Made by a program: the position numbers and the translations under genes. From Azonexus sp. R2A61 (GTDB taxonomy: Bacteria; Pseudomonadota; Gammaproteobacteria; Burkholderiales; Rhodocyclaceae), in assembly GCF_021401135.1 (NCBI RefSeq), contig NZ_JACBFO010000001.1, forward strand, positions 682,001 through 746,000: 64,000 nt of DNA, in the 5' to 3' direction. Under the pieces are notes generated by a model. That model worked only from the letters and a program-made list of their open reading frames with translations, was not told the origin of the DNA and ran no database searches. Shown piece by piece: positions 1 to 64,000 of the stretch (position 1 is its first letter; every line of letters starts with the position of its first letter).

Positions 1-606
1 TTTGCCGGTACTGCCCTGTTGACCGCAAGCGGTTCGCTGTTCGCCCAGGTCGCCGGGCGTGATTTCGCGCCGCTCAGCCCGGTTCAGCCGACCGACGACG
101 CTGCGAAGATCGAGGTGCTGGAGTTCTTCAGCTACGGTTGTCCGCACTGCGCCGATTTCAATCCGCTGCTCAGCGCCTGGGCCGCCAAGTTGCCGGCCGA
201 CGTCTATCTGAAGAAGGTGCCGGTCAGCTTCGGTCGCGCCGCCTGGGCCAATATCGCCCGGGTGTATTACGCGCTGGAGCTGCTGGGCGAGACCAAGCGT
301 CTGGATGCCGACATCTTCCGCGCCATTCACGGCGAACGGGTCAATCTGTTCGAAGAGCGCGCGGCCACCGATTGGCTGGTCGCCCATGGCGTCGACCGCA
401 AGAAGTTCAGCGATGCCTTTGCGTCGTTCGGCGTCGCCAGCAAGCTGCGCCGCGGCGATCAGATGGCGCAGGCCTATCGGATCACCGGTGTGCCAACGCT
501 TGCCGTCGACGGCAAGTTCATGGTTTCCGGCGCCGATTTCCAGGAGCAACTGGCGGTTGCCGACAAGCTGATCGCTCGCGCACGCGCCGAGAAAAGCAAG
601 AAGTAA
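1..606 (+). CDS. dsbA: Thiol:disulfide interchange protein DsbA (5' end outside window)
   Basis: Periplasmic oxidoreductase that introduces disulfide bonds into exported proteins and is normally recharged by DsbB. The frame is open from base 1 and the first residues look like the end of a hydrophobic Sec signal peptide ending near L-F-A-Q, so the true start lies left of the window. The active site CPHC is at 139-150 in a YGCPHCADF context, and the cis-proline loop (ITGVPTLAVDG) follows from 481. The C-terminus is complete and Lys-rich. The next gene begins directly after the stop codon, suggesting co-transcription. The family assignment is secure; only the 5' end is missing. Confidence 0.93.
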   Translation, partial: FAGTALLTASGSLFAQVAGRDFAPLSPVQPTDDAAKIEVLEFFSYGCPHCADFNPLLSAWAAKLPADVYLKKVPVSFGRAAWANIARVYYALELLGETKRLDADIFRAIHGERVNLFEERAATDWLVAHGVDRKKFSDAFASFGVASKLRRGDQMAQAYRITGVPTLAVDGKFMVSGADFQEQLAVADKLIARARAEKSKK

Positions 607-1377
607 TTGCCGCTCAAGGTCTTCATCACGGGCGCCTCGTCGGGGATCGGCGAGGCGCTTGCCGTTTACTACGCCGGCCAGGGCGCCTGCCTCGGTCTGG
701 CTGCCCGGCGGGCTGAGCAACTGGCGGCGTTGAACGCCCGCCTGGGCGGGCGTCACGCCTGCTATCCGCTCGATGTGGCGGATGCGGCGGCCGTTCAGGC
801 GGCGGCCGACGATTTCGTCGCCCGCTTCGGTGCGCCGGACATTGTCATCGCCAATGCCGGCGTGTCGGCCGGCACGCTGACCGAGTGTGCGGAAGATCTG
901 GCGATGTTCCGGCGTATTTTCGAGATCAACGTGTTCGGCATGGCGGCTACCTTCGCCGCCTTCATCCCGGCGATGAAACAGTCCGGCGGGGAGATGCGGC
1001 GGCTGGTCGGCATCGCCTCGGTCGCCGGTATCCGCGGCCTGCCGGGCGCGGAAGCCTATTCCGCCTCGAAGGCGGCGACGATCGCCTATCTGGAGAGCCT
1101 GCGGCTGGAGATGCGGCCGTACGGCATTCCGGTGGTGACCATTGCGCCGGGTTACATCGCAACGCCGATGACTGCGGTCAACCCGTACCGAATGCCCTTT
1201 TTGCTGCCGGTCGACCGCGCTGCCGCGCGCTTTGCCGCGGCCATCGCGCGCGGCACCAGTTATACGGTGATTCCGTGGCCGATGGGTATCGTCGCCAAAC
1301 TGCTGCGCCTGTTACCGAACTGGCTGTACGACCGGCTGTTCGTCGGTGCGCCGCGCAAACCGCGCCGCACCGGGTGA
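607..1377 (+). CDS. SDR-family NAD(P)-dependent oxidoreductase
   Basis: Short-chain dehydrogenase/reductase of about 256 residues. The N-terminal cofactor loop TGASSGIG (about residues 8-15), the NAG motif (about 84-86) and the catalytic Tyr and Lys in YSASK (about 152-156) are all present, so an active Rossmann-fold enzyme is expected. The substrate cannot be read from the sequence. The start is a TTG immediately after the dsbA stop with no clear Shine-Dalgarno site, so translation may be coupled to dsbA. The C-terminus carries a hydrophobic stretch and a basic tail (PRKPRRTG), a pattern seen in membrane-associated SDRs. Confidence 0.85.
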   Translation: MPLKVFITGASSGIGEALAVYYAGQGACLGLAARRAEQLAALNARLGGRHACYPLDVADAAAVQAAADDFVARFGAPDIVIANAGVSAGTLTECAEDLAMFRRIFEINVFGMAATFAAFIPAMKQSGGEMRRLVGIASVAGIRGLPGAEAYSASKAATIAYLESLRLEMRPYGIPVVTIAPGYIATPMTAVNPYRMPFLLPVDRAAARFAAAIARGTSYTVIPWPMGIVAKLLRLLPNWLYDRLFVGAPRKPRRTG

Positions 1378-1386
1378 CTCCCGGGT

Positions 1387-1572
1387 TCAGTGCCGGATGG
1401 CTGGCGGATCGTTTTCGGCCAGCCCGCTGACTTCGGCAAAGCAGCCTTCAAGCGGGCACTGGCGATCGGCCGGGCAATCGTGTTCGCGGGCACATTCGCG
1501 CTGGGTTTCGTCGGTCAGCACCATTTCATGAACGGCTTCGCAACGGGCGATGGGGGCGTCAAAGATGGACAT
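1387..1572 (-). CDS. Small cysteine-rich hypothetical protein
   Basis: A 61-residue acidic protein beginning MSIFDAPIARCEAVHEM. The start at 1572 is preceded on the minus strand by GGGAG, a good ribosome-binding site; an upstream ATG at 1590 is in frame but less well placed. Five cysteines (R-C-E, E-C-A, D-C-P, Q-C-P and G-C-F contexts) could bind a metal or form a small redox site; no known domain is recognised. It is convergent with the SDR gene and divergent from thiS. The codon use matches the host genes, so it is probably real, but no function can be assigned. Confidence 0.6.
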   Translation of the reverse strand: MSIFDAPIARCEAVHEMVLTDETQRECAREHDCPADRQCPLEGCFAEVSGLAENDPPAIRH

Positions 1573-1676
1573 GGCATTCTCCCTTTTCATGAAGCTTTGA
1601 TTTCACTATAGACTGCGCCGCAGTTTTTGCACTTGCCGGCAATGCCGCTTGCCCGGGGTTTCGTTAAAATGCGCGG

Positions 1677-1880
1677 ATGTTGCAGATCAAGATCAATGGC
1701 GAAGACCGCCTGTTTCCGCCCCCGCTGACCGTCGCGGCGCTCGTTGCGCATCTGGGATACGCCGGCAAGCGCATCGCCGTCGAGAGAAACGGCGAAATCG
1801 TCCCGAAGAGCCTGCACGGCGAAACGCCGCTGGCGTCGGGCGATCAACTCGAAATCGTCGTCGCCGTCGGCGGCGGCTGA
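1677..1880 (+). CDS. thiS: Sulfur carrier protein ThiS
   Basis: Ubiquitin-like sulfur carrier of 67 residues. Its C-terminal glycine is adenylated and converted to a thiocarboxylate that donates sulfur for the thiazole of thiamine. The beta-grasp pattern starts at [10 protein letters not shown], and the protein ends A-V-G-G-G, one glycine more than the usual Gly-Gly tail. It lies 13 bases before thiG, its direct partner in thiazole synthase. No TPP-riboswitch-like leader is visible in the roughly 100 bases upstream. A possible -10 (TTAAAAT) lies just before the start. Confidence 0.93.
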
Positions 1881-1893
1881 ACCGGAGAACTCC

Positions 1894-2676
1894 ATGCATC
1901 AACTGACCATCGCCGGCAAGGCGTACCGTTCCCGTTTACTCGTCGGCACCGGCAAGTACAAGGATTTCGCCGAGACCCGCGCGGCCATCGACGCTTCCGG
2001 CGCCGAGATCGTCACCGTCGCCGTGCGCCGCGTGAACATCGGCCAGGACGCCGGCCAGCCGAGCCTGCTCGACGCCGTGCCGCCGTCGCAATTCACCATC
2101 CTGCCCAACACCGCCGGCTGCTACACGGCCGACGATGCGGTGCGCACCCTGCGCCTGGCGCGTGAGCTGCTCGACGGCCATCCGCTGTGCAAGCTCGAAG
2201 TTCTCGGCGACCCGACCAACCTCTTCCCGAACATGCCGGAAACCCTGAAGGCCGCCGAGACGCTGGTCAAGGAAGGTTTCGAGGTGATGGTCTACTGCGC
2301 CGACGATCCGATCCAGTGCAAGATGCTCGAAGAGATCGGTTGCGTCGCGGTGATGCCGCTCGCCTCGCTGATCGGCTCGGGCATGGGCATCGTCAATCCG
2401 TGGAACCTGCGCCTGATCATCGACAACGCCAAGGTGCCGATCATCGTCGATGCCGGCGTCGGCACCGCCTCGGATGCGACCATCGCGATGGAATTGGGCT
2501 GCGACGGCGTGCTGATGAACACCGCCATCGCCCACGCCAAGGACCCGGTACTCATGGCCAGCGCCATGAAGAAGGGTATCGAGGCCGGCCGCGAGGCTTT
2601 CCTGGCCGGCCGCATGGCCCGCAAATACTACTCGGCCGACCCCTCGTCGCCGACCACTGGACTGATCGGTTCATGA
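1894..2676 (+). CDS. thiG: Thiazole synthase ThiG
   Basis: Condenses ThiS-thiocarboxylate, deoxyxylulose phosphate and dehydroglycine (or glycine imine) into the thiazole phosphate moiety of thiamine. It is a TIM-barrel of 260 residues. Visible landmarks are [10 protein letters not shown] near the N-terminus, the Schiff-base lysine region KLEVLGDP, and phosphate-binding glycines in GSGMGIVNP and [10 protein letters not shown]. The ATG at 1894 aligns with family starts ([15 protein letters not shown]) and follows thiS with a GGAG ribosome-binding site. The stop overlaps the trmB start by four bases (ATGA). Confidence 0.95.
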
Positions 2677-3467
2677 GCGACGACCTGCTGATCCACCCCG
2701 CCGCCGAAGGCGACGAAGGCGAATACACCGCCGGCCGTACCGGGCATGGCCACATCAAGAGCTTCGTCCGCCGCGCCGGCCGCATGTCGGAAGCGCAGCA
2801 ACGCTACTACGAGACGATGCTGCCGAAGATCGGCATCCCGTATCAGCCGGCCAATATCGACCTGGCTGCGGTCTACGGCCGCAATGCGCCAAAAATCCTC
2901 GAAATCGGCTGCGGCATGGGCGAAACCACGGCGCGCATCGCCGAGGCCCACCCGGAGAACGACTACTTCGGGCTGGAAGTGCATGTCCCCGGCGTCGGCG
3001 CGCTGTGCAAGCTGATCGCCGAGAAGAACCTGAGCAACCTGCGCATCGGCAACCATGATGCGGTCGAGGTCGTCCGTGACATGCTGCCGGAAGGCGCGCT
3101 CGACGGCATCCACATCTTCTTCCCCGATCCCTGGCACAAGACGCGGCACAAGAAGCGCCGGCTGATCCAGCCGCCCTTCGTTGCGCTGCTCGCCTCGCGC
3201 CTGAAGCCGGGCGGCTACATCCATTGCGCCACCGACTGGGAAAACTACGCGCTGCAGATGCTCGACGTGCTCGGCCGCGAGCCCAGCCTGGAAAACAGCG
3301 TCGCCAACCCGTCGACCGTGGACCTCGCCGCCGCGCTCGATGCCGATTCCGCCGCCGGCCTGGCCGGCTTCGCCCCGCGCCCGGATTACCGGCCGCTGAC
3401 CAAATTCGAGAACCGCGGCCTGCGTCTGGGCCACGGTGTCTGGGATCTCGTCTTCCGGAAACGCTGA
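2673..3467 (+). CDS. trmB: tRNA (guanine-N7-)-methyltransferase TrmB
   Basis: SAM-dependent enzyme forming m7G46 in tRNA variable loops. The 264-residue protein has the Rossmann motif [10 protein letters not shown] for SAM binding and the family signature [15 protein letters not shown] with catalytic and tRNA-contact residues. The ATG at 2673 overlaps the thiG stop, so the two are translationally coupled; longer in-frame openings upstream lie in thiG and are not used. The C-terminal third contains an alanine-rich insertion (about residues 200-230), mild compared with the core. A hairpin follows the gene. Confidence 0.93.
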
Positions 3468-3485
3468 ACGCAATGCTTGGCCGAT

Positions 3486-3518
3486 GATTGTTCGGGCCGA
3501 CAACGGACCCGAACAATC
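3486..3518 (+). terminator. Hairpin after trmB
   Basis: Perfect 11-bp inverted repeat GATTGTTCGGG / CCCGAACAATC with an 11-base loop, starting 18 bases after the trmB stop. It is followed by GTTTCC rather than a long T-run, so it is a likely but not canonical intrinsic terminator for the thiS-thiG-trmB unit. Confidence 0.55.
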
Positions 3519-3548
3519 GTTTCCGGACAATTGTTACAGGTTGTAATG

Positions 3549-3570
3549 GGAATGAATCTCAATTATGATT
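3549..3570 (+). promoter_or_regulatory. Possible Fur box upstream of the TonB receptor
   Basis: An AT-rich patch GGAATGAATCTCAATTATGA-TT with the dyad GAAT...ATTC stands out in a GC-rich intergenic region about 130 bases before a siderophore-type receptor. It resembles the degenerate A/T-rich Fur sites of betaproteobacteria. The match is by eye only and the half-sites are imperfect. Confidence 0.45.
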
Positions 3571-3700
3571 CGGCCCGTCGACGCTGCACGCCCCTGAAAT
3601 GTCCGCAATCGATTGATGTCGTGCCGGGGGCTTGAACGTCATTTGAAAATTCCTACGCCAGCCAGCCATCGCCAGCCAGTGTGCACTCTCAGGAGAAAAC

Positions 3701-5860
3701 ATGGTGCTGCGCATGACACCGGTCGCTCTGGCGATCAGCATGCTGGCCGTGCCCCATTGGGCAACGGCGCAATCGACCGCAGAAACGGGTAACGAAGTCA
3801 CGCTGTCTTCGGTTCAGGTATCCGCCAGCGCGGAAGGACCGAGCGATCTGCCGAAAGCCTATGCCGGCGGTCAGGTGGCGAAAGGCGCCCGGCTCGGCCT
3901 GCTGGGCAACCAGGATGTGATGGATACGCCGTTCAGCGTCACCAGCTATACCGCGAAGCTGATCGAGGATCAGGGCGCCAAGCGGGTAGCCGACGTACTC
4001 GACAACGATCCGTCGGTACGCTTCACCACGTCGGCGTCGCACATGTACGAGAACTTCCGGCTGCGCGGCTTCGACGTGCATTCGTCCGATCTGGCGATCA
4101 ACGGCATGTACGGCCTGGCGCCGCTCGGCAATTCGACGCTGGAATTTGTCGAGCGCGTCGAAGTGTTCAAGGGGCCGAGCGCGATGTTCACCGGCATGGC
4201 GCCCAGCGGCGGCATCGGCGGCACCATCAACCTGGTGCCCAAGCGCGCTGGCGACGATCCGCTGAACCGGCTGACTTTCGGTTATGAAACGCAGAGCCAG
4301 TTCGGCGCAAGTGCCGATATCGGACGCCGCTTCGGCGAGCGCAAAGAATTCGGCGTGCGCGTCAACGGTTCGTATACCGATGGCGAGACCGCGCTGAGCG
4401 GCCAGGACAAGACCAACAAGTTCCTGTCGGCGGCGCTCGACTATCGCGGCGAGTCCCTGACCGCCACGCTGGACATCTATCGCAGCAAACAATCATTCAC
4501 CGGCGGTTCGCCGGCCATGTTCGGTTTCATCAGCCCGAATATCCCGAATGCACCGGACCCGCGGACCAATTTCCTGCGTTCGGCGGCCGGCGAACTGGAA
4601 AGCCAGGCCATCATCGGGCGCGTCGAATACGCCTTCAACAAGAACGTCACGGCCTTCGTCAGCGTCGGCAAGCGGACGCACGACTACTCAGGCTGGGTGA
4701 ACGGCACGCACGTGCATAACGTCCAGTCGAACGGCAACGCACAGGTGCGCGGCGTCGCGCAAGTCGGTTACGACGATGCGCTGTCTTCCGAAGCGGGGGT
4801 GCGGATGAACTTCAGCACTGGCAGCGTGCGTCACGAGATGGTCGTGCAGGCAACCCGGCTGGATCTCGAGTCCGGTAGCCTGTCCAATACGACCGGCATG
4901 GTAGCGACCAGCTTCGGCAATCCCACCGCACCGGTTTTGCCGGTGATGCCCGGCGGGCCGATTCCAATGACTTCGGATACCACCCTTTCCAGTCTGGCGG
5001 TCGTGGATAGCTTGTCATTCATGCAGGATGCGCTTCGTCTGACGCTCGGTCTGCGCCAGCAACGGGTCGAGCAGACCAGCTGGAATGCGGCCGGCACGAT
5101 GGTGACCGGTGACTACGACGAAAGGGCGTTGACGCCGGCCTTGGGGATTGTCGTCAAACCGTGGGGGGAGGGAATCTCGCTGTACGCCAGCTATGTCGAG
5201 GGGCTCAGCAAGGGGATGAGCTTTACCACGGTCAATGGCTATGCGAACAATCAGACGACGAAGCCTTATAAGACCAAGCAGAAGGAAATCGGCCTGAAGT
5301 GGAATGCCGGCACGTTCGCCAATACGTTCAGCGTTTTTGAAATCACCCAGCCGACGGTGACGAGCGTCACTGCGGGCGGCTTCGGCAACTACGTGGCTCA
5401 CGAAGGCAACGAGTCGCAGGTCCGTGGCCTGGAATGGAATACCTTCGGGGCAATCATGCCAACGCTACGTGTGCTGGGCGGCGTTTCCTATACCCGGAGT
5501 GAGTTGACCGAAACCTACAACGGTCAGAACGTGGGTAACGAGATTTATGGTGTGCCGCGCTGGCAGGCCAACCTCGGCGCCGAATGGGACACGCCGTTGT
5601 CCGGTTTCAGCCTGAACACGCGCCTGGTCGCCACGTCGCAGCAGTATCTGGATAACGCCAATACCTACCGGATTCCCGGCTGGGGTGTGATGGATCTGGG
5701 GGCCAGGTACGAGACCCGCATCGGGGCATACAAGACCACCTTCCGCGTGAACGTGCGGAACTTGTTCGATCGTCACTACTACTCGGGCAGTTTTGCCGAA
5801 CCGCGGGCGACGCTGGGGGTGGGGCGCACCGTGCAGGCGTCGGCTTCGCTGGACTTCTGA
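3701..5860 (+). CDS. TonB-dependent siderophore receptor
   Basis: Outer-membrane beta-barrel receptor of 719 residues. A signal peptide (MVLRMTPVALAISMLAVPHWATAQ) is followed by the plug (DVMDTPFSVTSYTAKLIEDQGAKRVADVL; YENFRLRGFD; VERVEVFKGPSAMFTGM; GGTINLVPKR) and then the barrel ending in the usual terminal phenylalanine (ASASLDF). These plug motifs are typical of FpvA/FhuE-like ferric-siderophore receptors. No N-terminal STN signalling domain is present, so regulation by a FecR/sigma pair is not expected. The esterase and small membrane proteins downstream support a role in siderophore iron uptake; the exact ligand is unknown. Confidence 0.9.
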   Translation: MVLRMTPVALAISMLAVPHWATAQSTAETGNEVTLSSVQVSASAEGPSDLPKAYAGGQVAKGARLGLLGNQDVMDTPFSVTSYTAKLIEDQGAKRVADVLDNDPSVRFTTSASHMYENFRLRGFDVHSSDLAINGMYGLAPLGNSTLEFVERVEVFKGPSAMFTGMAPSGGIGGTINLVPKRAGDDPLNRLTFGYETQSQFGASADIGRRFGERKEFGVRVNGSYTDGETALSGQDKTNKFLSAALDYRGESLTATLDIYRSKQSFTGGSPAMFGFISPNIPNAPDPRTNFLRSAAGELESQAIIGRVEYAFNKNVTAFVSVGKRTHDYSGWVNGTHVHNVQSNGNAQVRGVAQVGYDDALSSEAGVRMNFSTGSVRHEMVVQATRLDLESGSLSNTTGMVATSFGNPTAPVLPVMPGGPIPMTSDTTLSSLAVVDSLSFMQDALRLTLGLRQQRVEQTSWNAAGTMVTGDYDERALTPALGIVVKPWGEGISLYASYVEGLSKGMSFTTVNGYANNQTTKPYKTKQKEIGLKWNAGTFANTFSVFEITQPTVTSVTAGGFGNYVAHEGNESQVRGLEWNTFGAIMPTLRVLGGVSYTRSELTETYNGQNVGNEIYGVPRWQANLGAEWDTPLSGFSLNTRLVATSQQYLDNANTYRIPGWGVMDLGARYETRIGAYKTTFRVNVRNLFDRHYYSGSFAEPRATLGVGRTVQASASLDF

Positions 5861-5864
5861 TCCC

Positions 5865-6761
5865 GTGTTGCGCCTAGCGAAAGCGTTGCTGCTGTGCGGC
5901 TTCGCACTGGAAGCTCTGGTACGCCCGGCTGTTGCCGCGGGCGAGCTGGCAAGCTGGGCACCGGTCGTCGTGCCGGCGGCCCGTCAGCTCGACGTGCGTT
6001 CATCGGTCGGCGGCCACCTCTATCGGCTGTTCGTCTCGGTGCCGGATGTTCCGGTGCCGGCGAACGGTTTTCCGGTGCTTTACGTGCTCGATGGCAATGC
6101 CGCCTTTCCGGTCGCCGCCTTTCTGGCGCGCGGTGCGGCCGGGCGCAGCGAGGTGACCGGTCATGTGCCGCCGATCGTCGTCGGCATCGGCTATCCCGAG
6201 GCGCGCGATTTCGATGTGCCGGCCCGCCGGCGCGATTACACGCCGGGCGGCGAGGGCATCGCCGAGGGCGGCGCCGGACGCTTTCTCGATTTCATCGAGC
6301 GCGACGTGAAGCCGCTGATTGCGGCCAATCATGCGGTCGACCGCAGCCGGCAGGCGATTTTCGGTCATTCCTTCGGCGGGCTTTTCGTGCTGCATGCGCT
6401 GTTCACCAGGCCCGGCAGTTTCTCGACCTTCGTCGCTTCCAGCCCGTCGATCTGGTGGCAGGACAAGGTGGTGCTCAAGGATTTGCCGGCGCTGCTGCAG
6501 GGCGCTATCCGGCCTCGGGTGCAGATCAGCGTCGGCGCCCGGGAGGACGATCCGCCCAAGGGCAATTATCCGCCCGAGATGCGGGCGATGATCGCCAGCC
6601 GGCTGATGATTCCGCCGGCTCGCGAACTGGTGGCGGCATTCGATGCCGCGCCCGCTTGGGCGGGCAAGGTGGTCTACCACGAACTGGCCGGCGAGGATCA
6701 CGGTCCGGCCTGGCTGCCGGCGCTGAGCCGCGGCATGCAGTTCTTTCTCGAACAACCCTGA
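5865..6761 (+). CDS. Alpha/beta-hydrolase, IroE-like siderophore esterase
   Basis: A secreted or periplasmic hydrolase of 298 residues. The GTG at 5865, five bases after the receptor stop, precedes a hydrophobic signal segment (LLLCGFALEALVRPAVAAG). The nucleophile elbow is GHSFGG, an acidic residue follows in the core, and the histidine lies in GEDHGPAW. The SRQAIFGHSFGGLFVLHALF stretch is characteristic of the Fes/IroE/BesA esterase group that cleaves ferric siderophores. Its position between receptor and membrane genes supports that role. The exact substrate is inference. Confidence 0.8.
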   Translation: MLRLAKALLLCGFALEALVRPAVAAGELASWAPVVVPAARQLDVRSSVGGHLYRLFVSVPDVPVPANGFPVLYVLDGNAAFPVAAFLARGAAGRSEVTGHVPPIVVGIGYPEARDFDVPARRRDYTPGGEGIAEGGAGRFLDFIERDVKPLIAANHAVDRSRQAIFGHSFGGLFVLHALFTRPGSFSTFVASSPSIWWQDKVVLKDLPALLQGAIRPRVQISVGAREDDPPKGNYPPEMRAMIASRLMIPPARELVAAFDAAPAWAGKVVYHELAGEDHGPAWLPALSRGMQFFLEQP

Positions 6762-6771
6762 GTGTGAGCCG

Positions 6772-7044
6772 ATGAATGCATTTACCACGAGCGGTCTGCT
6801 GCTGTGTTTCCTGGGGTGCTGTGCGATCTATCTCGCCTCGCCCAACCAGCGCTGGCTGGTGCGTCCCTTGTCCGCTCGCCCGGGCCGTGCGCTCGGCGGC
6901 ATCCTGCTGATTCTCGGCGGCCTGGCGCTGGGGCAGGCCATGCAGGCGGTCACCGCGGCGTTCGTCTTCGCGACCTGGCTGATGCTGCTGTTTTCCCTGC
7001 TGCCTTACGTCGCCGTACTGCGGCAGGCCGATGGTGAGCGCTGA
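6772..7044 (+). CDS. Small inner-membrane protein, DUF3325-like
   Basis: A 90-residue protein with three predicted membrane segments (about residues 7-22, 40-57 and 60-80). Size, topology and position between a TonB receptor and a PepSY protein match the DUF3325 family often found in iron-uptake clusters. No catalytic motif is visible. It begins 11 bases after the esterase stop and overlaps or abuts the next gene, so it is part of one transcript. Confidence 0.7.
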   Translation: MNAFTTSGLLLCFLGCCAIYLASPNQRWLVRPLSARPGRALGGILLILGGLALGQAMQAVTAAFVFATWLMLLFSLLPYVAVLRQADGER

Positions 7045-7045
7045 G

Positions 7046-7333
7046 ATGGCCGACAAGCTGCCGCCGATCCGTCGCGACTGGGTGTCGAAAAGCCTGGCCG
7101 GCTTTCTGCTCGGGGCGGTGCTGGCATTTGCCGCCAGCGCCCTGTTCAATGTACTGAGCGCCGACCTGCCGATGTCCGTGCGCGGCCAACTGGCGATGTG
7201 GCTGGTGCCGCCAGTCTGGCTGGGCGCGCTCGGTGGCGTCTATTTCTTTGCCAGCGGCCTGCGCGCCTGGCTGTGGCTGGGGGGCGCCAGCGCGCTGCTG
7301 CTCGGGCTGCTGCTTGCCTTGCGCCTGTCCTGA
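7046..7333 (+). CDS. Small inner-membrane protein, DUF3649-like
   Basis: A 95-residue protein with three hydrophobic segments and short loops. It begins MADKLPPIRRDWVSKSLAG, a cytoplasmic N-terminus typical of the DUF3649 iron-cluster family. I chose the ATG at 7046, just after the previous stop and preceded by GGTGAG; an in-frame ATG at 7031 would add five residues and overlap the upstream gene. Together with the DUF3325-like and PepSY proteins it forms a recurrent trio next to ferric-siderophore receptors. Its molecular role is unknown. Confidence 0.7.
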   Translation: MADKLPPIRRDWVSKSLAGFLLGAVLAFAASALFNVLSADLPMSVRGQLAMWLVPPVWLGALGGVYFFASGLRAWLWLGGASALLLGLLLALRLS

Positions 7334-7348
7334 ATCCGACGGGAAATC

Positions 7349-8992
7349 ATGAGAACCGACTTCGTCCGCATCTACAAATCGGTCCACACCTGGACCGGCA
7401 TCCTGACCGGCATGGCCTTGTTCATTGCCTTCTACGCCGGGGCGCTGACCGTTTTCAAGGAACCGCTGGCACGCTGGGTCGCGCCGCCCGCCGAAATGCG
7501 TCCGGTGACGCTGGCCGACGCGCCGCAACTGATCGCCCGGACCCTGGCCGAGCATCCCGACAGCGCCCGCGATTTCACCCTCCATCTGCACGACGCCGAG
7601 CATCTGCCGGCGCGCCTGGGCTGGCAGCTCCGACCTGCCGACGGCGACGACCACGACGAATCCGGCGTGCGCCATTTTGCGGCGACGCTGGACGAAGGCG
7701 GTGCCGTGCAGGTCAACGAATACCGTCCGTCCGAACTGCCCGGATTCATCGATACCCTGCACCGCGTCGTCGGCCTGCCGTTCGATACCGATCCGAACCG
7801 CTGGGTGATGGGCGTCGTCGCCGCGCTCTATGCGCTGGCGCTGATTTCCGGCGTCGTCGTGCTGCTGCCCTCGCTGGTCAAGGATTTCTTCGCGCTGCGC
7901 GTCGGCCGTAACCTGAAGCGGATGTGGCTCGACGCGCACAACGTGGTCGGTATCGTCAGCCTGCCTTTTCACGTCGTCATGGCGTTGACCGCAGCAGTGT
8001 TCGCCTTTCACGACGGCATCTACGCGCTGCAGGATCAACTGCTTCACGACGGCAAATGGGGCTCGGCCTTCCAGCGGCCCAAGCCGTCGGCCGCCGCCGC
8101 GCAGCGCGATCCGGCAGCGATGCTGACGCCGCAGGCGCTGGTCGACAAGGCGATGGTGTTTGCCCCCGGTTTCGTGCCGAGCATGCTGCAATACCAGCAG
8201 GTGACCGGCCCGCGCGCCGTCGTCCGCGTCTGGGGCAAGGACGAGGCGGCGGTGTCGCCGCGCGCCCGCGGCGGTTTCCTGGCCATCGACCCCTATTCCG
8301 GCAAGGTGATGAGCAGCGATTTCCTGCCCGGCCGGCAAAGCACGGGCAACCTCGTGATCAGCAGCTTCTTCGCGCTGCACATGGCCGCATTCGGCGGGAG
8401 CGCGGTGCAATGGATGTACTTCGTGCTTGGCCTGGCCGGCGCCTGGCTGTTCTACAGCGGCAATCTGCTCTGGGTGGAAACCCGGCGCCGCAAGCAGACT
8501 CGCGAGATGCCCGAAGCGCCGGTGCAGCGACGCGACACGCGCCTGATGGCCGCGGCGACGGTCGGCGTTTGTCTGGGCTGCATCTGCGGCATTTCGCTGG
8601 CCATGGTTGGCGGCAAATGGCTATATGCCCTGGCCGGTCCTGCGGTCGACGCGACGCGCCTGCTGTATTACGCGGCCTTCTTCGCCTGCATCGGCTGGGC
8701 CTTTCTGGTCGGTGCGGCGCGCTCGGTCGTCCCGTTGTTGTGGCTGGCCTGCGGATTGACGCTGGCCATCCCGCTGACCTCGCTGAGCGGCGCGCTGCTG
8801 CCGGCTTCCGGCCTGTGGGCGCACGCCTCGTGGGCGAGCCTGGGCGTCGACCTGACGGCGTTGGCCGGTGCTGTCGCCCTGGCGATCATGGCCCGGGTGA
8901 CGGCGCGGCGAATTGCCGCCGGACGGCCCGACAGCGTCTGGTCGGTGCCGGCATCGACGACGGCGCCGGTCGCGACGGCAAACCAGTCCTGA
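7349..8992 (+). CDS. PepSY-associated transmembrane protein (PiuB-like)
   Basis: A 547-residue membrane protein. It opens with the family hallmark YKSVHTWTGILTGMALFIAFYAG, a first membrane helix with conserved His. A large periplasmic part with PepSY-like repeats follows, then helices around WVMGVVAALYALALISG and HNVVGIVSLPFHVVMAL, and a C-terminal bundle of about five helices. Members often lie beside siderophore receptors and are proposed ferric-siderophore reductases; conserved membrane histidines fit heme binding, but activity is inference. It is the last gene of the iron cluster. Confidence 0.82.
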   Translation: MRTDFVRIYKSVHTWTGILTGMALFIAFYAGALTVFKEPLARWVAPPAEMRPVTLADAPQLIARTLAEHPDSARDFTLHLHDAEHLPARLGWQLRPADGDDHDESGVRHFAATLDEGGAVQVNEYRPSELPGFIDTLHRVVGLPFDTDPNRWVMGVVAALYALALISGVVVLLPSLVKDFFALRVGRNLKRMWLDAHNVVGIVSLPFHVVMALTAAVFAFHDGIYALQDQLLHDGKWGSAFQRPKPSAAAAQRDPAAMLTPQALVDKAMVFAPGFVPSMLQYQQVTGPRAVVRVWGKDEAAVSPRARGGFLAIDPYSGKVMSSDFLPGRQSTGNLVISSFFALHMAAFGGSAVQWMYFVLGLAGAWLFYSGNLLWVETRRRKQTREMPEAPVQRRDTRLMAAATVGVCLGCICGISLAMVGGKWLYALAGPAVDATRLLYYAAFFACIGWAFLVGAARSVVPLLWLACGLTLAIPLTSLSGALLPASGLWAHASWASLGVDLTALAGAVALAIMARVTARRIAAGRPDSVWSVPASTTAPVATANQS

Positions 8993-9087
8993 CCCGCTGA
9001 GCGCCCGTTTACCGATTCTTGCCGAAGCGGCGAACGCGGGGCGGGGCGACTGGTACACTGCGGGTTTTGCCTTTGCCGCCTTCCATC

Positions 9088-10053
9088 ATGTGGTTCAAAA
9101 ACCTGCAAATCTACCGCCTGCCCGCGCCGTGGGCGATCGACCTGGCCAAACTCGACGAGCAACTGGCGCGCGGTGAATTCACCCGCTGCCCGTCCAACCA
9201 GCCGATGTCGCGCGGCTGGGTGTCGCCGCGCAAGGATGGCGCGCTGATCTACGCCAACAACCGTCAGTGGCTGATCGCGCTGGCCGTCGAGCAGCGCCTG
9301 CTGCCGTCGTCGGTGGTCAATGAAACGGCGCAGGAGCGCGCCGAGAAGATCGCCGACGAGCAGGGCTACCGGCCCGGCCGCAAGCAAATGAAGGAAATCA
9401 AGGAGCGCGTCACCGAGGAGCTGATGCCGCGCGCCTTCACCAAGAAGCGCGCGACCTTCGTCTGGATCGACACCAGCAACGGCTGGTTCGTCGTCGACGC
9501 CGGCAGCCAGGGCAAGGCCGAGGAAGTCATCGAACACCTGCGCCACTGCCTCGACGAGTTCCCGTTGAAGCCGCTGCACACGCAACTTTCGCCGCAATCG
9601 GCGATGGCCGACTGGCTGGCCGGCGGCGACGCCCCGGCCGGTTTTACGGTCGACCGCGATTGCGAGCTGAAATCGGTCGCCGAGGAAAAGGCCGCGGTGC
9701 GCTACGTCCGCCATCCGCTGGGCGACGAAGTCGGCGCCGAGATCAAGGCCCACCTCGCCGCCGGCAAGCTGCCGACGCGCCTGGCGCTGACCTGGGACGA
9801 ACGCATCTCCTTCGTGCTGACCGAGAAGCTGGAAATCAAGCGGCTGACCTTCCTCGACATCCTCAAGGAAGAAGCCGAGAAAAGCGCCGAGCGTGCCGAC
9901 GAGCAGTTCGACGCCGATTTCGCGCTGATGACCGGCGAACTGGTGCGCTTCCTGCCGCAACTGGTTGAAGCGCTGGGCGGCGAACAGGTCGAGGCCGACG
10001 CGCCCGCTGCTGCGCCGGCCGCCGCCGCCGGCACGCCGCCGTGGGAAGCCTGA
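9088..10053 (+). CDS. rdgC: Recombination-associated protein RdgC
   Basis: Nucleoid-associated DNA-binding protein that forms a ring around DNA and restrains RecA. The 321-residue product begins with the family hallmark MWFKNLQIYRL, which fixes the start at 9088, and carries PMSRGWVSPRKDG and VDAGSQGKAEEVIEHLR typical of the family. The C-terminus has an Ala-rich tail longer than in E. coli. The start of the next gene lies inside the last codons (13-base overlap), suggesting coupling. Confidence 0.93.
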   Translation: MWFKNLQIYRLPAPWAIDLAKLDEQLARGEFTRCPSNQPMSRGWVSPRKDGALIYANNRQWLIALAVEQRLLPSSVVNETAQERAEKIADEQGYRPGRKQMKEIKERVTEELMPRAFTKKRATFVWIDTSNGWFVVDAGSQGKAEEVIEHLRHCLDEFPLKPLHTQLSPQSAMADWLAGGDAPAGFTVDRDCELKSVAEEKAAVRYVRHPLGDEVGAEIKAHLAAGKLPTRLALTWDERISFVLTEKLEIKRLTFLDILKEEAEKSAERADEQFDADFALMTGELVRFLPQLVEALGGEQVEADAPAAAPAAAAGTPPWEA

Positions 10054-10436
10054 AACCCAACGACGCCTGTCCCTGCGGCAGCGGCAAGCCTTACGCCGCC
10101 TGCTGCGGTCCACTGCATTCTGGCGAAAAAACCGCGTCGACCGCAGAAGCCTTGATGCGCTCGCGCTACGCCGCCTATGTGCTGAAACAGGCGGACTACC
10201 TGCGGGCGACCTGGCACGCCTCGACGCGGCCGAGCGAACTCGACCTCGCCGCCGACGATAGCAAATGGCTGGGCCTCGAAGTGCGCGCTCACCAGCAGCA
10301 GGACGAGGCACACGCGACGGTCGATTTCGTCGCCCGCTACCGCATCGCCGGGCGCGGCCACCGGCTGCGCGAACTGTCCCGTTTCGTCCGCGAGGACGGG
10401 CGCTGGTACTACGTCGACGGCGATCTCGCCGACTGA
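10041..10436 (+). CDS. YchJ-family protein with SEC-C motif
   Basis: A 131-residue UPF0225/YchJ family protein. The N-terminal CPCGSGKPYAACCGPLH is a SEC-C type zinc motif, also found at the end of SecA. The rest is the NTF2-like YchJ domain (LMRSRYAAYVLKQADYLRATWH...LGLEV; ATVDFVARYR; ELSRFVREDGRWYYVDG). Translation starts at a GTG within the rdgC end. The biological role of YchJ proteins is not established; zinc binding is strongly suggested by the four cysteines. Confidence 0.85.
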   Translation: MGSLKPNDACPCGSGKPYAACCGPLHSGEKTASTAEALMRSRYAAYVLKQADYLRATWHASTRPSELDLAADDSKWLGLEVRAHQQQDEAHATVDFVARYRIAGRGHRLRELSRFVREDGRWYYVDGDLAD

Positions 10437-10518
10437 GGCCGCCGGCGGTATCGATGTCCGAAAACGGCGAGCGGATCGCCGTCCGGCTGCTAGAGTTTCG
10501 TCCATGGAGACGAGACCG

Positions 10519-11985
10519 ATGAACGATGACCAACGCGCCTGCTATGCCGCCTTCAAGGCCAAGGACGTGCGCTTCGACGGGCGTTTCTTCGTCGGCGTCG
10601 CATCCACCGGCATCTACTGCCGGCCGGTCTGCCTGGCCCGCTTGCCCAAGCCGGAGAACTGCAGCTTCCACCCGAGCGCGGCTGCCGCCGAACAGGCCGG
10701 TTTCCGTCCCTGCCTGCTCTGTCGGCCCGAACTGGCGCCGGGCAACGCGCCGCTCGATGCCGCCGCGTCGCTCGCCCAGCGCGCCGCCCGCCTGCTCGAA
10801 GACCATTGCGCCAGCGAGCACCGCGTCGACGAACTGGCGCGTCGGCTGGGCTGCAGCGATCGCCACCTGCGCCGGGTATTCGCCGCCGCCTACCATGTGA
10901 CGCCGATCCAGTACCTGCAGACCTGCCGCCTGCTGCTCGCCAAGCAACTGCTGACCGACAGCGCGCTGCCGGTCATCGACGTTGCCATGGCCGCCGGTTT
11001 CGGCAGCCTGCGCCGCTTCAACGCGCTGTTCGCCCGCCAGTACCGGATGGCGCCCAGCGCCTTGCGCCGCCAGGCCGGGCCGTCGGGGGCGGCGGCCGAT
11101 GCCGTGACGCTGGCGCTCGGCTACCGGCCGCCCTACCGCTGGGAGGCGCAACTGGCTTTCCTGGCGGCGCGGGCGATTCCCGGCGTCGAGCAGGTGGCCG
11201 ACGGCGAATACCGGCGTGCCGTGTGCCTGCCCGACGCAGCCGGCAAGCCGCTGAGCGGCTGGTTGCGGGTCGGTCACCGGCCGGAAAAGCGGGTGCTCAC
11301 TGTGGCTGTAGACGCTGCGCTGTTGCCGGTGCTGCCGCGCGTGCTGGCCCGCGTACGCCATCTGTTCGACCTCGGCTGCGACCCCGACGCGGTCTACGAA
11401 ACGCTGGCGCCGATCAACGCCTTGCGGCCCGGCGCCGTCGTCCTCGGCACCCGCCTGCCCGGCTGCTTCGACCCCTTCGAAATGGCCGTGCGCGCCGTGC
11501 TTGGCCAGCAGATCACGGTCAAGGCCGCCGCCACGCTCGCCACCCGGCTGGTTGCTGCGCACGGCATCCCGGTCGTCACCGGCATCGCCGGGTTGAGCCA
11601 TGTCTTCCCGTCGCCGCAAGGCATCGTCGCCCTGGGCGACGGCGTCGGCGATGCGCTCGGCGGGCTGGGCATCACCGGGGCACGGGCGCGCACCATCCAG
11701 GCGCTGGCCCGGCTGTTCGCCGACGGCGCAATCGACTGGGACGGCGGCGCCGAACCGGCGGCGGTCGTCGAAACCTTGCAGCGCGTGCCCGGCATCGGCC
11801 CATGGACGGCGCAATACATCGCCCTGCGCGCGCTCGGCTGGCCGGATGCCTTTCCGCACGCCGACTACGGCCTCGGCCAGGCGCTGGCACCGCGCACGCC
11901 GCGCGAGATTCTGGCGCTGGCCGAAGCCTGGCGGCCGTGGCGCGGCTACGCGACGATCAACCTGTGGCACTCGCTGGCCGCCTGA
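10519..11985 (+). CDS. Ada-AlkA fusion: Ada regulatory domain plus 3-methyladenine DNA glycosylase
   Basis: A multifunctional alkylation-repair protein of 488 residues. Residues 1-80 form the Ada zinc domain with four cysteines (IYCRPVC and FRPCLLC contexts); the first is the methyl-phosphotriester acceptor in Ada. An AraC-type helix-turn-helix pair follows (ELARRLGCSDRHLRRVF; IDVAMAAGFGSLRRFNALF). The rest is an AlkA glycosylase with helix-hairpin-helix VPGIGPWTAQYIALRALG and the catalytic Asp in FPHADYG. I chose the ATG at 10519 (GGAG upstream). The O6-methylguanine acceptor domain of classical Ada is absent, but ogt follows immediately. Confidence 0.9.
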   Translation: MNDDQRACYAAFKAKDVRFDGRFFVGVASTGIYCRPVCLARLPKPENCSFHPSAAAAEQAGFRPCLLCRPELAPGNAPLDAAASLAQRAARLLEDHCASEHRVDELARRLGCSDRHLRRVFAAAYHVTPIQYLQTCRLLLAKQLLTDSALPVIDVAMAAGFGSLRRFNALFARQYRMAPSALRRQAGPSGAAADAVTLALGYRPPYRWEAQLAFLAARAIPGVEQVADGEYRRAVCLPDAAGKPLSGWLRVGHRPEKRVLTVAVDAALLPVLPRVLARVRHLFDLGCDPDAVYETLAPINALRPGAVVLGTRLPGCFDPFEMAVRAVLGQQITVKAAATLATRLVAAHGIPVVTGIAGLSHVFPSPQGIVALGDGVGDALGGLGITGARARTIQALARLFADGAIDWDGGAEPAAVVETLQRVPGIGPWTAQYIALRALGWPDAFPHADYGLGQALAPRTPREILALAEAWRPWRGYATINLWHSLAA

Positions 11986-11996
11986 AAGGAGACTCC

Positions 11997-12536
11997 ATGC
12001 GCTACACGACCCATTACGAATCGCCGCTCGGCCTGATGCTGCTGGCCGGCGACGGCGAATTCCTGAGCGGCCTGTGGTTCGTCGGCCAGAAATATTTCGC
12101 CGCCGGACTTTGCGGCGAGCCGCTGGTCAACGACGAGCTGCCCGCCTTCGCGGCGGCGCGGGCCTGGCTGGACGACTATTTCGCCGGCCGCCGGCCGGCC
12201 AGCGCCGGGTTGCCGCTGGCGCCTGCCGGCAGTTCCTTCCGGCGGGCGGTGTGGGACTTGCTGCGCGAGATTCCCTACGGCGAGACCACGACCTACGGCG
12301 AACTCGCCCGCCAACTGGCCGCTCGCCTCGGGCGCAGTGCCATGTCGGCGCAGGCGGTTGGCGGCGCCGTCGGCCACAACCCGCTGACCCTGATCGTGCC
12401 GTGCCACCGCGTCGTCGGTGCCGACGGCAGCCTGACCGGCTACGCCGGCGGTATCGAGCGCAAGCGCCAACTGCTCGGCCTGGAAGGCGTGGACATGGCG
12501 GGCTTCTACCTGCCGAGCCAGGGAACGGCGCTCTGA
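11997..12536 (+). CDS. ogt: Methylated-DNA--protein-cysteine S-methyltransferase
   Basis: Suicide repair enzyme that transfers O6-alkyl groups from guanine to its own cysteine. The active-site signature LIVPCHRVVGADGSLTGYAGG is intact, preceded by the conserved GEVT-like segment IPYGETTTYGELA. At 179 residues it is a typical Ogt/MGMT. It sits 11 bases after the Ada-AlkA gene with an AAGGAG site, so the pair would respond together to alkylation, supplying the activity missing from the fusion protein. Confidence 0.93.
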   Translation: MRYTTHYESPLGLMLLAGDGEFLSGLWFVGQKYFAAGLCGEPLVNDELPAFAAARAWLDDYFAGRRPASAGLPLAPAGSSFRRAVWDLLREIPYGETTTYGELARQLAARLGRSAMSAQAVGGAVGHNPLTLIVPCHRVVGADGSLTGYAGGIERKRQLLGLEGVDMAGFYLPSQGTAL

Positions 12537-12556
12537 GCGGCGCCGGTTTTTTCGCA

Positions 12557-12580
12557 ATTCCTGCGGTCGACCGCAGGAAT
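12557..12580. repeat. Palindromic repeat 1 (GCGGTCGACCGC family)
   Basis: A perfect 24-bp palindrome, half-site ATTCCTGCGGTC followed by its exact complement, between the convergent ogt and alcohol dehydrogenase genes. A T-run lies to its left (TTTTTTCGC) and an A-run to its right (GGCAAAATC), so it could serve as a bidirectional terminator. It is one of six intergenic or gene-edge copies in this window. Confidence 0.75.
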
Positions 12581-12588
12581 CGGCAAAA

Positions 12589-13743
12589 TCAGCCGCAAGC
12601 CCCGCGCACGATTCTTTCCGTCTTCACTTCGTCGATCCCGGCGTGGCCGCCGAGCGTCATCTTGCCGTGGGCGCGCAGGCCGGCGAGCACCCGGTCGGCG
12701 GCGTCGGCTTCGTTGATGCCGGCGTCGCGCAGGTGGAGCGGCATGTTGACGCTGCGGTAGAAGGCTTCCATGGCGGCGATAGCGTCCTCGGCGCTCGGCG
12801 CGCTGAGGCCGAAGACTTCGCGGCCGAATTGCTCCAGCTTCTCGCGCTTGTATTCGATCAGCTCGCGCAGCAGCGCCGGCTGGATGATCGCCAGCGTGCG
12901 GCCGTGGTCGATGCCCCACAGCGCGGTCAGTTCGACGGCGATGCGGTGGGTCGCCCAGTCCTGCGGCACGCCGACGCCGATGATCCCGCACAGTGCCTGG
13001 TTGGCCGCCCACATCAGGTTCTGCTGCCAGTCGGGTTCGGCGTGGCGGTCGAAGGTTTCGGCCAGGCGGACCAGCGCTTTCATCACTGCCTCGGCGTAAC
13101 CGTCCTGGACCAGCGCGCCGACCGGGTAGGTCAGGTACTGCTCGCAGACATGGACGAAGGCATCGACGATGCCGTTTTCCAGTTGGCGCACCGGCAGGCT
13201 GGCCATCACCGTCGGGTTGAGCACGGCGAAGCGTGGCCGCGCCGGCGGTACGAAGAAGGCGCGCTTGTCCTGCGTCGCGGTGTTGGTCACCACCGAGCCG
13301 GCGTTCGATTCCGAGCCGGTGGCCGGCAGCGTCAGCACGACGCCGACCGGCAGCGCCTGCTGCGGCTGGTGCTTGCCGATCACGATGTCCCAGCCGTCGC
13401 CGTCGTAAAGCGCGGCGCAGGCGACGTACTTGGCGCCGTCGGACACCGAACCGCCGCCGACGCCGAGGATGAAGCCGATTTTTTCGCGTCTGACCAGGTC
13501 GACCGCCAGATTCAGCGTCGCCAGCGTCGGGTTGGCCTCGACGCCGCCGAACTCGACCACGTCGCGCCCGGCCAGCGCGGCGCGGATGCCGTCGTAGACG
13601 CCGTTCTTCTTGATCGAGCCGCCGCCGTAGAGGAGCAGCACGCGCGCTTCGGCCGGCAGCAGCGCCGGCAACTGGGCGAAGCTGTCGGGGCCGAAAACGA
13701 TGCGCGTCGGGTTGTGGTAATCGAATGCGAACAGGTGGCTCAT
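12589..13743 (-). CDS. Iron-containing alcohol dehydrogenase, YqhD-like
   Basis: A 384-residue group III alcohol dehydrogenase. The cofactor motif GGGSIKKNGVYD and GVGGGSVSDGAKY, the DAFVHVCEQY metal-ligand segment and the HRIAVELTALWGIDHGRTLA segment with the two further histidines are intact. This arrangement matches YqhD/butanol dehydrogenases, NADPH-dependent aldehyde reductases that detoxify short-chain and reactive aldehydes. The genes upstream on the same strand include nemRA, so an electrophile-defence role is plausible, though no shared operator is visible here. Confidence 0.88.
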   Translation of the reverse strand: MSHLFAFDYHNPTRIVFGPDSFAQLPALLPAEARVLLLYGGGSIKKNGVYDGIRAALAGRDVVEFGGVEANPTLATLNLAVDLVRREKIGFILGVGGGSVSDGAKYVACAALYDGDGWDIVIGKHQPQQALPVGVVLTLPATGSESNAGSVVTNTATQDKRAFFVPPARPRFAVLNPTVMASLPVRQLENGIVDAFVHVCEQYLTYPVGALVQDGYAEAVMKALVRLAETFDRHAEPDWQQNLMWAANQALCGIIGVGVPQDWATHRIAVELTALWGIDHGRTLAIIQPALLRELIEYKREKLEQFGREVFGLSAPSAEDAIAAMEAFYRSVNMPLHLRDAGINEADAADRVLAGLRAHGKMTLGGHAGIDEVKTERIVRGACG

Positions 13744-13769
13744 GCTTGTCTCCGTTTTTGCTTCAATTT

Positions 13770-13783
13770 TGCGGTCGACCGCA
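13770..13783. repeat. Palindromic repeat 2 (GCGGTCGACCGC family)
   Basis: TGCGGTCGACCGCA, perfect over 14 bases, in the 57-base gap between two minus-strand genes. It has the family's outer pattern: T-run to the left (CAATTTT) and GGCGGAAAAATC to the right. The outer arms pair less well than in copies 1, 4 and 5. Confidence 0.65.
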
Positions 13784-13800
13784 GGATAGGCGGAAAAATC

Positions 13801-14799
13801 TCAGGCGCAAGCGGTGGCGGCGATGTCGAGTGCGCGCAGGCGCAGTGCCGGCTCGAAGATGTCACAGACCAGCATCAGTTCGTCGGCCTGCGTCGCCTGG
13901 CGGAGCGCGCCCAGTCCTTCGCGCACGCGGTCCGGCCCGCCGATCACGGCGGCACCGAGGAAATCGCCGATGCCGGCTTTCTCCTGCGCCGACAGGCTTT
14001 CGAGAAAACCGGCCACGGGCGGCGGCAGCGGCCGGCGGTCGCCGCGCAGGATGCCGAGCACGCGCTGGAAGATGCTGGTGGCGAGGAAAGCGGCTTCTTC
14101 GTCGCTTGCGGCGGCGACCAGCGGCACGCCGACGATCACGTAGGGTTTGGCCAGCGTCGCCGACGGCCGGAAGTTGCCGCGATAGACGGCCAGCGCCTGG
14201 TGCAGCAGGGCCGGCGCGAAGTGCGACGCGAAGGCGTAGGGGAGGCCGCGCTCGGCGGCCAGCCGAGCGGAAAACAGGCTGGAACCGAGCAGCCAGATCG
14301 GCACCTCGGTGCCGGCGCCGGGCATGGCGACCAGCGGCTGGCCGGGCTGCGCCGGGGCGAGCAGGCGCTGCAGTTCGGCGACGTCGCGCGGGAAATCGTC
14401 CTCGCGTTCGATACGGTCGCGGCGCAGCGCGTGCATGGTCAGGCGGTCGGTGCCGGGGGCGCGGCCGAGGCCGAGGTCGATCCGCCCGGGATACAGCTCG
14501 GCGAGAGTGCCGAAAGCCTCGGCAACGACCAGCGGCGCGTGGTTGGGCAGCATGACGCCGCCGGAACCGACGCGGATCGTCCTGGTCGCGCCGGCCATGT
14601 GGCCGACCAGCACGGCGGTGGCCGAACTGGCGATACCCGGCATGTTGTGGTGCTCGGCCAGCCAGTAGCGGGCGAAACCGAGCTTTTCGGCGTGGCGGGC
14701 GGCATCGGTGGCGATCCGCAGCGCCTCGGCCACGCTGCCGCCCTGGCGCACGGCAACCAGGTCGAGCAGGGAGAGTTTCACATCGGCGAGCGGGTTCAT
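13801..14799 (-). CDS. LLM-class flavin-dependent oxidoreductase
   Basis: A 332-residue luciferase-like monooxygenase (bacterial luciferase alpha-type TIM barrel). Characteristic segments are [64 protein letters not shown] and [13 protein letters not shown], all found in the MsnO8/YhbW group that uses FMNH2. The substrate is unknown. The start at 14799 overlaps the stop of the upstream transporter gene by four bases, indicating coupling. Confidence 0.88.
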
Positions 14800-15725
14800 G
14801 CGCTTTCCTCCTGTAATCGTTGCTGGATGTCGGCAACCGCCGGGCGTCGGCTGGCGATCCAGCCGAGCAGCGAGAGCAGCGCCAGGCCGCCGCCGATGAG
14901 CAGGATGCCGGCGACTTCGCTGCTCTTGAAGGCTTCGCCGAAGGTCAGCCGCGACGACAGGATGGCGACCACCGGCGTGCCCAGCACCGACAGGCTGGCT
15001 TCCCAGGCCGGCACGCGGTCGAGGATGTAGATCCACAGCCACCAGCAGAGCGCGGTGCTGAACACCGACATGAAGCCGAGGATGCCGGCGTAGCTCCAGG
15101 TCCAGTCGGTCGGCCGCTCGGGAATAACCAGCGCCAACACGAGCAGCGGAATCGAGCCGAGCGCCATCTGCCACGCCGTCAATGTCAGCAGGTCCACCGG
15201 CTGGCGGCCGCGCAGGCGCTTGACCAGAATGGTGCCGATGGCCCAGCAGATGGCGGCGCAGAGGCCGAGCGCCGGGCTCAACAGGCCGCCATGCATTGCC
15301 CACGGTTCGATGATCAGCAGCAGGCCGATCAGCGTGCACGCGGCGGCGATCCACTGCGTGCCGCGCACCCGTTCGCCGAGGATCGGCCAGGCCAGCAGCA
15401 GCGTCCAGATCGGCATGGTGAAGATGAGCACCGCCGTCTTGCCCGGCCCGCCTTCGACCAGCGCCCAGGTCTGGAAGATCATGAAACCGGCGACCTGGGT
15501 CAGCGCAATGCCCAGCGTCGCGCCGGGGGCGGTCAGCGTCAGCTTGCGGCCGGTCAGGCGCAGCGCGATGAACAGCGCCACGGCGCTGCCGATGCAGCGC
15601 TCGGCGGCGAAGGCGAAGGGCGGCGAGTATTCCAGCCCGTGCTTGGCCAGCACCCAGGTGTAGCCCCAGATCGAGGAAAGGACGATCAGCGCCTGGATCG
15701 GGCGCCAGCGGTCGGAAGAAGTCAT
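14796..15725 (-). CDS. EamA-family (DMT) transporter
   Basis: An inner-membrane protein of 309 residues with ten predicted helices in two EamA repeats (about residues 10-140 and 150-290). The first helix carries [35 protein letters not shown] in family style, and the second repeat contains [24 protein letters not shown] proteins export or import small metabolites; the substrate cannot be inferred. I chose ATG at 15725 (MTSSDRWRP); an in-frame start 27 bases upstream is possible. Confidence 0.86.
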
Positions 15726-15788
15726 GGTGTTCTCTGTCTGGCGCGGCGGCATCTGCGCACCGCCGCGCCCGGGGTTGGGTGTGGGCGC

Positions 15789-16868
15789 TTACGCCAAGGT
15801 CGGGTAGTCGGTGTAACCCTCGGCCCCGCCGCCGTACAGCTTGTCGGCGCGCAGTTCGTTCCAAGGCGCGCCTTCGCGCAGACGGCGGACGAGGTCCGGG
15901 TTGGCGATGAAGCCGCGGCCGAAGGCGATCAGATCGGCCCCACCGTCGGCGATCACCTGTTCGGCCAGTTCCTTGCTGTAGCCGTTGTTCACCAGCCAAG
16001 CCCCCTTGAAGGCGCGACGGGCGGCGGCGTAATCGAAGCTGGCGCCGTCCGGCGTGCGCGTGCCGCCGGTTTCGCCCTCGATGACGTGCAGGAAGGCCAG
16101 GCCGTAGCCGGCCAGCTTGTCGATCACGTAGCCGTAGAGCGCCTGCGGGTTGCTGTCGAGCGGCGCGGTGAAGGTGGTCAGCGGGCTCAGGCGGATGCCG
16201 GTGCGGCCGGCGCCGATCTCGCCGACGATGGCCTCGACCACCTCGAACAACAGGCGGGCGCGGTTCTCGATGCTGCCGCCGTAGGGGCCGCTGCGGTCAT
16301 TGACGCTGTCGCGCAGGAACTGTTCGAGCAGGTAGGTGTTGGCGGCGTGGATCTCGACGCCGTCGAAACCGGCGGCGATGGCGTTGCGCGCCGCCAGCCG
16401 GTAATCATTGACCAGACCGGGCAGCTCGTCGTCGCGCAGCGCACGCGGCGCCGACACCGGCACGAAACCGTCGCGGGTGAAGGTGCTCGCCTCGGCGGTG
16501 CGGGCGGTGGAGGACACCGGCGCGGCGCCGTCCGGCAGCAGCGACACATGCGAAATGCGGCCGACGTGCCACAACTGCAGCACGATCCGGCCGCCTTCGG
16601 CATGCACGGCGTCGGTGACGGCACGCCAGGCAGCGACCTGCTCGGCCGACCAGATGCCCGGCGTATCGAGGTAGCCCTGCGCCATCGGCGAGATCGGGCT
16701 GGCCTCGGCGATGATCAGGCCGGCGCTGGCGCGCTGGCGGTAATACTCGACGGTCAGCGGGCCGGGACAGTTGCCGGCGACGGCGCGATTGCGCGTCAGC
16801 GGCGCCATCACGATGCGGTTGGCGAGGGCGATGTCGCCGATCTGGATCGGCTCGAACAGCGTGGTCAT
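15789..16868 (-). CDS. nemA: Old yellow enzyme family alkene reductase (NemA)
   Basis: FMN-dependent NADPH reductase of 359 residues that reduces activated C=C bonds, N-ethylmaleimide, nitrate esters and other electrophiles. Visible OYE signatures are the N-terminal [32 protein letters not shown], the catalytic pair in [16 protein letters not shown] (His-Ala-Ala-Asn, the OYE H/N pair) and the phosphate site [35 protein letters not shown]. It is downstream of the TetR gene nemR, and a copy of the shared operator lies 18 bases before its start codon. Confidence 0.93.
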
Positions 16869-16885
16869 GGCGTTTCTCCTGAGGT

Positions 16886-16909
16886 TTGATTAGACCGGTC
16901 GTCTAGTTT
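16886..16909. promoter_or_regulatory. NemR-type operator upstream of nemA
   Basis: A 24-base element whose core is TAGACCGGTCGTCTA (TAGAC/GTCTA inverted repeat, 16891-16905), flanked by TTGAT and GTTT. The same 24 bases recur exactly at 17552-17575 before nemR. The core resembles the operator known for NemR in enterobacteria, so NemR probably represses both promoters. Confidence 0.8.
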
Positions 16910-16952
16910 CTTGCGTCAAAAAAGGGCCGTCGACGGACGGCCCGGAAATCAA

Positions 16953-17534
16953 TCAGCGGCTCAACAACTGCCGGGTGAACTGCAAGGCATTCTCCAGCGG
17001 CTGCGCCTGGCGCTGCAGCTTGGCCAGCAGGCTGGCGCCCAGCCACAACTGGTACAGCGTCTGCGCCGTCGCCGCGGCATTGAGCGGCGGGATCGAACCA
17101 TCGGCCATGCCGGTTTCGAGCAGCCGGGCAATGCGGCTGACGATCTGCCCGGTGCCGTCGCGCAGCGTCTCGCGCATCGGATCGGACAAGTCGGCCACCT
17201 CGCCGCCCAGCTTGACCACCAGGCACTGCTGCTCGGCACACGCCGCCTGCTTGTCCAGCCAGCGCTGCCAGTAGCACGCCAGCCGCTCCTGCGCACTCAG
17301 CGCCTCGGCCGCGAACAGCGCATCGAGATCGGCCAGGTAACGCGCGAAGTAATCCTCCAGCAAGGCCTGCCCGTACTGCTCCTTGGACTCGAAGTAATGG
17401 TAGAACGACCCCTTGGGCACCCCGGCCGCGGTCAGAATCTCGTTCAACCCGACACTGGCAAAGCCCTTGCCGGCAATGATGCGCTGGCCGGTTTCAAGGA
17501 CATGCTGGCGGGTGTTGTCGTGACGGGTTTTCAT
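16953..17534 (-). CDS. nemR: TetR-family repressor NemR
   Basis: Electrophile- and hypochlorite-sensing repressor of 193 residues. The N-terminal helix-turn-helix reads GFASVGLNEILTAAGVPKGSFYHYFESKEQYG, and the segment CLVVKLGGEVADLS matches the NemR sensor region. Cys104 is in the position of the redox-active cysteine of E. coli NemR (Cys106); Cys87 and Cys99 are extra. It lies directly upstream of nemA on the same strand, and identical operators flank it on both sides, predicting autoregulation and nemA control. Confidence 0.88.
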   Translation of the reverse strand: MKTRHDNTRQHVLETGQRIIAGKGFASVGLNEILTAAGVPKGSFYHYFESKEQYGQALLEDYFARYLADLDALFAAEALSAQERLACYWQRWLDKQAACAEQQCLVVKLGGEVADLSDPMRETLRDGTGQIVSRIARLLETGMADGSIPPLNAAATAQTLYQLWLGASLLAKLQRQAQPLENALQFTRQLLSR

Positions 17535-17551
17535 GGGGTGGGATTGTGCAC

Positions 17552-17575
17552 TTGATTAGACCGGTCGTCTAGTTT
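17552..17575. promoter_or_regulatory. NemR-type operator upstream of nemR
   Basis: Exact second copy of the 24-base element at 16886-16909, core at 17557-17571, placed 18 bases before the nemR start. The same distance to both start codons implies the promoters are built alike and repressed together. Confidence 0.8.
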
Positions 17576-17772
17576 GTGTCTAATGGATACAAACTAGAGA
17601 TTCGTGGAACCTAGACTGACTCCCTCCTGCGTCAGGGCGATCTGCCGGGATTATTACAGAAGCAAGTTGCGTAGTGCATAATCGCAAAATCGTCGCATAC
17701 CGATCATTATTTTGCCAATGCAAGGCGATCGCATCGAATGGTATGACATCAACTAACGGCTAGGGATCTGGG

Positions 17773-20604
17773 ATGGACAGCTATCAAGAAATCGTTTTAC
17801 GGTTAGGTCAATATTTGGAAGATATTGAAGCAGACCGAGCAAAACCGCTTGTCGATGCCGCAAACAAATATCGGCTTGCTGCGGAGGCTATTTGCAAGGC
17901 CATCATACTCGGGCATGGGAGACAGCCACAGGGACTTCTCGAAAAGCTGATTGCAGATGCCTTGAAACATGTCGAAGCTGATGAAACGGCTCGCGATGCA
18001 GGTATGTTCAAAACCGAAATAAGATACCTGCAAAACGTGGGTAACACATATTCTCACGATGGTTCCGGTAGCGATCTATCCAATAAACAGTGTCAGTCGG
18101 CAGCTTTTGATTCATTGACTAAGGTTATTTGGATAGCGTTCTTCGGTAATGGGAATCTTGATGCTCCTAGAATCCCGAGATCAATGGAAAATCAAATTCC
18201 GACCAGAACGCTTGGACGAGTTAAATTCGAAAATCCGAGAGCGGAAGAAGTGGTGCGCCTTTGTTTTCCAAAGCACCGAGTCGAGACTAAGCTAAAACGA
18301 TCCGATCACGACAATCGCCTCGTGTACGACTATGTGACAGCTGATCTTGGAGGCGGATTGTCTAAGGGCATGATTTTTCTTCGATCGCGTACAGCGCTTG
18401 AGAAATCCCTTCACGATTTTCTTGAGATTTTTAGAAATTATTTTCCAGATTCCCTTGAGATTATCACACCGCGAGCTTACCGCCCCGATGGCGGAGAAAT
18501 TGATCGACGAAAATCGATAGTTGATGTTGTGCGAGATTTGTCTTTGGACTCTAGAGGTCGGAAAGTCCATGTGAAGTATTTTGATGATTTTGTGTGGGAT
18601 TCGTGCCTTCCAGAGGTATTCAGGGCTGGCGATTTTTCTGCCGAAAAAACCTCCAATTTCATTGAGCAAACACTCTTTTCTCTGGATGATTCTGGAGAGC
18701 CAGTCGGCGACTATCTAAGCACCTCTGAATATGTCTCAAATATCTTAAAAAGTTCGAATAGCTTTAATCCTGTGCATGTGGTTACGGGGCCTGCTGGAAT
18801 AGGAAAAACAACATTCTGCGACGACATTTCATTATATATTAATTCTCAAGATCGAAAACGAGTTATTCTGTTGTCGGCAACTGATTTTCGTGAGATTTCG
18901 ATTTCTACTAGCATTGATTCAGTGAGCGACCTGTATAAGGTGGCGGTGGCAAATGGCTTGCTCGATGATGCAAACTCAATTGAGAGCCACAACTTCGAAA
19001 TAAATCTAGCATGTGGAAATTTTGTACTGCTAATTGATGGATTTGATGAACTAGAATCTCATTTAGGTACCTCGCTGAATTTTGAAAAGTTCATGAGGTC
19101 ACTGGTTGACCTGGAGGAATGCTTTAGGAAGGTTCTAGTTATTCTGACGGTTAGAAATTACAACTTGGAGCGATTCCAGCATGTTCGACAGGCGTCTATT
19201 TGCCGCTTACGTGGATTTTCTAGCCAGGATACTGATCGTTATCTCGCGGGACGTCTGCCTAAGGAAACTATTCCAGAAGCCAAGAGGCTTTTGCAAGCAT
19301 TTAATGAGAACGGCGAGTCTGAAAGGCTTACAACGATTCCTTTGTACGCGTCACTTATCTGCGATTATTTGATCGATGACGAGGAATCGGTATCAAGCCA
19401 GCCTTTGGTTGTAAAATCTGATAGTGCGAGGTTTTTTACAAGTGGCAAGCCGCTTGATACTTTGGTTAAAAAAATAGTCGATCGTGAAATAACGAAGCAG
19501 TCGCTGGGTAATATCGGCCCGGACGATTTTTTTGATATCTTAATTGAGATTATTCGGGCTCCTCAGTGTACAGTAACTAAGGAAAGTCTACTAAGTTACA
19601 TCAGCGCCTGTGATAGTGATGAGCCGACAGTTAATCCCGTAAATTTTCTGCGAAACCCGTTCCTTTTGTGGGATGGTGAAACTATTACATTCAAATATGA
19701 TTCACTTTCTTACTTCTTTAAATCGCGGCTATTAGCACGCAAAATAATAGACGGTCAGTTTTCCGAACAGCCGGCTATTGAATTCATGGCTGAGTTTTGC
19801 CGTGGGGACGGGCCGCTTTATGACGAGATTGTGGCTGTTCTTCCTCCTGCTACGTATGCATATCGTCCTAATACTATAAAGTGGTTTAGGAGTCTCGTGC
19901 AATATGCTAAAAGAGATGCTGGTTCGACATTGCCTTGGCGTAAAGCCATAAGTGCATTCATGTACTGGGCAGTCAGTAGAAATATCGATAAGGCCGAGCG
20001 CTCCGAAACTATCAATGTGTATTTCGAAAGCAAAATATGGCCAGGGTTCTCCATATTTGGTGAGTTTTTTCCGGTTAATCTGTCCGGGATTACGGTTCAA
20101 GATGGTCATATTGAAAACTACACAAATCTGCAGAACTGTGAATATGTTAACGGTGTCGCTGTTTTCTATAATACACAAGTTAACTTTGATGATCGATCTC
20201 TTCCTGATAAATTGGATCGTTCGCTATTTGGGGCTGGTTGTAAATTTAGCTCAAACCTTTCAGCATCTTTCCAAACAAAGAAAGTGGCAGACGAATCTTG
20301 GTATGAGGTAATTCGTGACAACTTGTATAAGATAATTAAGGTTGGTTTTCGAGCGAATCATTTTTCTTGGAAGAGTGGTAGTGTATATAAAACTGTCACG
20401 GTTGTTGGGAAATTGTCACTTAATGCATACCTTGAGTTCTTAAGCGAAAAAGGTGTTTTGGATATTGAAATTAGCCGTGCTGATTCGGAACCTGGATATG
20501 TCGTATCGAAGAATTGGTCCGACGATGCAAGAAAGCTTGTTGAAGAGAAAAACGTAACGAAGCGGATGGCTGCTTTAATTGCTGATCTAATAAGATCAGC
20601 CTGA
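17773..20604 (+). CDS. NACHT/STAND-type NTPase with HEPN/DUF4145-like N-terminus, candidate anti-phage protein
   Basis: A 943-residue protein. Residues 1-130 are all-helical with NVGNTYSHDG at 88-97, resembling the DUF4145/HEPN-like fold. A mixed region follows (about 140-330). The NTPase has Walker A GPAGIGKTT at 339-347, Walker B LLIDGFDEL at 419-427 and a sensor-like VILTVRNYN, as in NACHT ATPases. A long helical region leads to a short segment with Asn-rich turns (ITVQDGHIENYTNLQNC) and a winged-helix-like end. No transmembrane helix is evident. DNA is clearly more AT-rich than its neighbours, suggesting transfer. Such proteins often sense phage and trigger abortive infection; that role is inference. 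Confidence 0.8.
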   Translation: MDSYQEIVLRLGQYLEDIEADRAKPLVDAANKYRLAAEAICKAIILGHGRQPQGLLEKLIADALKHVEADETARDAGMFKTEIRYLQNVGNTYSHDGSGSDLSNKQCQSAAFDSLTKVIWIAFFGNGNLDAPRIPRSMENQIPTRTLGRVKFENPRAEEVVRLCFPKHRVETKLKRSDHDNRLVYDYVTADLGGGLSKGMIFLRSRTALEKSLHDFLEIFRNYFPDSLEIITPRAYRPDGGEIDRRKSIVDVVRDLSLDSRGRKVHVKYFDDFVWDSCLPEVFRAGDFSAEKTSNFIEQTLFSLDDSGEPVGDYLSTSEYVSNILKSSNSFNPVHVVTGPAGIGKTTFCDDISLYINSQDRKRVILLSATDFREISISTSIDSVSDLYKVAVANGLLDDANSIESHNFEINLACGNFVLLIDGFDELESHLGTSLNFEKFMRSLVDLEECFRKVLVILTVRNYNLERFQHVRQASICRLRGFSSQDTDRYLAGRLPKETIPEAKRLLQAFNENGESERLTTIPLYASLICDYLIDDEESVSSQPLVVKSDSARFFTSGKPLDTLVKKIVDREITKQSLGNIGPDDFFDILIEIIRAPQCTVTKESLLSYISACDSDEPTVNPVNFLRNPFLLWDGETITFKYDSLSYFFKSRLLARKIIDGQFSEQPAIEFMAEFCRGDGPLYDEIVAVLPPATYAYRPNTIKWFRSLVQYAKRDAGSTLPWRKAISAFMYWAVSRNIDKAERSETINVYFESKIWPGFSIFGEFFPVNLSGITVQDGHIENYTNLQNCEYVNGVAVFYNTQVNFDDRSLPDKLDRSLFGAGCKFSSNLSASFQTKKVADESWYEVIRDNLYKIIKVGFRANHFSWKSGSVYKTVTVVGKLSLNAYLEFLSEKGVLDIEISRADSEPGYVVSKNWSDDARKLVEEKNVTKRMAALIADLIRSA

Positions 20605-20874
20605 TAGCGATCTACAGATTTATGGTTTCACTAATGTGCTGGATTCTGCGCTTTGTCTCCACGGAGCCTACGCGGCCGATCAATAGAAGTCGGCACTGGG
20701 CACGGGAAGGCGCGCTCCCCTTTAGTGGCTACCGGTCTGGTCTTGCTTCTGTTAATGGTTGCAATGGCCGATCAGCACTTGAAGCTTATTAAATAACCGC
20801 ATACGTATAACAATTCTTAACCCACCCCTCCGCCCCACCCCGGTACGATAGCCTTTTCCCCTCAGGAGCGAATC
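20605..20874. other. Noncoding flank of the NTPase gene
   Basis: A 270-base stretch of intermediate composition between the NTPase and a YidB-family gene. I see no tRNA, no insertion-sequence end and no direct repeat shared with the region before the NTPase (17576-17772). A short open frame of about 57 codons from 20622 has no ribosome-binding site or recognisable product. The last 60 bases should hold the promoter of the next gene. Confidence 0.5.
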
Positions 20875-21285
20875 ATGGGTCTTCTCGATCAAGTAGTCGG
20901 CGGGCTGGCCGCCAATGCCCTCGGTGGCAAGGGTAACGGGCTGGCCGAGATGGCCATGCAGTTGGTCAATCAGTATCCGGGCGGCCTCGGCGGTCTGGTG
21001 CAGGCTTTTCAGCAGGGTGGGCTGGGTGAGATCGTCAATTCCTGGGTGTCGACCGGGCAGAACCTGCCGGTGTCGGGCGATCAGTTGAGTTCGGTGCTCG
21101 GCAGCGACTTCCTCGGCAAGCTGGCCGGGCAGGCCGGGGTGGCGCCGCAGGAGGTGGCGAACGGGCTGGCCGAATTCCTGCCCGGGCTGGTCGATCAACT
21201 GACGCCGGGCGGCAAGCTGCCGGAAGGCGGCGACCTGCTGGCGCAGGGGCTGAACATGCTGAAGAAGGGCGGGCTGTTCGGCTGA
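20875..21285 (+). CDS. YidB family (DUF937) protein
   Basis: A 136-residue cytoplasmic protein with the repeated Gly/Leu pattern of YidB/DUF937 (MGLLDQVVGGLAANALGG; PGGLGGLVQAFQQGGLGEIVNSWVSTGQN; GVAPQEVANGLAEFLPGLVDQLTPGGKLPE). The function of this family is not established. The ATG is preceded by CAGGAG. It stands between a horizontally acquired-looking NTPase gene and a VOC protein and appears to be native host DNA by composition. Confidence 0.88.
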   Translation: MGLLDQVVGGLAANALGGKGNGLAEMAMQLVNQYPGGLGGLVQAFQQGGLGEIVNSWVSTGQNLPVSGDQLSSVLGSDFLGKLAGQAGVAPQEVANGLAEFLPGLVDQLTPGGKLPEGGDLLAQGLNMLKKGGLFG

Positions 21286-21314
21286 GGCCGGGCGGCGTCT
21301 GCCGGGAGCGTCCG

Positions 21315-21698
21315 ATGAAATTCGGCTACACCATCCTTTATGTCGATGATGTCCGCCGGACGCTCGATTTCTACGTTGCCGCCTTCGGGCTGAGCGTGCG
21401 CTTCCTGCATGAGAGCGGCGACTTCGGCGAGCTGGAGACTGGCGGCACGGCGCTCGCCTTTTCCTCGCGGGCGCTGATGCGCCAGCTGGGTAAGCAGCCG
21501 TCGGCGCCGGTTTGCGGCGCGCCCAGTTTCGAAATTGCTTTCGTCTGCGACGATGTCGCGGCGGCGGTCGACCGCGCGCTGGCGGCCGGGGCGCGCCTGG
21601 TGCAGGCGCCGGAGGCGATGCCCTGGGGGCAGACGGTGGCTTACGTGGCCGACCTGGAAGGTTTCCTGGTCGAGCTGTGTACGCCGGTCGGCGGCTAG
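21315..21698 (+). CDS. VOC family (glyoxalase/bleomycin-resistance fold) protein
   Basis: A 127-residue protein with two beta-alpha-beta-beta-beta modules. The start MKFGYTILYVDDVRRTLDFYVAAFGL and the second half SFEIAFVCDDVAAAVDRALAAGARL...WGQTVAYVADLEGFLVELCTPV are typical of the vicinal-oxygen-chelate superfamily. Possible metal ligands are a Glu in GELETGG and the terminal Glu in LVELC, but a histidine ligand is not obvious, so catalysis is uncertain. It ends four bases into the convergent hemW gene. Confidence 0.83.
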   Translation: MKFGYTILYVDDVRRTLDFYVAAFGLSVRFLHESGDFGELETGGTALAFSSRALMRQLGKQPSAPVCGAPSFEIAFVCDDVAAAVDRALAAGARLVQAPEAMPWGQTVAYVADLEGFLVELCTPVGG

Positions 21699-22903
21699 AG
21701 GAAGCGTTCGAGCAATACGTTGAGGAAGCGCCGGCCCTTGGCGGTCGGCGCGATCTTTTCCGGGCCGAGGTCGAGCAGACCGTCGGCCTGCGCCGCCTTG
21801 AGTTGCGGCAGGATCGCGGTCAGCGGCCGCGAGGTGCGCAGTTCGAACAGGCTGGGGGCGAAGCCGTCGGCCAGGCGCAGCGCGTTCATCATGAATTCGA
21901 AGGGCAGTTCGGCGACGGCGACTTCGTGCTCTTCCTGAATCGGTCGACCGGCGCGGACATTTTCCAGATAGGCCTTGGGGTGCTTGTGGCGCATCTGGCG
22001 CAGCACGCGGTCGTGCAGCGTCAGCTTGGAATGGGCGCCGGCGCCGATGCCGAGGTAGTCGCCGAAATGCCAGTAGTTGAGGTTGTGCAGGCACTGCCGG
22101 CCGGGCTGGGCGAAGGCCGAGGTCTCGTAGTTGGCGTAGCCGGCGGCGGCCAGCCGGGCTTCGATGGCTTCCTGCATGTCGGCGCACAGGTCGCCTTCGG
22201 GCAGGTCGGGCGGGAAGGCGGCGAAGTGCGTGTTCGGCTCCAGCGTTAGCTGGTAGCAGGAGAGGTGCGGCGGCGCGAAGGACAGCGCGGTGTCGATGTC
22301 GGCGAGCGCTTGCGCCTGCGTTTGATAAGGCAGGCCGTACATCAGGTCGAGATTGAAGCGCTCGAAGTGCTCGCCGGCCAGTTGCGCCGCGCGCTTCGCT
22401 TCGGCGCTGCCGTGGATGCGGCCGAGCGCCTTGAGGTGCTCGTCGTTGAAGCTCTGGATGCCGAGCGACAGCCGATTGACCCCGGCGGCGCGAAAGCCGG
22501 CGAACTTGCCGGCCTCGACCGTGCCGGGATTGGCTTCGAGCGTGATCTCTGCCTCCGGCGACAACATCGCCAGCGCCCGGAAGGCGCCGATCAGCTCGTC
22601 GATGGCGCCCGGCGACAGCAGGCTGGGCGTGCCGCCGCCGAAGAACACTGTCTGCACCGGCCGGCCCCAGATCAGCGGCAGCGCCGACTGCAGATCGGCG
22701 ATCAGCGCATCGACATACTCGCGCTCGGGAATCTCGCCGCCGTTCTCGTGCGAGTTGAAGTCGCAATACGGACACTTGCGCACGCACCACGGGATATGGA
22801 CGTAGAGCGAGAGGACCGGGGATTTGCGGAATTCGAGCGGATTTTCGGGGTTTTTTGCGGTCGACCGTACGGGTTCGGCAAAAATCGGGATGGTCTTCGC
22901 CAC
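21695..22903 (-). CDS. hemW: Radical SAM heme chaperone HemW
   Basis: A 402-residue radical SAM protein, formerly called HemN-like, that carries heme to target proteins. The [4Fe-4S] motif is CVRKCPYCDF, near residue 40, in SLYVHIPWCVRKCPYCDFNSHE. FFGGGTPSLL and LGIQSFND follow, and the C-terminal HemN_C region is intact. HemW lacks the fourth cysteine of true coproporphyrinogen oxidases, consistent here. The only usable start upstream of the core is the GTG at 22903, giving a roughly 30-residue N-terminal extension that contains a GCGGTCGACCG palindrome. It follows rdgB by two bases. Confidence 0.85.
   Translation of the reverse strand: MAKTIPIFAEPVRSTAKNPENPLEFRKSPVLSLYVHIPWCVRKCPYCDFNSHENGGEIPEREYVDALIADLQSALPLIWGRPVQTVFFGGGTPSLLSPGAIDELIGAFRALAMLSPEAEITLEANPGTVEAGKFAGFRAAGVNRLSLGIQSFNDEHLKALGRIHGSAEAKRAAQLAGEHFERFNLDLMYGLPYQTQAQALADIDTALSFAPPHLSCYQLTLEPNTHFAAFPPDLPEGDLCADMQEAIEARLAAAGYANYETSAFAQPGRQCLHNLNYWHFGDYLGIGAGAHSKLTLHDRVLRQMRHKHPKAYLENVRAGRPIQEEHEVAVAELPFEFMMNALRLADGFAPSLFELRTSRPLTAILPQLKAAQADGLLDLGPEKIAPTAKGRRFLNVLLERFL
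22857..22868. repeat. Palindromic repeat 3, degenerate and inside the hemW 5' end
   Basis: GCGGTCGACCGT with TTTTT to the left and TTCGGCAAAAAT to the right: the family core and outer pattern, with decayed arms. It lies within the extended hemW reading frame (residues about 12-16, V-R-S-T-A) rather than in a true gap. Confidence 0.55.
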
Positions 22904-22905
22904 GC

Positions 22906-23493
22906 TCAGAGTTCCGGCAGCCGCTCGATCAGCTTCTGCATCGCCCGGCCGCGGTGCGAGACGCGGTTCTTGGTATCGGCGTCGAGTTCGGCGGCGGTTT
23001 TTCCGAACTCCGGGACGAAGAACAGCGGGTCGTAGCCGAAGCCGCCGTCGCCGCGGTGTTGGTCGACGATTTGGCCGTACCATTCGCCTTCGGCGATGAT
23101 CGGTTGCGGGTCGTCGGCGCTGCGGCAGAGGACCAGGCAGCTGACGAAGTGGGCGCGGCGGTCAGCCTTGCCGGCGAGTTCGGCGAGCAGTTTTTCGTTG
23201 TTGCGGGCATCGGATTTCGGTTCGCCGGCATAACGGGCGGAAATTACGCCCGGCGCGCCGCCGAGCGCCTTGACGCACAGGCCGGAGTCGTCGGCGAGCG
23301 CCGGCAGGCCGCTGAGCCGGGCGGCGTGGCGGGCTTTGGCCAGCGCGTTCTCGACGAAGGTGCAGTGCGGCTCCTCGGCTTCCGGGATGCCGAGCTGGCC
23401 TTGTGGGATGACTTCGAAGCCGAGCGGTGCGAGCAGCGCGTTGAGCTCCTTCATCTTCTTGGCGTTGTTCGAGGCGAGGACGAGTTTTTGCAT
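22906..23493 (-). CDS. rdgB: XTP/dITP pyrophosphatase RdgB
   Basis: House-cleaning nucleotidase that hydrolyses non-canonical purine triphosphates (ITP, XTP). The 195-residue protein begins MQKLVLASNNAKKMKELNALL, with the SNNxxK nucleotide motif, and continues through ALADDSGLCVKALGGAPGVISARYAG and FGYDPLFFVPEFGKTAAEL. It is the third gene from the end of a minus-strand run kinase-PP2C-rph-rdgB-hemW. All family signatures are intact. Confidence 0.94.
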   Translation of the reverse strand: MQKLVLASNNAKKMKELNALLAPLGFEVIPQGQLGIPEAEEPHCTFVENALAKARHAARLSGLPALADDSGLCVKALGGAPGVISARYAGEPKSDARNNEKLLAELAGKADRRAHFVSCLVLCRSADDPQPIIAEGEWYGQIVDQHRGDGGFGYDPLFFVPEFGKTAAELDADTKNRVSHRGRAMQKLIERLPEL

Positions 23494-23523
23494 GGCGGGG
23501 AAATCCGGGCGTCGGAAATTGGC

Positions 23524-23551
23524 GGAATCTGACGGTCGACCGTCAGATTCC
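23524..23551. repeat. Palindromic repeat 4 (GTCGAC-centred, 28 bp perfect)
   Basis: Perfect 28-bp palindrome, half-site GGAATCTGACGGTC plus its complement, between rdgB and rph. The core here is ACGGTCGACCGT, a compensated variant of the usual GCGGTCGACCGC, and GGGAAAAAC follows. Compensated changes in both arms suggest that pairing is maintained. Confidence 0.72.
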
Positions 23552-23563
23552 GGGAAAAACGGT

Positions 23564-24280
23564 TCAGCTGGCGAGCGCGCTCTGCTGTTCGGCGACCAGC
23601 TGGCGGATGCCCATCTGGGCGAGGTCCATCAGCACGTTCATCTGTTCGCGGCTGAATGGCTCGCCTTCGGCCGTGCCCTGGACTTCGACGATGCCGCCCT
23701 TGCCGGTCATGATCACGTTCATGTCGGTGTCGCAGTTGGAGTCTTCCGGGTAGTCGAGGTCGAGCACGGCGCTGCCTTCATAGATGCCGACCGAGATCGC
23801 GGCGACGTGGTCCTTGACCGGGTTGGCCGCCAGCTTGCCGGCCTGCACCAGCTTTTCGCAGGCTTCGTAGAGGGCGATCCAGGCGCCGGTGATCGAGGCG
23901 CAGCGGGTGCCGCCGTCGGCTTGCAGGACGTCGCAGTCGAGGGTGATCTGGCGTTCGCCGAGCGCCTTGAGGTCGGTCACGGCGCGCAGGCTGCGGCCGA
24001 TCAGGCGCTGGATTTCCTGGGTGCGGCCGGTCTGCTTGCCCTTGGCGGCTTCACGCGACGAACGGGTGTGCGTGGCGCGCGGCAGCATGCCGTATTCGGC
24101 GGTGACCCAGCCCTGGCCCTTGCCGCGCAGGAAGGGCGGCAGGCTTTCCTCGACCGAGGCGGTGCACAGCACGCGGGTGTCGCCCATTTCGATCAGCACC
24201 GAACCTTCGGCGTGGCGGGTGAAATTGCGGGTGATCTTGACGGCGCGGAGCTGGTCCGGCTGGCGTTGGCTGGGACGCAT
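23564..24280 (-). CDS. rph: Ribonuclease PH
   Basis: Phosphorolytic 3'-5' exoribonuclease that trims tRNA 3' ends. The 238-residue protein begins [20 protein letters not shown] and includes [19 protein letters not shown], the phosphate-site region [16 protein letters not shown], and the active-site acids in [12 protein letters not shown]. The C-terminus is full length, unlike the frameshifted E. coli K-12 gene. It is transcribed with the PP2C gene 10 bases upstream. Confidence 0.95.
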
Positions 24281-24290
24281 GGGGATTTCC

Positions 24291-25208
24291 TTATTTTTTC
24301 GGGTTGTACTTGTCGATGGCGGCGCGGATTTCGTCGATCGCCGCCTCGATCTCGTCTTCCGACAGTTCGCTCTTGTAGGCCGGGTTGCGGCCGAACTGGT
24401 CGAGTCGCGTGGTGACCTGGTCGATCGACATGGTCTGGGTCGAGATGGCGCTGCTGGCTTCTTCGACGTAGTGGTCTTCCCAGCGTACGGCGACGACCGA
24501 CAGATTGTCGCCGTACTGGCCGCCCTTGGTTTCCGCCTGCGACAGCAGCATCGGCACCACTTGCAGCAGGTTGGCGCCCTTGAGCGCGACGGCCATCGTT
24601 TCGCCGGAGGTGACGCCCCACAGGCCGTCGGTGCACAGCAGCAGGATGTCGCCGTGTTCCAGCGGCGTCTTGCGCGAGTAGTCGATTTCCGGCGGTGTCG
24701 GGCTGCCGAGGCAGCTGTAGATCTTGTTGCGGTCGGGGTGGCGGGCGGCCTGCGCTTCGCTGACCAGGCCTTCCTCGAGCAGCAGGCGGATGCGCGAATG
24801 ATCCTTGGTCTGGGCGATGATGCGGCCGTTGCGCATCAGGAACAGACGCGAATCGCCGGCATGCGCCCAGTAGGCGATGTTGTCCTGGACCACGCAGGCA
24901 ACGCAGGTGGTGCGTGGCGAATCGGCCAGCCGGTGGCGGGCGGTGTAGTCGAGGATGGCGTGGTGGGCGTTGGTCATGCCCTTCTGCAGGAAGCGGAAAG
25001 GGTCGGCGAGCGCCGGCCGGGCCTCGCGCTGGAAGGCGTCGGCCAGTGTCTGGACGGCGATCTGGGCGGCGACTTCGCCGTGGTGATGACCGCCCATGCC
25101 GTCGGCGACCACCATCATCAGCGCGTCGCGCGAATAGCAGTAGCTCAGGCGGTCTTCGTTGTTGGCGCGGCCGCCCTGGCGGCTTTCCTGATAGATGGTG
25201 AATCTCAT
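24291..25208 (-). CDS. PP2C-family serine/threonine phosphatase
   Basis: A 305-residue metal-dependent phosphatase. Metal-binding acids are in [36 protein letters not shown] and [10 protein letters not shown], all intact. A C-terminal extension of about 55 residues past the catalytic core is helical and acidic. The gene overlaps the stop of the kinase gene by four bases, so the two are translationally coupled. The pair should reversibly phosphorylate shared targets, including the kinase itself; substrates are unknown. No type VI secretion genes are nearby, unlike PppA/PpkA pairs. Confidence 0.88.
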
Positions 25209-26149
25209 CGGGCAGCGTTCCGGAATTTGCCGACGACGCGGTCGAACCAGCCAGGCTCGGCCTTGTGCATCGGCGGGACGGTGGCGACCAGCGCCTTCTG
25301 CAGGGCGAACACGCTTTGCGGACGGTACAGGTGGTTGAGGTTCAGGCACCAGTCGATGATTTCGAGCAGCCGGTCCGACAACTGCCCTTCCCAGCGCACC
25401 ATCGCCGGCGTCAGCGTGTCCTTCTTCAGCCGCTCGTCGGCGGCCGGCGGCGGGCAGCCGGCCAGGCAGGCGTACATCGAGGCGCCGACGCTGTAGATGT
25501 CGCTCCACGGCCCCAGATCCTTGCGGTTGCCGTAGTGTTCGGGCGACGCGAAGCCCGGGGTGTACATCGGCTTGAGCATCGGCTGGTCGCTGACCAGGGT
25601 TTGCCGGGCGGCGCCGAAATCGATCAACACCGGGGTGTTGTCGGCGCGCAGATAAATGTTCGAGGGCTTCAGGTCGAGATGCAGCAGTTTGTGCGAATGC
25701 ACTTCGCGCAGGCCGTTCAGCATGCGGGTGAACACGTTGCGGATGAAACGCTCGGAAACGTGTCCCTGGTGCTTCTGGATGTATTCCTGCAGGGTGCGGC
25801 CGTGCTCGTATTCCATGACCATGTAGACGGTCTCGTTGGCCCGGAAGAAGTTGAGCACGCGGATCACGTTGGGATGCGACAGCTTGGCCAGCGCCCGCCC
25901 TTCCTCGAAGAAACACTTCATGCCGTAGCGGAAGGCGCCCAGGTGTTCCGGCGTGATCAGCGGCTTGACTTCGCCCTTGGCCCGCAATGCCAGGCTGTTC
26001 GGCAGGTATTCCTTGATCGCCACCTGCCGGCCGTCGGGGTCCGCGGCGAGATACACGATGGAGAAACCGCCAAGCGAAAGCTGGCGATCTATCGTGTACT
26101 CCTCCAGTGGGTGCCCCCCGGGCAGCGGGTGATTGGCTTGTTGCGCCAT
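25205..26149 (-). CDS. Hanks-type serine/threonine protein kinase
   Basis: A 314-residue soluble kinase. The glycine-rich loop is LSLGGFSIVYLA, the lysine is in VAIKEYLP, the catalytic loop HLDLKPSNIYL, the metal loop DFGAAR and the APE-like segment FASPEHYG. HLD replaces HRD in the catalytic loop, a variant shared by part of the STYKc family. No membrane helix or sensor domain is seen C-terminal to the kinase, only a roughly 40-residue tail. The gene is divergent from yicC and shares a 77-base intergenic region with it. Confidence 0.88.
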   Translation of the reverse strand: MAQQANHPLPGGHPLEEYTIDRQLSLGGFSIVYLAADPDGRQVAIKEYLPNSLALRAKGEVKPLITPEHLGAFRYGMKCFFEEGRALAKLSHPNVIRVLNFFRANETVYMVMEYEHGRTLQEYIQKHQGHVSERFIRNVFTRMLNGLREVHSHKLLHLDLKPSNIYLRADNTPVLIDFGAARQTLVSDQPMLKPMYTPGFASPEHYGNRKDLGPWSDIYSVGASMYACLAGCPPPAADERLKKDTLTPAMVRWEGQLSDRLLEIIDWCLNLNHLYRPQSVFALQKALVATVPPMHKAEPGWFDRVVGKFRNAAR

Positions 26150-26226
26150 CTGTCTCGCGGTTATGATCCAGAGGCAGGCATTGTCGGGCGTGTTGTCCGA
26201 CCTGTAAAGCTGGAGACTCCCCGAGC

Positions 26227-27093
26227 ATGATATGCAGCATGACCGGATATGCAGTGAAAACCCGCGATCTTGAACGCGGCACGCTGCAGATCGAACTGAA
26301 AAGCGTCAATTCCCGTTACCTCGATTTCCACTTCCGCATCGCCGACGATCTGCGGGCCCTGGAAATCCCGCTGCGCGAGTTGCTGGCCAGCCATCTGTCG
26401 CGCGGCAAGGTCGAGTGCCGGCTGTCGTTCAACGCAGCGGCGGCGCGCGGCGAGCAACTGCAGATCAATGGCGAGCTGCTGTCGTCGTTGCGCCTGCTCG
26501 GCGCGCAAGTCCGGGAAGCGCTGCCCGAGGCGTCGCCGCTATCGGTCAACGAAGTGTTGCGCTGGCCCGGCATGTTCGGTGAGCAGGGCATCGATTTTGC
26601 CGCGCTGGGCCCGGAAGTGTTGGCGCTGGCGCGCGAAGCACTGAAGGATTTCACCGCGACACGGGCACGCGAAGGTGAAAAACTGGCCCAGACCATCGTC
26701 GACCGCGTCGATGCGATGCGCGAGATCGTGCGCGGCGTCGAGCCGCGCATTCCGGAAGCGCAGGCGCTGTTCACCGACAAGCTGCGGCAGCGGTTGGTCG
26801 AGGCGCTGGGCAACGCCAGCGACGACCGCATCCTGCAGGAAGTCGCCGTGTTTGCCACGCGCATCGACGTCGCCGAGGAACTGGCCCGCCTGAACACCCA
26901 TCTCGACGAAGTGCGACGTATCCTGAAAGCCGGCGGCGCCTGCGGCAAGCGTCTTGATTTCCTGATGCAGGAACTGAATCGCGAAGCCAATACCCTGGCG
27001 TCGAAGTCGGCGATCACCGAAGTGTCGCAGGCGGCGATGGAGCTCAAGCTGCTGATCGAGCAGATGCGCGAGCAGATCCAGAACCTGGAATAA
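26227..27093 (+). CDS. yicC: YicC family endoribonuclease
   Basis: A 288-residue member of the YicC/YloC stress-associated endoribonuclease family. The typical start MICSMTGYAVKT is present, followed by IELKSVNSRYLDFHFRIADDLR. The C-terminal DUF1732 domain contains RLNTHLDEVRRIL and LDFLMQELNREANTLASKS. The gene heads the yicC-gmk-rpoZ-spoT run, a common order in proteobacteria. Its cellular role is still not well defined. Confidence 0.92.
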   Translation: MICSMTGYAVKTRDLERGTLQIELKSVNSRYLDFHFRIADDLRALEIPLRELLASHLSRGKVECRLSFNAAAARGEQLQINGELLSSLRLLGAQVREALPEASPLSVNEVLRWPGMFGEQGIDFAALGPEVLALAREALKDFTATRAREGEKLAQTIVDRVDAMREIVRGVEPRIPEAQALFTDKLRQRLVEALGNASDDRILQEVAVFATRIDVAEELARLNTHLDEVRRILKAGGACGKRLDFLMQELNREANTLASKSAITEVSQAAMELKLLIEQMREQIQNLE

Positions 27094-27096
27094 GGA

Positions 27097-27711
27097 ATGG
27101 CGATGTCCGGCAACCTCTACGTCGTCGCGGCGCCTTCCGGCGCCGGCAAGACCACGCTGGTGCGCATGCTGCTGGCCAGCGAGGCCGGCGTTAACCTGTC
27201 GATTTCGCACACCACGCGTTCGCCGCGTCCGGGCGAGAGCGATGGGCGGGAATACCATTTCGTTGCGGTCGACGCCTTCCGCGCGATGATTTCGCGCGGC
27301 GAGTTTCTCGAATGGGCGGAGGTGCATGGCAATTTCTACGGCACCTCGAAATCGCGCATCGCCGAACAGCTGGCCGCCGGCAGCGACGTGCTGCTGGAAA
27401 TCGACTGGCAGGGCGCGCAGCAGGTGCGGCAGCAGTTTCCGGAGGCCATCGGCATCTTCATCCTGCCGCCGTCGATGGAGGAACTGACCCGGCGGCTGAC
27501 CGGTCGCGGGACCGATGCGCCGGAGGTCGTCGAACGTCGTCTTGCCGCGGCACAGGCGGAAATGCGCCATGTCGGGGAATTCGACTATGTTATTATTAAC
27601 GACCAGTTGGACCAGGCATTGGACGATTTGCGCGCCGTTGTGCGTGCCGCCCGCCTGGCCGTCGGCAAGCAGCGTGCGCGTCATGCCGGGTTGTTTGCCA
27701 AGTTGTTATGA
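27097..27711 (+). CDS. gmk: Guanylate kinase
   Basis: Converts GMP to GDP using ATP. The P-loop is APSGAGKTTLV, the GMP-binding region includes SHTTRSPRPGESDGREYHF, and EIDWQGAQQVRQ marks the CORE domain. It is about 204 residues, normal for the family. It starts three bases after yicC; an ATG six bases downstream (27103, MSGNLYVV) is better spaced from the AAGGA site and may be the real start. Confidence 0.95.
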   Translation: MAMSGNLYVVAAPSGAGKTTLVRMLLASEAGVNLSISHTTRSPRPGESDGREYHFVAVDAFRAMISRGEFLEWAEVHGNFYGTSKSRIAEQLAAGSDVLLEIDWQGAQQVRQQFPEAIGIFILPPSMEELTRRLTGRGTDAPEVVERRLAAAQAEMRHVGEFDYVIINDQLDQALDDLRAVVRAARLAVGKQRARHAGLFAKLL

Positions 27712-27735
27712 ACGAAAGAATTTCCGAGGTTTGCC

Positions 27736-27942
27736 ATGGCTCGCGTTACCGTCGATGATTGCCTGAAAAGGATTCCCAACCGCTTCCAGATGACCCTGGC
27801 CGCCGCGCATCGCGCTCGCCAGATCGCCAACGGCGCGACGCCGCTGGTCGATGTCGAGAAGGACAAGCCGACCGTTGTCGCACTGCGCGAAATGGCGATC
27901 GGCAAGGTCGGGCTGGAAGTCCTCAACCGCGGCCAGGCCTGA
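27736..27942 (+). CDS. rpoZ: RNA polymerase omega subunit
   Basis: A 68-residue subunit that aids polymerase assembly and, in proteobacteria, forms part of a ppGpp site. [30 protein letters not shown] is the canonical N-terminus, and the length is slightly shorter than in E. coli. Its place just before spoT is conserved and matches the functional link to (p)ppGpp. Confidence 0.96.
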
Positions 27943-27963
27943 GCGACAGGGCGGTGAAGCCGG

Positions 27964-30114
27964 ATGGACCCAGCGCCGTCGCTCCCGCCCAGCTATGAGG
28001 AACCCGCTTACCGGGTCTTCCTCGACAGTCTCGATTATCTTCCGCCGACTGATGTAGAACGCATCAAGTCGGCGTTTGCCTTTTCCGCGAAGGCGCATGC
28101 GCATCAGAAGCGCATGTCCGGCGAGCCCTACATCACGCATCCGCTGGCCGTTGCCGGCGCGGTGGTCGAATGGCGCATGGACGCCGATGCCGTCTGTGCC
28201 GCGTTGCTGCACGACACGATGGAGGACACCGGCGCGACCAAGCAGGAGCTGGCCGAAAAATTCGGCAAGCCGGTCGCCGAGCTGGTCGATGGCCTGTCCA
28301 AGCTCGACAAGATGGAATTCGCTTCCTATCAGGAAGCGCAGGCCGAGAATTTCCGCAAGATGCTGATGGCGATGGCGCGCGATCTGCGCGTCGTGCTGAT
28401 CAAGCTGGCCGACCGTCAGCACAATGTTCAGACGATGTCGGCGATGCGCGTCGACAAGCGGGTGCGCATCGCCCGCGAAACGCTGGAAATCTACGCGCCG
28501 ATCGCCTTGCGCCTCGGGTTGAACAAGCTGTATCGCGACTTGCAGGACACTTCGTTCCGGCTGATCCATCCGCATCGCGCCGAGGTGCTGAGCAAGGCCT
28601 TGAAGGCCGCGCGCGGCAACCGTGCCGAACTGCTCGGACGCATCCAGGACGGCATCTGCGACAAGCTTGCGCATGCCGGGCTGAAGGCGGATGTCTTCGG
28701 GCGCGAGAAGAGCCTTTACTCGATCTTCCGCAAGATGAAGGACAAGCACCTGTCGTTTTCGCAGGTGCTCGACATCTACGGTTTCCGTGTCGTCGTCGAC
28801 AATGTGCCGACCTGCTATCTGGCGCTCGGCGCGCTGCATGCGCTGTACAAGCCGGTGCCGGGCAAGTTCAAGGATTACATCGCGATTCCCAAGGCCAACG
28901 GCTACCAGTCGCTGCACACGACCTTGATCGGCCCCTACGGCACGCCGGTCGAAGTGCAGATCCGCACGCGCGAGATGCACAACGTCGCTCAGGAAGGCGT
29001 TGCTGCGCACTGGCTGTACAAGGACGACGGCGAGTCCAGCGCCGATCTGCAGATCAAGACGCACAAATGGCTGCAATCGCTGCTCGAGATGCAGAGCAGC
29101 GACTCGGCCGAGTTCTTCGAAAACGTCAAGATCGACCTCTTCCCGGACGAGGTTTACGTCTTCACGCCCAAGGGCAAGATCCTCGCCATGCCCAGCGGGG
29201 CGACGGCGGTCGATTTCGCTTACGCGGTGCATACCGATGTCGGTAATCATTGTTCGGCGGCGCGCATCAACCACGAACTGGCGCCGCTGCGCACCGAGCT
29301 GAAGAACGGCGATCTGGTCGAGATCGTCACCTCGCCGAAGGCAACGCCCAACCCGGTGTGGCTGAGCTATGTGAAGACCGGTCGGGCGCGCAGCAAGATC
29401 CGGCATTTCCTGCGCACGACGCAGAACGAGGAATCGGCCCGGCTCGGCGAACGGCTGTTGCGCCAGGAATTGCTGTCGCTCGGCGTGGTGCCGATCTCGA
29501 TCCCCGGCGAAGCCTGGGATGCGCTGGTCAAGGCCGGCGGTCAGCAGTCGCTCGAGGAGGTGTATACCGATATCGGTCTGGGCAAGCGCCTGCCCTCCGT
29601 CGTCGCCCGGCGTCTGCTGGCGCGCGAGGACATCCAGGCCGACAAGGCGCAGCACATGACGCTGGCGATTCACGGCAACGAAGGCATGGCGATCCAGCTG
29701 GCGCGCTGCTGTCAGCCGATTCCGGGCGATCCGATCATCGGTTCGATCCGCAAGGGCAGCGGTATGGTGATCCACACCCACGATTGCCCGAGCATCCGCA
29801 AATCGCGCTCCAGCGAGCCGCAGAAATGGATCGACGTCGAGTGGGAGCCGGAAGACGGCAAACTGTTCGACCTGCGCATCCGGATCGAGGTCAAGAACAC
29901 GCGCGGCGTGCTGGCCCAGGTTTCCGGCGCCATCGCCGAGGCCGGCTCGAACATCGAGCACGTGTCGATGGATGCCGATCCGGAGCGTCTGTTCACCCTG
30001 CTGCGGTTCACCATCCAGGTGGCCAACCGCACCCACCTGGCTGCGGTGATGCGCGGCCTGCGTCATATTCCGGAAGTCACCCGGATTACCCGGGAACGGG
30101 GCGGAGAGGCATGA
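27964..30114 (+). CDS. spoT: Bifunctional (p)ppGpp synthetase/hydrolase SpoT
   Basis: A 716-residue stringent-response enzyme. In order: the HD hydrolase domain (HD pair in VCAALLHDTMEDTGATKQ), the RelA/SpoT synthetase (YSIFRKMKDKHLSF; VLDIYGFRVVVD; FKDYIAIPKANGYQSLHTT), the TGS domain (EVYVFTPKGKILAMPSGAT) and a C-terminal ACT domain (LRIRIEVKNTRGVLAQVSGAIAEAGSNIEHV). Both active sites look intact. It overlaps the dadA-like gene by four bases. Confidence 0.95.
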   Translation: MDPAPSLPPSYEEPAYRVFLDSLDYLPPTDVERIKSAFAFSAKAHAHQKRMSGEPYITHPLAVAGAVVEWRMDADAVCAALLHDTMEDTGATKQELAEKFGKPVAELVDGLSKLDKMEFASYQEAQAENFRKMLMAMARDLRVVLIKLADRQHNVQTMSAMRVDKRVRIARETLEIYAPIALRLGLNKLYRDLQDTSFRLIHPHRAEVLSKALKAARGNRAELLGRIQDGICDKLAHAGLKADVFGREKSLYSIFRKMKDKHLSFSQVLDIYGFRVVVDNVPTCYLALGALHALYKPVPGKFKDYIAIPKANGYQSLHTTLIGPYGTPVEVQIRTREMHNVAQEGVAAHWLYKDDGESSADLQIKTHKWLQSLLEMQSSDSAEFFENVKIDLFPDEVYVFTPKGKILAMPSGATAVDFAYAVHTDVGNHCSAARINHELAPLRTELKNGDLVEIVTSPKATPNPVWLSYVKTGRARSKIRHFLRTTQNEESARLGERLLRQELLSLGVVPISIPGEAWDALVKAGGQQSLEEVYTDIGLGKRLPSVVARRLLAREDIQADKAQHMTLAIHGNEGMAIQLARCCQPIPGDPIIGSIRKGSGMVIHTHDCPSIRKSRSSEPQKWIDVEWEPEDGKLFDLRIRIEVKNTRGVLAQVSGAIAEAGSNIEHVSMDADPERLFTLLRFTIQVANRTHLAAVMRGLRHIPEVTRITRERGGEA

Positions 30115-31364
30115 AGGTTCTGGTGCTGGGTGCCGGTGTCATCGGAGTGACCAGTGCCTGGTACCTGAACGCGGCCGGTCATCAGGTCACGGTGCTCGAG
30201 CGGCAACCGGGCGTGGCCCTCGAAACCAGCTTTGCCAACGGCGGCCAGGTTTCGGTATCGCATGCCGAACCCTGGGCCAATCCGCATGTCTTTTCGCAAT
30301 TGCTGCGCTGGTTCGGGCGCGAGGATGCGCCATTGCTCTGGCGCTGGCGCGTCGATCCGGCGCAACTGGCCTGGGGGCTGCGTTTCCTGCGCGAATGCAC
30401 GCCTGGCCGGACGCAGGCCAACGTCGCGGCGATCGTCGCGCTGGCCCTGTATAGCCGGGAACGCCTGCAGACGCTGCGCGACGAGCTCGGCCTGCACTAC
30501 GACCAGTTGGCGCGTGGCATCCTTCACGTCTATACCGATCCGCGTGCCTATGCCCTGGCGCTCGAAGCGGCGCGCCTGATGCGCCAGTTCGGGCTGGATC
30601 GCGAACCGGTCGATGTCGACGCCTGCCTGCGCATCGAACCGGCGTTGACCGAGGCCCGGCATCTGCTCGTCGGCGGCGATTACACCCCGTCCGACGAGTC
30701 GGGCGATGCCCATTTGTTCACCCGCCAACTGGCGGAGCGGGCGGCGGCGGCCGGCGTCGTTTTTCGCCACGGTATCCAGGTCGACCGCATGGCGGCGGCC
30801 GGCGGCCGGGTGGCCGGCGTCATCGCCAGCGACGGACAGAGTACCGATCTATACACTGCTGATGCCTATGTCGTGGCCCTGGGCAGTCATGCACCGGGTC
30901 TGTTGCGGCCGCTCGGCGTCGGTCTGCCGATCTATCCGGCGAAGGGCTATTCGGCGACGCTGACGCTGGCCGACGGTGCCGTGGCGCCGAGCGTCAGCAT
31001 CACCGACGACGAGCGCCGACTGGTCTTCTCGCGCCTGGGCAATCGCCTGCGCGTTGCCGGCACGGCGGAGTTCAACGGCTTCAACCTGGCACTCAACGAG
31101 GTGCGCTGCCGGGCGCTGATCGAACGGGCGCAACGCCTGTTCCCCCGGCTCGAGGTCGAGGGCGAGCCGCAGTTCTGGTGCGGCTTGCGTCCGGCCACGC
31201 CGTCCAACGTCCCGGTCATCGGACGGGCCAGGCGTTATGCCAACCTGTGGTTGAATGCCGGCCACGGTACGCTGGGCTGGACCATGGCCTGCGGCTCGGG
31301 CGCCGCGCTGGCGGATTTGATGTCGGGACGTCGGGCTCGGGCGGCCTTCCCCTTTCTGTGCTGA
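30111..31364 (+). CDS. dadA: D-amino acid dehydrogenase
   Basis: FAD-dependent enzyme of 417 residues that oxidises D-amino acids, passing electrons to the respiratory chain. The dinucleotide-binding motif VLVLGAGVIGVTSAWYL is at the N-terminus. The family segments ETSFANGGQVSVSHAEPWA, DYTPSDESGDAHLF, and the C-terminal FWCGLRPATPSNVPVIG and LNAGHGTLGWTMACGSG are intact. The ATG overlaps the spoT stop. No alanine racemase gene (dadX) lies beside it. Confidence 0.92.
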   Translation: MKVLVLGAGVIGVTSAWYLNAAGHQVTVLERQPGVALETSFANGGQVSVSHAEPWANPHVFSQLLRWFGREDAPLLWRWRVDPAQLAWGLRFLRECTPGRTQANVAAIVALALYSRERLQTLRDELGLHYDQLARGILHVYTDPRAYALALEAARLMRQFGLDREPVDVDACLRIEPALTEARHLLVGGDYTPSDESGDAHLFTRQLAERAAAAGVVFRHGIQVDRMAAAGGRVAGVIASDGQSTDLYTADAYVVALGSHAPGLLRPLGVGLPIYPAKGYSATLTLADGAVAPSVSITDDERRLVFSRLGNRLRVAGTAEFNGFNLALNEVRCRALIERAQRLFPRLEVEGEPQFWCGLRPATPSNVPVIGRARRYANLWLNAGHGTLGWTMACGSGAALADLMSGRRARAAFPFLC

Positions 31365-32119
31365 TCGACACCCATTGCCATCTCGATGCCGGCGAATTCG
31401 ACGGCGATCGGGCGCAGGTGTATGCCCATGCCTTGCTCCACGGCGTCGAACGCATCGTCGTGCCGGCAGTTGCGGTCGACGGCTTTGCCGGCACCAAAAG
31501 CACCGTCGCCGCCTATTCCCGCTGTGTTGCGGCGTATGGAATCCATCCGCTCTATGTGATGCAGGCAGGCGAGGACGATCTGGTGCAGGTCGGCGACTGG
31601 CTGGATCGCGAGCGGCCGGTCGCCGTCGGCGAGATCGGGCTGGATTTTCATGTGCCGGGCATCGATGCGGCGCGGCAGCAAAGTTTTTTCGTCGCGCAAT
31701 TGAAACTGGCCAGGGCGCGCGATTTGCCGGTGATCCTGCATGTGCGGCGCGCGGTCGATGCGGTGCTGCGCGAACTGCGGCGGGTGCGCGTGCGCGGCGG
31801 CATCGCCCATGCTTTCAACGGGAGTCCGCAGCAGGCCGCGGAGTTCATCAAGCTCGGCTTCAAGCTCGGTTTCGGCGGTGCCGCGACTTACTCCGGTTCA
31901 ACCCGCATCCGCCAGCTGGCGGCAACGTTGCCGATCGAGAGCATCGTGCTCGAGACCGACGCTCCGGACATCCCTCCGGTCTGGCTCAACCGGGGGCGCA
32001 ATGCGCCGGGCGAACTGCCGCGCATTGCGGCGGAAGTCGCGGCCCTGCGGGGGATGCCGCCCGCAGCGCTGATCGCTGCGACGGGCGATAACGCCAGGGG
32101 GGTGCTGGGTTTTTCCTGA
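31358..32119 (+). CDS. TatD family metal-dependent hydrolase
   Basis: A TIM-barrel nuclease/hydrolase of about 253 residues. Metal ligands appear in LIDTHCHLD, VGEIGLDFH, a His in ILHVRRA, IAHAFNGSP and ETDAPDIPP, all in TatD order. The GTG at 31358 overlaps the dadA end by seven bases and gives MLIDTHCHLD, the normal family start. The last codons overlap palindromic repeat 5. Confidence 0.92.
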   Translation: MLIDTHCHLDAGEFDGDRAQVYAHALLHGVERIVVPAVAVDGFAGTKSTVAAYSRCVAAYGIHPLYVMQAGEDDLVQVGDWLDRERPVAVGEIGLDFHVPGIDAARQQSFFVAQLKLARARDLPVILHVRRAVDAVLRELRRVRVRGGIAHAFNGSPQQAAEFIKLGFKLGFGGAATYSGSTRIRQLAATLPIESIVLETDAPDIPPVWLNRGRNAPGELPRIAAEVAALRGMPPAALIAATGDNARGVLGFS

Positions 32120-32151
32120 TTGCTGCGGTCGACCGCAGCAATCAGGAAAAA
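32110..32151. repeat. Palindromic repeat 5 (42 bp perfect)
   Basis: A perfect 42-bp palindrome made of the 21-base half TTTTTCCTGATTGC-TGCGGTC and its exact complement. It spans the last codons of the tatD-family gene and the convergent gap toward rpoH. With T5 on one edge and A5 on the other it would act as an intrinsic terminator in both directions. Confidence 0.85.
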
Positions 32152-32193
32152 CTGCGCGTGAACCGTTCGGCGTTTGCTTGGGGCGGTAAAAAC

Positions 32194-32226
32194 AAAGCCG
32201 CTTGCCCCGGCGGGCAAAGCGGCTTT
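32194..32226 (-). terminator. Intrinsic terminator of rpoH
   Basis: On the minus strand a G/C-rich stem (AAAGCCGCTTTGCCC paired with GGGCAAGCGGCTTT, one bulged base) is followed by GTTTTTACC. It lies about 30 bases after the rpoH stop. Confidence 0.8.
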
Positions 32227-32255
32227 GGCGACGCGGCGTCGACGATGTCGGTGCG

Positions 32256-33113
<858 letters not shown>

Positions 33114-33147
33114 AGCGTAATATCCTCCTTCAACGTTTGAATCCATT

Positions 33148-33174
33148 TTAGCACTCGCAAACTCAGAGTGCTAA
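33148..33174. promoter_or_regulatory. CIRCE operator (HrcA site) between rpoH and gluQ
   Basis: TTAGCACTC, nine bases, GAGTGCTAA: a perfect match to the CIRCE consensus. It lies in the 66-base region separating the divergent rpoH and gluQ starts and ends five bases before the gluQ ATG, so HrcA binding could affect both genes. Confidence 0.92.
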
Positions 33175-33179
33175 CAGAC

Positions 33180-34097
33180 ATGCAAGTTCCCATTTATCGG
33201 GGGCGTTTCGCCCCGTCGCCGACCGGTCCGCTGCATTTCGGCTCGCTGGTTGCCGCTGTCGGCAGCCACCTCGACGCCCGTACACAAGGCGGAGAATGGC
33301 TGGTCCGCATGGAAGACGTCGATGCGCCGCGTTGCGTGCCGGGGGCCGCCGACGACATCCTGCGTACGCTGGAGGCCTTCGGTTTCGCCTGGGACGGGCC
33401 GGTGCTGTACCAGCATCGGCGCAGCGAGGCCTATGCGGCGGCGCTCGATGCACTGATCGACGCGGGCGACGTGTATCCCTGCGCCTGTTCGCGCAAGGAT
33501 ATCGCCGAGGCGGCAAGACGCATGGCGGACGATGGCGGGCCGGTCTATCCGGGCACCTGCCGTCGTGGACTGCCGGCCGGCCAGCCAGCGCGGGCCTGGC
33601 GGTTGCGCGTCGGAAATTCGCCGGTTTCCTTCGTCGACCGCATCCAGGGTGAAATCTGTCAGCGTCTGGCGGACGATGTCGGCGATTTTGTGCTGCGCCG
33701 GGCCGACGGCCTGTTCGCCTACCAACTGGCAGTCACGGTCGACGATCATTTCCAGCAGATTTCCGATGTCGTGCGCGGCGCCGACCTGTTGGCGTCAACC
33801 CCGCGCCAGATCGCGCTGTTGCAGGCGCTCGGTTATTCGCTGCCGCGCTACGCGCATCTGCCGGTGGCGGCCAATCCGGCGGGTGAAAAATGGTCCAAGC
33901 AGACGCGGGCGCCGGCGCTGGACGTCGGCCGCGCACCTGCCGAACTGGTCCGTGCGCTGCATTTCCTGGGTCAGGCAGCGCCACCGGCACTGGCGACGGC
34001 CGACGTCGCCACGGTCTGGGCCTGGGCCTGCGAGCACTGGCGCTTCGACCGGGTGCCGCGCCGGGCGGCGATCATGGCGCCGGCGGTCGGCGGCTGA
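33180..34097 (+). CDS. gluQ: Glutamyl-Q tRNA(Asp) synthetase
   Basis: Truncated glutamyl-tRNA synthetase paralogue that glutamylates queuosine in tRNA-Asp. The HIGH-like motif is in FAPSPTGPLHFGSLVAAVGSHLDA, the zinc ligands are around YPCACSRKD and GTCRRG, and the KMSKS-like loop is EKWSKQT. At 305 residues it lacks the anticodon-binding half, as expected. The start at 33180 is just after the CIRCE element, with almost no 5' leader. The gene ends 26 bases into the convergent clsB. Confidence 0.9.
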   Translation: MQVPIYRGRFAPSPTGPLHFGSLVAAVGSHLDARTQGGEWLVRMEDVDAPRCVPGAADDILRTLEAFGFAWDGPVLYQHRRSEAYAAALDALIDAGDVYPCACSRKDIAEAARRMADDGGPVYPGTCRRGLPAGQPARAWRLRVGNSPVSFVDRIQGEICQRLADDVGDFVLRRADGLFAYQLAVTVDDHFQQISDVVRGADLLASTPRQIALLQALGYSLPRYAHLPVAANPAGEKWSKQTRAPALDVGRAPAELVRALHFLGQAAPPALATADVATVWAWACEHWRFDRVPRRAAIMAPAVGG

Positions 34098-35274
34098 TCT
34101 GGGCTTCGGCGTGCCAGTGCTTGTGGCCGTAGCCGGCGATGCCGACCAGCGCACGTATCAGGCCGTAGCTCAGCCAACTGAGCAGCCTTGCCGGCCAGGC
34201 CCGGGTGGCCAGGTCGCCGGCCCGAATCTCGCGGGCGCCGTCGGCGATGGCGTCGTGCAGGCTGGCGCGTAGTTCGCCGGCAAACTGCGCGTCGCGGACG
34301 AACAGGTTGGCCTCCTTGGCAAGCAGCAGGCTGAACGGATCGATGTTCGACGAACCGACGGTTGCCCAGTCCCGGTCGATCACGGCGACCTTGGCGTGCA
34401 GGAAGCTCTTTTCGTATTCGAAGATGCGGATGCCGGCCTTCAGCGCCGCGGCATAGAGCGTGCGTGTCGCGTGATGCAGCAGCGGATGGTCGCTCTTGCC
34501 CTGGAGCAGGATGCCGATCCGTACGCCGCGCCGGGCGGCGGCGAACAGCGCGCGGCCGAAGCGGATGCCGGGCAGGAAGTAGGCATTGGCGATCAGGATT
34601 TCCACCTCGGCGGCGTCGATCGCGTCGATGTAGGCGTTCAGGATGTCGTTGCGGTGGCGGATGTTGTCGCGGATCAGGAAGGCGGCCTGTTGCGTGCCGG
34701 CAAGCTCGCAGCAGGGCTGATGCAATGGCCGGATGCGGAAACGCCGCTTGAAGTTGACCCAGGTGACGATTTCCCACATCCGGCGGGCCGCGTGATGCAC
34801 CTGCGCCAGCACCGGGCCTTCGATGCGCACCGCGTAGTCGTAGCGCGGGCGCATGTCTTCGGGGGCGTTGTCGTCGTCGACGATGTTGATGCCGCCGACG
34901 AAGGCGACGCGCCCGTCGATCACCGCCAGTTTGCGGTGCAGCCGACGCAGGCGGTGGCGGGCCAGGCGCAAGGAGCCCAGTTCGGGGCGGTAGAACAGGG
35001 TGCGGACGCCGGCGGCGGACAGTTGCGGACGGAAATCGGCGGCGAAATTCCGGGCGCCGAAGCCGTCGACCGTGACATTGACCGTGACGCCCCGGCGCGC
35101 CGCCGCGCACAGCGCCGAGGCGACTTCATGGCCGACCGCGTCGTTGGCGAAGATATAGCTTTCGAGGTAGATCTCGCGTTGTGCCGCGGCCAGCGCGGCA
35201 AGCAGGGCGGGAAAATAGGCCCGGCCGGAGTTGAGCAGGGTCAGCTGGTTGCCGGGGAGGAACTCAGTATCCAT
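34072..35274 (-). CDS. clsB: Cardiolipin synthase B
   Basis: Phospholipase D-superfamily enzyme of 400 residues that forms cardiolipin at the inner membrane. Two HKD motifs are visible: HRKLAVIDGRVAFVGGINI and HAKVAVIDRDWATVGSSNIDPFS. The N-terminal segment lacks transmembrane helices, the ClsB pattern rather than ClsA. It overlaps the ybhP gene by 11 bases; the same neighbour pair (ybhP-clsB) is found in E. coli. Confidence 0.92.
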   Translation of the reverse strand: MDTEFLPGNQLTLLNSGRAYFPALLAALAAAQREIYLESYIFANDAVGHEVASALCAAARRGVTVNVTVDGFGARNFAADFRPQLSAAGVRTLFYRPELGSLRLARHRLRRLHRKLAVIDGRVAFVGGINIVDDDNAPEDMRPRYDYAVRIEGPVLAQVHHAARRMWEIVTWVNFKRRFRIRPLHQPCCELAGTQQAAFLIRDNIRHRNDILNAYIDAIDAAEVEILIANAYFLPGIRFGRALFAAARRGVRIGILLQGKSDHPLLHHATRTLYAAALKAGIRIFEYEKSFLHAKVAVIDRDWATVGSSNIDPFSLLLAKEANLFVRDAQFAGELRASLHDAIADGAREIRAGDLATRAWPARLLSWLSYGLIRALVGIAGYGHKHWHAEAQISRRPPAP

Positions 35275-36040
35275 GCACCGTCAGGTGGGCCGACAACGCC
35301 GCATGATCGGAGATGGCCGACCACGGGGCGCCGAAATGCACTTCGGTCTGGGCGATCTTGAAGCCACGGACGTAGATGCGGTCGAGCCGGAACATCGGCA
35401 GGGCCGCCGGAAAACTGCGTACCGGCCGGCCGGCCGGCGCGCTGAAGGCTTCTTGCAGGTCGAGGCGGCGGGCCAGGTGTTCGCAGGCGCGGCTGCGCCA
35501 GTCGTTGAAGTCGCCGGCAACGATCAGCGGGGCGCCTGGATCGTCGAGGCGGTCGAGATAATCGGCCAGCGCATCCATCTGGCGGCGGCGGGAATGGCCG
35601 AACAGCGACAGGTGCACGCAGACGCAGTGCGCCGCCGGGCCGTTGGGTAGTTCGATCCGGCAGTGCAGCAGGCCGCGCTTCTCGAAGTGCAGGTGGGTGA
35701 CGTCCTGATTGTGCGCGTGCAGGATGGGAAAGCGCGACAGGATCGCGTTGCCGTGGTGGCCGTGGTCGTAGACCATGTTGCGGCCATAGGCCGACTGCCA
35801 GATTTCCTCGGCGAGGAATTCGTGCTGCGGTCGACCGGGCCAGTCGGCATGTTTTTCCGCGTGCCCCAGATGCAGGCCCTGGACTTCCTGCAGGAAGACC
35901 AGGTCGGGGTTCAGATGGCGCAAGCGCTCGCGCAGCTCATGCACCATCATCCGCCGGTTGAATTGCGAGAAGCCCTTGTGGATGTTGTAGGTGGTGATGT
36001 GAATTATGTTCTTATCTCTTTGATTAGTAACAGTATTCAC
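35264..36040 (-). CDS. ybhP: Endonuclease/exonuclease/phosphatase family protein YbhP, with N-terminus supplied by the mobile element
   Basis: EEP-fold protein (258 residues as it now reads) with TTYNIHKG, LVFLQEVQG, VYDHGHHGNAILSRFP, VAGDFNDWR and ISDHAALSAHL motifs. In E. coli ybhP lies beside clsB. The first 13 residues, M-N-T-V-T-N-Q-R-D-K-N-I-I, come from AT-rich island DNA: a GTG at 36040 with GAGGT eight bases before it. Host DNA resumes at H-I-T-T-Y. The native start (M-S-R-P-L-H-I-V-T) is at 41889-41915, next to nadA. The catalytic core is intact, but whether this version is expressed without its operon promoter is unknown. Confidence 0.85.
   Translation of the reverse strand: MNTVTNQRDKNIIHITTYNIHKGFSQFNRRMMVHELRERLRHLNPDLVFLQEVQGLHLGHAEKHADWPGRPQHEFLAEEIWQSAYGRNMVYDHGHHGNAILSRFPILHAHNQDVTHLHFEKRGLLHCRIELPNGPAAHCVCVHLSLFGHSRRRQMDALADYLDRLDDPGAPLIVAGDFNDWRSRACEHLARRLDLQEAFSAPAGRPVRSFPAALPMFRLDRIYVRGFKIAQTEVHFGAPWSAISDHAALSAHLTVHGY
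35988..36001. other. Left attachment junction of the integrated element
   Basis: TAGGTGGTGATGTG marks the change from GC-rich ybhP codons to AT-rich DNA. It matches TAGGTGACGATGTG at 41887-41900 in 12 of 14 bases, with the two differences in the centre. This is the pattern expected of attL/attR made by a tyrosine recombinase. Confidence 0.75.
36020..36036 (+). repeat. Left copy of subterminal 17-bp repeat (possible integrase arm site)
   Basis: TTGATTAGTAACAGTAT; the partner at 41853-41869 is TTGATAAGTAACAGAAT (15 of 17 identical, same orientation). The two lie 18 and 17 bases inside the left and right junction repeats, as arm-type sites would. Confidence 0.5.
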
Positions 36041-36058
36041 TTTTAAAGACCTCGATTT

Positions 36059-36087
36059 TTCACCCAGTTTTTAGCAACTGCTATACT
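36059..36087 (+). promoter_or_regulatory. Probable integrase promoter
   Basis: TTCACC (36059-36064) and TATACT (36082-36087) with a 17-base spacer. The start of transcription would fall near 36094, so the integrase most likely starts at the ATG at 36128 rather than the ATG at 36092. Confidence 0.6.
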
Positions 36088-36127
36088 GTGCATGTTATCA
36101 ACCTTTTCTTGCAAACATCCACAGATT

Positions 36128-37333
36128 ATGGCCTACCTCTTCAAATCAGGAAATAACACCTATTACAGGGTCACAATAAATAGAAAAGGTCACAAGGTCA
36201 ATAAGCTTTTCCACTCATTTAAAGAAGCAGATAGATTTGAGAAAGCTACAAGAGAAGCAATTGATGCAGGAACTTATATTGATGAAGATACAAAGCTCTT
36301 ATTAATTCCCACAGTTAGAACTTTATTAGAAGATTACTTTACTCTTATTGAGAATAATAATTCTCACTATGTAGCTTATAAACAAACAATCAAGAACAAG
36401 AGATTTAAGTTACTAACTCAAATTCCATCAGTGCAAATTACTTTGCCTGATATGCAAGTCTATTACAGCAATTACAGAACAATAAACAATTCAAATCTTG
36501 ATGGCTCTGTTCCATTAGGTGACTTCTATATTGATACTGTTGATGATTATTTAATTAGAAGATATGTAGAAGCAAGAAAAGAAGCAGGTTTAAAAGATGG
36601 CTCAATAAGTACAGAAGTCATTTATATTAAGTCAGCTTTTAAAGTAGTTAATAGACTGTATCCACAGTTAAAGAGTGAAGATATATTTATCCAAAATCCT
36701 TTTGATGCTTTAACTAGGGCAGATTTGCCAAAGAGGTCACCATCTAGAAAAAAGATTATTAGTCAAGAGAATTTAGATAAAGCACTAGAATTTTTCAGCA
36801 GTAAGAAAAATAAACAATATTTACTTGCATACAAAATTTGTTTGGAAACAGGTTTAAGAAAAACTGAATGCTTGTCAATTCAACTTCAAAATGTCAGCAG
36901 GGAAAAGGGGGAGATTTATCTACCCATCACCAAAAATGGCAGGCCAAGAACTGTAAAGATAAGTGAAGAAATTTTGTCTTTATTGCCATTGGAAGAGATT
37001 ACAGGCCCACTGTTCACCATTTCAGTGTCAGCTATTAACATGGAATGGTCCAGGTGCTTTAAAACCCTCCCAAAGGGTTCTAGACCTGTTTGGCACAGTC
37101 TCAAAAACACAGCCATTAGCAAAGCATTAAGTGACAGTAAAGAGTTCCAAATTGCTGAAAACTTCCAAATTAGTGTTGAGTCACTAAAACAATATCAGCA
37201 AGATGAAGAACTACAAAAATTCTTTGAAAAGCTTTTGAGAGGTGAAAAGCCAACAGCAGAAGAAGCTTCAAAATATATTGGTGGTCACTCTTCATTAGGC
37301 ATGACACAAAAATATTTTGTAGATAAGAAATAA
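36128..37333 (+). CDS. int: Tyrosine recombinase/integrase
   Basis: Site-specific recombinase of 401 residues predicted to integrate and excise the island. An N-terminal arm-binding-like region (MAYLFKSGNNTYYRVTINRKG) and a SAM-like core-binding region precede the catalytic domain. Catalytic residues by pattern: Arg244 in TGLRKTE, Lys in ITKNGRPRTVKI, His323 in HSLK, His387 in GGHSS, nucleophile Tyr396 in TQKYF. Lys326 replaces the second catalytic Arg of the usual HxLR, and about 60 residues separate that box from GGHSS, more than usual. The start at 36128 is chosen from promoter position and family-like N-terminus. Confidence 0.88.
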   Translation: MAYLFKSGNNTYYRVTINRKGHKVNKLFHSFKEADRFEKATREAIDAGTYIDEDTKLLLIPTVRTLLEDYFTLIENNNSHYVAYKQTIKNKRFKLLTQIPSVQITLPDMQVYYSNYRTINNSNLDGSVPLGDFYIDTVDDYLIRRYVEARKEAGLKDGSISTEVIYIKSAFKVVNRLYPQLKSEDIFIQNPFDALTRADLPKRSPSRKKIISQENLDKALEFFSSKKNKQYLLAYKICLETGLRKTECLSIQLQNVSREKGEIYLPITKNGRPRTVKISEEILSLLPLEEITGPLFTISVSAINMEWSRCFKTLPKGSRPVWHSLKNTAISKALSDSKEFQIAENFQISVESLKQYQQDEELQKFFEKLLRGEKPTAEEASKYIGGHSSLGMTQKYFVDKK

Positions 37334-37377
37334 TTGTGCTAGTGTTACTTTGTAACTATTTACTAGGAGTAATTTAA

Positions 37378-37563
37378 ATGTCTAAGGCTGTTGAAATTCA
37401 AAAGCAAAAGGAAGAATTGCAAAAGCAACTTGCTTCACTTGAAATTGAGCAAGCTAAAATCATTGAAGCTGAACAAGATAAATGGATTGCAGACCACAAA
37501 CAAGAAATGGAAGCTTTGGGTTTGTATGCAATGAAGAAAGGTGGAGCCAAGAAGAAGAAGTAA
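37378..37563 (+). CDS. Small coiled-coil protein with basic tail
   Basis: A 61-residue protein: residues 1-45 are a heptad-rich helix (QKQKEELQKQLASLEIEQAKIIEAEQ-type) and the end is GGAKKKK. AGGAG nine bases before the ATG and a strong terminator after the stop support a real gene. The layout, helix plus basic tail, suggests oligomerisation with nucleic-acid binding, for example an accessory factor of the integrase or a small nucleoid protein. No family is recognised. Confidence 0.65.
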   Translation: MSKAVEIQKQKEELQKQLASLEIEQAKIIEAEQDKWIADHKQEMEALGLYAMKKGGAKKKK

Positions 37564-37582
37564 TTATTCTTCCATCAAAAAC

Positions 37583-37612
37583 AAAAGGACTCTTTTTAGA
37601 GTCCTTTTTTTA
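37583..37612 (+). terminator. Intrinsic terminator after the coiled-coil gene
   Basis: AAAAGGACTC, loop TTTTTA, GAGTCCTTTT and further Ts: a textbook 10-bp hairpin with T-run, 20 bases after the stop codon. Because the stem is A/T-flanked on both sides it could also stop leftward transcripts from the converging gene. Confidence 0.9.
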
Positions 37613-37621
37613 TTTCTTAAA

Positions 37622-38134
37622 TCATTGCCCCCTAATTGGGTAAGTACTTAAAGCAACAATATCAGGATGGCTTTTATCTCCTAAACCCAAAGATTCAACC
37701 TTGCTCAAAACTAAATCTTTTTGAGCTTTACTAACATACATTTTATTGCCAATAGGTCCAGAAAAATCAGCTAGTAATTTCTTTCCTGCTGGTGATAGCT
37801 CATTAGAAAATAAATCAATTTCAGTTTTGCTTTCTAATGGCTTATCAATTGCTTTTGGTGTTACTGCTTTTAATTCATCTGCTTTTGGCCTTTTGCTTTT
37901 ACCTGAGCATTCATAATAGTATTTTAAGAATGTATTGAAGGATATTGTTCTCTTGTTTATTTGGAAAATATCCAGTTTCTTTATTATTTCATTATAGACT
38001 TCATTAAGGCTAAATCCATATTCTAGTTTTGCCTTAATCTTAGGATATACATATTCCATACTGCTCTTAATATTGCTTGTTTCTTTCTTTCTACCTGTCA
38101 AATTGCTATTAAATATTTCATCTATATCTTGCAT
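37622..38134 (-). CDS. Putative TraK-like accessory transfer protein
   Basis: A 170-residue basic protein. The ATG at 38134 has AAGGAG eight bases upstream; longer in-frame openings continue into the intergenic region but lack a start signal. The middle segment, IKAKLEYGFSLNEVYNEIIKKL...KRTISFNTFLKYYYEC, resembles the G-x-S-x-x-x-I ... I-S-x-x-T-F-x-x-x-V pattern of the TraK/oriT-binding group of IncP and IncQ-like plasmids. The C-terminal half (residues about 95-170) is unlike anything I recognise. Divergent orientation from mobC across an inverted-repeat region fits an oriT-binding role. The match is weak, so treat as hypothetical. Confidence 0.5.
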   Translation of the reverse strand: MQDIDEIFNSNLTGRKKETSNIKSSMEYVYPKIKAKLEYGFSLNEVYNEIIKKLDIFQINKRTISFNTFLKYYYECSGKSKRPKADELKAVTPKAIDKPLESKTEIDLFSNELSPAGKKLLADFSGPIGNKMYVSKAQKDLVLSKVESLGLGDKSHPDIVALSTYPIRGQ

Positions 38135-38187
38135 ATAATATCTCCTTATATTATTAGATATATATAAAGTACAAGATAAATATAAAT

Positions 38188-38238
38188 TGTCAACTAGTAA
38201 ATAATATTTGTTGACATTCTGGAATAAATCAGTATAGG
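38188..38238. promoter_or_regulatory. Divergent promoter pair with inverted repeat
   Basis: TGTCAAC (38188-38194) and GTTGACA (38210-38216) are a perfect inverted repeat, and each contains a consensus TTGACA -35 pointing outward. Rightward, TATAGG lies 16 bases on (38233-38238); leftward, TACTTT lies at the same distance. They probably drive the mob operon and the TraK-like gene. Confidence 0.5.
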
Positions 38239-38332
38239 TATAAGTATGAGAGTAGTATAGATATAGATTTAATTGGGTGTTTACATATATGTGGCACTTA
38301 ATGGGAAGGACAAAAACAGCAAGGCTACTCAC

Positions 38333-38397
38333 ATCACCGTAGGTGATATGAACCTTGTTAGGACTTTGTCCTAATACCTAAAAGGGATTCTCCCTTT
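38333..38397. other. Candidate oriT region: three inverted repeats before mobC
   Basis: Within the 312-base gap between the divergent TraK-like gene and mobC lie three consecutive perfect inverted repeats: ATCACC-GTA-GGTGAT (38333-38347), TTAGGAC-TTT-GTCCTAA (38358-38374) and AAAGGGA-TTC-TCCCTTT (38381-38397). Position next to mobC and the dyad structure are what an oriT shows; the nic site cannot be named. The repeats could instead be attenuator hairpins in the mob leader. Confidence 0.5.
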
Positions 38398-38446
38398 ACC
38401 CTTTTAAAGTCAAAACCATATTGCTCTCTTTATATAAGGAGCAGTC

Positions 38447-38842
38447 ATGGAAGAAAAAGAAAAAAAGACTTTGCCAGAGTTTTATAAAAGGAAGCCTGCT
38501 AGAACAAAAAGAATTGAAGTCTTATTGTCCCAAGATGAATTTGAGTTATTGCAATTTCATTTGCAGAAGAAATTATATGCAGGCAATAAATCAGGTAGGC
38601 CAGATTTTTTTAGAGCTTGTATTCAAAATCCCATTGAGCCAGAAATTCACAATTACAAAATTAGGCTCTTAAAAGAACTAAATAAAATTGGAGTAAATTT
38701 AAATCAAGGTGTAAAAGCTTTGCATATTTTGAATCACAAACTAAATGATTCACCATATAAGCCAGAACATCATCAAGCATTAATTGATGCAACTAAATCT
38801 TTAATTGCAATTGAGCAAGCAATTAAGGAGTTAAGAAAATGA
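38447..38842 (+). CDS. mobC: MobC-like mobilization accessory protein
   Basis: A 131-residue protein. The N-terminal part, KRIEVLLSQDEFELLQFHLQ, looks like a ribbon-helix-helix DNA-binding element. The later LLKELNKIGVNLNQGVKALHILNHKL matches the MobC signature around I-G-x-N-L-N-Q. MobC binds oriT and helps the relaxase open the strands. AAGGAG lies six bases before the start. The stop overlaps the relaxase start by four bases, as in ColE1-type mob operons. Confidence 0.8.
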   Translation: MEEKEKKTLPEFYKRKPARTKRIEVLLSQDEFELLQFHLQKKLYAGNKSGRPDFFRACIQNPIEPEIHNYKIRLLKELNKIGVNLNQGVKALHILNHKLNDSPYKPEHHQALIDATKSLIAIEQAIKELRK

Positions 38843-40251
38843 ATATCTCATTTTTCCCAACTGGTCAAAATTGTGTTAATTCAGCAATTGCATATGTGTT
38901 TGGTGAAATAGATTCAAAAGGAATAAAAAGAACTATTGAACCTGAATTGCTAAGAGGTGACCCTGAACTAGTTAAATCTGTTTGTGATGAAACAGACAGG
39001 TTATATAAATATACAAGTGGCTCACTTAATTTTGCATTAGGTGAAAGACCTAATGACATACAGATTGCAAATGTTATTGATGACTTTGAAAGAAGAATGT
39101 TTGCAGGGTTAGATAAATCTTCTTATGCAATGATGTGGGTGAAGCATGAAAATGCAGATGGAAAAATAGATTTGCATTTCATAACACCAAGAACAAATTT
39201 AGATACTGGTCAAGCAATGAATATTAAGCCACCTGGTAAAGGTATGGAGTTAAGTTTAGATGCTTGGAGAGACACAATAAATCATCAATTGGGTTATCAA
39301 AGAGTTTTAGAAAGTCCTGAAATTAAGGACAATAAAACAGCTTGGGAAAATCATGGTGACAGCAAAAAATCTATTGATGCAGAAATAAAGCTGTTAGTAA
39401 ATTATGGTGATATTAAAAGTAGGGATGAAATTAAAGAGTATTTAAAGAGTGAAGGATTCACTATTGAAAGAGATACAAAATCATCAATCTCTATTAATAG
39501 GCCTGAATGGAAAGAAGAAAATAAAAAAAATATTAGATTAGAGGGAGGTATTTATGAGCAAGGATTTAATTTTAGAAAAGAGGATAGAGAGCATAGTTAC
39601 AGAGAAAATTCAAGAGGGGGTAGTGAATACTCTAAATCCATTGCTGAAGCAGCAAGAAGACTTGATGAATTTACAAAGCAAAGAACTGAGTTCAATGAAA
39701 AAAAATATGGAGGTATTCAACAGCAGACTTATGAAAACCAACTTACAAATGCTTCTATCTCCATTGCTGATAGGAATAATTTTAATGAGTTGTCTAATAA
39801 GTTGGGGCCTATATCAAGCAAACCAAATAACAAAGAACTCTCAATTACTAGTGGTGGGGGAAAATCAAATGATGTTAGAAATAAACAACCCCAAATATCA
39901 TTACCAGCAAACAACAATAGAGGGGAAAGAGTACATAATAATCAAGAAGAAATAAAATCTTCCCCTATTGTTTCAACACCAACACAGCAACAAACTATTT
40001 CCAGCTCATCAATGGGAATAAATAAAGCTGCCAAGGTTCAGGGTATTGAGGGTTCATTGAGTTCTATCAAAGCTCAATTAATTGCATTAGGTGGTAAATT
40101 TTCAAATGACCCTAATGAAGCAATGAAATTATTTGCTCAAATAAATAGCTTAAAAGCACAAGAACAACAATTATTAGTTCAGCTTCAACAAGCTAAATTA
40201 GAATTGAATGGTAAGAGTTTACAAATAAAAGATGGTGGTATTTCTTTATAA
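38839..40251 (+). CDS. mobA: MOB-HEN family relaxase (MbeA-like)
   Basis: A 470-residue DNA-nicking enzyme predicted to cut oriT and lead the transferred strand. The metal/catalytic triad HEN is at residues 103-105 in MMWVKHENADGKIDLHFITPR, the hallmark of ColE1 MbeA-type relaxases. A candidate nucleophile is Tyr19 in NSAIAYVFG. From about residue 245 the protein becomes low-complexity, Asn/Gln/Ser-rich, with a helical C-terminus. Residues about 239-372 are also read in another frame as a nested gene, which may explain the unusual composition there. Confidence 0.85.
   Translation: MNISFFPTGQNCVNSAIAYVFGEIDSKGIKRTIEPELLRGDPELVKSVCDETDRLYKYTSGSLNFALGERPNDIQIANVIDDFERRMFAGLDKSSYAMMWVKHENADGKIDLHFITPRTNLDTGQAMNIKPPGKGMELSLDAWRDTINHQLGYQRVLESPEIKDNKTAWENHGDSKKSIDAEIKLLVNYGDIKSRDEIKEYLKSEGFTIERDTKSSISINRPEWKEENKKNIRLEGGIYEQGFNFRKEDREHSYRENSRGGSEYSKSIAEAARRLDEFTKQRTEFNEKKYGGIQQQTYENQLTNASISIADRNNFNELSNKLGPISSKPNNKELSITSGGGKSNDVRNKQPQISLPANNNRGERVHNNQEEIKSSPIVSTPTQQQTISSSSMGINKAAKVQGIEGSLSSIKAQLIALGGKFSNDPNEAMKLFAQINSLKAQEQQLLVQLQQAKLELNGKSLQIKDGGISL
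39554..39955 (+). CDS. MbeB-like mobilization protein nested inside the relaxase gene
   Basis: A 133-residue frame lying wholly within the relaxase gene in the +1 frame. It is supported by GAGGGAGG seven bases before the ATG, the strongest ribosome-binding site of the island. The product has a helical N-terminal half (about 1-60), one transmembrane helix (LLSPLLIGIILMSCLISWGL, about 69-88) and a short hydrophilic end. ColE1-type operons carry mbeB and mbeD overlapping mbeA in the same way, and MbeB stabilises the relaxase at oriT and the membrane. No mbeD equivalent is seen. Confidence 0.75.
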   Translation: MSKDLILEKRIESIVTEKIQEGVVNTLNPLLKQQEDLMNLQSKELSSMKKNMEVFNSRLMKTNLQMLLSPLLIGIILMSCLISWGLYQANQITKNSQLLVVGENQMMLEINNPKYHYQQTTIEGKEYIIIKKK

Positions 40252-40327
40252 GTTGCTTCTAGCAACCAATTGAACAGAGTTCAATAAACAGAGGTTTTGA
40301 TTTTGGTTTTTGTTTTTAGATAATAAA

Positions 40328-40351
40328 AAAGCTCTAGATTAAGAGAGCTTT
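40328..40351 (+). terminator. Terminator after the mob operon
   Basis: AAAGCTCT, an eight-base loop, AGAGCTTT and then ATTTATTT, about 75 bases after the relaxase stop. The A-run before the stem makes it usable from either direction. Confidence 0.7.
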
Positions 40352-40450
40352 ATTTATTTGAGTAAGGAGTACCCGTCACTTACTGCACTACCAATCAGAA
40401 TTTAGTCTCATTGCAAGACATATATATATTGTATTCTGCATTATTGATTT

Positions 40451-40493
40451 TGTCAATATATTCATTGACAAATAATTAATATTTGCTATCATA
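40451..40493 (+). promoter_or_regulatory. rep promoter with overlapping inverted repeat
   Basis: TTGACA (40466-40471), 16-base spacer, TATCAT (40488-40493): a near-consensus promoter. TTGTCAAT (40451-40458) and ATTGACAA (40465-40472) form a perfect inverted repeat over the -35, a likely operator. Confidence 0.65.
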
Positions 40494-40515
40494 TTTATAC
40501 CAATCAGGAGTAAAT

Positions 40516-40587
40516 ATGTATAACAATAATAATACAGAATTCTTTATATTGGTTAGTCTAGGATTAACCAATTATGCAGGTAGATAA
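40516..40587 (+). CDS. Short leader peptide overlapping the rep start
   Basis: A 23-codon open frame with CAGGAG six bases before its ATG. It ends 14 bases beyond the rep ATG in another frame. A ribosome translating it would unwind the hairpin at 40549-40571 and end next to the rep start, the arrangement used for translational coupling of replication proteins in other plasmids (for example repY-repZ). The peptide itself looks unimportant. Its function is inference. Confidence 0.5.
   Translation: MYNNNNTEFFILVSLGLTNYAGR
40549..40571 (+). promoter_or_regulatory. Hairpin covering the rep ribosome-binding site
   Basis: TTGGTTA and TAACCAA are perfectly complementary; the nine-base loop contains AGGA, the only Shine-Dalgarno-like sequence before the rep ATG at 40574. 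The structure sits inside the leader frame. Confidence 0.5.
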
Positions 40588-41593
40588 TACATTAACAAGA
40601 TTTTATAATCACTTATCTACTGTTGATAAACTGCAATGTGCAAATAAGTTTGATGATGGCATTAGTTTATTGCCTTTGAATTATGCAAAGCACAAGAAGA
40701 ATATACAAGTTCACCCATTCAAAAAGCAATATATAGCTCTTGATATTGATTATCCAATAACAAGATTTGAGATTGTAAAAATGGGTTTTAAACTGCCAAC
40801 AATCTTTATACAGAATCCAAAAAATGGACATGCTCATATTCTGTATGAATTAACTTGTCCTGTATCTTTCCAACCCAACAGCAGAAAAGCCCCTCAAAAG
40901 CTCTTTAAAGAGGTTTCAAAGGTATTGGGTGAGGAAATGGGAGCAGATGAAAACTATGCAGGCCATTTCATCAAAAACCCACTTAATAAAGCCTGGACAG
41001 TTCATACTAATGATGTCACTTATGAATTAAAAGACTTTCTTGCAGACAGTGAAAGCTTAAATAAAGACTATTCAAAAGCAGTCAGCAGTAAAAACATTGA
41101 GATTGGAAGAAATCAAACAATCTTTGACACAATAAGAAAAATAGCTTATCAAAGTGTTTTGTTTGCTACTTGTCCAAAAGAATTTAAAGAACAAGTATTA
41201 AATGATTGTAAAACACTAAATCAATCATTTGATAACCCATTAACAGGTAAAGAAGTAAAACAAATTGCTACATCAATATCTAAATGGGTTTGGAATAAAA
41301 AAGCATCAATCATTGCCAATGATAAGCAATCAAAGAAAAATATTGGAATAATGGGATTTGGCCCTAATGCTTTACAGGGTGCAATACCTGTAAATGCTGA
41401 TGAAGTCAAAACAAGACAATCAGCAGGAGCAAAGTACACAGCAAATATAAAATCATCAGCAACATTAAAAACCCTTCAAAAGGCTTTTAAAGAGCTTTCT
41501 AATGCTGTATATACTCCAACACAAAAGGAACTAGCAGAACATACTAAATTAGGTATTGCAACAATTAAAAGACATTGGAAGTCTATTATTTAA
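40574..41593 (+). CDS. rep: ColE2-type replication initiation protein
   Basis: A 339-residue protein with the Replicase/ColE2 Rep organisation. An N-terminal primase-like domain contains YIALDIDYP (residues about 53-61, probable metal acids), PTIFIQNPKNGHAHILYELTCPV and AGHFIKNPLN. A PriCT-like segment follows (LTGKEVKQIATSISKWVWNK), then a C-terminal DNA-binding end (PTQKELAEHTKLGIATIKRHWKSII, helix-turn-helix). ColE2 Rep binds the origin and makes the primer itself. The gene suggests the element can replicate once excised. The start is chosen from the leader overlap; the ribosome-binding site is weak unless unfolded. Confidence 0.82.
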   Translation: MQVDNTLTRFYNHLSTVDKLQCANKFDDGISLLPLNYAKHKKNIQVHPFKKQYIALDIDYPITRFEIVKMGFKLPTIFIQNPKNGHAHILYELTCPVSFQPNSRKAPQKLFKEVSKVLGEEMGADENYAGHFIKNPLNKAWTVHTNDVTYELKDFLADSESLNKDYSKAVSSKNIEIGRNQTIFDTIRKIAYQSVLFATCPKEFKEQVLNDCKTLNQSFDNPLTGKEVKQIATSISKWVWNKKASIIANDKQSKKNIGIMGFGPNALQGAIPVNADEVKTRQSAGAKYTANIKSSATLKTLQKAFKELSNAVYTPTQKELAEHTKLGIATIKRHWKSII

Positions 41594-41606
41594 TTGTATT
41601 TTAAAA

Positions 41607-41636
41607 AGGTATCATTAGGTATATCAGGTAAATAGT
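41607..41636 (+). other. Candidate replication origin repeats
   Basis: Three AGGTA units at 41607, 41617 and 41626, about one helical turn apart, directly after the rep stop. ColE2-family origins lie just downstream of rep and contain short direct repeats bound by Rep. The assignment rests on position and spacing only. Confidence 0.35.
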
Positions 41637-41743
41637 ATTTATACAGTAGTAAATCTATATAAATAGATATAAGAATAAATTAAGAGATATAGATATATGT
41701 TGCTTTTAGCAATAGGGTTTATATTCACAAAGTGAATAAAAAA

Positions 41744-41760
41744 GGGCAAAATTTTCGCCC
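41744..41760 (-). terminator. Leftward terminator near the right end of the element
   Basis: On the minus strand GGGC-GAAAATTTT-GCCC is followed by TTTTTTATT. It would stop transcription entering the element from the nadA side. The rest of the 295-base stretch after rep is AT-rich with no gene visible. Confidence 0.5.
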
Positions 41761-41852
41761 CGCCTCACCCCATAAGCCACAAATCCAGATCCATCAAAAC
41801 ATTCTATTTAGCAGTATCTAGCAATTCACCAGTTTTGACCATCTGTAACACG

Positions 41853-41869
41853 TTGATAAGTAACAGAAT
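41853..41869 (+). repeat. Right copy of subterminal 17-bp repeat
   Basis: TTGATAAGTAACAGAAT, direct partner of 36020-36036. It ends 17 bases before the right junction repeat. Confidence 0.5.
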
Positions 41870-41886
41870 AAAAAATGTGTAAGTAA

Positions 41887-41900
41887 TAGGTGACGATGTG
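41887..41900. other. Right attachment junction of the integrated element
   Basis: TAGGTGACGATGTG, 12 of 14 identical to the left junction at 35988-36001. To its right GC-rich host DNA resumes with the lost 5' codons of ybhP. Confidence 0.75.
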
Positions 41901-41915
41901 CAGCGGCCGGCTCAT
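41889..41915 (-). pseudogene. ybhP: Stranded native 5' end of ybhP
   Basis: On the minus strand, ten bases after the nadA stop, an ATG at 41915 opens M-S-R-P-L-H-I-V-T and then runs into element DNA. Joined to host codons at the left junction it restores MSRPLHI(V/T)TYNIHKGF, the normal N-terminus of this EEP family. It shows that nadA, ybhP and clsB formed one operon before insertion. Confidence 0.85.
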
Positions 41916-41925
41916 GGGCGTCCGA

Positions 41926-43023
41926 TCAGGAAATCTCCAGCATCCGGTCGAGCGCCAGACGGGCGAATTTCACCTCGTGTTCCGGCACCTTGATCTGGTT
42001 GACCACCTTGCCGTCGACCAGGTTTTCCAGCGTCCACGCCAGGTGCTGCGGGTCGATGCGCTGCATCGTCGAGCACATGCAGACGGTGGTCGCCATGAAC
42101 TGGACGATCTTGCCTTGTGGCAGCACCTCTTTCGCCAGACGGTCGACCAGGTTGAGTTCGGTGCCGACCAGCCAGCGCGTACCGGCCGGCGCTTCCTTGA
42201 TCGTCTTGACGATGTGCTCGGTCGAACCGACGTAATCGGACGCCGCGCAGACCTCGAAATTGCACTCGGGGTGAGCGATCACTTTGCCGTCCGGGTACTT
42301 GGCGCGGAAAGCATCGATGTGCGACTTCTGGAACATCTGGTGCACCGAGCAGTGACCCTTCCAGAGCAGGATTTTTGCCTTTTTCACCTGATCGACCGTC
42401 AGACCGCCCATTTCCAGGTCCGGATCCCAGACGACCATCTCGTCCATCGGGAAACCCATCTGGTGGCCGGTCCACCGGCCGAGGTGCTGGTCGGGGAAGA
42501 ACAGCACCTTGGGCCGCTGCGCGAAGGCCCACTTGGCGATGGTGCCGGCGTTCGACGAGGTGCACACGATGCCGCCGTGTTCGCCGCAGAAGGCCTTCAG
42601 GTCGGCCGCCGAGTTGATGTAGGTGACCGGCGTGACCTCGTTCTCGACGTCGATCACCGAAGCCAGTTCGCGCCAGCAGCGTTCGACTTTGGCCAGGTTG
42701 GCCATGTCGGCCATCGAACAGCCGGCGGCAAGGTCGGGCAGGATGGCGATCTGGTGCGGCGCGGTCATGATGTCGGCGACTTCGGCCATGAAATGCACGC
42801 CGCAGAAGATCACGTACTCGGAATCGGTCTGCGCCGCCAGCTTGGACAGCTTCAGCGAATCGCCGGTGAGGTCGGCGTGCTGGTAGACGTCGGCGCGTTG
42901 ATAGTGGTGCCCGAGGATCACGGCACGCTTGCCGAGCTTGGCGCGGGCGGCGCGGATGCGTTCCTGGCAGGCGTCGTCGGAGAGCTTGTTGAACGGGTCG
43001 AAGGCGATGGTCGCGGTGTGCAT
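41926..43023 (-). CDS. nadA: Quinolinate synthase
   Basis: [4Fe-4S] enzyme that condenses iminoaspartate with dihydroxyacetone phosphate in NAD biosynthesis. The 365-residue protein contains ILGHHYQRADVYQHADLTGDSL, VIFCGVHFMAEVADIM, LPDLAAGCSMADMA and the C-terminal MCSTMQRIDPQHLAWTLENL; three cysteines (FCG, ECN and MCS contexts) are placed for cluster binding. The ATG at 43023 matches family starts. It was the gene before ybhP until the island separated them; no nadB or nadC lies here. Confidence 0.95.
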   Translation of the reverse strand: MHTATIAFDPFNKLSDDACQERIRAARAKLGKRAVILGHHYQRADVYQHADLTGDSLKLSKLAAQTDSEYVIFCGVHFMAEVADIMTAPHQIAILPDLAAGCSMADMANLAKVERCWRELASVIDVENEVTPVTYINSAADLKAFCGEHGGIVCTSSNAGTIAKWAFAQRPKVLFFPDQHLGRWTGHQMGFPMDEMVVWDPDLEMGGLTVDQVKKAKILLWKGHCSVHQMFQKSHIDAFRAKYPDGKVIAHPECNFEVCAASDYVGSTEHIVKTIKEAPAGTRWLVGTELNLVDRLAKEVLPQGKIVQFMATTVCMCSTMQRIDPQHLAWTLENLVDGKVVNQIKVPEHEVKFARLALDRMLEIS

Positions 43024-43039
43024 GGTTTTTGATGAAAGG

Positions 43040-43055
43040 GCGCGGTCGACCGCGC
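43040..43055. repeat. Palindromic repeat 6 (GCGGTCGACCGC family)
   Basis: GCGCGGTCGACCGCGC, perfect over 16 bases, in the 43-base gap between the rhodanese stop and the nadA start. TTTTTGAT lies to the left and GAAAAGGCG to the right, the family pattern. Confidence 0.68.
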
Positions 43056-43066
43056 GAAAAGGCGAA

Positions 43067-43519
43067 TTATCCCTGAATCCACGGCAGTCCGGCCTTGCGC
43101 CAGCCACCGACATTGTTGCGCTGGCCGTTGGCGTCCTTGTCGCCTTCGAAGCCTTCGAGGATGTTGTAGCAGTTGGTGTAGCCGATCTCCGTGGCGGCCG
43201 TTGCCGCGCCGATCGAACGTACGCCGCTGCGGCACAGGAATAGCACCAGTGCTTCGGGATCGACGCGTTGCTTGAGCTCGGCCAGGAAATTGGGGTTGCG
43301 CACGCTGCCCGGATACTGGTTCCACTCGATTTCGACCGACCCCGGTATGCGGCCGACCCAATCCCACTCGGCCCGCGTTCGCACATCCACCAGGCGGGCG
43401 CCGGGGGCGGACTGCAGCAGCACATGGGCTTCGGCCGGCAACAAATCGCCCTGATAGGGGCGGTCCAGCGCCTGGCCTCGGGCCTTGGCCAGTTCGAGAA
43501 TTTCGCTTAATTGTCCCAT
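43067..43519 (-). CDS. Rhodanese-like domain protein
   Basis: A single-domain sulfurtransferase of 150 residues. The catalytic loop is LFLCRSGVRSIGAA with the active cysteine, and the CDC25-like DVRTRAEWDWVGRIPGS precedes it. The C-terminal FEGDKDANGQRNNVGGWRKAGLPW is typical of a family seen in many betaproteobacteria. Its sulfur acceptor is unknown. It is transcribed toward nadA; linkage to the NadA iron-sulfur cluster is possible but speculative. Confidence 0.88.
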   Translation of the reverse strand: MGQLSEILELAKARGQALDRPYQGDLLPAEAHVLLQSAPGARLVDVRTRAEWDWVGRIPGSVEIEWNQYPGSVRNPNFLAELKQRVDPEALVLFLCRSGVRSIGAATAATEIGYTNCYNILEGFEGDKDANGQRNNVGGWRKAGLPWIQG

Positions 43520-43563
43520 GGTCGTCGACTGCTAGAATCAGGAGGCTACAGTATAGGACAGAC

Positions 43564-44733
43564 ATGATGGCGCACGGACGGCAAGGCACGGAATCGGCAC
43601 AGGCACGGGATCGCGAGGCGCAGAAGGCGACCTGGGTCAGCGTGGCGGTCAATCTGGCAATGACCTTGCTGCAGATACTCGTCGGCTGGCTGGCGCATTC
43701 GCAGTCGCTGATCGCGCATGGCCTGCATTCCTTTTCCGATCTGCTCTCCGATTTCCTGGTGCTCTGGGCCAGCCGGCAGGGGGCGCAGCCGGCCGACCGC
43801 ACCCATCCTTACGGTCATGCCCGGGTGGAAACCGCCGCCACGCTGGCGCTCGGGCTCTCGCTCGCGGCAATCGGCGGCGGCATCCTCTGGGAATCCGGCT
43901 GGCGCCTGCAGGCCGGCGGCGAGTTGCCGGTCATCGCCTGGTCGGCGATGTGGGTGGCCGTCGCGACCGTGTTGGTCAAGGAGGGGCTCTATCACTACCT
44001 GATTGCTGCAGCCCGTCGCTTGCGCTCCCAGTTGTTGACGGCCAACGCCATGCATACGCGGGCAGATGCGGCTTCGGCCCTGGTCGTCGTCGTTGGCATC
44101 GGCGGGGCGCTGGCTGGCTGGGATTTTCTCGACCTGCTGGCGGCGGCGGTGATGGGTTTCATGATCCTGCGCATGGGGGTTGTGCTGGCCTGGGGCGCCA
44201 TTCAGGAACTGATCGATACGGCGCTTGACGATAGCCAGGTCGATGCGATCCTCGGCAGCCTGCAGTCGGCGCCCGGTGTGCGTGGGCTGCACGGCTTGCG
44301 GACCCGGCGGATGGCCGGGCAGGCTCTGGTTGATGTCCATCTGCAGGTCGATCCCCGGATCAGTGTTTCCGAGGCGCATCGCATCGGCGAACTGGCGCGC
44401 CGGCAGGTGCTGGCGGAGCATCCGGAGGTCCTCGATGTGCTGGTTCATATCGATCCCGAGGACGATGGCACCGGCTTGTCGCGTCCCGACGAGATGCCCG
44501 ACCGGGCCGAGGTGCTGGCAGCGCTGGCCCCGGTGCTGCAGGACGGGCTGCGGCTCGACCGTTTGCAACTCCATTATCTGGCCGGGGGGGTCGATGTCGA
44601 TCTGGCCTTGCTTTGTCCGCCAGCGATCGAGTTGGCAAGACTGGCAGCGATCGAAGGGCATGCCCGACAGGCCTTGTCCGGCCTGCGCGGGGTGCGGGAA
44701 GTCAAAGTGGCGTGCATTAATGCACAAAACTAG
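43564..44733 (+). CDS. Cation diffusion facilitator family transporter
   Basis: An inner-membrane divalent-cation/proton antiporter of 389 residues. Six helices cover about residues 25-215; metal-site residues are in HSFSDLLSDF (helix II) and HTRADAAS (helix V), a His/Asp set common in Zn/Co/Mn exporters. Two cytoplasmic MTP-type C-terminal domains appear in tandem (about 225-300 and 310-385), longer than the usual one. Substrate cannot be decided. Its end runs into the inverted repeat of the glnA control region. Confidence 0.88.
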   Translation: MMAHGRQGTESAQARDREAQKATWVSVAVNLAMTLLQILVGWLAHSQSLIAHGLHSFSDLLSDFLVLWASRQGAQPADRTHPYGHARVETAATLALGLSLAAIGGGILWESGWRLQAGGELPVIAWSAMWVAVATVLVKEGLYHYLIAAARRLRSQLLTANAMHTRADAASALVVVVGIGGALAGWDFLDLLAAAVMGFMILRMGVVLAWGAIQELIDTALDDSQVDAILGSLQSAPGVRGLHGLRTRRMAGQALVDVHLQVDPRISVSEAHRIGELARRQVLAEHPEVLDVLVHIDPEDDGTGLSRPDEMPDRAEVLAALAPVLQDGLRLDRLQLHYLAGGVDVDLALLCPPAIELARLAAIEGHARQALSGLRGVREVKVACINAQN

Positions 44734-44766
44734 TGCGCACAGGTGTTTTGCGCACTAGTTTTGTGC
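44722..44766. promoter_or_regulatory. 18-bp inverted repeat upstream of glnA, probable NtrC sites
   Basis: GCACAAAACTAGTGCGCA and its exact complement, nine bases apart. Each arm contains a GCAC-N7-GTGC dyad (44722-44736 and 44752-44766), which resembles NtrC binding sites. They lie about 90-135 bases before the likely start of glnA transcription. The first arm overlaps the last codons of the transporter gene, so the same hairpin could end that transcript. Confidence 0.65.
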
Positions 44767-44830
44767 GTCGTGGATTGTGCGATTTCCGTCATCTCATTGT
44801 GGCAGAATGCAAAACTCGATCGTCGCTTAG

Positions 44831-44846
44831 TGGCATGCTTTCTGCT
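44831..44846 (+). promoter_or_regulatory. Probable sigma-54 promoter of glnA
   Basis: TGGCATG-CTTT-CTGCT: the GG and GC doublets are separated by 10 bases, matching the -24/-12 class. The glnA start is 75 bases downstream. Confidence 0.65.
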
Positions 44847-44920
44847 AACACCCCCGCTGCGATTTTTTGATTCTTGCCGGAGGTTCCGGCAACTCGTGTT
44901 TTCTTAGGAGACTTACGCTT

Positions 44921-46336
44921 ATGGCAACCCCGCAAGACGTGATGAAGATGGTCAAGGAAAACGACGCCAAGTTCGTCGATTTCCGTTTCACCGACACCCG
45001 TGGCAAGGAACAGCACGTCACCGTGCCGGTCTCCGCCTTCGACGAAGACAAGTTTGAAAACGGTCACGCTTTCGACGGTTCCTCCATCGCTGGCTGGAAG
45101 GGCATCCAGGCTTCCGACATGCTGCTGATGCCGGACCCCGCCACCGCCTACATCGATCCGTTCTTCGACGAAACCACCGTCGTCCTGACCTGCGACGTCG
45201 TCGATCCGACCGATGGCCGCGGCTACGACCGTGACCCGCGCTCGATCGCCAAGCGCGCCGAAGCCTATCTGAAGTCTTCCGGCCTGGGCGATACCGCCTA
45301 CTTCGGTCCGGAACCCGAATTCTTCATCTTCGACGGCGTCGAATGGTCCGTCGACATGTCCGGCTGCAATCTCAAGATCCATTCCGCCGAAGCCTCCTGG
45401 GGTGCCGGCGAGAAGAATGACGGCAACGGTGCCACCGGTCACCGCCCGGCCGTCAAGGGCGGCTATTTCCCGGTTCCGCCGGTCGACAGCCTGCACGACA
45501 TCCGTTCCGCCATGGTTCTGACGCTGGAAGCGCTGGGCGTGCCGGTTGAAGTGCATCACCACGAAGTGGCCAATGCCGGCCAGTGCGAAATCGGTACCAA
45601 GTTCAGCACGCTGGTTCAGCGCGCCGACTGGACCCAGATCCAGAAGTACGTGACCCACAACGTCGCGCACCAGTACGGCAAGACCGCCACCTTCATGCCG
45701 AAGCCGATCGTCGGCGACAACGGTTCGGGCATGCACGTTCACCAGTCCGTCTGGAAGGACGGCAAGAACCTGTTCGCCGGTGACGGCTACGCCGGTCTGT
45801 CCGAGTTCGCCCTGTACTACATCGGCGGCATCATCAAGCACGCCAAGGCACTGAACGCGATCACCAACCCGGGTACCAACTCCTACAAGCGTCTGGTCCC
45901 GCACTACGAAGCCCCGGTCAAGCTGGCCTACTCCGCCAAGAACCGTTCGGCTTCGATCCGTATCCCGTTCGTTGCCTCGACCAAGGGTCGTCGCGTCGAA
46001 GCCCGTTTCCCGGATCCGCTGTCGAACCCGTACCTGTGCTTCTCGGCCCTGCTGATGGCCGGTCTGGACGGCGTGCAGAACAAGATCCACCCGGGCGATC
46101 CGGCTTCCAAGAACCTGTACGACCTGCCGCCGGAAGAAGATGCACAGATCCCGACCGTCTGCGCCTCGCTGGAAGAAGCCCTGGCCTCGCTGGATGCCGA
46201 TCGCGAATTCCTGACCCGTGGCGGTGTCTTCTCCAACGACTGGATCGATGCCTACATCGCCCTGAAGATGGACGAAGTGAACAAGGTTCGCATGACGACC
46301 CACCCGGTCGAATTCGACCTGTACTACAGCCTGTAA
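44921..46336 (+). CDS. glnA: Glutamine synthetase type I
   Basis: Central ammonia-assimilating enzyme of 471 residues: glutamate + NH3 + ATP to glutamine. Start [32 protein letters not shown], metal/ATP motifs [44 protein letters not shown] and [12 protein letters not shown], and the adenylylation Tyr400 in [10 protein letters not shown] show a GSI-beta enzyme controlled by GlnE. The ATG at 44921 follows TAGGAG. Sigma-54/NtrC elements upstream and ntrBC downstream give a classic nitrogen-control locus. Confidence 0.97.
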
Positions 46337-46352
46337 TTCCCGGGCATGCGAG

Positions 46353-46379
46353 AAAGGGCGGGGTTTCCCGCCCTTTTTT
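46353..46379 (+). terminator. Intrinsic terminator of glnA
   Basis: AAAGGGCGGG, loop GTTT, CCCGCCCTTT and TTT, 17 bases after the stop. It separates glnA from the regulator genes that follow. Confidence 0.93.
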
Positions 46380-46436
46380 CGTCAACCTTCCGGGATCGTC
46401 GAAGCAATCTCGGCTAAACTCTGGGGTCCCGGAGGA

Positions 46437-46895
46437 ATGATGACGATGACACGTTTTCTGATCGGCTCGCTGCTTGTGCTCCTGGCTGTTGCCGCACATG
46501 CGCAGGCCATCTATCGGTGTACCGACGACGGTGGCAGCGTGCTCATTTCGAACAGCCGTCAGGGCAAGAACTGCAAGACAATTGCTGGCGACGCGCCGGT
46601 GAATTCCTCCGTCGGGACTCCCGCAAAAGCGCGCTCGGCCAGCAGCAATCCGACGCCGGGAGATTTTCCCCGGGTTGGCGAGAGCACCCAGAAGGCCCGC
46701 GACGGGGATCGTCGCCATATTCTCGAGCAGGAACTGGGCGTCGAGCAGCGCGGTCTGGAGCAGGCCAAGCGCGAACTGGGCGAACAGGAAGCCGCCAAGC
46801 AGCCGGCCGATCGCCTGCAGGCACAGCGCGAGAAGATCGCCCGGCACGAACGCAACATCCAGGCGATCCAGAAGGAACTCGGCAATCTACGCTGA
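46437..46895 (+). CDS. DUF4124 domain protein with coiled coil
   Basis: An exported protein of 152 residues. A signal peptide (FLIGSLLVLLAVAAHAQA) precedes the DUF4124 motif AIYRCTDDGGSVLISNSRQGKNCKTI with two cysteines. From about residue 85 a charged helix (EQELGVEQRGLEQAKRELGEQEAA...) runs to the end. Placement between glnA and ntrB is common in betaproteobacteria. Function unknown. GGAGG lies just before the start. Confidence 0.82.
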   Translation: MMTMTRFLIGSLLVLLAVAAHAQAIYRCTDDGGSVLISNSRQGKNCKTIAGDAPVNSSVGTPAKARSASSNPTPGDFPRVGESTQKARDGDRRHILEQELGVEQRGLEQAKRELGEQEAAKQPADRLQAQREKIARHERNIQAIQKELGNLR

Positions 46896-46907
46896 GCATA
46901 AAAAGCG

Positions 46908-47969
46908 ATGAACGTTACCCATGCCAATTTCGCGGGCCTCGACCTGCTCGCCTCGGCGGTGCTGCTGATCGATGAAGAGCAGGGCATCCGGTTCGTCAAT
47001 CCATCCGGCGAGAATCTGTTGGCCGTCAGCAGTCGGGCGGTTGTTGGCAAGCGATTGAGCGATATCTGCACCTGTTCCGCCACCCTGCAGTCGGCAATCG
47101 ACAACGGTCTGGCCAACAACTGGGGTTATACCGGTCAAAACATCGAACTGAAGCGCGGTGACGGCGAAGTGCTGCATCTCAACTGCACGGTCACCCCGCT
47201 GCGCCCGGATATTGCGGCTGGCATGCGCTTGCTGCTTGAACTGCAGCCGATCGAACATCATCTCGCGGCAACCCGCGAAGAGCGTCTACTTGAACAGCAG
47301 CAGGCGAACCGCGAACTGATCCGCAATCTGGCGCACGAAATCAAGAACCCGCTGGGCGGTATCCGGGGGGCGGCCCAGTTGCTCGAACACGAATTGAGCA
47401 ATCCGTCGCTCAAGGAGTACACCCAGGTCATCATCAAGGAAGCGGACCGACTGCAGGATCTGATGCAGCGGCTATTGACGCCGCATCGGGCGATGCTGCC
47501 GACGACCGTCAACATCCACGAAATCCTGGAGCGAGTGCGCAGCCTGCTGACTGCGGAGTTTCCCGGTTCGCTGCAGATGCAGCGGGACTACGATACCAGC
47601 CTGCCGGAACTGGTCGGCGACCGCGAGCAACTGATACAGGCGGTCCTCAATATCGCCCGCAATGCGGCGCAGGCAATGGAAGGCGCTGGCGAAATCGTGC
47701 TCCGCACGCGGGCCCTGCGGCAGGTGACGCTGGCCAAGAAACGCTATCGTCTGGCCATGGAGATCAAGGTCATCGACAACGGTCCCGGCATCCCGGAAAA
47801 GATTCGCGAGCGCATGTTCTATCCGCTGGTCTCGGGTCGCGAAGGCGGTAGCGGCCTCGGATTGACCATCGCTCAGAACTTCATTCAGCATCATCACGGC
47901 ACGATCGATTGCAGCAGTCAGCCAGGGAAGACCGTATTCACGCTGCGTCTGCCGGTCGAGCAGGGTTGA
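46908..47969 (+). CDS. glnL: Nitrogen regulation sensor kinase NtrB
   Basis: Cytoplasmic histidine kinase/phosphatase of 353 residues that controls NtrC according to PII. A PAS-like N-terminal domain (LLASAVLLIDEEQGIRFVNPSGENLLAVS) is followed by the H-box RNLAHEIKNPLGGIRGAAQLLEHEL and ATPase boxes (NIARNAAQAMEG; VIDNGPGIPEKIRERMFYPLVSGREGGSGLGLTIAQNFIQHH). No membrane segments. It is followed by ntrC. Confidence 0.95.
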   Translation: MNVTHANFAGLDLLASAVLLIDEEQGIRFVNPSGENLLAVSSRAVVGKRLSDICTCSATLQSAIDNGLANNWGYTGQNIELKRGDGEVLHLNCTVTPLRPDIAAGMRLLLELQPIEHHLAATREERLLEQQQANRELIRNLAHEIKNPLGGIRGAAQLLEHELSNPSLKEYTQVIIKEADRLQDLMQRLLTPHRAMLPTTVNIHEILERVRSLLTAEFPGSLQMQRDYDTSLPELVGDREQLIQAVLNIARNAAQAMEGAGEIVLRTRALRQVTLAKKRYRLAMEIKVIDNGPGIPEKIRERMFYPLVSGREGGSGLGLTIAQNFIQHHHGTIDCSSQPGKTVFTLRLPVEQG

Positions 47970-48030
47970 TGCGGCGGCAGGTCTGACTCTTGCTTCGTGG
48001 ACGTCCATTCCAATGACGATAAAAGACAAC

Positions 48031-49443
48031 ATGAAACCAGTCTGGATCGTAGATGACGATCGCTCCATTCGCTGGGTCCTCGAGAAGACGCTGTCGCGCG
48101 AGGGGATTCCGTTCAAGAGCTATGCTTCGGCGAGCGAAGCCATTTCCCAACTCGAGCAAGGCATCGAGCCGCCACAGGTATTGATGTCGGACATCCGCAT
48201 GCCCGGACAGTCCGGTCTCGAGTTGCTGCAGGAGGTCAAAACCCGCTTCCCGAGTGTGCCGGTCATCATCATGACCGCCTATTCCGACCTGGAAAGCGCC
48301 GTTGCCGCTTTTCAGGGCGGCGCTTTCGAATATCTGCCCAAACCCTTTGACGTCGATCAGGCCGTCGAACTGATCCGCCGGGCGATCGACGAGTCGATGC
48401 ACCAGGCTGGTGCATCCGAGGAGGAGGGGCTGGTGCCCGAAATCCTCGGTCAGGCTCCGGCCATGCAGGAGGTGTTCCGTGCCATCGGCCGCCTCGCGCT
48501 GTCGCACGCCACGGTCCTGATCACCGGTGAATCCGGTTCCGGCAAGGAACTGGTGGCGCGTGCCCTGCATCGCCATAGCCCGCGGGCGGACAAGCCCTTC
48601 ATCGCCATCAATACCGCGGCGATCCCCAAGGACTTGCTGGAATCCGAACTGTTCGGCCACGAACGCGGCGCCTTTACCGGCGCCCAGACGCAACGCCGCG
48701 GGCGTTTCGAGCAGGCCGAGGGGGGCACTTTGTTCCTCGACGAAATCGGCGACATGCCCGCCGAGTTGCAGACTCGCCTGTTGCGAGTGCTGTCGGATGG
48801 CCATTTCTACCGGGTCGGTGGGCATTCTCCGATCAAGGCCAACGTCCGCGTCATTGCGGCGACCCATCAGAATCTGGAAAACCGGGTCAAGGACGGCATG
48901 TTCCGCGAGGATCTTTTCCATCGCCTGAACGTCATCCGCATCCGTCTGCCGGCCCTGCGCGAGCGACGCGAGGACATCCCGCTGCTGACCCGCCACTTCC
49001 TGCAGAAGAGCGCCCGTGAGCTCGGCGTCGAGGCCAAGCGACTGTCCGACGCAGCGCTCAAGTATCTGTGCGGCCTGGACTTTCAGGGTAACGTCCGGCA
49101 ACTGGAAAACCTCTGCCATTGGCTGACCGTCATGGCCCCGGGGCAGCAGGTTGAAGTCGGCGATCTGCCGGGTGAGTTGCGCGAAGCGACGCCGGTGGCG
49201 CTGGCAACCGACTGGGAAAGTGCGCTCGAAGGCGAGGTCGACCGCATGCTGGCGCGCGGGGTGCCTGACGTCCATGGCGTGCTTTCGCAGGTCTTCGAAC
49301 GGATCCTGATTGCCCGGGCACTGGCGCATACCGGCGGCCGCCGCATCGAAGCGGCGCAGGCGCTGGGTATCGGTCGCAACACGATTACCCGAAAGATCGC
49401 TGAACTCGGCATCGAAGGCGGCAAGGAGGCCTCCGGGGAGTAA
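48031..49443 (+). CDS. glnG: Nitrogen regulator NtrC (sigma-54 activator)
   Basis: Response regulator/AAA+ activator of 470 residues. The receiver holds the phospho-acceptor Asp in VLMSDIRMPGQSG. Walker A is GESGSGKELVA (usually GTGKE), GAFTGA is intact in ERGAFTGAQ and a Fis-type helix-turn-helix ends the protein (RRIEAAQALGIGRNTITRKI). I chose the ATG at 48031 (MKPVWIVDDD), as in homologues; an ATG 18 bases upstream is in frame. It should activate glnA through the sites upstream of that gene. Confidence 0.94.
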   Translation: MKPVWIVDDDRSIRWVLEKTLSREGIPFKSYASASEAISQLEQGIEPPQVLMSDIRMPGQSGLELLQEVKTRFPSVPVIIMTAYSDLESAVAAFQGGAFEYLPKPFDVDQAVELIRRAIDESMHQAGASEEEGLVPEILGQAPAMQEVFRAIGRLALSHATVLITGESGSGKELVARALHRHSPRADKPFIAINTAAIPKDLLESELFGHERGAFTGAQTQRRGRFEQAEGGTLFLDEIGDMPAELQTRLLRVLSDGHFYRVGGHSPIKANVRVIAATHQNLENRVKDGMFREDLFHRLNVIRIRLPALRERREDIPLLTRHFLQKSARELGVEAKRLSDAALKYLCGLDFQGNVRQLENLCHWLTVMAPGQQVEVGDLPGELREATPVALATDWESALEGEVDRMLARGVPDVHGVLSQVFERILIARALAHTGGRRIEAAQALGIGRNTITRKIAELGIEGGKEASGE

Positions 49444-49452
49444 AATTCCCGG

Positions 49453-50238
49453 ATGACCCTGCTTGATCCCGTTCGGCTGAAAGCCGCACTTGGTGCGCTG
49501 GCGGTGCGCTTCGACGTCGATGCGCTCGACCGGTGTGCCTCGACCAACGATGAAATCGCACGTCGTGCCGCGGCCAACGCGCCGTCCGGCACGGTCGTCG
49601 TTGCCGACCGGCAGTCTGCCGGGCGTGGGCGGCGCGGACGCCACTGGCTGTCGGCGCCGGAATCCAGCCTCACCTTTTCGATGCTCTGGCGTTTCGGCGG
49701 TTCGCCGTCGGCGCTGAGCGGTCTGTCGCTGGCCGTTGGCGTGGCCCTGGCGCGCGCCCTGAATCGTCTGGGCGCCCGTGACGTGCACCTCAAATGGCCG
49801 AACGACGTGCTGTGGCTGAATGACGGGCAGGCGGCCAAACTGGCCGGCATTCTCATCGAGTTGTCGTCCGATCGACGGGCAACCCAGGTCATCATCGGCA
49901 TCGGCCTGAATCTGGCGCCACCGGCCGGCGATCTTGGTCAGCCGGTTGCCGGACTGGAGCAGACGGGGGCCGTGGTCGAGCGTCATCAGGTTCTGGCCGC
50001 CATACTTGCCGCGTTGCATGAGGTGCTGGCGATTTTTGCGGTCGACGGCTTTGCCACGTTGAAAAACGAATGGCAGACGCTCAACGCCTGGCAGGACCGG
50101 CCGGTCGTCGTGCTGGGCGATGCTACCGAGATTTCGGGCATCTGCCGCGGCGCCGACGACGACGGTGCCCTGCTCGTCGAGACCGACGCCGGTCTACGGC
50201 GCGTGCTGGCCGGCGACCTCAGTCTGCGTGGCGCATGA
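49453..50238 (+). CDS. birA: Biotin--[acetyl-CoA-carboxylase] ligase
   Basis: Attaches biotin to BCCP of acetyl-CoA carboxylase via biotinyl-AMP. The 261-residue enzyme has the catalytic loop AGRGRRGRHWLSAPESSL, substrate residues in LKWPNDVLW and KLAGILIEL, and a C-terminal SH3-like domain (ISGICRGADDDGALLVETDAG). The N-terminal repressor helix-turn-helix of E. coli BirA is missing, so this is a non-regulatory class I ligase. It overlaps coaX by four bases. Confidence 0.93.
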   Translation: MTLLDPVRLKAALGALAVRFDVDALDRCASTNDEIARRAAANAPSGTVVVADRQSAGRGRRGRHWLSAPESSLTFSMLWRFGGSPSALSGLSLAVGVALARALNRLGARDVHLKWPNDVLWLNDGQAAKLAGILIELSSDRRATQVIIGIGLNLAPPAGDLGQPVAGLEQTGAVVERHQVLAAILAALHEVLAIFAVDGFATLKNEWQTLNAWQDRPVVVLGDATEISGICRGADDDGALLVETDAGLRRVLAGDLSLRGA

Positions 50239-50972
50239 TCCTGTGCATCGACAGCGGCAACAGCCGCATCAAATGGGGGATCGCTGCCGAGGCCGCCAGC
50301 GCGTGGCTGGCGGAAGGCGTTCTGGCGCACGAGGAGGTTGGCGCGTTTGCCGCATTGTCGGCCAACTGGCCGCAGTTGCGCTGTGTGATGCTGGCCAATG
50401 TGGCGGGACCAGCCGTTGAAGCGGCGATTTGCGCAGCGCTGGGGGAAGCCGCCGGGCGGGTGCGGATCGTACGTAGCGCGTCGTCCGCTGCCGGGGTGGT
50501 CAATCGTTATGAAAATCCGGAAAAACTTGGGGTCGACCGCTGGTGTGCGCTGATTGCCGCCCGCAGTCTGGGGGTTTCGTCGCAACTGGTGGTCATGGCC
50601 GGTACGGCGACCACGATCGACGGCCTGGATGCGGAGGGGAATTTCCTGGGCGGGGTGATCCTGCCGGGGCGGGCGCTGATGCACGCGGCGCTGGCCCGGG
50701 GAACGGCCGGCCTGCCGTTGGCCCAAGGAGTTTACGCCGACTGGCCGCGCCGGACCGACGATGCCATCGCCAGCGGCGCCGTCGAAGCCCTGACCGGTGC
50801 CATCGAGCGCGCCTGGCGGCGTTTGCCTGGCGAGGAAAGGAGCTGCCTGCTGTCGGGTGGGGATGCCATGACGTTGACGAATCATCTTGTCATTCCGCAT
50901 CGGTGCGTGGAAAATCTTCCCCTGTTGGGGCTGCGAGTCTTGGCCAGCCTGTCATTGCATCGGGAAGCGTGA
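50235..50972 (+). CDS. coaX: Type III pantothenate kinase
   Basis: First step of coenzyme A synthesis. The 245-residue ASKHA-fold protein starts MILCIDSGNSRIKWGIA (phosphate-1 motif) and contains GVDRWCALIAARSL and VVMAGTATTIDGLDAEGNFLGGVILPG, the type III signature. The birA-coaX pairing is common in betaproteobacteria. The start overlaps the birA stop. Confidence 0.95.
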   Translation: MILCIDSGNSRIKWGIAAEAASAWLAEGVLAHEEVGAFAALSANWPQLRCVMLANVAGPAVEAAICAALGEAAGRVRIVRSASSAAGVVNRYENPEKLGVDRWCALIAARSLGVSSQLVVMAGTATTIDGLDAEGNFLGGVILPGRALMHAALARGTAGLPLAQGVYADWPRRTDDAIASGAVEALTGAIERAWRRLPGEERSCLLSGGDAMTLTNHLVIPHRCVENLPLLGLRVLASLSLHREA

Positions 50973-50978
50973 TTCACC

Positions 50979-52286
50979 ATGGAAATCATTCCGGTTGCCG
51001 AACTGAAGATCGGCATGTTCGTCGTCGAACCGGATTGTCCATGGTCGGAGTTTTCGTTTGCCCTTCAAGGGTTTGTGGTTTCCCGCCCGGAGCAGGTCGT
51101 GCAGTTCCGGGAAAAGTGCCGCTTTGTCCAGATCGACCGCTCGCGATCCCTTGAGGCGTACTATGTGGCGCCGAAAGTCCAGACTGATCGTCCTCTGAAG
51201 GCGAAACCGCTGATTACCACTGCAACGGTGGTCGAGGCAGTGCCGCGGCAGGCGGCACCGCTGTTCGCTGCGCAGCGGGTCGAACAGCAACGGCGGCGCC
51301 GGAAGTTTCTGGATTTCCTGCAGGCGCAGGAGGACGACGCGGCGCTGCATGCGCTGAATCGGGAACTGGGACGCATCGAGCCGCGGTACGACGCGCTGGT
51401 CCAGTCGCTGCAGAGTTCGTTCCAGTCGATCGCCAGTGACCGCTACTTCGATATCAATGGCGTCCGCGAAGGCGTCCGCGATCTTGCCGGCAGCCTGCAG
51501 CGCAATCCGGATGCCTTGATGTGGCTGTTGCGCCTGAAGGGCATCGATCAATACAGTTTCGATCATGCGATGGATGTCTCGGTGCATCTGCTGCTGCTCG
51601 GCACCCAGGTGGGCTGGCGCGGGCCGCATCTGGTCGATCTCGGGCTGGCCGGCATGTTGCAGGATGTCGGCAAGACCCAGGTGTCCGCTGACCTGCTGGC
51701 CAAACGCGATCCGCTGAGCGTTGCCGAGCAGGAACTGATCCGTTCGCACGTGGCCAGTTCGCTGGAGATCCTGACGACCCAGACGCAGGTGTCGACGGAA
51801 GTCCTGCAGATCGTTTCGCGGCATCACGAGCGTCGCGACGGTAGCGGTTACCCGCGCGGTCTTCAGGAGGGGGCAATCGGCATCGGCGCCGAAATGGCCG
51901 GTCTGGTCGATTCGTTCTGCGCGATGCTGAAAAACAAGCCTTATCGCACCGCGATCGGCCACCAGCAGGCGCTCGAGGAACTGTTCAACCTGCGTGGCCG
52001 GCAGTTCAATGCGGCCTTGATGGAACAGTTCGTCCAGTGTGTCGGCCTGTATCCGATCGGTACGCTGGTCGAACTGTCTACCGGCGAGGTCGGGGTCGTC
52101 ATCCAGCAGAACCGCGTGCAGCGCTCGCGGCCGCGCGTGCTGCTGATGCTCGATGCGGCCAAGGAAATGGTCAGCGGCTATCGTGTTGTCGATCTGCGCG
52201 AGCCAGCGTCGGCCGCCATTCGCGTCAGTCGGGCGCTGCCGCACGATGCCTACGGGCTGGATCGTCATGAGCTCTATCTCGGCTGA
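50979..52286 (+). CDS. HD-GYP domain cyclic-di-GMP phosphodiesterase
   Basis: A 435-residue protein. The N-terminal DUF3391-like segment (MEIIPVAELKIGMFVVEPDCPWSEFSFALQGFVV) precedes the HD-GYP domain: FDHAMDVSVHL holds the H..HD-type pair, LQDVGKTQVS the next metal Asp, and SRHHERRDGSGYPRGL the GYP signature with HHE. The domain looks catalytically complete. It probably lowers c-di-GMP. Seven bases separate it from coaX, and it overlaps the EAL gene by 20 bases. Confidence 0.9.
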   Translation: MEIIPVAELKIGMFVVEPDCPWSEFSFALQGFVVSRPEQVVQFREKCRFVQIDRSRSLEAYYVAPKVQTDRPLKAKPLITTATVVEAVPRQAAPLFAAQRVEQQRRRRKFLDFLQAQEDDAALHALNRELGRIEPRYDALVQSLQSSFQSIASDRYFDINGVREGVRDLAGSLQRNPDALMWLLRLKGIDQYSFDHAMDVSVHLLLLGTQVGWRGPHLVDLGLAGMLQDVGKTQVSADLLAKRDPLSVAEQELIRSHVASSLEILTTQTQVSTEVLQIVSRHHERRDGSGYPRGLQEGAIGIGAEMAGLVDSFCAMLKNKPYRTAIGHQQALEELFNLRGRQFNAALMEQFVQCVGLYPIGTLVELSTGEVGVVIQQNRVQRSRPRVLLMLDAAKEMVSGYRVVDLREPASAAIRVSRALPHDAYGLDRHELYLG

Positions 52287-53958
52287 GCCACCCGGTTTCT
52301 TCGATTTTGAAGCCTATGCGCTGCCGGCCGAGGCATTGCGTTCGTTGCCGGCCCTGCAGGCGCCGTGGCGCGACCATCTGCTGCGTCAGGCGGAAACCGT
52401 GCCGGCTGATCCCGATTTTCGGCATTTCCTGGTGTTGACCGCAGAATTGCCGGTATCGATCGGCGATGTCGGCTGGCAGCAGCAATGGATGCGCGCCTGG
52501 TACCGGCTGCATGGCCGCGATTGTTCGCCGGCGCGTTTGCAGCAACTGCTGCATGCAGCGAGTGCGCATTGCGAGGCCTTCCTGCTCGAGGACACCGCAA
52601 ACGCCGTGCCGCGCCTGCATTACGAACTGATCGGCATGCTGAACCGGGCGGTGCTGGCCGCCATCGGGTGCGCCATCGAATTGAGCGAGGAGGCCCGACG
52701 GGAAGAACGCGGCCCGCCCGGGGAACTGGCGGCGCTGGCTTGTCTTCGGCGCTTGCTGGCGGATGCCAGGCCGGCCGCCGTGCTGTCGGTCGCCCTGCTC
52801 GACCGGGAGGCCTGCTCGGTGCTGACGGCCAGCGACCGGCAGCGCCTGCCGAGCTTGCTGGCGGATCATCTGGCGCGCCTGTTGCACGACGGCGACAGCG
52901 TGTTCATCGGCCGCGAAGGCGAATGGCTGGTCGTACTGCCCGAGGTTCTCGGCATGGCCCAGGCCGGGTTGGCGGCTGCCCGGATCGGCCGGGCCTTTGC
53001 CGAACCGGTCAGGCTGTTCGGCGGCCGCTCGCTGCTCCTGCAGGCGACCGTCGGTGCCGCCATGTTGCCCGAACATGGCGAGGATGCGGAAAGTGCGCTG
53101 CAGGCTGCGCGTCTGGCGCGCTGGAGCCTGGTCGGCAGCGACCAGGCGTTTGGCTGGTATGCACGTTCGATGAGCCACGACTGGCAGCATCGCATTGCCC
53201 TTGCCGAAGAACTCCAGGCAGCACTCAATGGCGATGCCCTGCAGTTGTTCCTGCAGCCCCAGGTTGACCTGGTCAGCCTGCAATGCACCGGCGCCGAGCT
53301 GCTGTTGCGCTGGCAACGCCGGGACGGCAGCTGGGTCGCGCCGCCCGAGATCGTGGCCTTGATCGAGGAAAACGGCTGGCGGCCCTTGTTCACCGACTGG
53401 CTGGTGCGCGGGGCACTGCAAATGGCGAGCGAGCTCGACCGCGCGGATATCGGCGTTTCGCTGTCGTTCAATCTGACCGCCGCCGATCTGGTGGATCGCG
53501 AGCTTCCCGAGCTGCTGGCCCAGCGTTGCGCAACCTGGGAGGTGCCGGCGGCGCGGTTCACACTGGAATTGACCGAATCGGCGTTGATGGGCGATCGCCA
53601 TGCCGGTCTGGCGGTGATGCAGCGGCTGCGTGCGCAGGGGTTCCGCATCGCGCTCGACGATTTCGGGACCGGCTATTCCTCGCTCAGCTATCTGGTCGGC
53701 TTGCCGATCAACGAGATCAAGATCGATCGGGCCTTCATCGTCGCCATGCTCGACACCGAAGAGGGGCTGCGCATCGTGCGGACCATCGTTGATCTGGCGC
53801 GCGATCTCGATCTGCGGCCACTGGCCGAGGGCGTCGAGAGCGAGGCTCAGCGCAACTGCCTGATCGGCCTGGGTTGTCATCTGGCGCAGGGCTTCCTCTA
53901 TGCGCAGCCGATGCCGCTCGGCGAGTTCGTTGCCTGGCATCGCCAACGCAACGCTTGA
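52267..53958 (+). CDS. Degenerate GGDEF/EAL cyclic-di-GMP phosphodiesterase
   Basis: A 563-residue cytoplasmic protein. Residues about 1-140 are a helical unknown region. A GGDEF-like fold follows (about 150-310) but the active motif is lost. The EAL domain has ELLLRW in place of EALLRW (catalytic Glu kept), LSFNLTAADL, LELTESALMGD, DDFGTGYSSLSYL, EIKIDRAFI, EGVESEAQ and QGFLYAQPMP, so activity is expected. The 20-base overlap with the HD-GYP gene puts two different phosphodiesterases under one translation unit. Confidence 0.88.
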   Translation: MSSISAEPPGFFDFEAYALPAEALRSLPALQAPWRDHLLRQAETVPADPDFRHFLVLTAELPVSIGDVGWQQQWMRAWYRLHGRDCSPARLQQLLHAASAHCEAFLLEDTANAVPRLHYELIGMLNRAVLAAIGCAIELSEEARREERGPPGELAALACLRRLLADARPAAVLSVALLDREACSVLTASDRQRLPSLLADHLARLLHDGDSVFIGREGEWLVVLPEVLGMAQAGLAAARIGRAFAEPVRLFGGRSLLLQATVGAAMLPEHGEDAESALQAARLARWSLVGSDQAFGWYARSMSHDWQHRIALAEELQAALNGDALQLFLQPQVDLVSLQCTGAELLLRWQRRDGSWVAPPEIVALIEENGWRPLFTDWLVRGALQMASELDRADIGVSLSFNLTAADLVDRELPELLAQRCATWEVPAARFTLELTESALMGDRHAGLAVMQRLRAQGFRIALDDFGTGYSSLSYLVGLPINEIKIDRAFIVAMLDTEEGLRIVRTIVDLARDLDLRPLAEGVESEAQRNCLIGLGCHLAQGFLYAQPMPLGEFVAWHRQRNA

Positions 53959-54016
53959 ACAAAGCCCGGCGAGCGGAGACAATCCGGCGTCATTGCCGAC
54001 CTGCAGGGATATCGCC

Positions 54017-54418
54017 ATGTTCGACCCGGTGCTCAACCAGTTGCCCGCTTTCGCCGGCTTCTTCGCCACGGCGATCGTCCTGCTCGTGCTGTTTGTGCTG
54101 CTGTACGTCTGGGTGACGCCCTACAACGAGCTGGCGATGATCCGTGAGGGCAATACCGCTGCCGCGATCAGCCTGGGCGGTGCGCTGCTTGGCTATGCAC
54201 TGCCGATCGGCGTTTCGGTGGCGACCAGTCACGATATCGCGGTCATGGTCGGCTGGGGCGTCGTGGCCGGTGCGGTCCAGTTGGGGGCGTATCTTGTCGC
54301 CCGTCTGGCCTTGCCCGATCTCGGCGTGGCGATCCCGCACGAGCGCCGCTCGGCCGGCATTTTCATGGCATCCCTTTCCGTCGGCGTCGGCATCCTGAAC
54401 GCCGCCTGCATCGTCTGA
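54017..54418 (+). CDS. DUF350 family membrane protein (YjfL-like)
   Basis: A 133-residue inner-membrane protein with four predicted helices (about 12-32, 50-70, 74-95, 112-132) in the DUF350 duplication pattern; the EGNTAAAISLGGALLGYALPI segment is characteristic. Function unknown; the family is repeatedly found with DUF4178 and SPFH genes, as here. The ATG at 54017 fits the family start. Confidence 0.85.
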   Translation: MFDPVLNQLPAFAGFFATAIVLLVLFVLLYVWVTPYNELAMIREGNTAAAISLGGALLGYALPIGVSVATSHDIAVMVGWGVVAGAVQLGAYLVARLALPDLGVAIPHERRSAGIFMASLSVGVGILNAACIV

Positions 54419-54446
54419 CCAACCCGCTTACCGAACGGAGGCTCGC

Positions 54447-55445
54447 ATGGCCCTGATGGACTTCATCAAGAAACAATTCATCGACATCCTGCAATGGACC
54501 GAGGATGCCGACGGCACGCTGGCCTGGCGCTTCCCGATGCAGGAGATGGAAATCCAGAACGGTGCCAGCCTGACCGTGCGCGATTCGCAGATGGCGATCT
54601 TCGTCGACGAAGGGCAGGTCGCCGATGTCTTCGGCCCGGGCATGTACAAGCTGAATACCCAGACGCTGCCGGTCCTGACCTATCTGAAGAACTGGGACAA
54701 ACTGTTCGAATCCCCGTTCAAGAGCGATCTGTACTTCTTTTCGACCCGTGGACAGCTCGATCAGAAGTGGGGCACGCCGAACCCGATCACCATCCGCGAC
54801 AAGGAATTCGGCATCGTCCGCCTGCGCGCTTTCGGGATTTACTCGTATCACCTGGTCGACCCCAAGATCTTCTACCAGAAGGTTTCCGGTACCCGCGGCA
54901 GCTATACCCGCGAAGAGCTCGAAGGGCAGTTGCGCAGCACGCTGGTCGCCGGGCTGACCGACCTGTTCGGCGAATCCGGCGTGGCCTTCATCGACATGGC
55001 GGCCAATCAGGACGAGTTCGGCAAGGCGATGCTGCAGAAGGCGGCGCCGCTGTTCGCCGACTACGGCCTGCAGCTCGACACGCTGGTCGTGCAGAACGTG
55101 TCGCTGCCCGAGGAACTGCAGAAGCTGCTCGACCAGAAGATCGGCATGAACATGATCGGCGACATGCAGCGCTACACGCAGTTCCAGGTCGCCAGCAGCA
55201 TTCCCGATGCGGCCAGGAACGAAGGCGGCATCGCGGCGATGGGTGTCGGCCTTGGCGCCGGCGTCGGCTTTGGCCAGGTGGTCGGCCAGGCCATGGCCTC
55301 GGCGATGCAACCGGCCGCTGCCGCGGTATCGGCCGACGATGTCGTGGCGACGCTGGAAAAGCTGCACGGCCTGGTCGAGAAGGGCATCCTCAGTCAGGCC
55401 GAGTTCGATGCCAAGAAAGCGGAATTGCTGAAAAAGCTGAGTTGA
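54447..55445 (+). CDS. SPFH domain protein with SHOCT tail (YdjI-like)
   Basis: A 332-residue protein of the virion-core/YdjI type. The SPFH region contains MALMDFIKKQFIDILQWTEDADGTLAWRFPM, the Glu/Gln-rich middle and LDTLVVQNVSLPEELQKLLDQKIGMNMIGDM. Residues about 265-300 are Gly/Ala-rich and the end (VATLEKLHGLVEKGILSQAEFDAKKAELLKKL) is a SHOCT motif. SPFH proteins assemble on membranes; YdjI of Bacillus subtilis works with PspA in membrane-stress response. A similar role here is inference from the neighbouring DUF350 and DUF4178 genes. Confidence 0.87.
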   Translation: MALMDFIKKQFIDILQWTEDADGTLAWRFPMQEMEIQNGASLTVRDSQMAIFVDEGQVADVFGPGMYKLNTQTLPVLTYLKNWDKLFESPFKSDLYFFSTRGQLDQKWGTPNPITIRDKEFGIVRLRAFGIYSYHLVDPKIFYQKVSGTRGSYTREELEGQLRSTLVAGLTDLFGESGVAFIDMAANQDEFGKAMLQKAAPLFADYGLQLDTLVVQNVSLPEELQKLLDQKIGMNMIGDMQRYTQFQVASSIPDAARNEGGIAAMGVGLGAGVGFGQVVGQAMASAMQPAAAAVSADDVVATLEKLHGLVEKGILSQAEFDAKKAELLKKLS

Positions 55446-55455
55446 CCGCAGCACC

Positions 55456-57372
55456 GTGGCGCTGACCGCCTCCTGTCCCTCCTGCGGCGCGCCGGTCGTC
55501 TTCCGTTCGGCGTCGTCGGTCTTTGCCGTCTGCGACTATTGCAGCAGCACGCTGGTCCGCCACGACCAGACGCTGGAAGACATCGGCAAGATGGCGGCAC
55601 TGGTCGAGGATCGCTCGCCGCTGCAACTGGGTGCCGAGGGCAGCTACCGGGGCGTGCATTTTGCGCTGATCGGACGCATCCAGATCCGCTATGGCGAAGG
55701 GCTCTGGAACGAATGGCATCTGCTGTTCGACGACATGCGCACCGGTTGGCTGTCGGAGGCCGCCGGCGAGTATGTGCTGAGCTTCGTCCAGCCGGTGCAG
55801 GAAGTGGTGCCGGCCTTCGACGAATGGCGCATCGGCGAGCGTTTCGTGCTGGCCGGCCAGTCCTGGGTGGTGAGCAATCTCGAACGTGCCGAGTGCGTCG
55901 CCGGCCAGGGCGAGTTGCCGTTCAAGGTCGGTGCCGGCTATCCGGTCAATGCGGTCGACCTGCGTAACGGGCGGAATTTCGCCACGCTCGATTATTCGGA
56001 AACGGCCCCCTTGCTGTTCGTCGGCGAGGCCGTCGATTTCGGCGCGCTGGCGATGAACGGGCTGCGCGACGGCATGGCCGTGCCGACGCGCAAGGTGGAC
56101 ACCCGGGTCTTTCGCTGTCCGGCCTGCGGTGCGCCGATGCAGGCGCGCGATGCGAGCATCCAGGCGGTCGGCTGTGCGAGTTGCGGGGCGGTGGTCGATA
56201 CCAGCGACGAGACGCTGCGCCTGCTGTCCAAGGCCCTAAAGCAGCGCGACGGCGGCTTTGCCCCGCGCCTGCCGCTGGGCAGCAAGGGGCGGCTGGCGGG
56301 GCAAGCGGTCGAGCTGATCGGTTTCCTGGTCAAGCGCAGCAAGGTGGACGGCATCGCCTACCACTGGCGGGAGTACCTGCTGGCCGGCGAGAACGGGAGC
56401 TACCGCTGGCTCACCGAATACAACAATCACTGGACCCTGGTCGATGTCCTGTCCGATCCACCCAACGTCGGCGGCAACGAACTCGCCGATGTGCGCTGGC
56501 AGGGCGAGCGCTACCGGCATTTCTCGACGGCGGCGCGGGCCGAGGTGGTGCATGTCGAAGGGGAGTTCACCTGGCGGGTCCGGCGTGGCGAGATCAACCG
56601 GGTGACCGACTATGTCGCACCGCCGCATACGTTGTCGCGCGAAACGGATGACAAGACGCTGAGCTGGTCGCTCGGGACTTATGTCGAGCCGGCCGTGATC
56701 GCTGCCGCCTTCGGTCTGAAATCGGGGCTGCCGGCCCCGATCGGCGTCGGCGCCTGCCAGCCCAATCCGTGGGCCGAAGGGCATCGCAAGGTGTGCCGGC
56801 TGTTCTGGAAACTGGCGCTGGTCGCGGTGTTGGTCCAGGCCTGGTTCGTCATCGGCGGCGGTGGCAGCACGCTGCTCCGCCAAACTTTCGACTTCGCCCC
56901 GAACGGTCTCGAGGAAAGCCGGCAGACCGGCGAATTCCGGATCGATGGCAAGCCGCGCAAGATCGCCGTGCGCAATCAGACCAATCTGGACAACAACTGG
57001 GCCGTCTTCGAACTGCTGCTGGTCGACAAGAACACCGGCCAGGCCTGGCCCGCGGCGCGCGAGGTTTCCTACTACCATGGCTACGACGACGGTTACTGGT
57101 CTGAAGGCGACAATGCCGACGAGGTCGTCTTCCTGAACGTTCCGCCGGGGACCTACTATCTGACGGTCGACGCCGAGCTGGCCCCGGAAAAGCCCCTGCC
57201 GCTGCGCAGTGCGCTGGAGGTCCGGACAGCCGGTGCCGGCTGGTCGAACTTTGTGCTGGTGATGATCTTCCTGGTGGCTTTCCCGGTATTCACCCGGCTG
57301 CGCCACCATGCCTTCGAGGTCCGGCGCTGGGCCGACAGCGATCACGCGCCGGACGACGACGAGGACGACTGA
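55456..57372 (+). CDS. DUF4178 domain protein with zinc ribbons
   Basis: A 638-residue protein. A zinc ribbon opens it (CPSCGAP ... VCDYC), a DUF4178 domain follows (about 55-200), then a second ribbon (CPACGAPMQ ... GCASCGAV) and a second DUF4178 (about 270-420). A transmembrane helix (LVAVLVQAWFVIGG), an exported-looking domain (about 475-600) and a second helix (FVLVMIFLVAFPVF) end the protein with an acidic tail. The ribbon-plus-domain duplication is visible directly. The start is a GTG ten bases after the SPFH gene. Confidence 0.83.
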   Translation: MALTASCPSCGAPVVFRSASSVFAVCDYCSSTLVRHDQTLEDIGKMAALVEDRSPLQLGAEGSYRGVHFALIGRIQIRYGEGLWNEWHLLFDDMRTGWLSEAAGEYVLSFVQPVQEVVPAFDEWRIGERFVLAGQSWVVSNLERAECVAGQGELPFKVGAGYPVNAVDLRNGRNFATLDYSETAPLLFVGEAVDFGALAMNGLRDGMAVPTRKVDTRVFRCPACGAPMQARDASIQAVGCASCGAVVDTSDETLRLLSKALKQRDGGFAPRLPLGSKGRLAGQAVELIGFLVKRSKVDGIAYHWREYLLAGENGSYRWLTEYNNHWTLVDVLSDPPNVGGNELADVRWQGERYRHFSTAARAEVVHVEGEFTWRVRRGEINRVTDYVAPPHTLSRETDDKTLSWSLGTYVEPAVIAAAFGLKSGLPAPIGVGACQPNPWAEGHRKVCRLFWKLALVAVLVQAWFVIGGGGSTLLRQTFDFAPNGLEESRQTGEFRIDGKPRKIAVRNQTNLDNNWAVFELLLVDKNTGQAWPAAREVSYYHGYDDGYWSEGDNADEVVFLNVPPGTYYLTVDAELAPEKPLPLRSALEVRTAGAGWSNFVLVMIFLVAFPVFTRLRHHAFEVRRWADSDHAPDDDEDD

Positions 57373-57515
57373 TGTTCGACAAATTCAACCTGGCTGCCGC
57401 CATCCTCGCCCTGAGCCTGTTCGGCTATGCCCAGCAGCAGGGCTGGAACCTGTTTGACAACGTCGCCAATCCGGACGGCCGCAGCGGCGGTAGCGGCCGG
57501 GTCTATCACAAGTAG
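57372..57515 (+). CDS. Small membrane-anchored protein of the DUF4178 operon
   Basis: A 47-residue frame beginning MFDKFNLAAAILALSLFGYAQQQG. The ATG overlaps the DUF4178 stop (ATGA), which argues for coupled translation. It has one N-terminal membrane or signal segment and a polar Gly-rich tail ending RVYHK. No family is recognised; the coupled start and host-like codons support it as real. Confidence 0.6.
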   Translation: MFDKFNLAAAILALSLFGYAQQQGWNLFDNVANPDGRSGGSGRVYHK

Positions 57516-57517
57516 TT

Positions 57518-58153
57518 TCAGTCGCCGCCACATCCGCCGCCGTCACCGCCGGAATCTCCACCGCTGTCGCCGGCACAGCCACTGCTGCAGCCGATGTGGC
57601 TGGCACAGTACCCGTCGCTGTTGCCCGTCTGACCGGCCGCCAGGCAGTCGAGCCGGAAAACGAAGCCACCGGCGATGCCTAGCGCCGCGTCGAGTGCAAA
57701 CAACCGGGGCAGGCGTGCAGGGGTTTTCGGATCGATGCCTTCGTGGGCGCAGGCCAGTCGCCAGGCGAGCCGGATACCGTCGCCAGCCTGTGTCGGCGAT
57801 GCCATGGCCTCGACTGGCGTATGGTGCAGGAAGCGTCCGAACGCCTTGTGGCAGAAAGTGTCGTATTGCCGCGTAAAGAGGATGAATTCGTGCCAGGCAT
57901 CGTCAACCGCCTGCGAAGGCATCGCTACCATCCGGCGGCCGGCCCGGTTGCAGATCAGGAAATAGTCGCGCAAGCCCTCCAAAACTTCTCCGCGCTGGCT
58001 TTCCGACAGGGACGGCCGACGTGCGGCCAGACGTTGGTCGAGGCGCGCTTGTAGCGGGAAGCTTTCGATGAAGCGGGCGCGACCGGCCCGGCGCCAAGAC
58101 CGCCAGGCGAGCATGAGCAGGCCGGCAAGCAGGCCAAGCAGCAGGTATTTCAT
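57518..58153 (-). CDS. GRDP-like protein with membrane anchor and Cys/Gly-rich tail
   Basis: A 211-residue protein. A leading membrane helix (YLLLGLLAGLLMLAWRSW) and basic patch are followed by a domain with VDDAWHEFILFTRQYDTFCHKAFGRFLHHTP. Its W-H-x-F-I-x-x-T-x-x-Y-x-x-F-C and F-L-H-H-T-P pattern resembles the glycine-rich-domain-containing protein (GRDP/PF07173-like) family. The tail is a Cys/Gly/Asp-rich run (CSSGCAGDSGGDSGGDGG...). The gene starts four bases into gabD and converges with the DUF4178 operon. Function unknown. Confidence 0.68.
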   Translation of the reverse strand: MKYLLLGLLAGLLMLAWRSWRRAGRARFIESFPLQARLDQRLAARRPSLSESQRGEVLEGLRDYFLICNRAGRRMVAMPSQAVDDAWHEFILFTRQYDTFCHKAFGRFLHHTPVEAMASPTQAGDGIRLAWRLACAHEGIDPKTPARLPRLFALDAALGIAGGFVFRLDCLAAGQTGNSDGYCASHIGCSSGCAGDSGGDSGGDGGGCGGD

Positions 58154-59604
58154 GCACTGACGGCGAAGCAGAGGTACTTCACTTCGAGGTATTCCTCGAG
58201 TCCGTACTTCGAGCCCTCGCGACCGAGGCCGGATTGCTTGATGCCGCCGAACGGGGCCACTTCGTTCGAGATCAGGCCGCTGTTGATGCCAACCATGCCG
58301 TATTCGAGCGCCTCGCCGACACGCCAGGCACGGCCGACATCGCGCGAGAAGAAGTAGGCAGCAAGGCCAAACTCGGTGTCGTTGGCCATGGCGATGGCCT
58401 CGGCCTCGGTCGAAAAGCGGAATAGCGGGGCAATCGGACCAAAGGTTTCTTCGCGGGCGACCTGCATCTGCGACGTCACGTCGGCCAGCACGGTCGGCTG
58501 ATAGAAATTGCCGCCGCGCGCGTGGCGGGCGCCGCCGCACAGCACGCGCGCGCCCTTGGCGACGGCGTCGGCGACATGCGCCTCGACCTTGGCCAGGCCG
58601 GCGGCGTTGATCAGCGGCCCCTGGGCAACGCCGGGTTCGTCGCCGGCGCCGACCGGCAAACGACCGGCTCGTTCGGCCAGGCGCGCAGCGAAGGCCTCAT
58701 AGATGCCGTCCTGCACCAGGAAGCGGTTGGCGCAGACGCAGGTCTGGCCGGTATTGCGGTATTTTGCCGCCAGCGCGCCGTCGACCGCAGCATCGAGGTC
58801 GGCGTCGTCGAAGACGATGAAGGGCGCGTTGCCGCCCAGTTCGAGCGACAGTTTTTTGAGGCTCGGCGCGCATTGCTGCATCAACAGCCGGCCGACTGCG
58901 GTCGACCCGGTGAACGACAGTTTTCTCACCGTCGGATTGGCACACAACTCGCCGCCGATTTCGGCCGGCTTGCCGGTCACCACGTTGAACACCCCGGCCG
59001 GCAAGCCGGCCTGTTCGGCCAGTACTGCCAGCGCCAGGGCGGTCAGCGGTGTCGCTTCGGCCGGCTTGACGACGACCGGGCAGCCGGCGGCCAGTGCCGG
59101 GGCCACCTTGCGCGTGATCATCGCCAGCGGGAAGTTCCACGGCGTGATTGCCGCGCAGACGCCGACCGGCTGCTTGACGACGAGCAGGCGCTGCGCCGGG
59201 TTCGGACTGGGAATGCTTTCACCGTAGCTGCGTTTGCCTTCCTCGGCGAACCATTCGACGAAGGAGGCGCCGTACGTCACTTCCCCCCTGGCTTCGCTGA
59301 GCGGCTTGCCGCCCTCGGCGGTGATCAGTTGAGCCAGATCGTCGGCGTTCTCCAGAATCAGGCGAAACCAGGTGTGCAGCAACTGGCTGCGCTGTTTCGC
59401 GGTGAGTGCGCGCCAGGCCGGCCAGGCGGCGTCGGCGGCGGCGATCGCCCGCCGCGTTTCGGCAGCGCCGGCAAGCGGTACCTTGCCGATCTGCTCACCG
59501 CTGGCCGGATCGATGACGGCCAGCGTTTGGCCGTCGTCGGCATCGACCCATTTTCCGTCGATCAGGTTGGTTGACCGCAGCAGGGAAAGATTCTGGAGAT
59601 TCAT
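58150..59604 (-). CDS. gabD: NAD(P)-dependent succinate-semialdehyde dehydrogenase
   Basis: Aldehyde dehydrogenase of 484 residues that oxidises succinate semialdehyde to succinate. The cofactor site [12 protein letters not shown], catalytic Glu in [18 protein letters not shown] and the active Cys in [19 protein letters not shown] match GabD closely; the Cys-Val-Cys pair is typical of this subgroup. The start has [21 protein letters not shown]. No gabT lies beside it. Confidence 0.92.
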
Positions 59605-59667
59605 GGTCTTGAAAAATCCTGTAAAAACGGTAAGTTGTAGAAACTTTCAAGAAAAAGGATGAGATCG

Positions 59668-60156
59668 ATGCGTTGGCGCTTGAGCTTCGTTGCCTGTCTC
59701 GCGCTGTGCCTGGCGGCCTGCGGTTCGCCGGCGTCGCGGCCGGTTGCGACTATAGCGCATGCCCCGCGCCCGGTCAGCGCGCAAGGGGCCGAGGTGGTGC
59801 TGTACGCGATGAGCCTGATCGATACCGGCTACCGCTTCGGCGGCAAGAATCCCGATGCCGGGCTCGATTGCAGCGGCATGGTCAGCTATATCTACGGCCA
59901 GGCGGCCGGTCTGCGGGTCGGCGGCAGTGCGGCGGATATCGCCCGTCAGGCGCGGCCGATCGGACGGGACGAATTGCGGCCCGGCGATCTGGTGTTCTTC
60001 AACACCCTGAACCGCCCGTTCTCGCATGTCGGCATCTACATCGGCGACGACCGTTTCGTGCATGCGCCGTCGAGCAACGGGCGGGTGCGCATCGACCAGT
60101 TGGCCAGCGGCTATTTCGCACAACGTTACGAGGCCGCGCGCACGCTGCTCGACTAG
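59668..60156 (+). CDS. NlpC/P60 family lipoprotein
   Basis: Probable cell-wall endopeptidase of about 162 residues. The signal peptide MRWRLSFVACLALCLAAC contains a lipobox ending at Cys. Catalytic residues are in GLDCSGMVSYIYG (Cys), FSHVGIYIGDDRFVHAPS (His and third polar residue), as in Spr/NlpC enzymes that cut peptidoglycan cross-links. I chose the ATG at 59668, eight bases after AAGG; another ATG lies nine bases upstream in frame. Confidence 0.88.
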   Translation: MRWRLSFVACLALCLAACGSPASRPVATIAHAPRPVSAQGAEVVLYAMSLIDTGYRFGGKNPDAGLDCSGMVSYIYGQAAGLRVGGSAADIARQARPIGRDELRPGDLVFFNTLNRPFSHVGIYIGDDRFVHAPSSNGRVRIDQLASGYFAQRYEAARTLLD

Positions 60157-60159
60157 GCT

Positions 60160-61029
60160 TCAGGCGTAGGCGGCTTCGCCGAGCGCGCCGGAGACGCGTT
60201 GCCGGAGATCGTCGACGTCGTCGACCGACAGGCCGAGATAGTCGAGGGCCCGGGCAAACAGCTCGTGGCCGACTTCGATGTCCTCGCCCTCCTGGATTTC
60301 TGCCAGCAGGTGTTCGGCAACCTGGGTCACCGCGATGAAGGCGAGCGCGCCGCCGGGTAGCGTGCGGTCCGGCAGGTCGTAGGCGTCAAGCTCGTGGTGG
60401 AAGCGGATGGCTTGCCCGAGGATGGCCGGCAAGCCCCAGTTGCGGACCAGCAGCGAACCGACGATCGGGTGGGTGCAGGGAAAGTAATCGTTTTCCGCCT
60501 GGACGATGGGAGTGCCGTCCTGCACGCAGCGTTCGAGTACTTTGCCGTAATCCGGGAAGCGTTTCATCATCAGTGGAATGGCTGCGTCGTGAAACAGCGC
60601 GTAGGTGTAAGCGGCATCGGGCGATACGCCATAAACCCGGCGGGCGATCAGGCTGGCGGCGACGGCGAGCTGGCCGGCGCGTTTCCAGAAACCGTCCAGC
60701 CAGGCGGCCGGCAGGCCGCCGATGCTGTTGCGCAACGCCGAGGCGACCACCACACAGACGATGTTGCGGGTACCCAGGCGGTCGATCGCCTGACGTACGC
60801 CGCTGACCGACGAGCCGCCGCCGTAAATCGGCGAATTGGCCAGTTTGACGGCGGCCGCCGACATGCCCGGATCGTTGGTGATGATGGCGGCCAGCCGGCG
60901 GATGTCCGGTTCGTCCTTCTGCGCTTCGTTCATTGCCTCGGTGACGAAGGTCGGGCAGGCGGGGATATCGACGGTGGCGAGAACTTTCTGCAGTTCGTCT
61001 GGGTTCAGGTCGCGGGGGGACGGGCTCAT
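60160..61029 (-). CDS. HDOD domain protein
   Basis: A 289-residue protein with the HDOD fold (IPACPTFVTEAMNEAQKDEPDIRRLAAIITNDPGMSAAAVKLANSPIYGG; AIDRLGTRNIVCVVVASALRN). The histidine and aspartate pairs needed for HD hydrolysis are partly replaced, as in most HDOD proteins, so it is probably a signalling scaffold. Such proteins often act in stress or c-di-GMP circuits; no partner is evident. Convergent with the NlpC gene. Confidence 0.88.
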   Translation of the reverse strand: MSPSPRDLNPDELQKVLATVDIPACPTFVTEAMNEAQKDEPDIRRLAAIITNDPGMSAAAVKLANSPIYGGGSSVSGVRQAIDRLGTRNIVCVVVASALRNSIGGLPAAWLDGFWKRAGQLAVAASLIARRVYGVSPDAAYTYALFHDAAIPLMMKRFPDYGKVLERCVQDGTPIVQAENDYFPCTHPIVGSLLVRNWGLPAILGQAIRFHHELDAYDLPDRTLPGGALAFIAVTQVAEHLLAEIQEGEDIEVGHELFARALDYLGLSVDDVDDLRQRVSGALGEAAYA

Positions 61030-61124
61030 CTTCTGCTTGTTGTCGGCTGGCTGGGGATGCCGGAAGCTTATTCGATTCGCTCCGATGGACGCAAGCCGCA
61101 GTGCAGAGTAGAATCCGCATCCTT

Positions 61125-61201
61125 CCGCCCGTAGCTCAGCTGGATAGAGTACTGCCCTCCGAAGGCAGGGGTCGTGCGTTCGAATCGCGCCGGGCGGGCC
61201 A
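61125..61201 (+). tRNA. tRNA-Arg (anticodon CCG)
   Basis: A 77-base cloverleaf can be folded: acceptor CCGCCCG/CGGGCGG, D-arm GCTC...GAGT, anticodon stem CTGCC/GGCAG with loop CTCCGAA (anticodon CCG), T-arm GTGCG-TTCGAAT-CGCGC, discriminator G and encoded CCA. It reads CGG. A strong terminator follows. Confidence 0.96.
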
Positions 61202-61210
61202 GCATTCCCG

Positions 61211-61241
61211 AAGCCACCGTGTTCCCCACGGTGGCTTTTTC
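61211..61241 (+). terminator. Intrinsic terminator of tRNA-Arg
   Basis: AAGCCACCGTG, loop TTCCC, CACGGTGGCTT and TTTT, starting ten bases after the tRNA. Its right edge overlaps the end of the convergent HicA-like gene. Confidence 0.92.
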
Positions 61242-61506
61242 ATTCCTGGCCGGCCAGCGTGATGCCGGCGTGCAGCAGATAGTCGCGTACCGCCTTGATT
61301 TCCTGTCGGCTGCAGGTGTTGCTGTTGTGCGGGTGGTGCAGGAATCCCTCGCAGCCGTTGAGCAGGATGCGGAAGCGGGCGCCGTGGGCGGGCTGGATGT
61401 CGGCACCGAGATGCTTGAGCAGCGATTCGATCTCGCGCCAGTGAATGTTGGCCGGCAGCGGGTCGTGGAAGATGCTGCGCAACAGTTGCGCGTGCTTGTG
61501 GCTCAT
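61240..61506 (-). CDS. HicA-like small protein without a HicB partner
   Basis: An 88-residue protein (MSHKHAQLLRSIFHDPLPANIHWREIESLLKHL...). The pattern of an N-terminal helix, W-R-E-I-E-S-L-L, a G-x-R-x-x-x-x-L-N-G strand, FLHHPH and a C-terminal V-R-D-Y-L-L-H-A-G-I is that of HicA-fold proteins, with the conserved His in the HHPH strand. HicA toxins usually have a hicB antitoxin next to them; none is present here, so it may have another role. Preceded by a GGAGAACGCC ribosome-binding site. Confidence 0.6.
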   Translation of the reverse strand: MSHKHAQLLRSIFHDPLPANIHWREIESLLKHLGADIQPAHGARFRILLNGCEGFLHHPHNSNTCSRQEIKAVRDYLLHAGITLAGQE

Positions 61507-61560
61507 GGCGTTCTCCTGCGAATCAGGATGTCGCCATTGTATGCCTGCTGCGGTCGACGG

Positions 61561-62058
61561 TCAGGAAACCAGGATTTTCAGCAGCGCCAGCAGCAGCAGC
61601 GTGTAACCGGCGGCGATCAGGTCGTCGGCCATCACGCCGAAGCCGTTCTTCACGTGCTCGTCGAAGTAACGGGCCGGTTGCGGCTTGGTGATGTCGAAGA
61701 ACCGGAACAGCGCAAAGGCGGTCAGCTGCCACAGCCAGCCACCGGGCGTCAGCAGCAGGACCAGCCAGAAGGGGACGATTTCGTCCCAGACGATGCTGCC
61801 GTGATCCGGATCGCCGAGCGCGCGGCCGGCAACGTCGATGAACCAGATGCCGGCCAGGTAGGCTGCGGCGAACAGGAACAGCAACTGGCCGTCGGTGAAA
61901 TACGGGCGGAACAGGATGAAGCTGGCCCACGCGAACAGCGTGCCGAAGGTGCCCGGCGCCTTGCCGGCCAGCCCGCTGCCGCAGCCGCAGGCGAAGAAAT
62001 GCGCCGGATGGGCAAACAGGAAGCGGAGGTCGGGTCTGCGTTGGCCGGATTCAGACAA
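61561..62058 (-). CDS. pgpA: Phosphatidylglycerophosphatase A
   Basis: Inner-membrane phosphatase of 165 residues in phosphatidylglycerol synthesis. The signature FACGCGSGLAGKAPGTFGTLFAW, FIDVAGRALGDPDHGSIVWDEIVPFW and ARYFDEHVKNGFGVMADDLIAAGY are intact. Three to four membrane segments are visible. It overlaps the thiL end by eight bases. A decayed copy of the GTCGAC palindrome (61549-61560) touches its stop region. Confidence 0.94.
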   Translation of the reverse strand: MSESGQRRPDLRFLFAHPAHFFACGCGSGLAGKAPGTFGTLFAWASFILFRPYFTDGQLLFLFAAAYLAGIWFIDVAGRALGDPDHGSIVWDEIVPFWLVLLLTPGGWLWQLTAFALFRFFDITKPQPARYFDEHVKNGFGVMADDLIAAGYTLLLLALLKILVS

Positions 62059-63031
62059 AGTGCTCGTACCCCCGGCGTGCGAATTCGACGGGGCGGCCGT
62101 CGGGATCGGAAACCGTCACCTCGCCGGCCGGTCCGGCGACGATCTCGCCGATCGGCCACAGCGGCAGTTCGAGCTGCGCAGCGAGCCGGGCGATCTCGGG
62201 GCTGCGTGCGGCGGGTACCGTGAAACACAGTTCGTAATCGTCGCCGCCCGCCACCTGGCAATCGAGTGCGATGCGTCGCAACTCGGCGTCGTAGTGCTGG
62301 CCGCTGCCGGCCAGGTCGCGCAGTTGCGGCAGCTGGACCAGGCGCACCGCGGCGGCACAGCCCGAGCGCTCGGCAATATGGCCGAGATCGGCGAGCAGGC
62401 CGTCGGAAACGTCGATCGCCGCACTGGCCAATCCGACCAGGGCCTGGCCGAGGGCAACGCGCGGCCGCGGTTTTTCGAGCGCCGCGACGCACAGGCGCGG
62501 CCACGGCTCGGGCAGTTTGACCCGACCTTGCAGATGGGCCAGCCCGAGCGCGGCCAGACCGGGCCGACCGGAGACCCAGATCTGCTCGCCGGGGCGGGCA
62601 CCGTCGCGGCGCAGGGCGCGGCCGGGTTCGATTTCGCCGAAGGCGGTGACGCAGAGGTTGAGTGGCCCTTGCGTGGTGTCGCCGCCGATCACGTCGACGC
62701 CGTATTCGGCGGCACAGGCGAAGAAGCCGTCGGCGAATTTTGCGATCCACGGCTCGTCGACCGCAGGCAGTGCGCCGGCCAGCGTCACCCAGCGCGGCAC
62801 CGCGCCCATGGCGGCGAGGTCGGAGAGATTGACGGCGAGCGCCTTCCAGCCGAGGTTCTTCGGGTCGGTGTCGGGCAGGAAATGCGTGCCGGCGACCAGC
62901 ATGTCGGTGGTCACCGCCAACTGCTTGCCGGGCGACGGCTGGATCAGGGCGCAGTCGTCGCCGGGGCCGAGTACGGCCGACGGCGTCGGACGGGCGAAAT
63001 GGCGGGCAATCAGCCCGAATTCGCCGGCCAT
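62051..63031 (-). CDS. thiL: Thiamine-monophosphate kinase
   Basis: Phosphorylates thiamine phosphate to the active TPP. The 326-residue enzyme begins MAGEFGLIARHFARPTPSAVLGPGDDCALI with the metal-binding aspartates and continues through VTTDMLVAGTHFLPDT, AVNLSDLAAMGAVPRW, GVDVIGGDTTQGPLNL and AIDVSDGLLADLGHI, all family motifs. The start at 63031 is just after the nusB stop. It complements thiSG at the other end of the window. Confidence 0.94.
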   Translation of the reverse strand: MAGEFGLIARHFARPTPSAVLGPGDDCALIQPSPGKQLAVTTDMLVAGTHFLPDTDPKNLGWKALAVNLSDLAAMGAVPRWVTLAGALPAVDEPWIAKFADGFFACAAEYGVDVIGGDTTQGPLNLCVTAFGEIEPGRALRRDGARPGEQIWVSGRPGLAALGLAHLQGRVKLPEPWPRLCVAALEKPRPRVALGQALVGLASAAIDVSDGLLADLGHIAERSGCAAAVRLVQLPQLRDLAGSGQHYDAELRRIALDCQVAGGDDYELCFTVPAARSPEIARLAAQLELPLWPIGEIVAGPAGEVTVSDPDGRPVEFARRGYEHFV

Positions 63032-63035
63032 CGTC

Positions 63036-63500
63036 TTACTTGCCCTGGCGGCGCGCGGCGACCTCGGTCGGGCGCAGCACGGCGGCAATCTTGTCGAGCA
63101 CGCCGTTGACGTACTTGTGTCCGTCGGTACCGCCGAAGGACTTGGCCAGTTCGATGGCTTCGTTGATGATCACGCGGTACGGCGTTTCCGGATGGTTGGC
63201 CATCTCGAAGGTGCCGAGCAGCAGCAGGCTGGCCTCGACCGGCGATAGTTCGCCGAACGGCCGGTCGATGTGCGTGGCGATGCGCTCGGTCAGCGCGACG
63301 TGCTGGCCGATCACGCCGCGCAGTGTGCCGACGAAGAATTCGCGGTCGGCCTTGGCGAAGCCTTCCATTTCCGGCGCGTAGGCTTCGATGGCGGCCTCGT
63401 CGGCACCGCCGACGCGCCATTGGTAAAGCCCTTGCAGCACGAATTCGCGGGCCCGGCGGCGGGCCGATTTCGGCTTGGCGGTTTGGTTCTGTTCGCTCAT
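63036..63500 (-). CDS. nusB: Transcription antitermination factor NusB
   Basis: All-helical RNA-binding factor of 154 residues used in rRNA antitermination with NusE. The segment [18 protein letters not shown] and the C-terminal [35 protein letters not shown] are family hallmarks. It overlaps the ribH stop by four bases in the ribBA-ribH-nusB order common in proteobacteria. Confidence 0.95.
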
Positions 63501-63970
63501 TGACCCAGTGCCTTCTTCAGATTGGCCATTTCGACGGCGGCTTGTGCGCAGTCGGTCCCCTTCGGTTGCATGCGGACTTCGGCCTGTTCGTCGGTCTCGC
63601 AGGTCAGGATGCCGTTGGCGATCGGCACGCCGGTGTGCAGCTGGACTTCCATGATCGCGCGGCAGGCGTCGTTGGACACCACCTCGAAATGGTAGGTTTC
63701 GCCGCGGATGACCGCGCCGAGTGCGATCAGCGCGTCGTAGCGGCCGCTTTGCGCCATGGTCTGCAGGACCAGCGGAATCTCCAGTGCGCCGGGCACGCTG
63801 GCGATGCGCATGTCGCCATCGGCCACGCCGAGGCGCTTGAGTTCGGCGATGCAGGCGGAAAGCAGGCCTTCGCAGACCGGCAGGTTGAAGCGGCTCATCA
63901 CGACGCCGACACGCAGGCCGGTGCCGGAAAGGTCGTTGTCGTATTCGAAGACGTTGTCGAAGCGGGGCAT
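63497..63970 (-). CDS. ribH: 6,7-dimethyl-8-ribityllumazine synthase
   Basis: Penultimate enzyme of riboflavin synthesis, assembling into icosahedral shells. The 157-residue protein has [60 protein letters not shown] (with the catalytic His in YHFE), and [20 protein letters not shown]. Only three bases separate its start from the upstream stop. Confidence 0.96.
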
Positions 63971-63973
63971 GAA

Positions 63974-64000
63974 TCAGAGTTCCGTGGGCGAGGTGACGAA
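63974..64000 (-). CDS. ribBA: C-terminal codons of ribBA (cut by the window edge)
   Basis: Only F-V-T-S-P-T-E-L-stop is visible on the minus strand. Position directly upstream of ribH suggests the bifunctional dihydroxybutanone-phosphate synthase/GTP cyclohydrolase II or ribB; the sequence itself is too short to prove it. Confidence 0.4.
   Translation of the reverse strand, partial: FVTSPTEL

Follow-up and report, generated by a model that had tools for sequence, protein, structure and literature searches.

The AT-rich block of 5.9 kb that separates nadA from ybhP in Azonexus sp. R2A61 is very probably an integrative mobilizable element, in essence a small plasmid that has inserted into the start of ybhP and that combines a tyrosine integrase with mobilization genes of ColE1 type and a Replicase/primase-type initiator. 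Its GC content is 31.6%, compared with 64.5% in the rest of the window (the whole stretch of 64,000 nucleotides analysed here), and it is present as one copy in the host genome. It fits this class of element because its genes cover integration (a tyrosine integrase), mobilization (a ColE1-like module) and replication (a plasmid replicase); the integrase and the chromosomal position between att repeats are accompanied by a relaxase, and a full conjugation apparatus is lacking. A preliminary description had proposed that a mobilizable plasmid was integrated within the 5′ codons of ybhP, and this proposal is supported both by empty sites in related genomes and by the mobilization and replication genes. 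The target is also, as proposed there, a protein-coding segment and not a tRNA gene, the sole tRNA gene found in the window lying far off at 61125-61201.

The boundaries of the element are defined by the following features:
35988-36001, minus strand: core copy on the integrase side, TAGGTGGTGATGTG (minus strand CACATC-AC-CACCTA; ybhP codons H-I-T-T-(Y))
36002-41886, no strand assigned: element body between the cores, 5885 bp, 31.6% GC
41887-41900, minus strand: core copy on the nadA side, TAGGTGACGATGTG (CACATC-GT-CACCTA; ybhP codons H-I-V-T-(Y))
41901-41915, minus strand: displaced original ybhP start, ATGAGCCGGCCGCTG (M-S-R-P-L), with a similar reading at the same position in relatives

The two 14-bp core copies are identical at 12 of 14 positions and both differences fall at the exact centre; tentatively, the integrase may accept mispaired bases within the segment that is exchanged. 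In dinucleotide shuffles of the two 74-base junction neighbourhoods, 17 of 2000 trials gave a 12/14 match; taken by itself, the core match is thus moderate evidence only. The register that both copies keep with ybhP of relatives is stronger evidence than the match itself. The repeats are indeed built of ybhP codons, as had been claimed, but these codons specify H-I-(V/T)-T, followed by two bases of the Tyr codon, rather than T-Y-N-I-H-K; NIHKG, conserved in 55 of 56 relatives, therefore falls directly outside the core repeat. The right-hand edge, earlier placed at 41888, moves to 41887, where the right core copy begins. Joining the flanks in frame with either core copy yields MSRPLHITTYNIHKGF or MSRPLHIVTYNIHKGF, that is, the MSRPLHI(T/V)TYNIHKGF anticipated in the preliminary description, and the spacing given there also holds, ten bases separating the nadA stop codon (41926-41928) from the original ybhP ATG (41913-41915).

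The empty site predicted for relatives was found. ybhP occurs in 57 of the 60 genomes searched including its own, or 56 of 59 relatives, and in 22 of these 56, all of which were read at the site, the nadA tail lies at most 100 bases upstream of ybhP on the same strand. In the three closest nadA-linked relatives (L004, L005 and L007), HIATYNIHKGF is preceded by MSQPAL or MSQPEL. The AT-rich N-terminus of the element, which would have refuted the insertion according to the preliminary description, precedes the core in frame in none of the 56 relatives, two of which (L051 and L053) say little on this point as their contigs end 94 and 19 bases upstream of ybhP. GC content below 50% in the 300 bases upstream of ybhP was recorded in four of the 56 (L062, L063, L065 and L071); a second insertion at the site was considered for L062 and L065 and rejected, the whole 12.5-kb stretch being AT-rich. 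Neither the family genomes nor the other integrase searches yielded another genome that has this integrase at ybhP, and the choice of ybhP as a site thus rests on one insertion.

The element carries the following genes and sites:
36128-37333, plus strand: tyrosine integrase, 401 aa (PF00589, 7.1e-11; phrog_1, 2.3e-27)
37378-37563, plus strand: small lysine-rich, coiled-coil-like ORF, 61 aa, from the ORF list
37622-38134, minus strand: 170-aa protein from an inner ATG; a longer 236-aa frame runs from GTG 38332
38286-38430, plus strand: candidate oriT ahead of the mob genes, strongly structured when folded as single-strand DNA
38447-38842, plus strand: NikA/MobC-like relaxosome accessory protein, 131 aa (PF21983, 0.00035, under the curated cut-off)
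38839-40251, plus strand: relaxase related to ColE1 MbeA, 470 aa (NF047848, 1.9e-38; PF03432)
39554-39955, plus strand: 133-aa ORF with a hydrophobic stretch, overlapping the relaxase gene in another frame, from the ORF list
40574-41593, plus strand: plasmid replication initiator with Replicase and PriCT_1 domains, 339 aa (PF03090, 3.9e-24; PF08708, 2.2e-7)

The integrase, mobilization and replication frames are open over their full length. The relaxase scores 24.8 bits against PF03432 (cut-off 24.6) and 132.9 bits against NF047848, below the cut-off of 500; judged by these scores, it is a relative of MbeA and not MbeA proper. The relaxase and its relatives occur in 5 of 395 family genomes; besides the host itself, these are four genomes with identities of 27-33%. 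The replication initiator exceeds the PF03090 cut-off (85.6 against 26 bits). The candidate oriT, which was picked by eye and was the sole stretch folded, has a fold z-score of -3.67, with none of 200 shuffles equally stable. The ORF at 39554-39955 occupies a position that we take to resemble that of the overlapping mbeB and mbeD of ColE1; it has no notable family in Pfam, phrog, NCBIfam or PADLOC and no match in plasmid records. Likewise, the 61-aa ORF has no notable family in these four collections (best Pfam 0.041). The 236-aa form has no match in Pfam or NCBIfam and a weak one in phrog (0.0075), and the 170-aa form has none in PADLOC or among plasmids; PADLOC returned no matches for any of the three ORFs of unassigned family (61, 170 and 133 aa). 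No conjugation apparatus is encoded among the genes of 36002-41886, and PF03135 (VirB4/TrbE-type) has no match in the host genome, the control matching in 1 of 14 named genomes. Two Rfam matches within 35900-42000 lay far under the gathering scores and were taken as chance.

Two further repeats lie next to the cores:
36020-36036, plus strand: 17-bp direct repeat TTGATTAGTAACAGTAT, candidate integrase arm site adjoining the left core, 15/17 identical to its partner
41853-41869, plus strand: 17-bp direct repeat TTGATAAGTAACAGAAT, candidate integrase arm site adjoining the right core

When the 60-bp end segments were shuffled, 1 of 2000 trials reached a match of at least 15/17; with the full non-coding end segments, 14 of 2000 did. 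The integrase itself would be 413 aa long from an in-frame upstream ATG at 36092. In a three-sequence alignment with two rarA-type integrases, R244, K269, H323 and H387 are invariant, Lys326 stands where both others carry Arg, and Y396 is one alignment column off their Tyr. We take Y396 to fit the usual TxxY spacing and Lys326 to stand at the second Arg (HxxR) of the R-K-H-R-H-Y catalytic set; Lys326 may weaken or abolish integrase activity. No excisionase was recognised in the element, and the predicted integrase structure was too poor for use (mean pLDDT 60, pTM 0.36). The other 394 family genomes searched contain no close copy of the integrase, with two matches at 27%, and one more weak hit lies on contig C6 of the host (23% identity, E 7e-5). 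Plasmid and phage records gave generic matches only, with identities, among the matches listed, of 25.7% (49% of the protein covered) and 28.8% (37% covered), and a tblastn search of viral contigs detected no close relatives of the integrase or replicase.

The nearest integrases found (26-29% identity) belong to elements of Propionivibrio, Rhodoferax, Zoogloea and Ramlibacter. As all four occupy a single coding site within rarA and face the same way, the targeting of protein-coding DNA may be a trait of this integrase clade. Like the ybhP element, the rarA elements use a conserved coding segment and have an integrase that diverges from the 3′ part of the target; unlike it, they lie within rarA and sever the N-terminal part of that gene. 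The element of Propionivibrio differs further in carrying its own full-length rarA and large genes that appear restriction-modification-like by eye. The one rarA element for which the other end was found has a short, imperfect core, CG[C/T]TTCAACAA, similar to the ybhP core. We tentatively suggest that a small, divergent integrase clade has specialised in short imperfect cores within conserved coding segments, the damage being offset variously by a new ybhP start or a complete replacement rarA.

In the course of events that we favor, the integrase would have recombined the core of the element with its 14-bp counterpart in ybhP (codons 6-10), so that 5.9 kb of foreign sequence now parts the first five codons from the remainder, an insertion point that the comparison with relatives shows. 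Excision would then give a circle able to replicate and be nicked at oriT, and this circle would transfer only with the conjugation machinery of another element. Possibly, though we consider it the less likely course, the element arrived by site-specific recombination and is now a stranded relic with a dead integrase and a fixed insertion. Lys326, the single copy, the lack of a PF03135 match and the scarcity of related integrases in the family are in keeping with such a relic; the open integrase, mobilization and replication frames, the preservation of both cores and both 17-bp repeats, and a GC content still at 31.6% argue against it. Illegitimate or short-homology recombination without the element's integrase is improbable: the short, imperfect cores and their frequency in shuffles would permit it, but a matching 17-bp repeat adjoins each core, related integrases occupy one fixed site and the core found for one of their elements is likewise short and imperfect. 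That the junction is an assembly artefact or chimera is scarcely credible. The genome is a draft in 13 contigs and the GC step is abrupt; nevertheless, the element lies in a contig interior (about 718,000-724,000 of C5), and the same gene continues in both flanks, which join in frame as in relatives.

The consequences of the insertion for the target depend on the gene that now spans the left junction:
35264-36040, minus strand: hybrid ybhP-like gene, endonuclease/exonuclease/phosphatase family, 258 aa (PF03372, 4.9e-23)

All NCBIfam matches of the hybrid fall below their cut-offs. Both halves of ybhP are identifiable, as the preliminary description stated, but the gene was probably not left as a half: the frame is open from GTG 36040, probably a new start, to the ybhP stop. 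The element supplies this in-frame GTG, with GAGGT eight bases upstream, and the predicted hybrid takes its first 13 residues from the element and keeps the conserved core. Because the integrase-side end offers a ribosome-binding-like sequence and an in-frame GTG, translation of ybhP most likely continues, MNTVTNQRDKNIIHITTYNIHKGF replacing MSRPLHI(V/T)TYNIHKGF as the N-terminus. That ybhP was simply inactivated and the GTG is fortuitous is a lesser but substantial possibility. A promoter consensus scan of 35950-36250 gave two promoter-like sites against 0.9 ± 1.0 expected, and the one site on the ybhP strand lies inside int and is not above chance, which leaves the hybrid start with no convincing promoter upstream; the element also parts ybhP, together with a PLD-like gene that follows it (PF13091), from nadA, which is a near neighbor of ybhP in the 22 nadA-linked relatives. 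Against inactivation stand the direct dusA precedent, as described in PMC8409611, the intact frame with its GAGGT, and the retention of all residues from HITTYNIHKG on.

SXT is a self-transmissible ICE; the ybhP element is likewise a 5′-end insertion but encodes no conjugation apparatus. The account in PMC8409611 describes how insertion of SXT at the 5′ end of prfC gives a new promoter and N-terminus, and how in dusA the element supplies both, with expression shown by a lacZ fusion. The dusA integrase family, too, inserts into the 5′ end of its target, a conserved protein gene (PMC4482086). The ybhP element shares this targeting with dusA-specific elements (IMEVchUSA3, dusA integrase family), whereas those have an SGI1-like backbone in dusA and the present element is 5.9 kb with a ColE1-like mobilization module and plasmid replication gene in ybhP. 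Small mobilizable plasmids have MbeA-like relaxases 28-33% identical to that of the element (best 30 of 3542 matching records) and PF03090 replicases at 29-34% (best 30 of 2921); unlike them, the element carries an integrase and sits in the chromosome. Our searches found no literature pairing ybhP with "integration site", which does not prove absence, or combining terms around nadA, Rhodocyclaceae and integrase. Neither ybhP nor rarA was named as an integration site in the titles and abstract openings surveyed. The target gene and lineage are new, and the strategy of 5′-end insertion with a new gene start is already known from other mobile elements.

With this element, ybhP joins the protein genes known as attachment sites, and a compact 5.9-kb example of a plasmid turned integrative element is provided. 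Its rarA sister elements, one with its own rarA, would allow two host-sparing ways to be compared among related integrases. If the hybrid start works, it would support the view that sparing the target lets such elements persist.

The AT-rich block lying between nadA and the ybhP-like gene on the minus strand is a genuine integrative mobilizable element (IME) of a known kind, with precise boundaries, situated in the 5' codons of ybhP. The element body, present in one copy in the genome, spans 5885 bp with a GC content of 31.6%, against 64.5% for the remainder of the window. It is bounded by two cores, identical at 12 of 14 positions with both mismatches central:

35988-36001, left core TAGGTGGTGATGTG, boundary of the element on the integrase side
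41887-41900, right core TAGGTGACGATGTG, boundary of the element on the nadA side

Joining the host flanks yields MSRPLHI(T or V)TYNIHKGFSQFN, and the ATG of the joined ybhP follows the nadA stop by ten bases, the spacing that the preliminary description had given. Recombining direct repeats of IMEs are generally 8-60 bp, according to PMC5704250. A core-grade match between the junction neighbourhoods was reached in 17 of 2000 shuffles; therefore, the case rests on comparison with relatives.

A search of 60 genomes, the host's among them, detected the ybhP part in 57, corresponding to 56 of 59 relatives, and the insertion site was read in all 56. In three stretches from other genomes (L004, L005, and L007), whose ybhP proteins are 90, 89, and 86% identical to that of the window, an ATG stands a short distance after the end of nadA, and the protein begins with MSQPAL or MSQPEL and continues as HIATYNIHKGF. 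The nadA tail lies less than 100 bases upstream of ybhP in 22 of the 56 relatives and was not found in the available upstream sequence of others, such as L006 and L008. NIHKG is kept in 55 of the 56, and five of the 56, all of the same genus, match the 12 outer core bases exactly; the left core sequence also occurs in L008 and L011, and the right one in L029. The AT-rich N-terminus supplied by the element was absent from all 56, with L051 and L053 truncated by contig ends, and no relative presented the case named beforehand as refuting. The earlier proposal of an insertion in the 5' codons of ybhP, with both halves identifiable, is upheld by the in-frame joined flanks and the uninterrupted site in relatives.

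The element encodes an integrase (PF00589, 7.1e-11; phrog_1, 2.3e-27), a replication protein (PF03090 Replicase and PriCT_1), and a relaxase akin to ColE1 MbeA, which scores below the model cut-off for NF047848 (1.9e-38) and just above the cut-off for PF03432. Relatives on plasmids are 28-33% identical for the relaxase (among 30 listed of 3542 records) and 29-34% for the replicase (among 30 listed of 2921). Plasmid-type replication initiators are carried by various IMEs, as described in PMC5704250. A NikA/MobC-like protein matched below the cut-off (0.00035), and a strongly folding segment upstream of the mob genes, the sole stretch folded, is a candidate oriT. An additional reading frame was identified:

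39554-39955, 133-aa ORF that overlaps the relaxase gene and encodes a hydrophobic segment; its ATG is preceded by GGGAGGT

In ColE1, mbeB and mbeD overlap mbeA, an arrangement that this overlap resembles, and family searches and plasmid comparison gave no family of note for the ORF. Family searches likewise assigned neither the 61-aa nor the 170-aa ORF. PF03135 had no match in the host genome, and the same search was positive in 1 of 14 control genomes, so its reach may be limited.

Both element ends carry a direct repeat, so that a circular form would have a copy on each side of the core:

36020-36036 and 41853-41869, 17-bp direct repeat TTGATWAGTAACAGWAT, 15/17 identical

This match was equalled in 1 of 2000 shuffles of 60-bp end segments and in 14 of 2000 when the whole end segments were shuffled, and the repeats are candidate integrase arm sites. 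An inverted repeat, TATTCAC-AAA-GTGAATA, was also observed close to the right end (41722-41738), and TATTCAC followed by TTT recurs close to the left end (36034-36043).

At E <= 1e-20, the integrase was detected in 3 of 395 family genomes, the host's included, and among 398 phylum genomes the host's was the sole positive one. Scanning genome contigs with two peptide patterns returned 228 stretches, four of which encode integrase relatives of 26-29% identity, from a Propionivibrio MAG, a Rhodoferax MAG, Zoogloea sp. LCSB751, and Ramlibacter sp.; the Propionivibrio and Zoogloea relatives appear to coincide with the two other family matches. Tyrosine recombinases usually have Arg at the position occupied by Lys326 in the element integrase, and two aligned rarA-type integrases have Arg there, with HDTR in place of HSLK (37094-37105). 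In all four relatives (stretches L037, L038, L039, and L040), the integrase gene diverges from the 3' part of a split gene that we take to be rarA at ...RFNK(A/G/S)QQD..., and the rarA frame runs on uninterrupted past the junction into element sequence. By eye, these integrases, from four genera at an identical coding site, look much alike. The other end of the Propionivibrio element reads FVDEVHRFNK and then foreign sequence, so its core is approximately CG[C/T]TTCAACAA, short and imperfect like that of the ybhP element; the other end of the Zoogloea element was not found in the contig stretches examined. The Propionivibrio element splits rarA yet encodes a full-length RarA-like protein of 434 aa, whose identity is supported by MgsA_C and whose gene lies just inside the end facing the rarA N-terminal fragment (near 6202 of L042, minus strand), possibly as a replacement copy. 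Two very long genes beside a rarA-type integrase look by eye like a restriction-modification pair, and approximately 4 kb there shares 90% identity with the Zoogloea contig L036:

L042:4759-6063, minus strand, RarA-like protein of the Propionivibrio element with MgsA_C and AAA domains
L035:13777-17001 and L035:10469-13810, minus strand, two very long genes beside the integrase

The distance of these sequences and the single insertion behind use of the ybhP site argue against strong claims.

A literature search, mainly of titles and abstract openings, found no earlier report of ybhP as an integration target, and PMC5704250 describes 5'-end insertion as the rarer mode among IMEs. The ybhP frame is open into the element as far as a GTG at 36040, which GAGGT precedes by eight bases, and the predicted hybrid protein retains everything from HITTYNIHKG onward. 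The promoter scan of the ybhP strand gave none above chance; therefore, expression of the hybrid is inferred. The PLD-like gene (PF13091) behind ybhP could also be affected by the insertion. The element probably gives ybhP a new start, for which IMEVchUSA3, described in PMC8409611, offers a precedent: IMEVchUSA3 restores the dusA frame and supplies a promoter, with dusA expression lowered but still present, and SXT in prfC is given there as a parallel.
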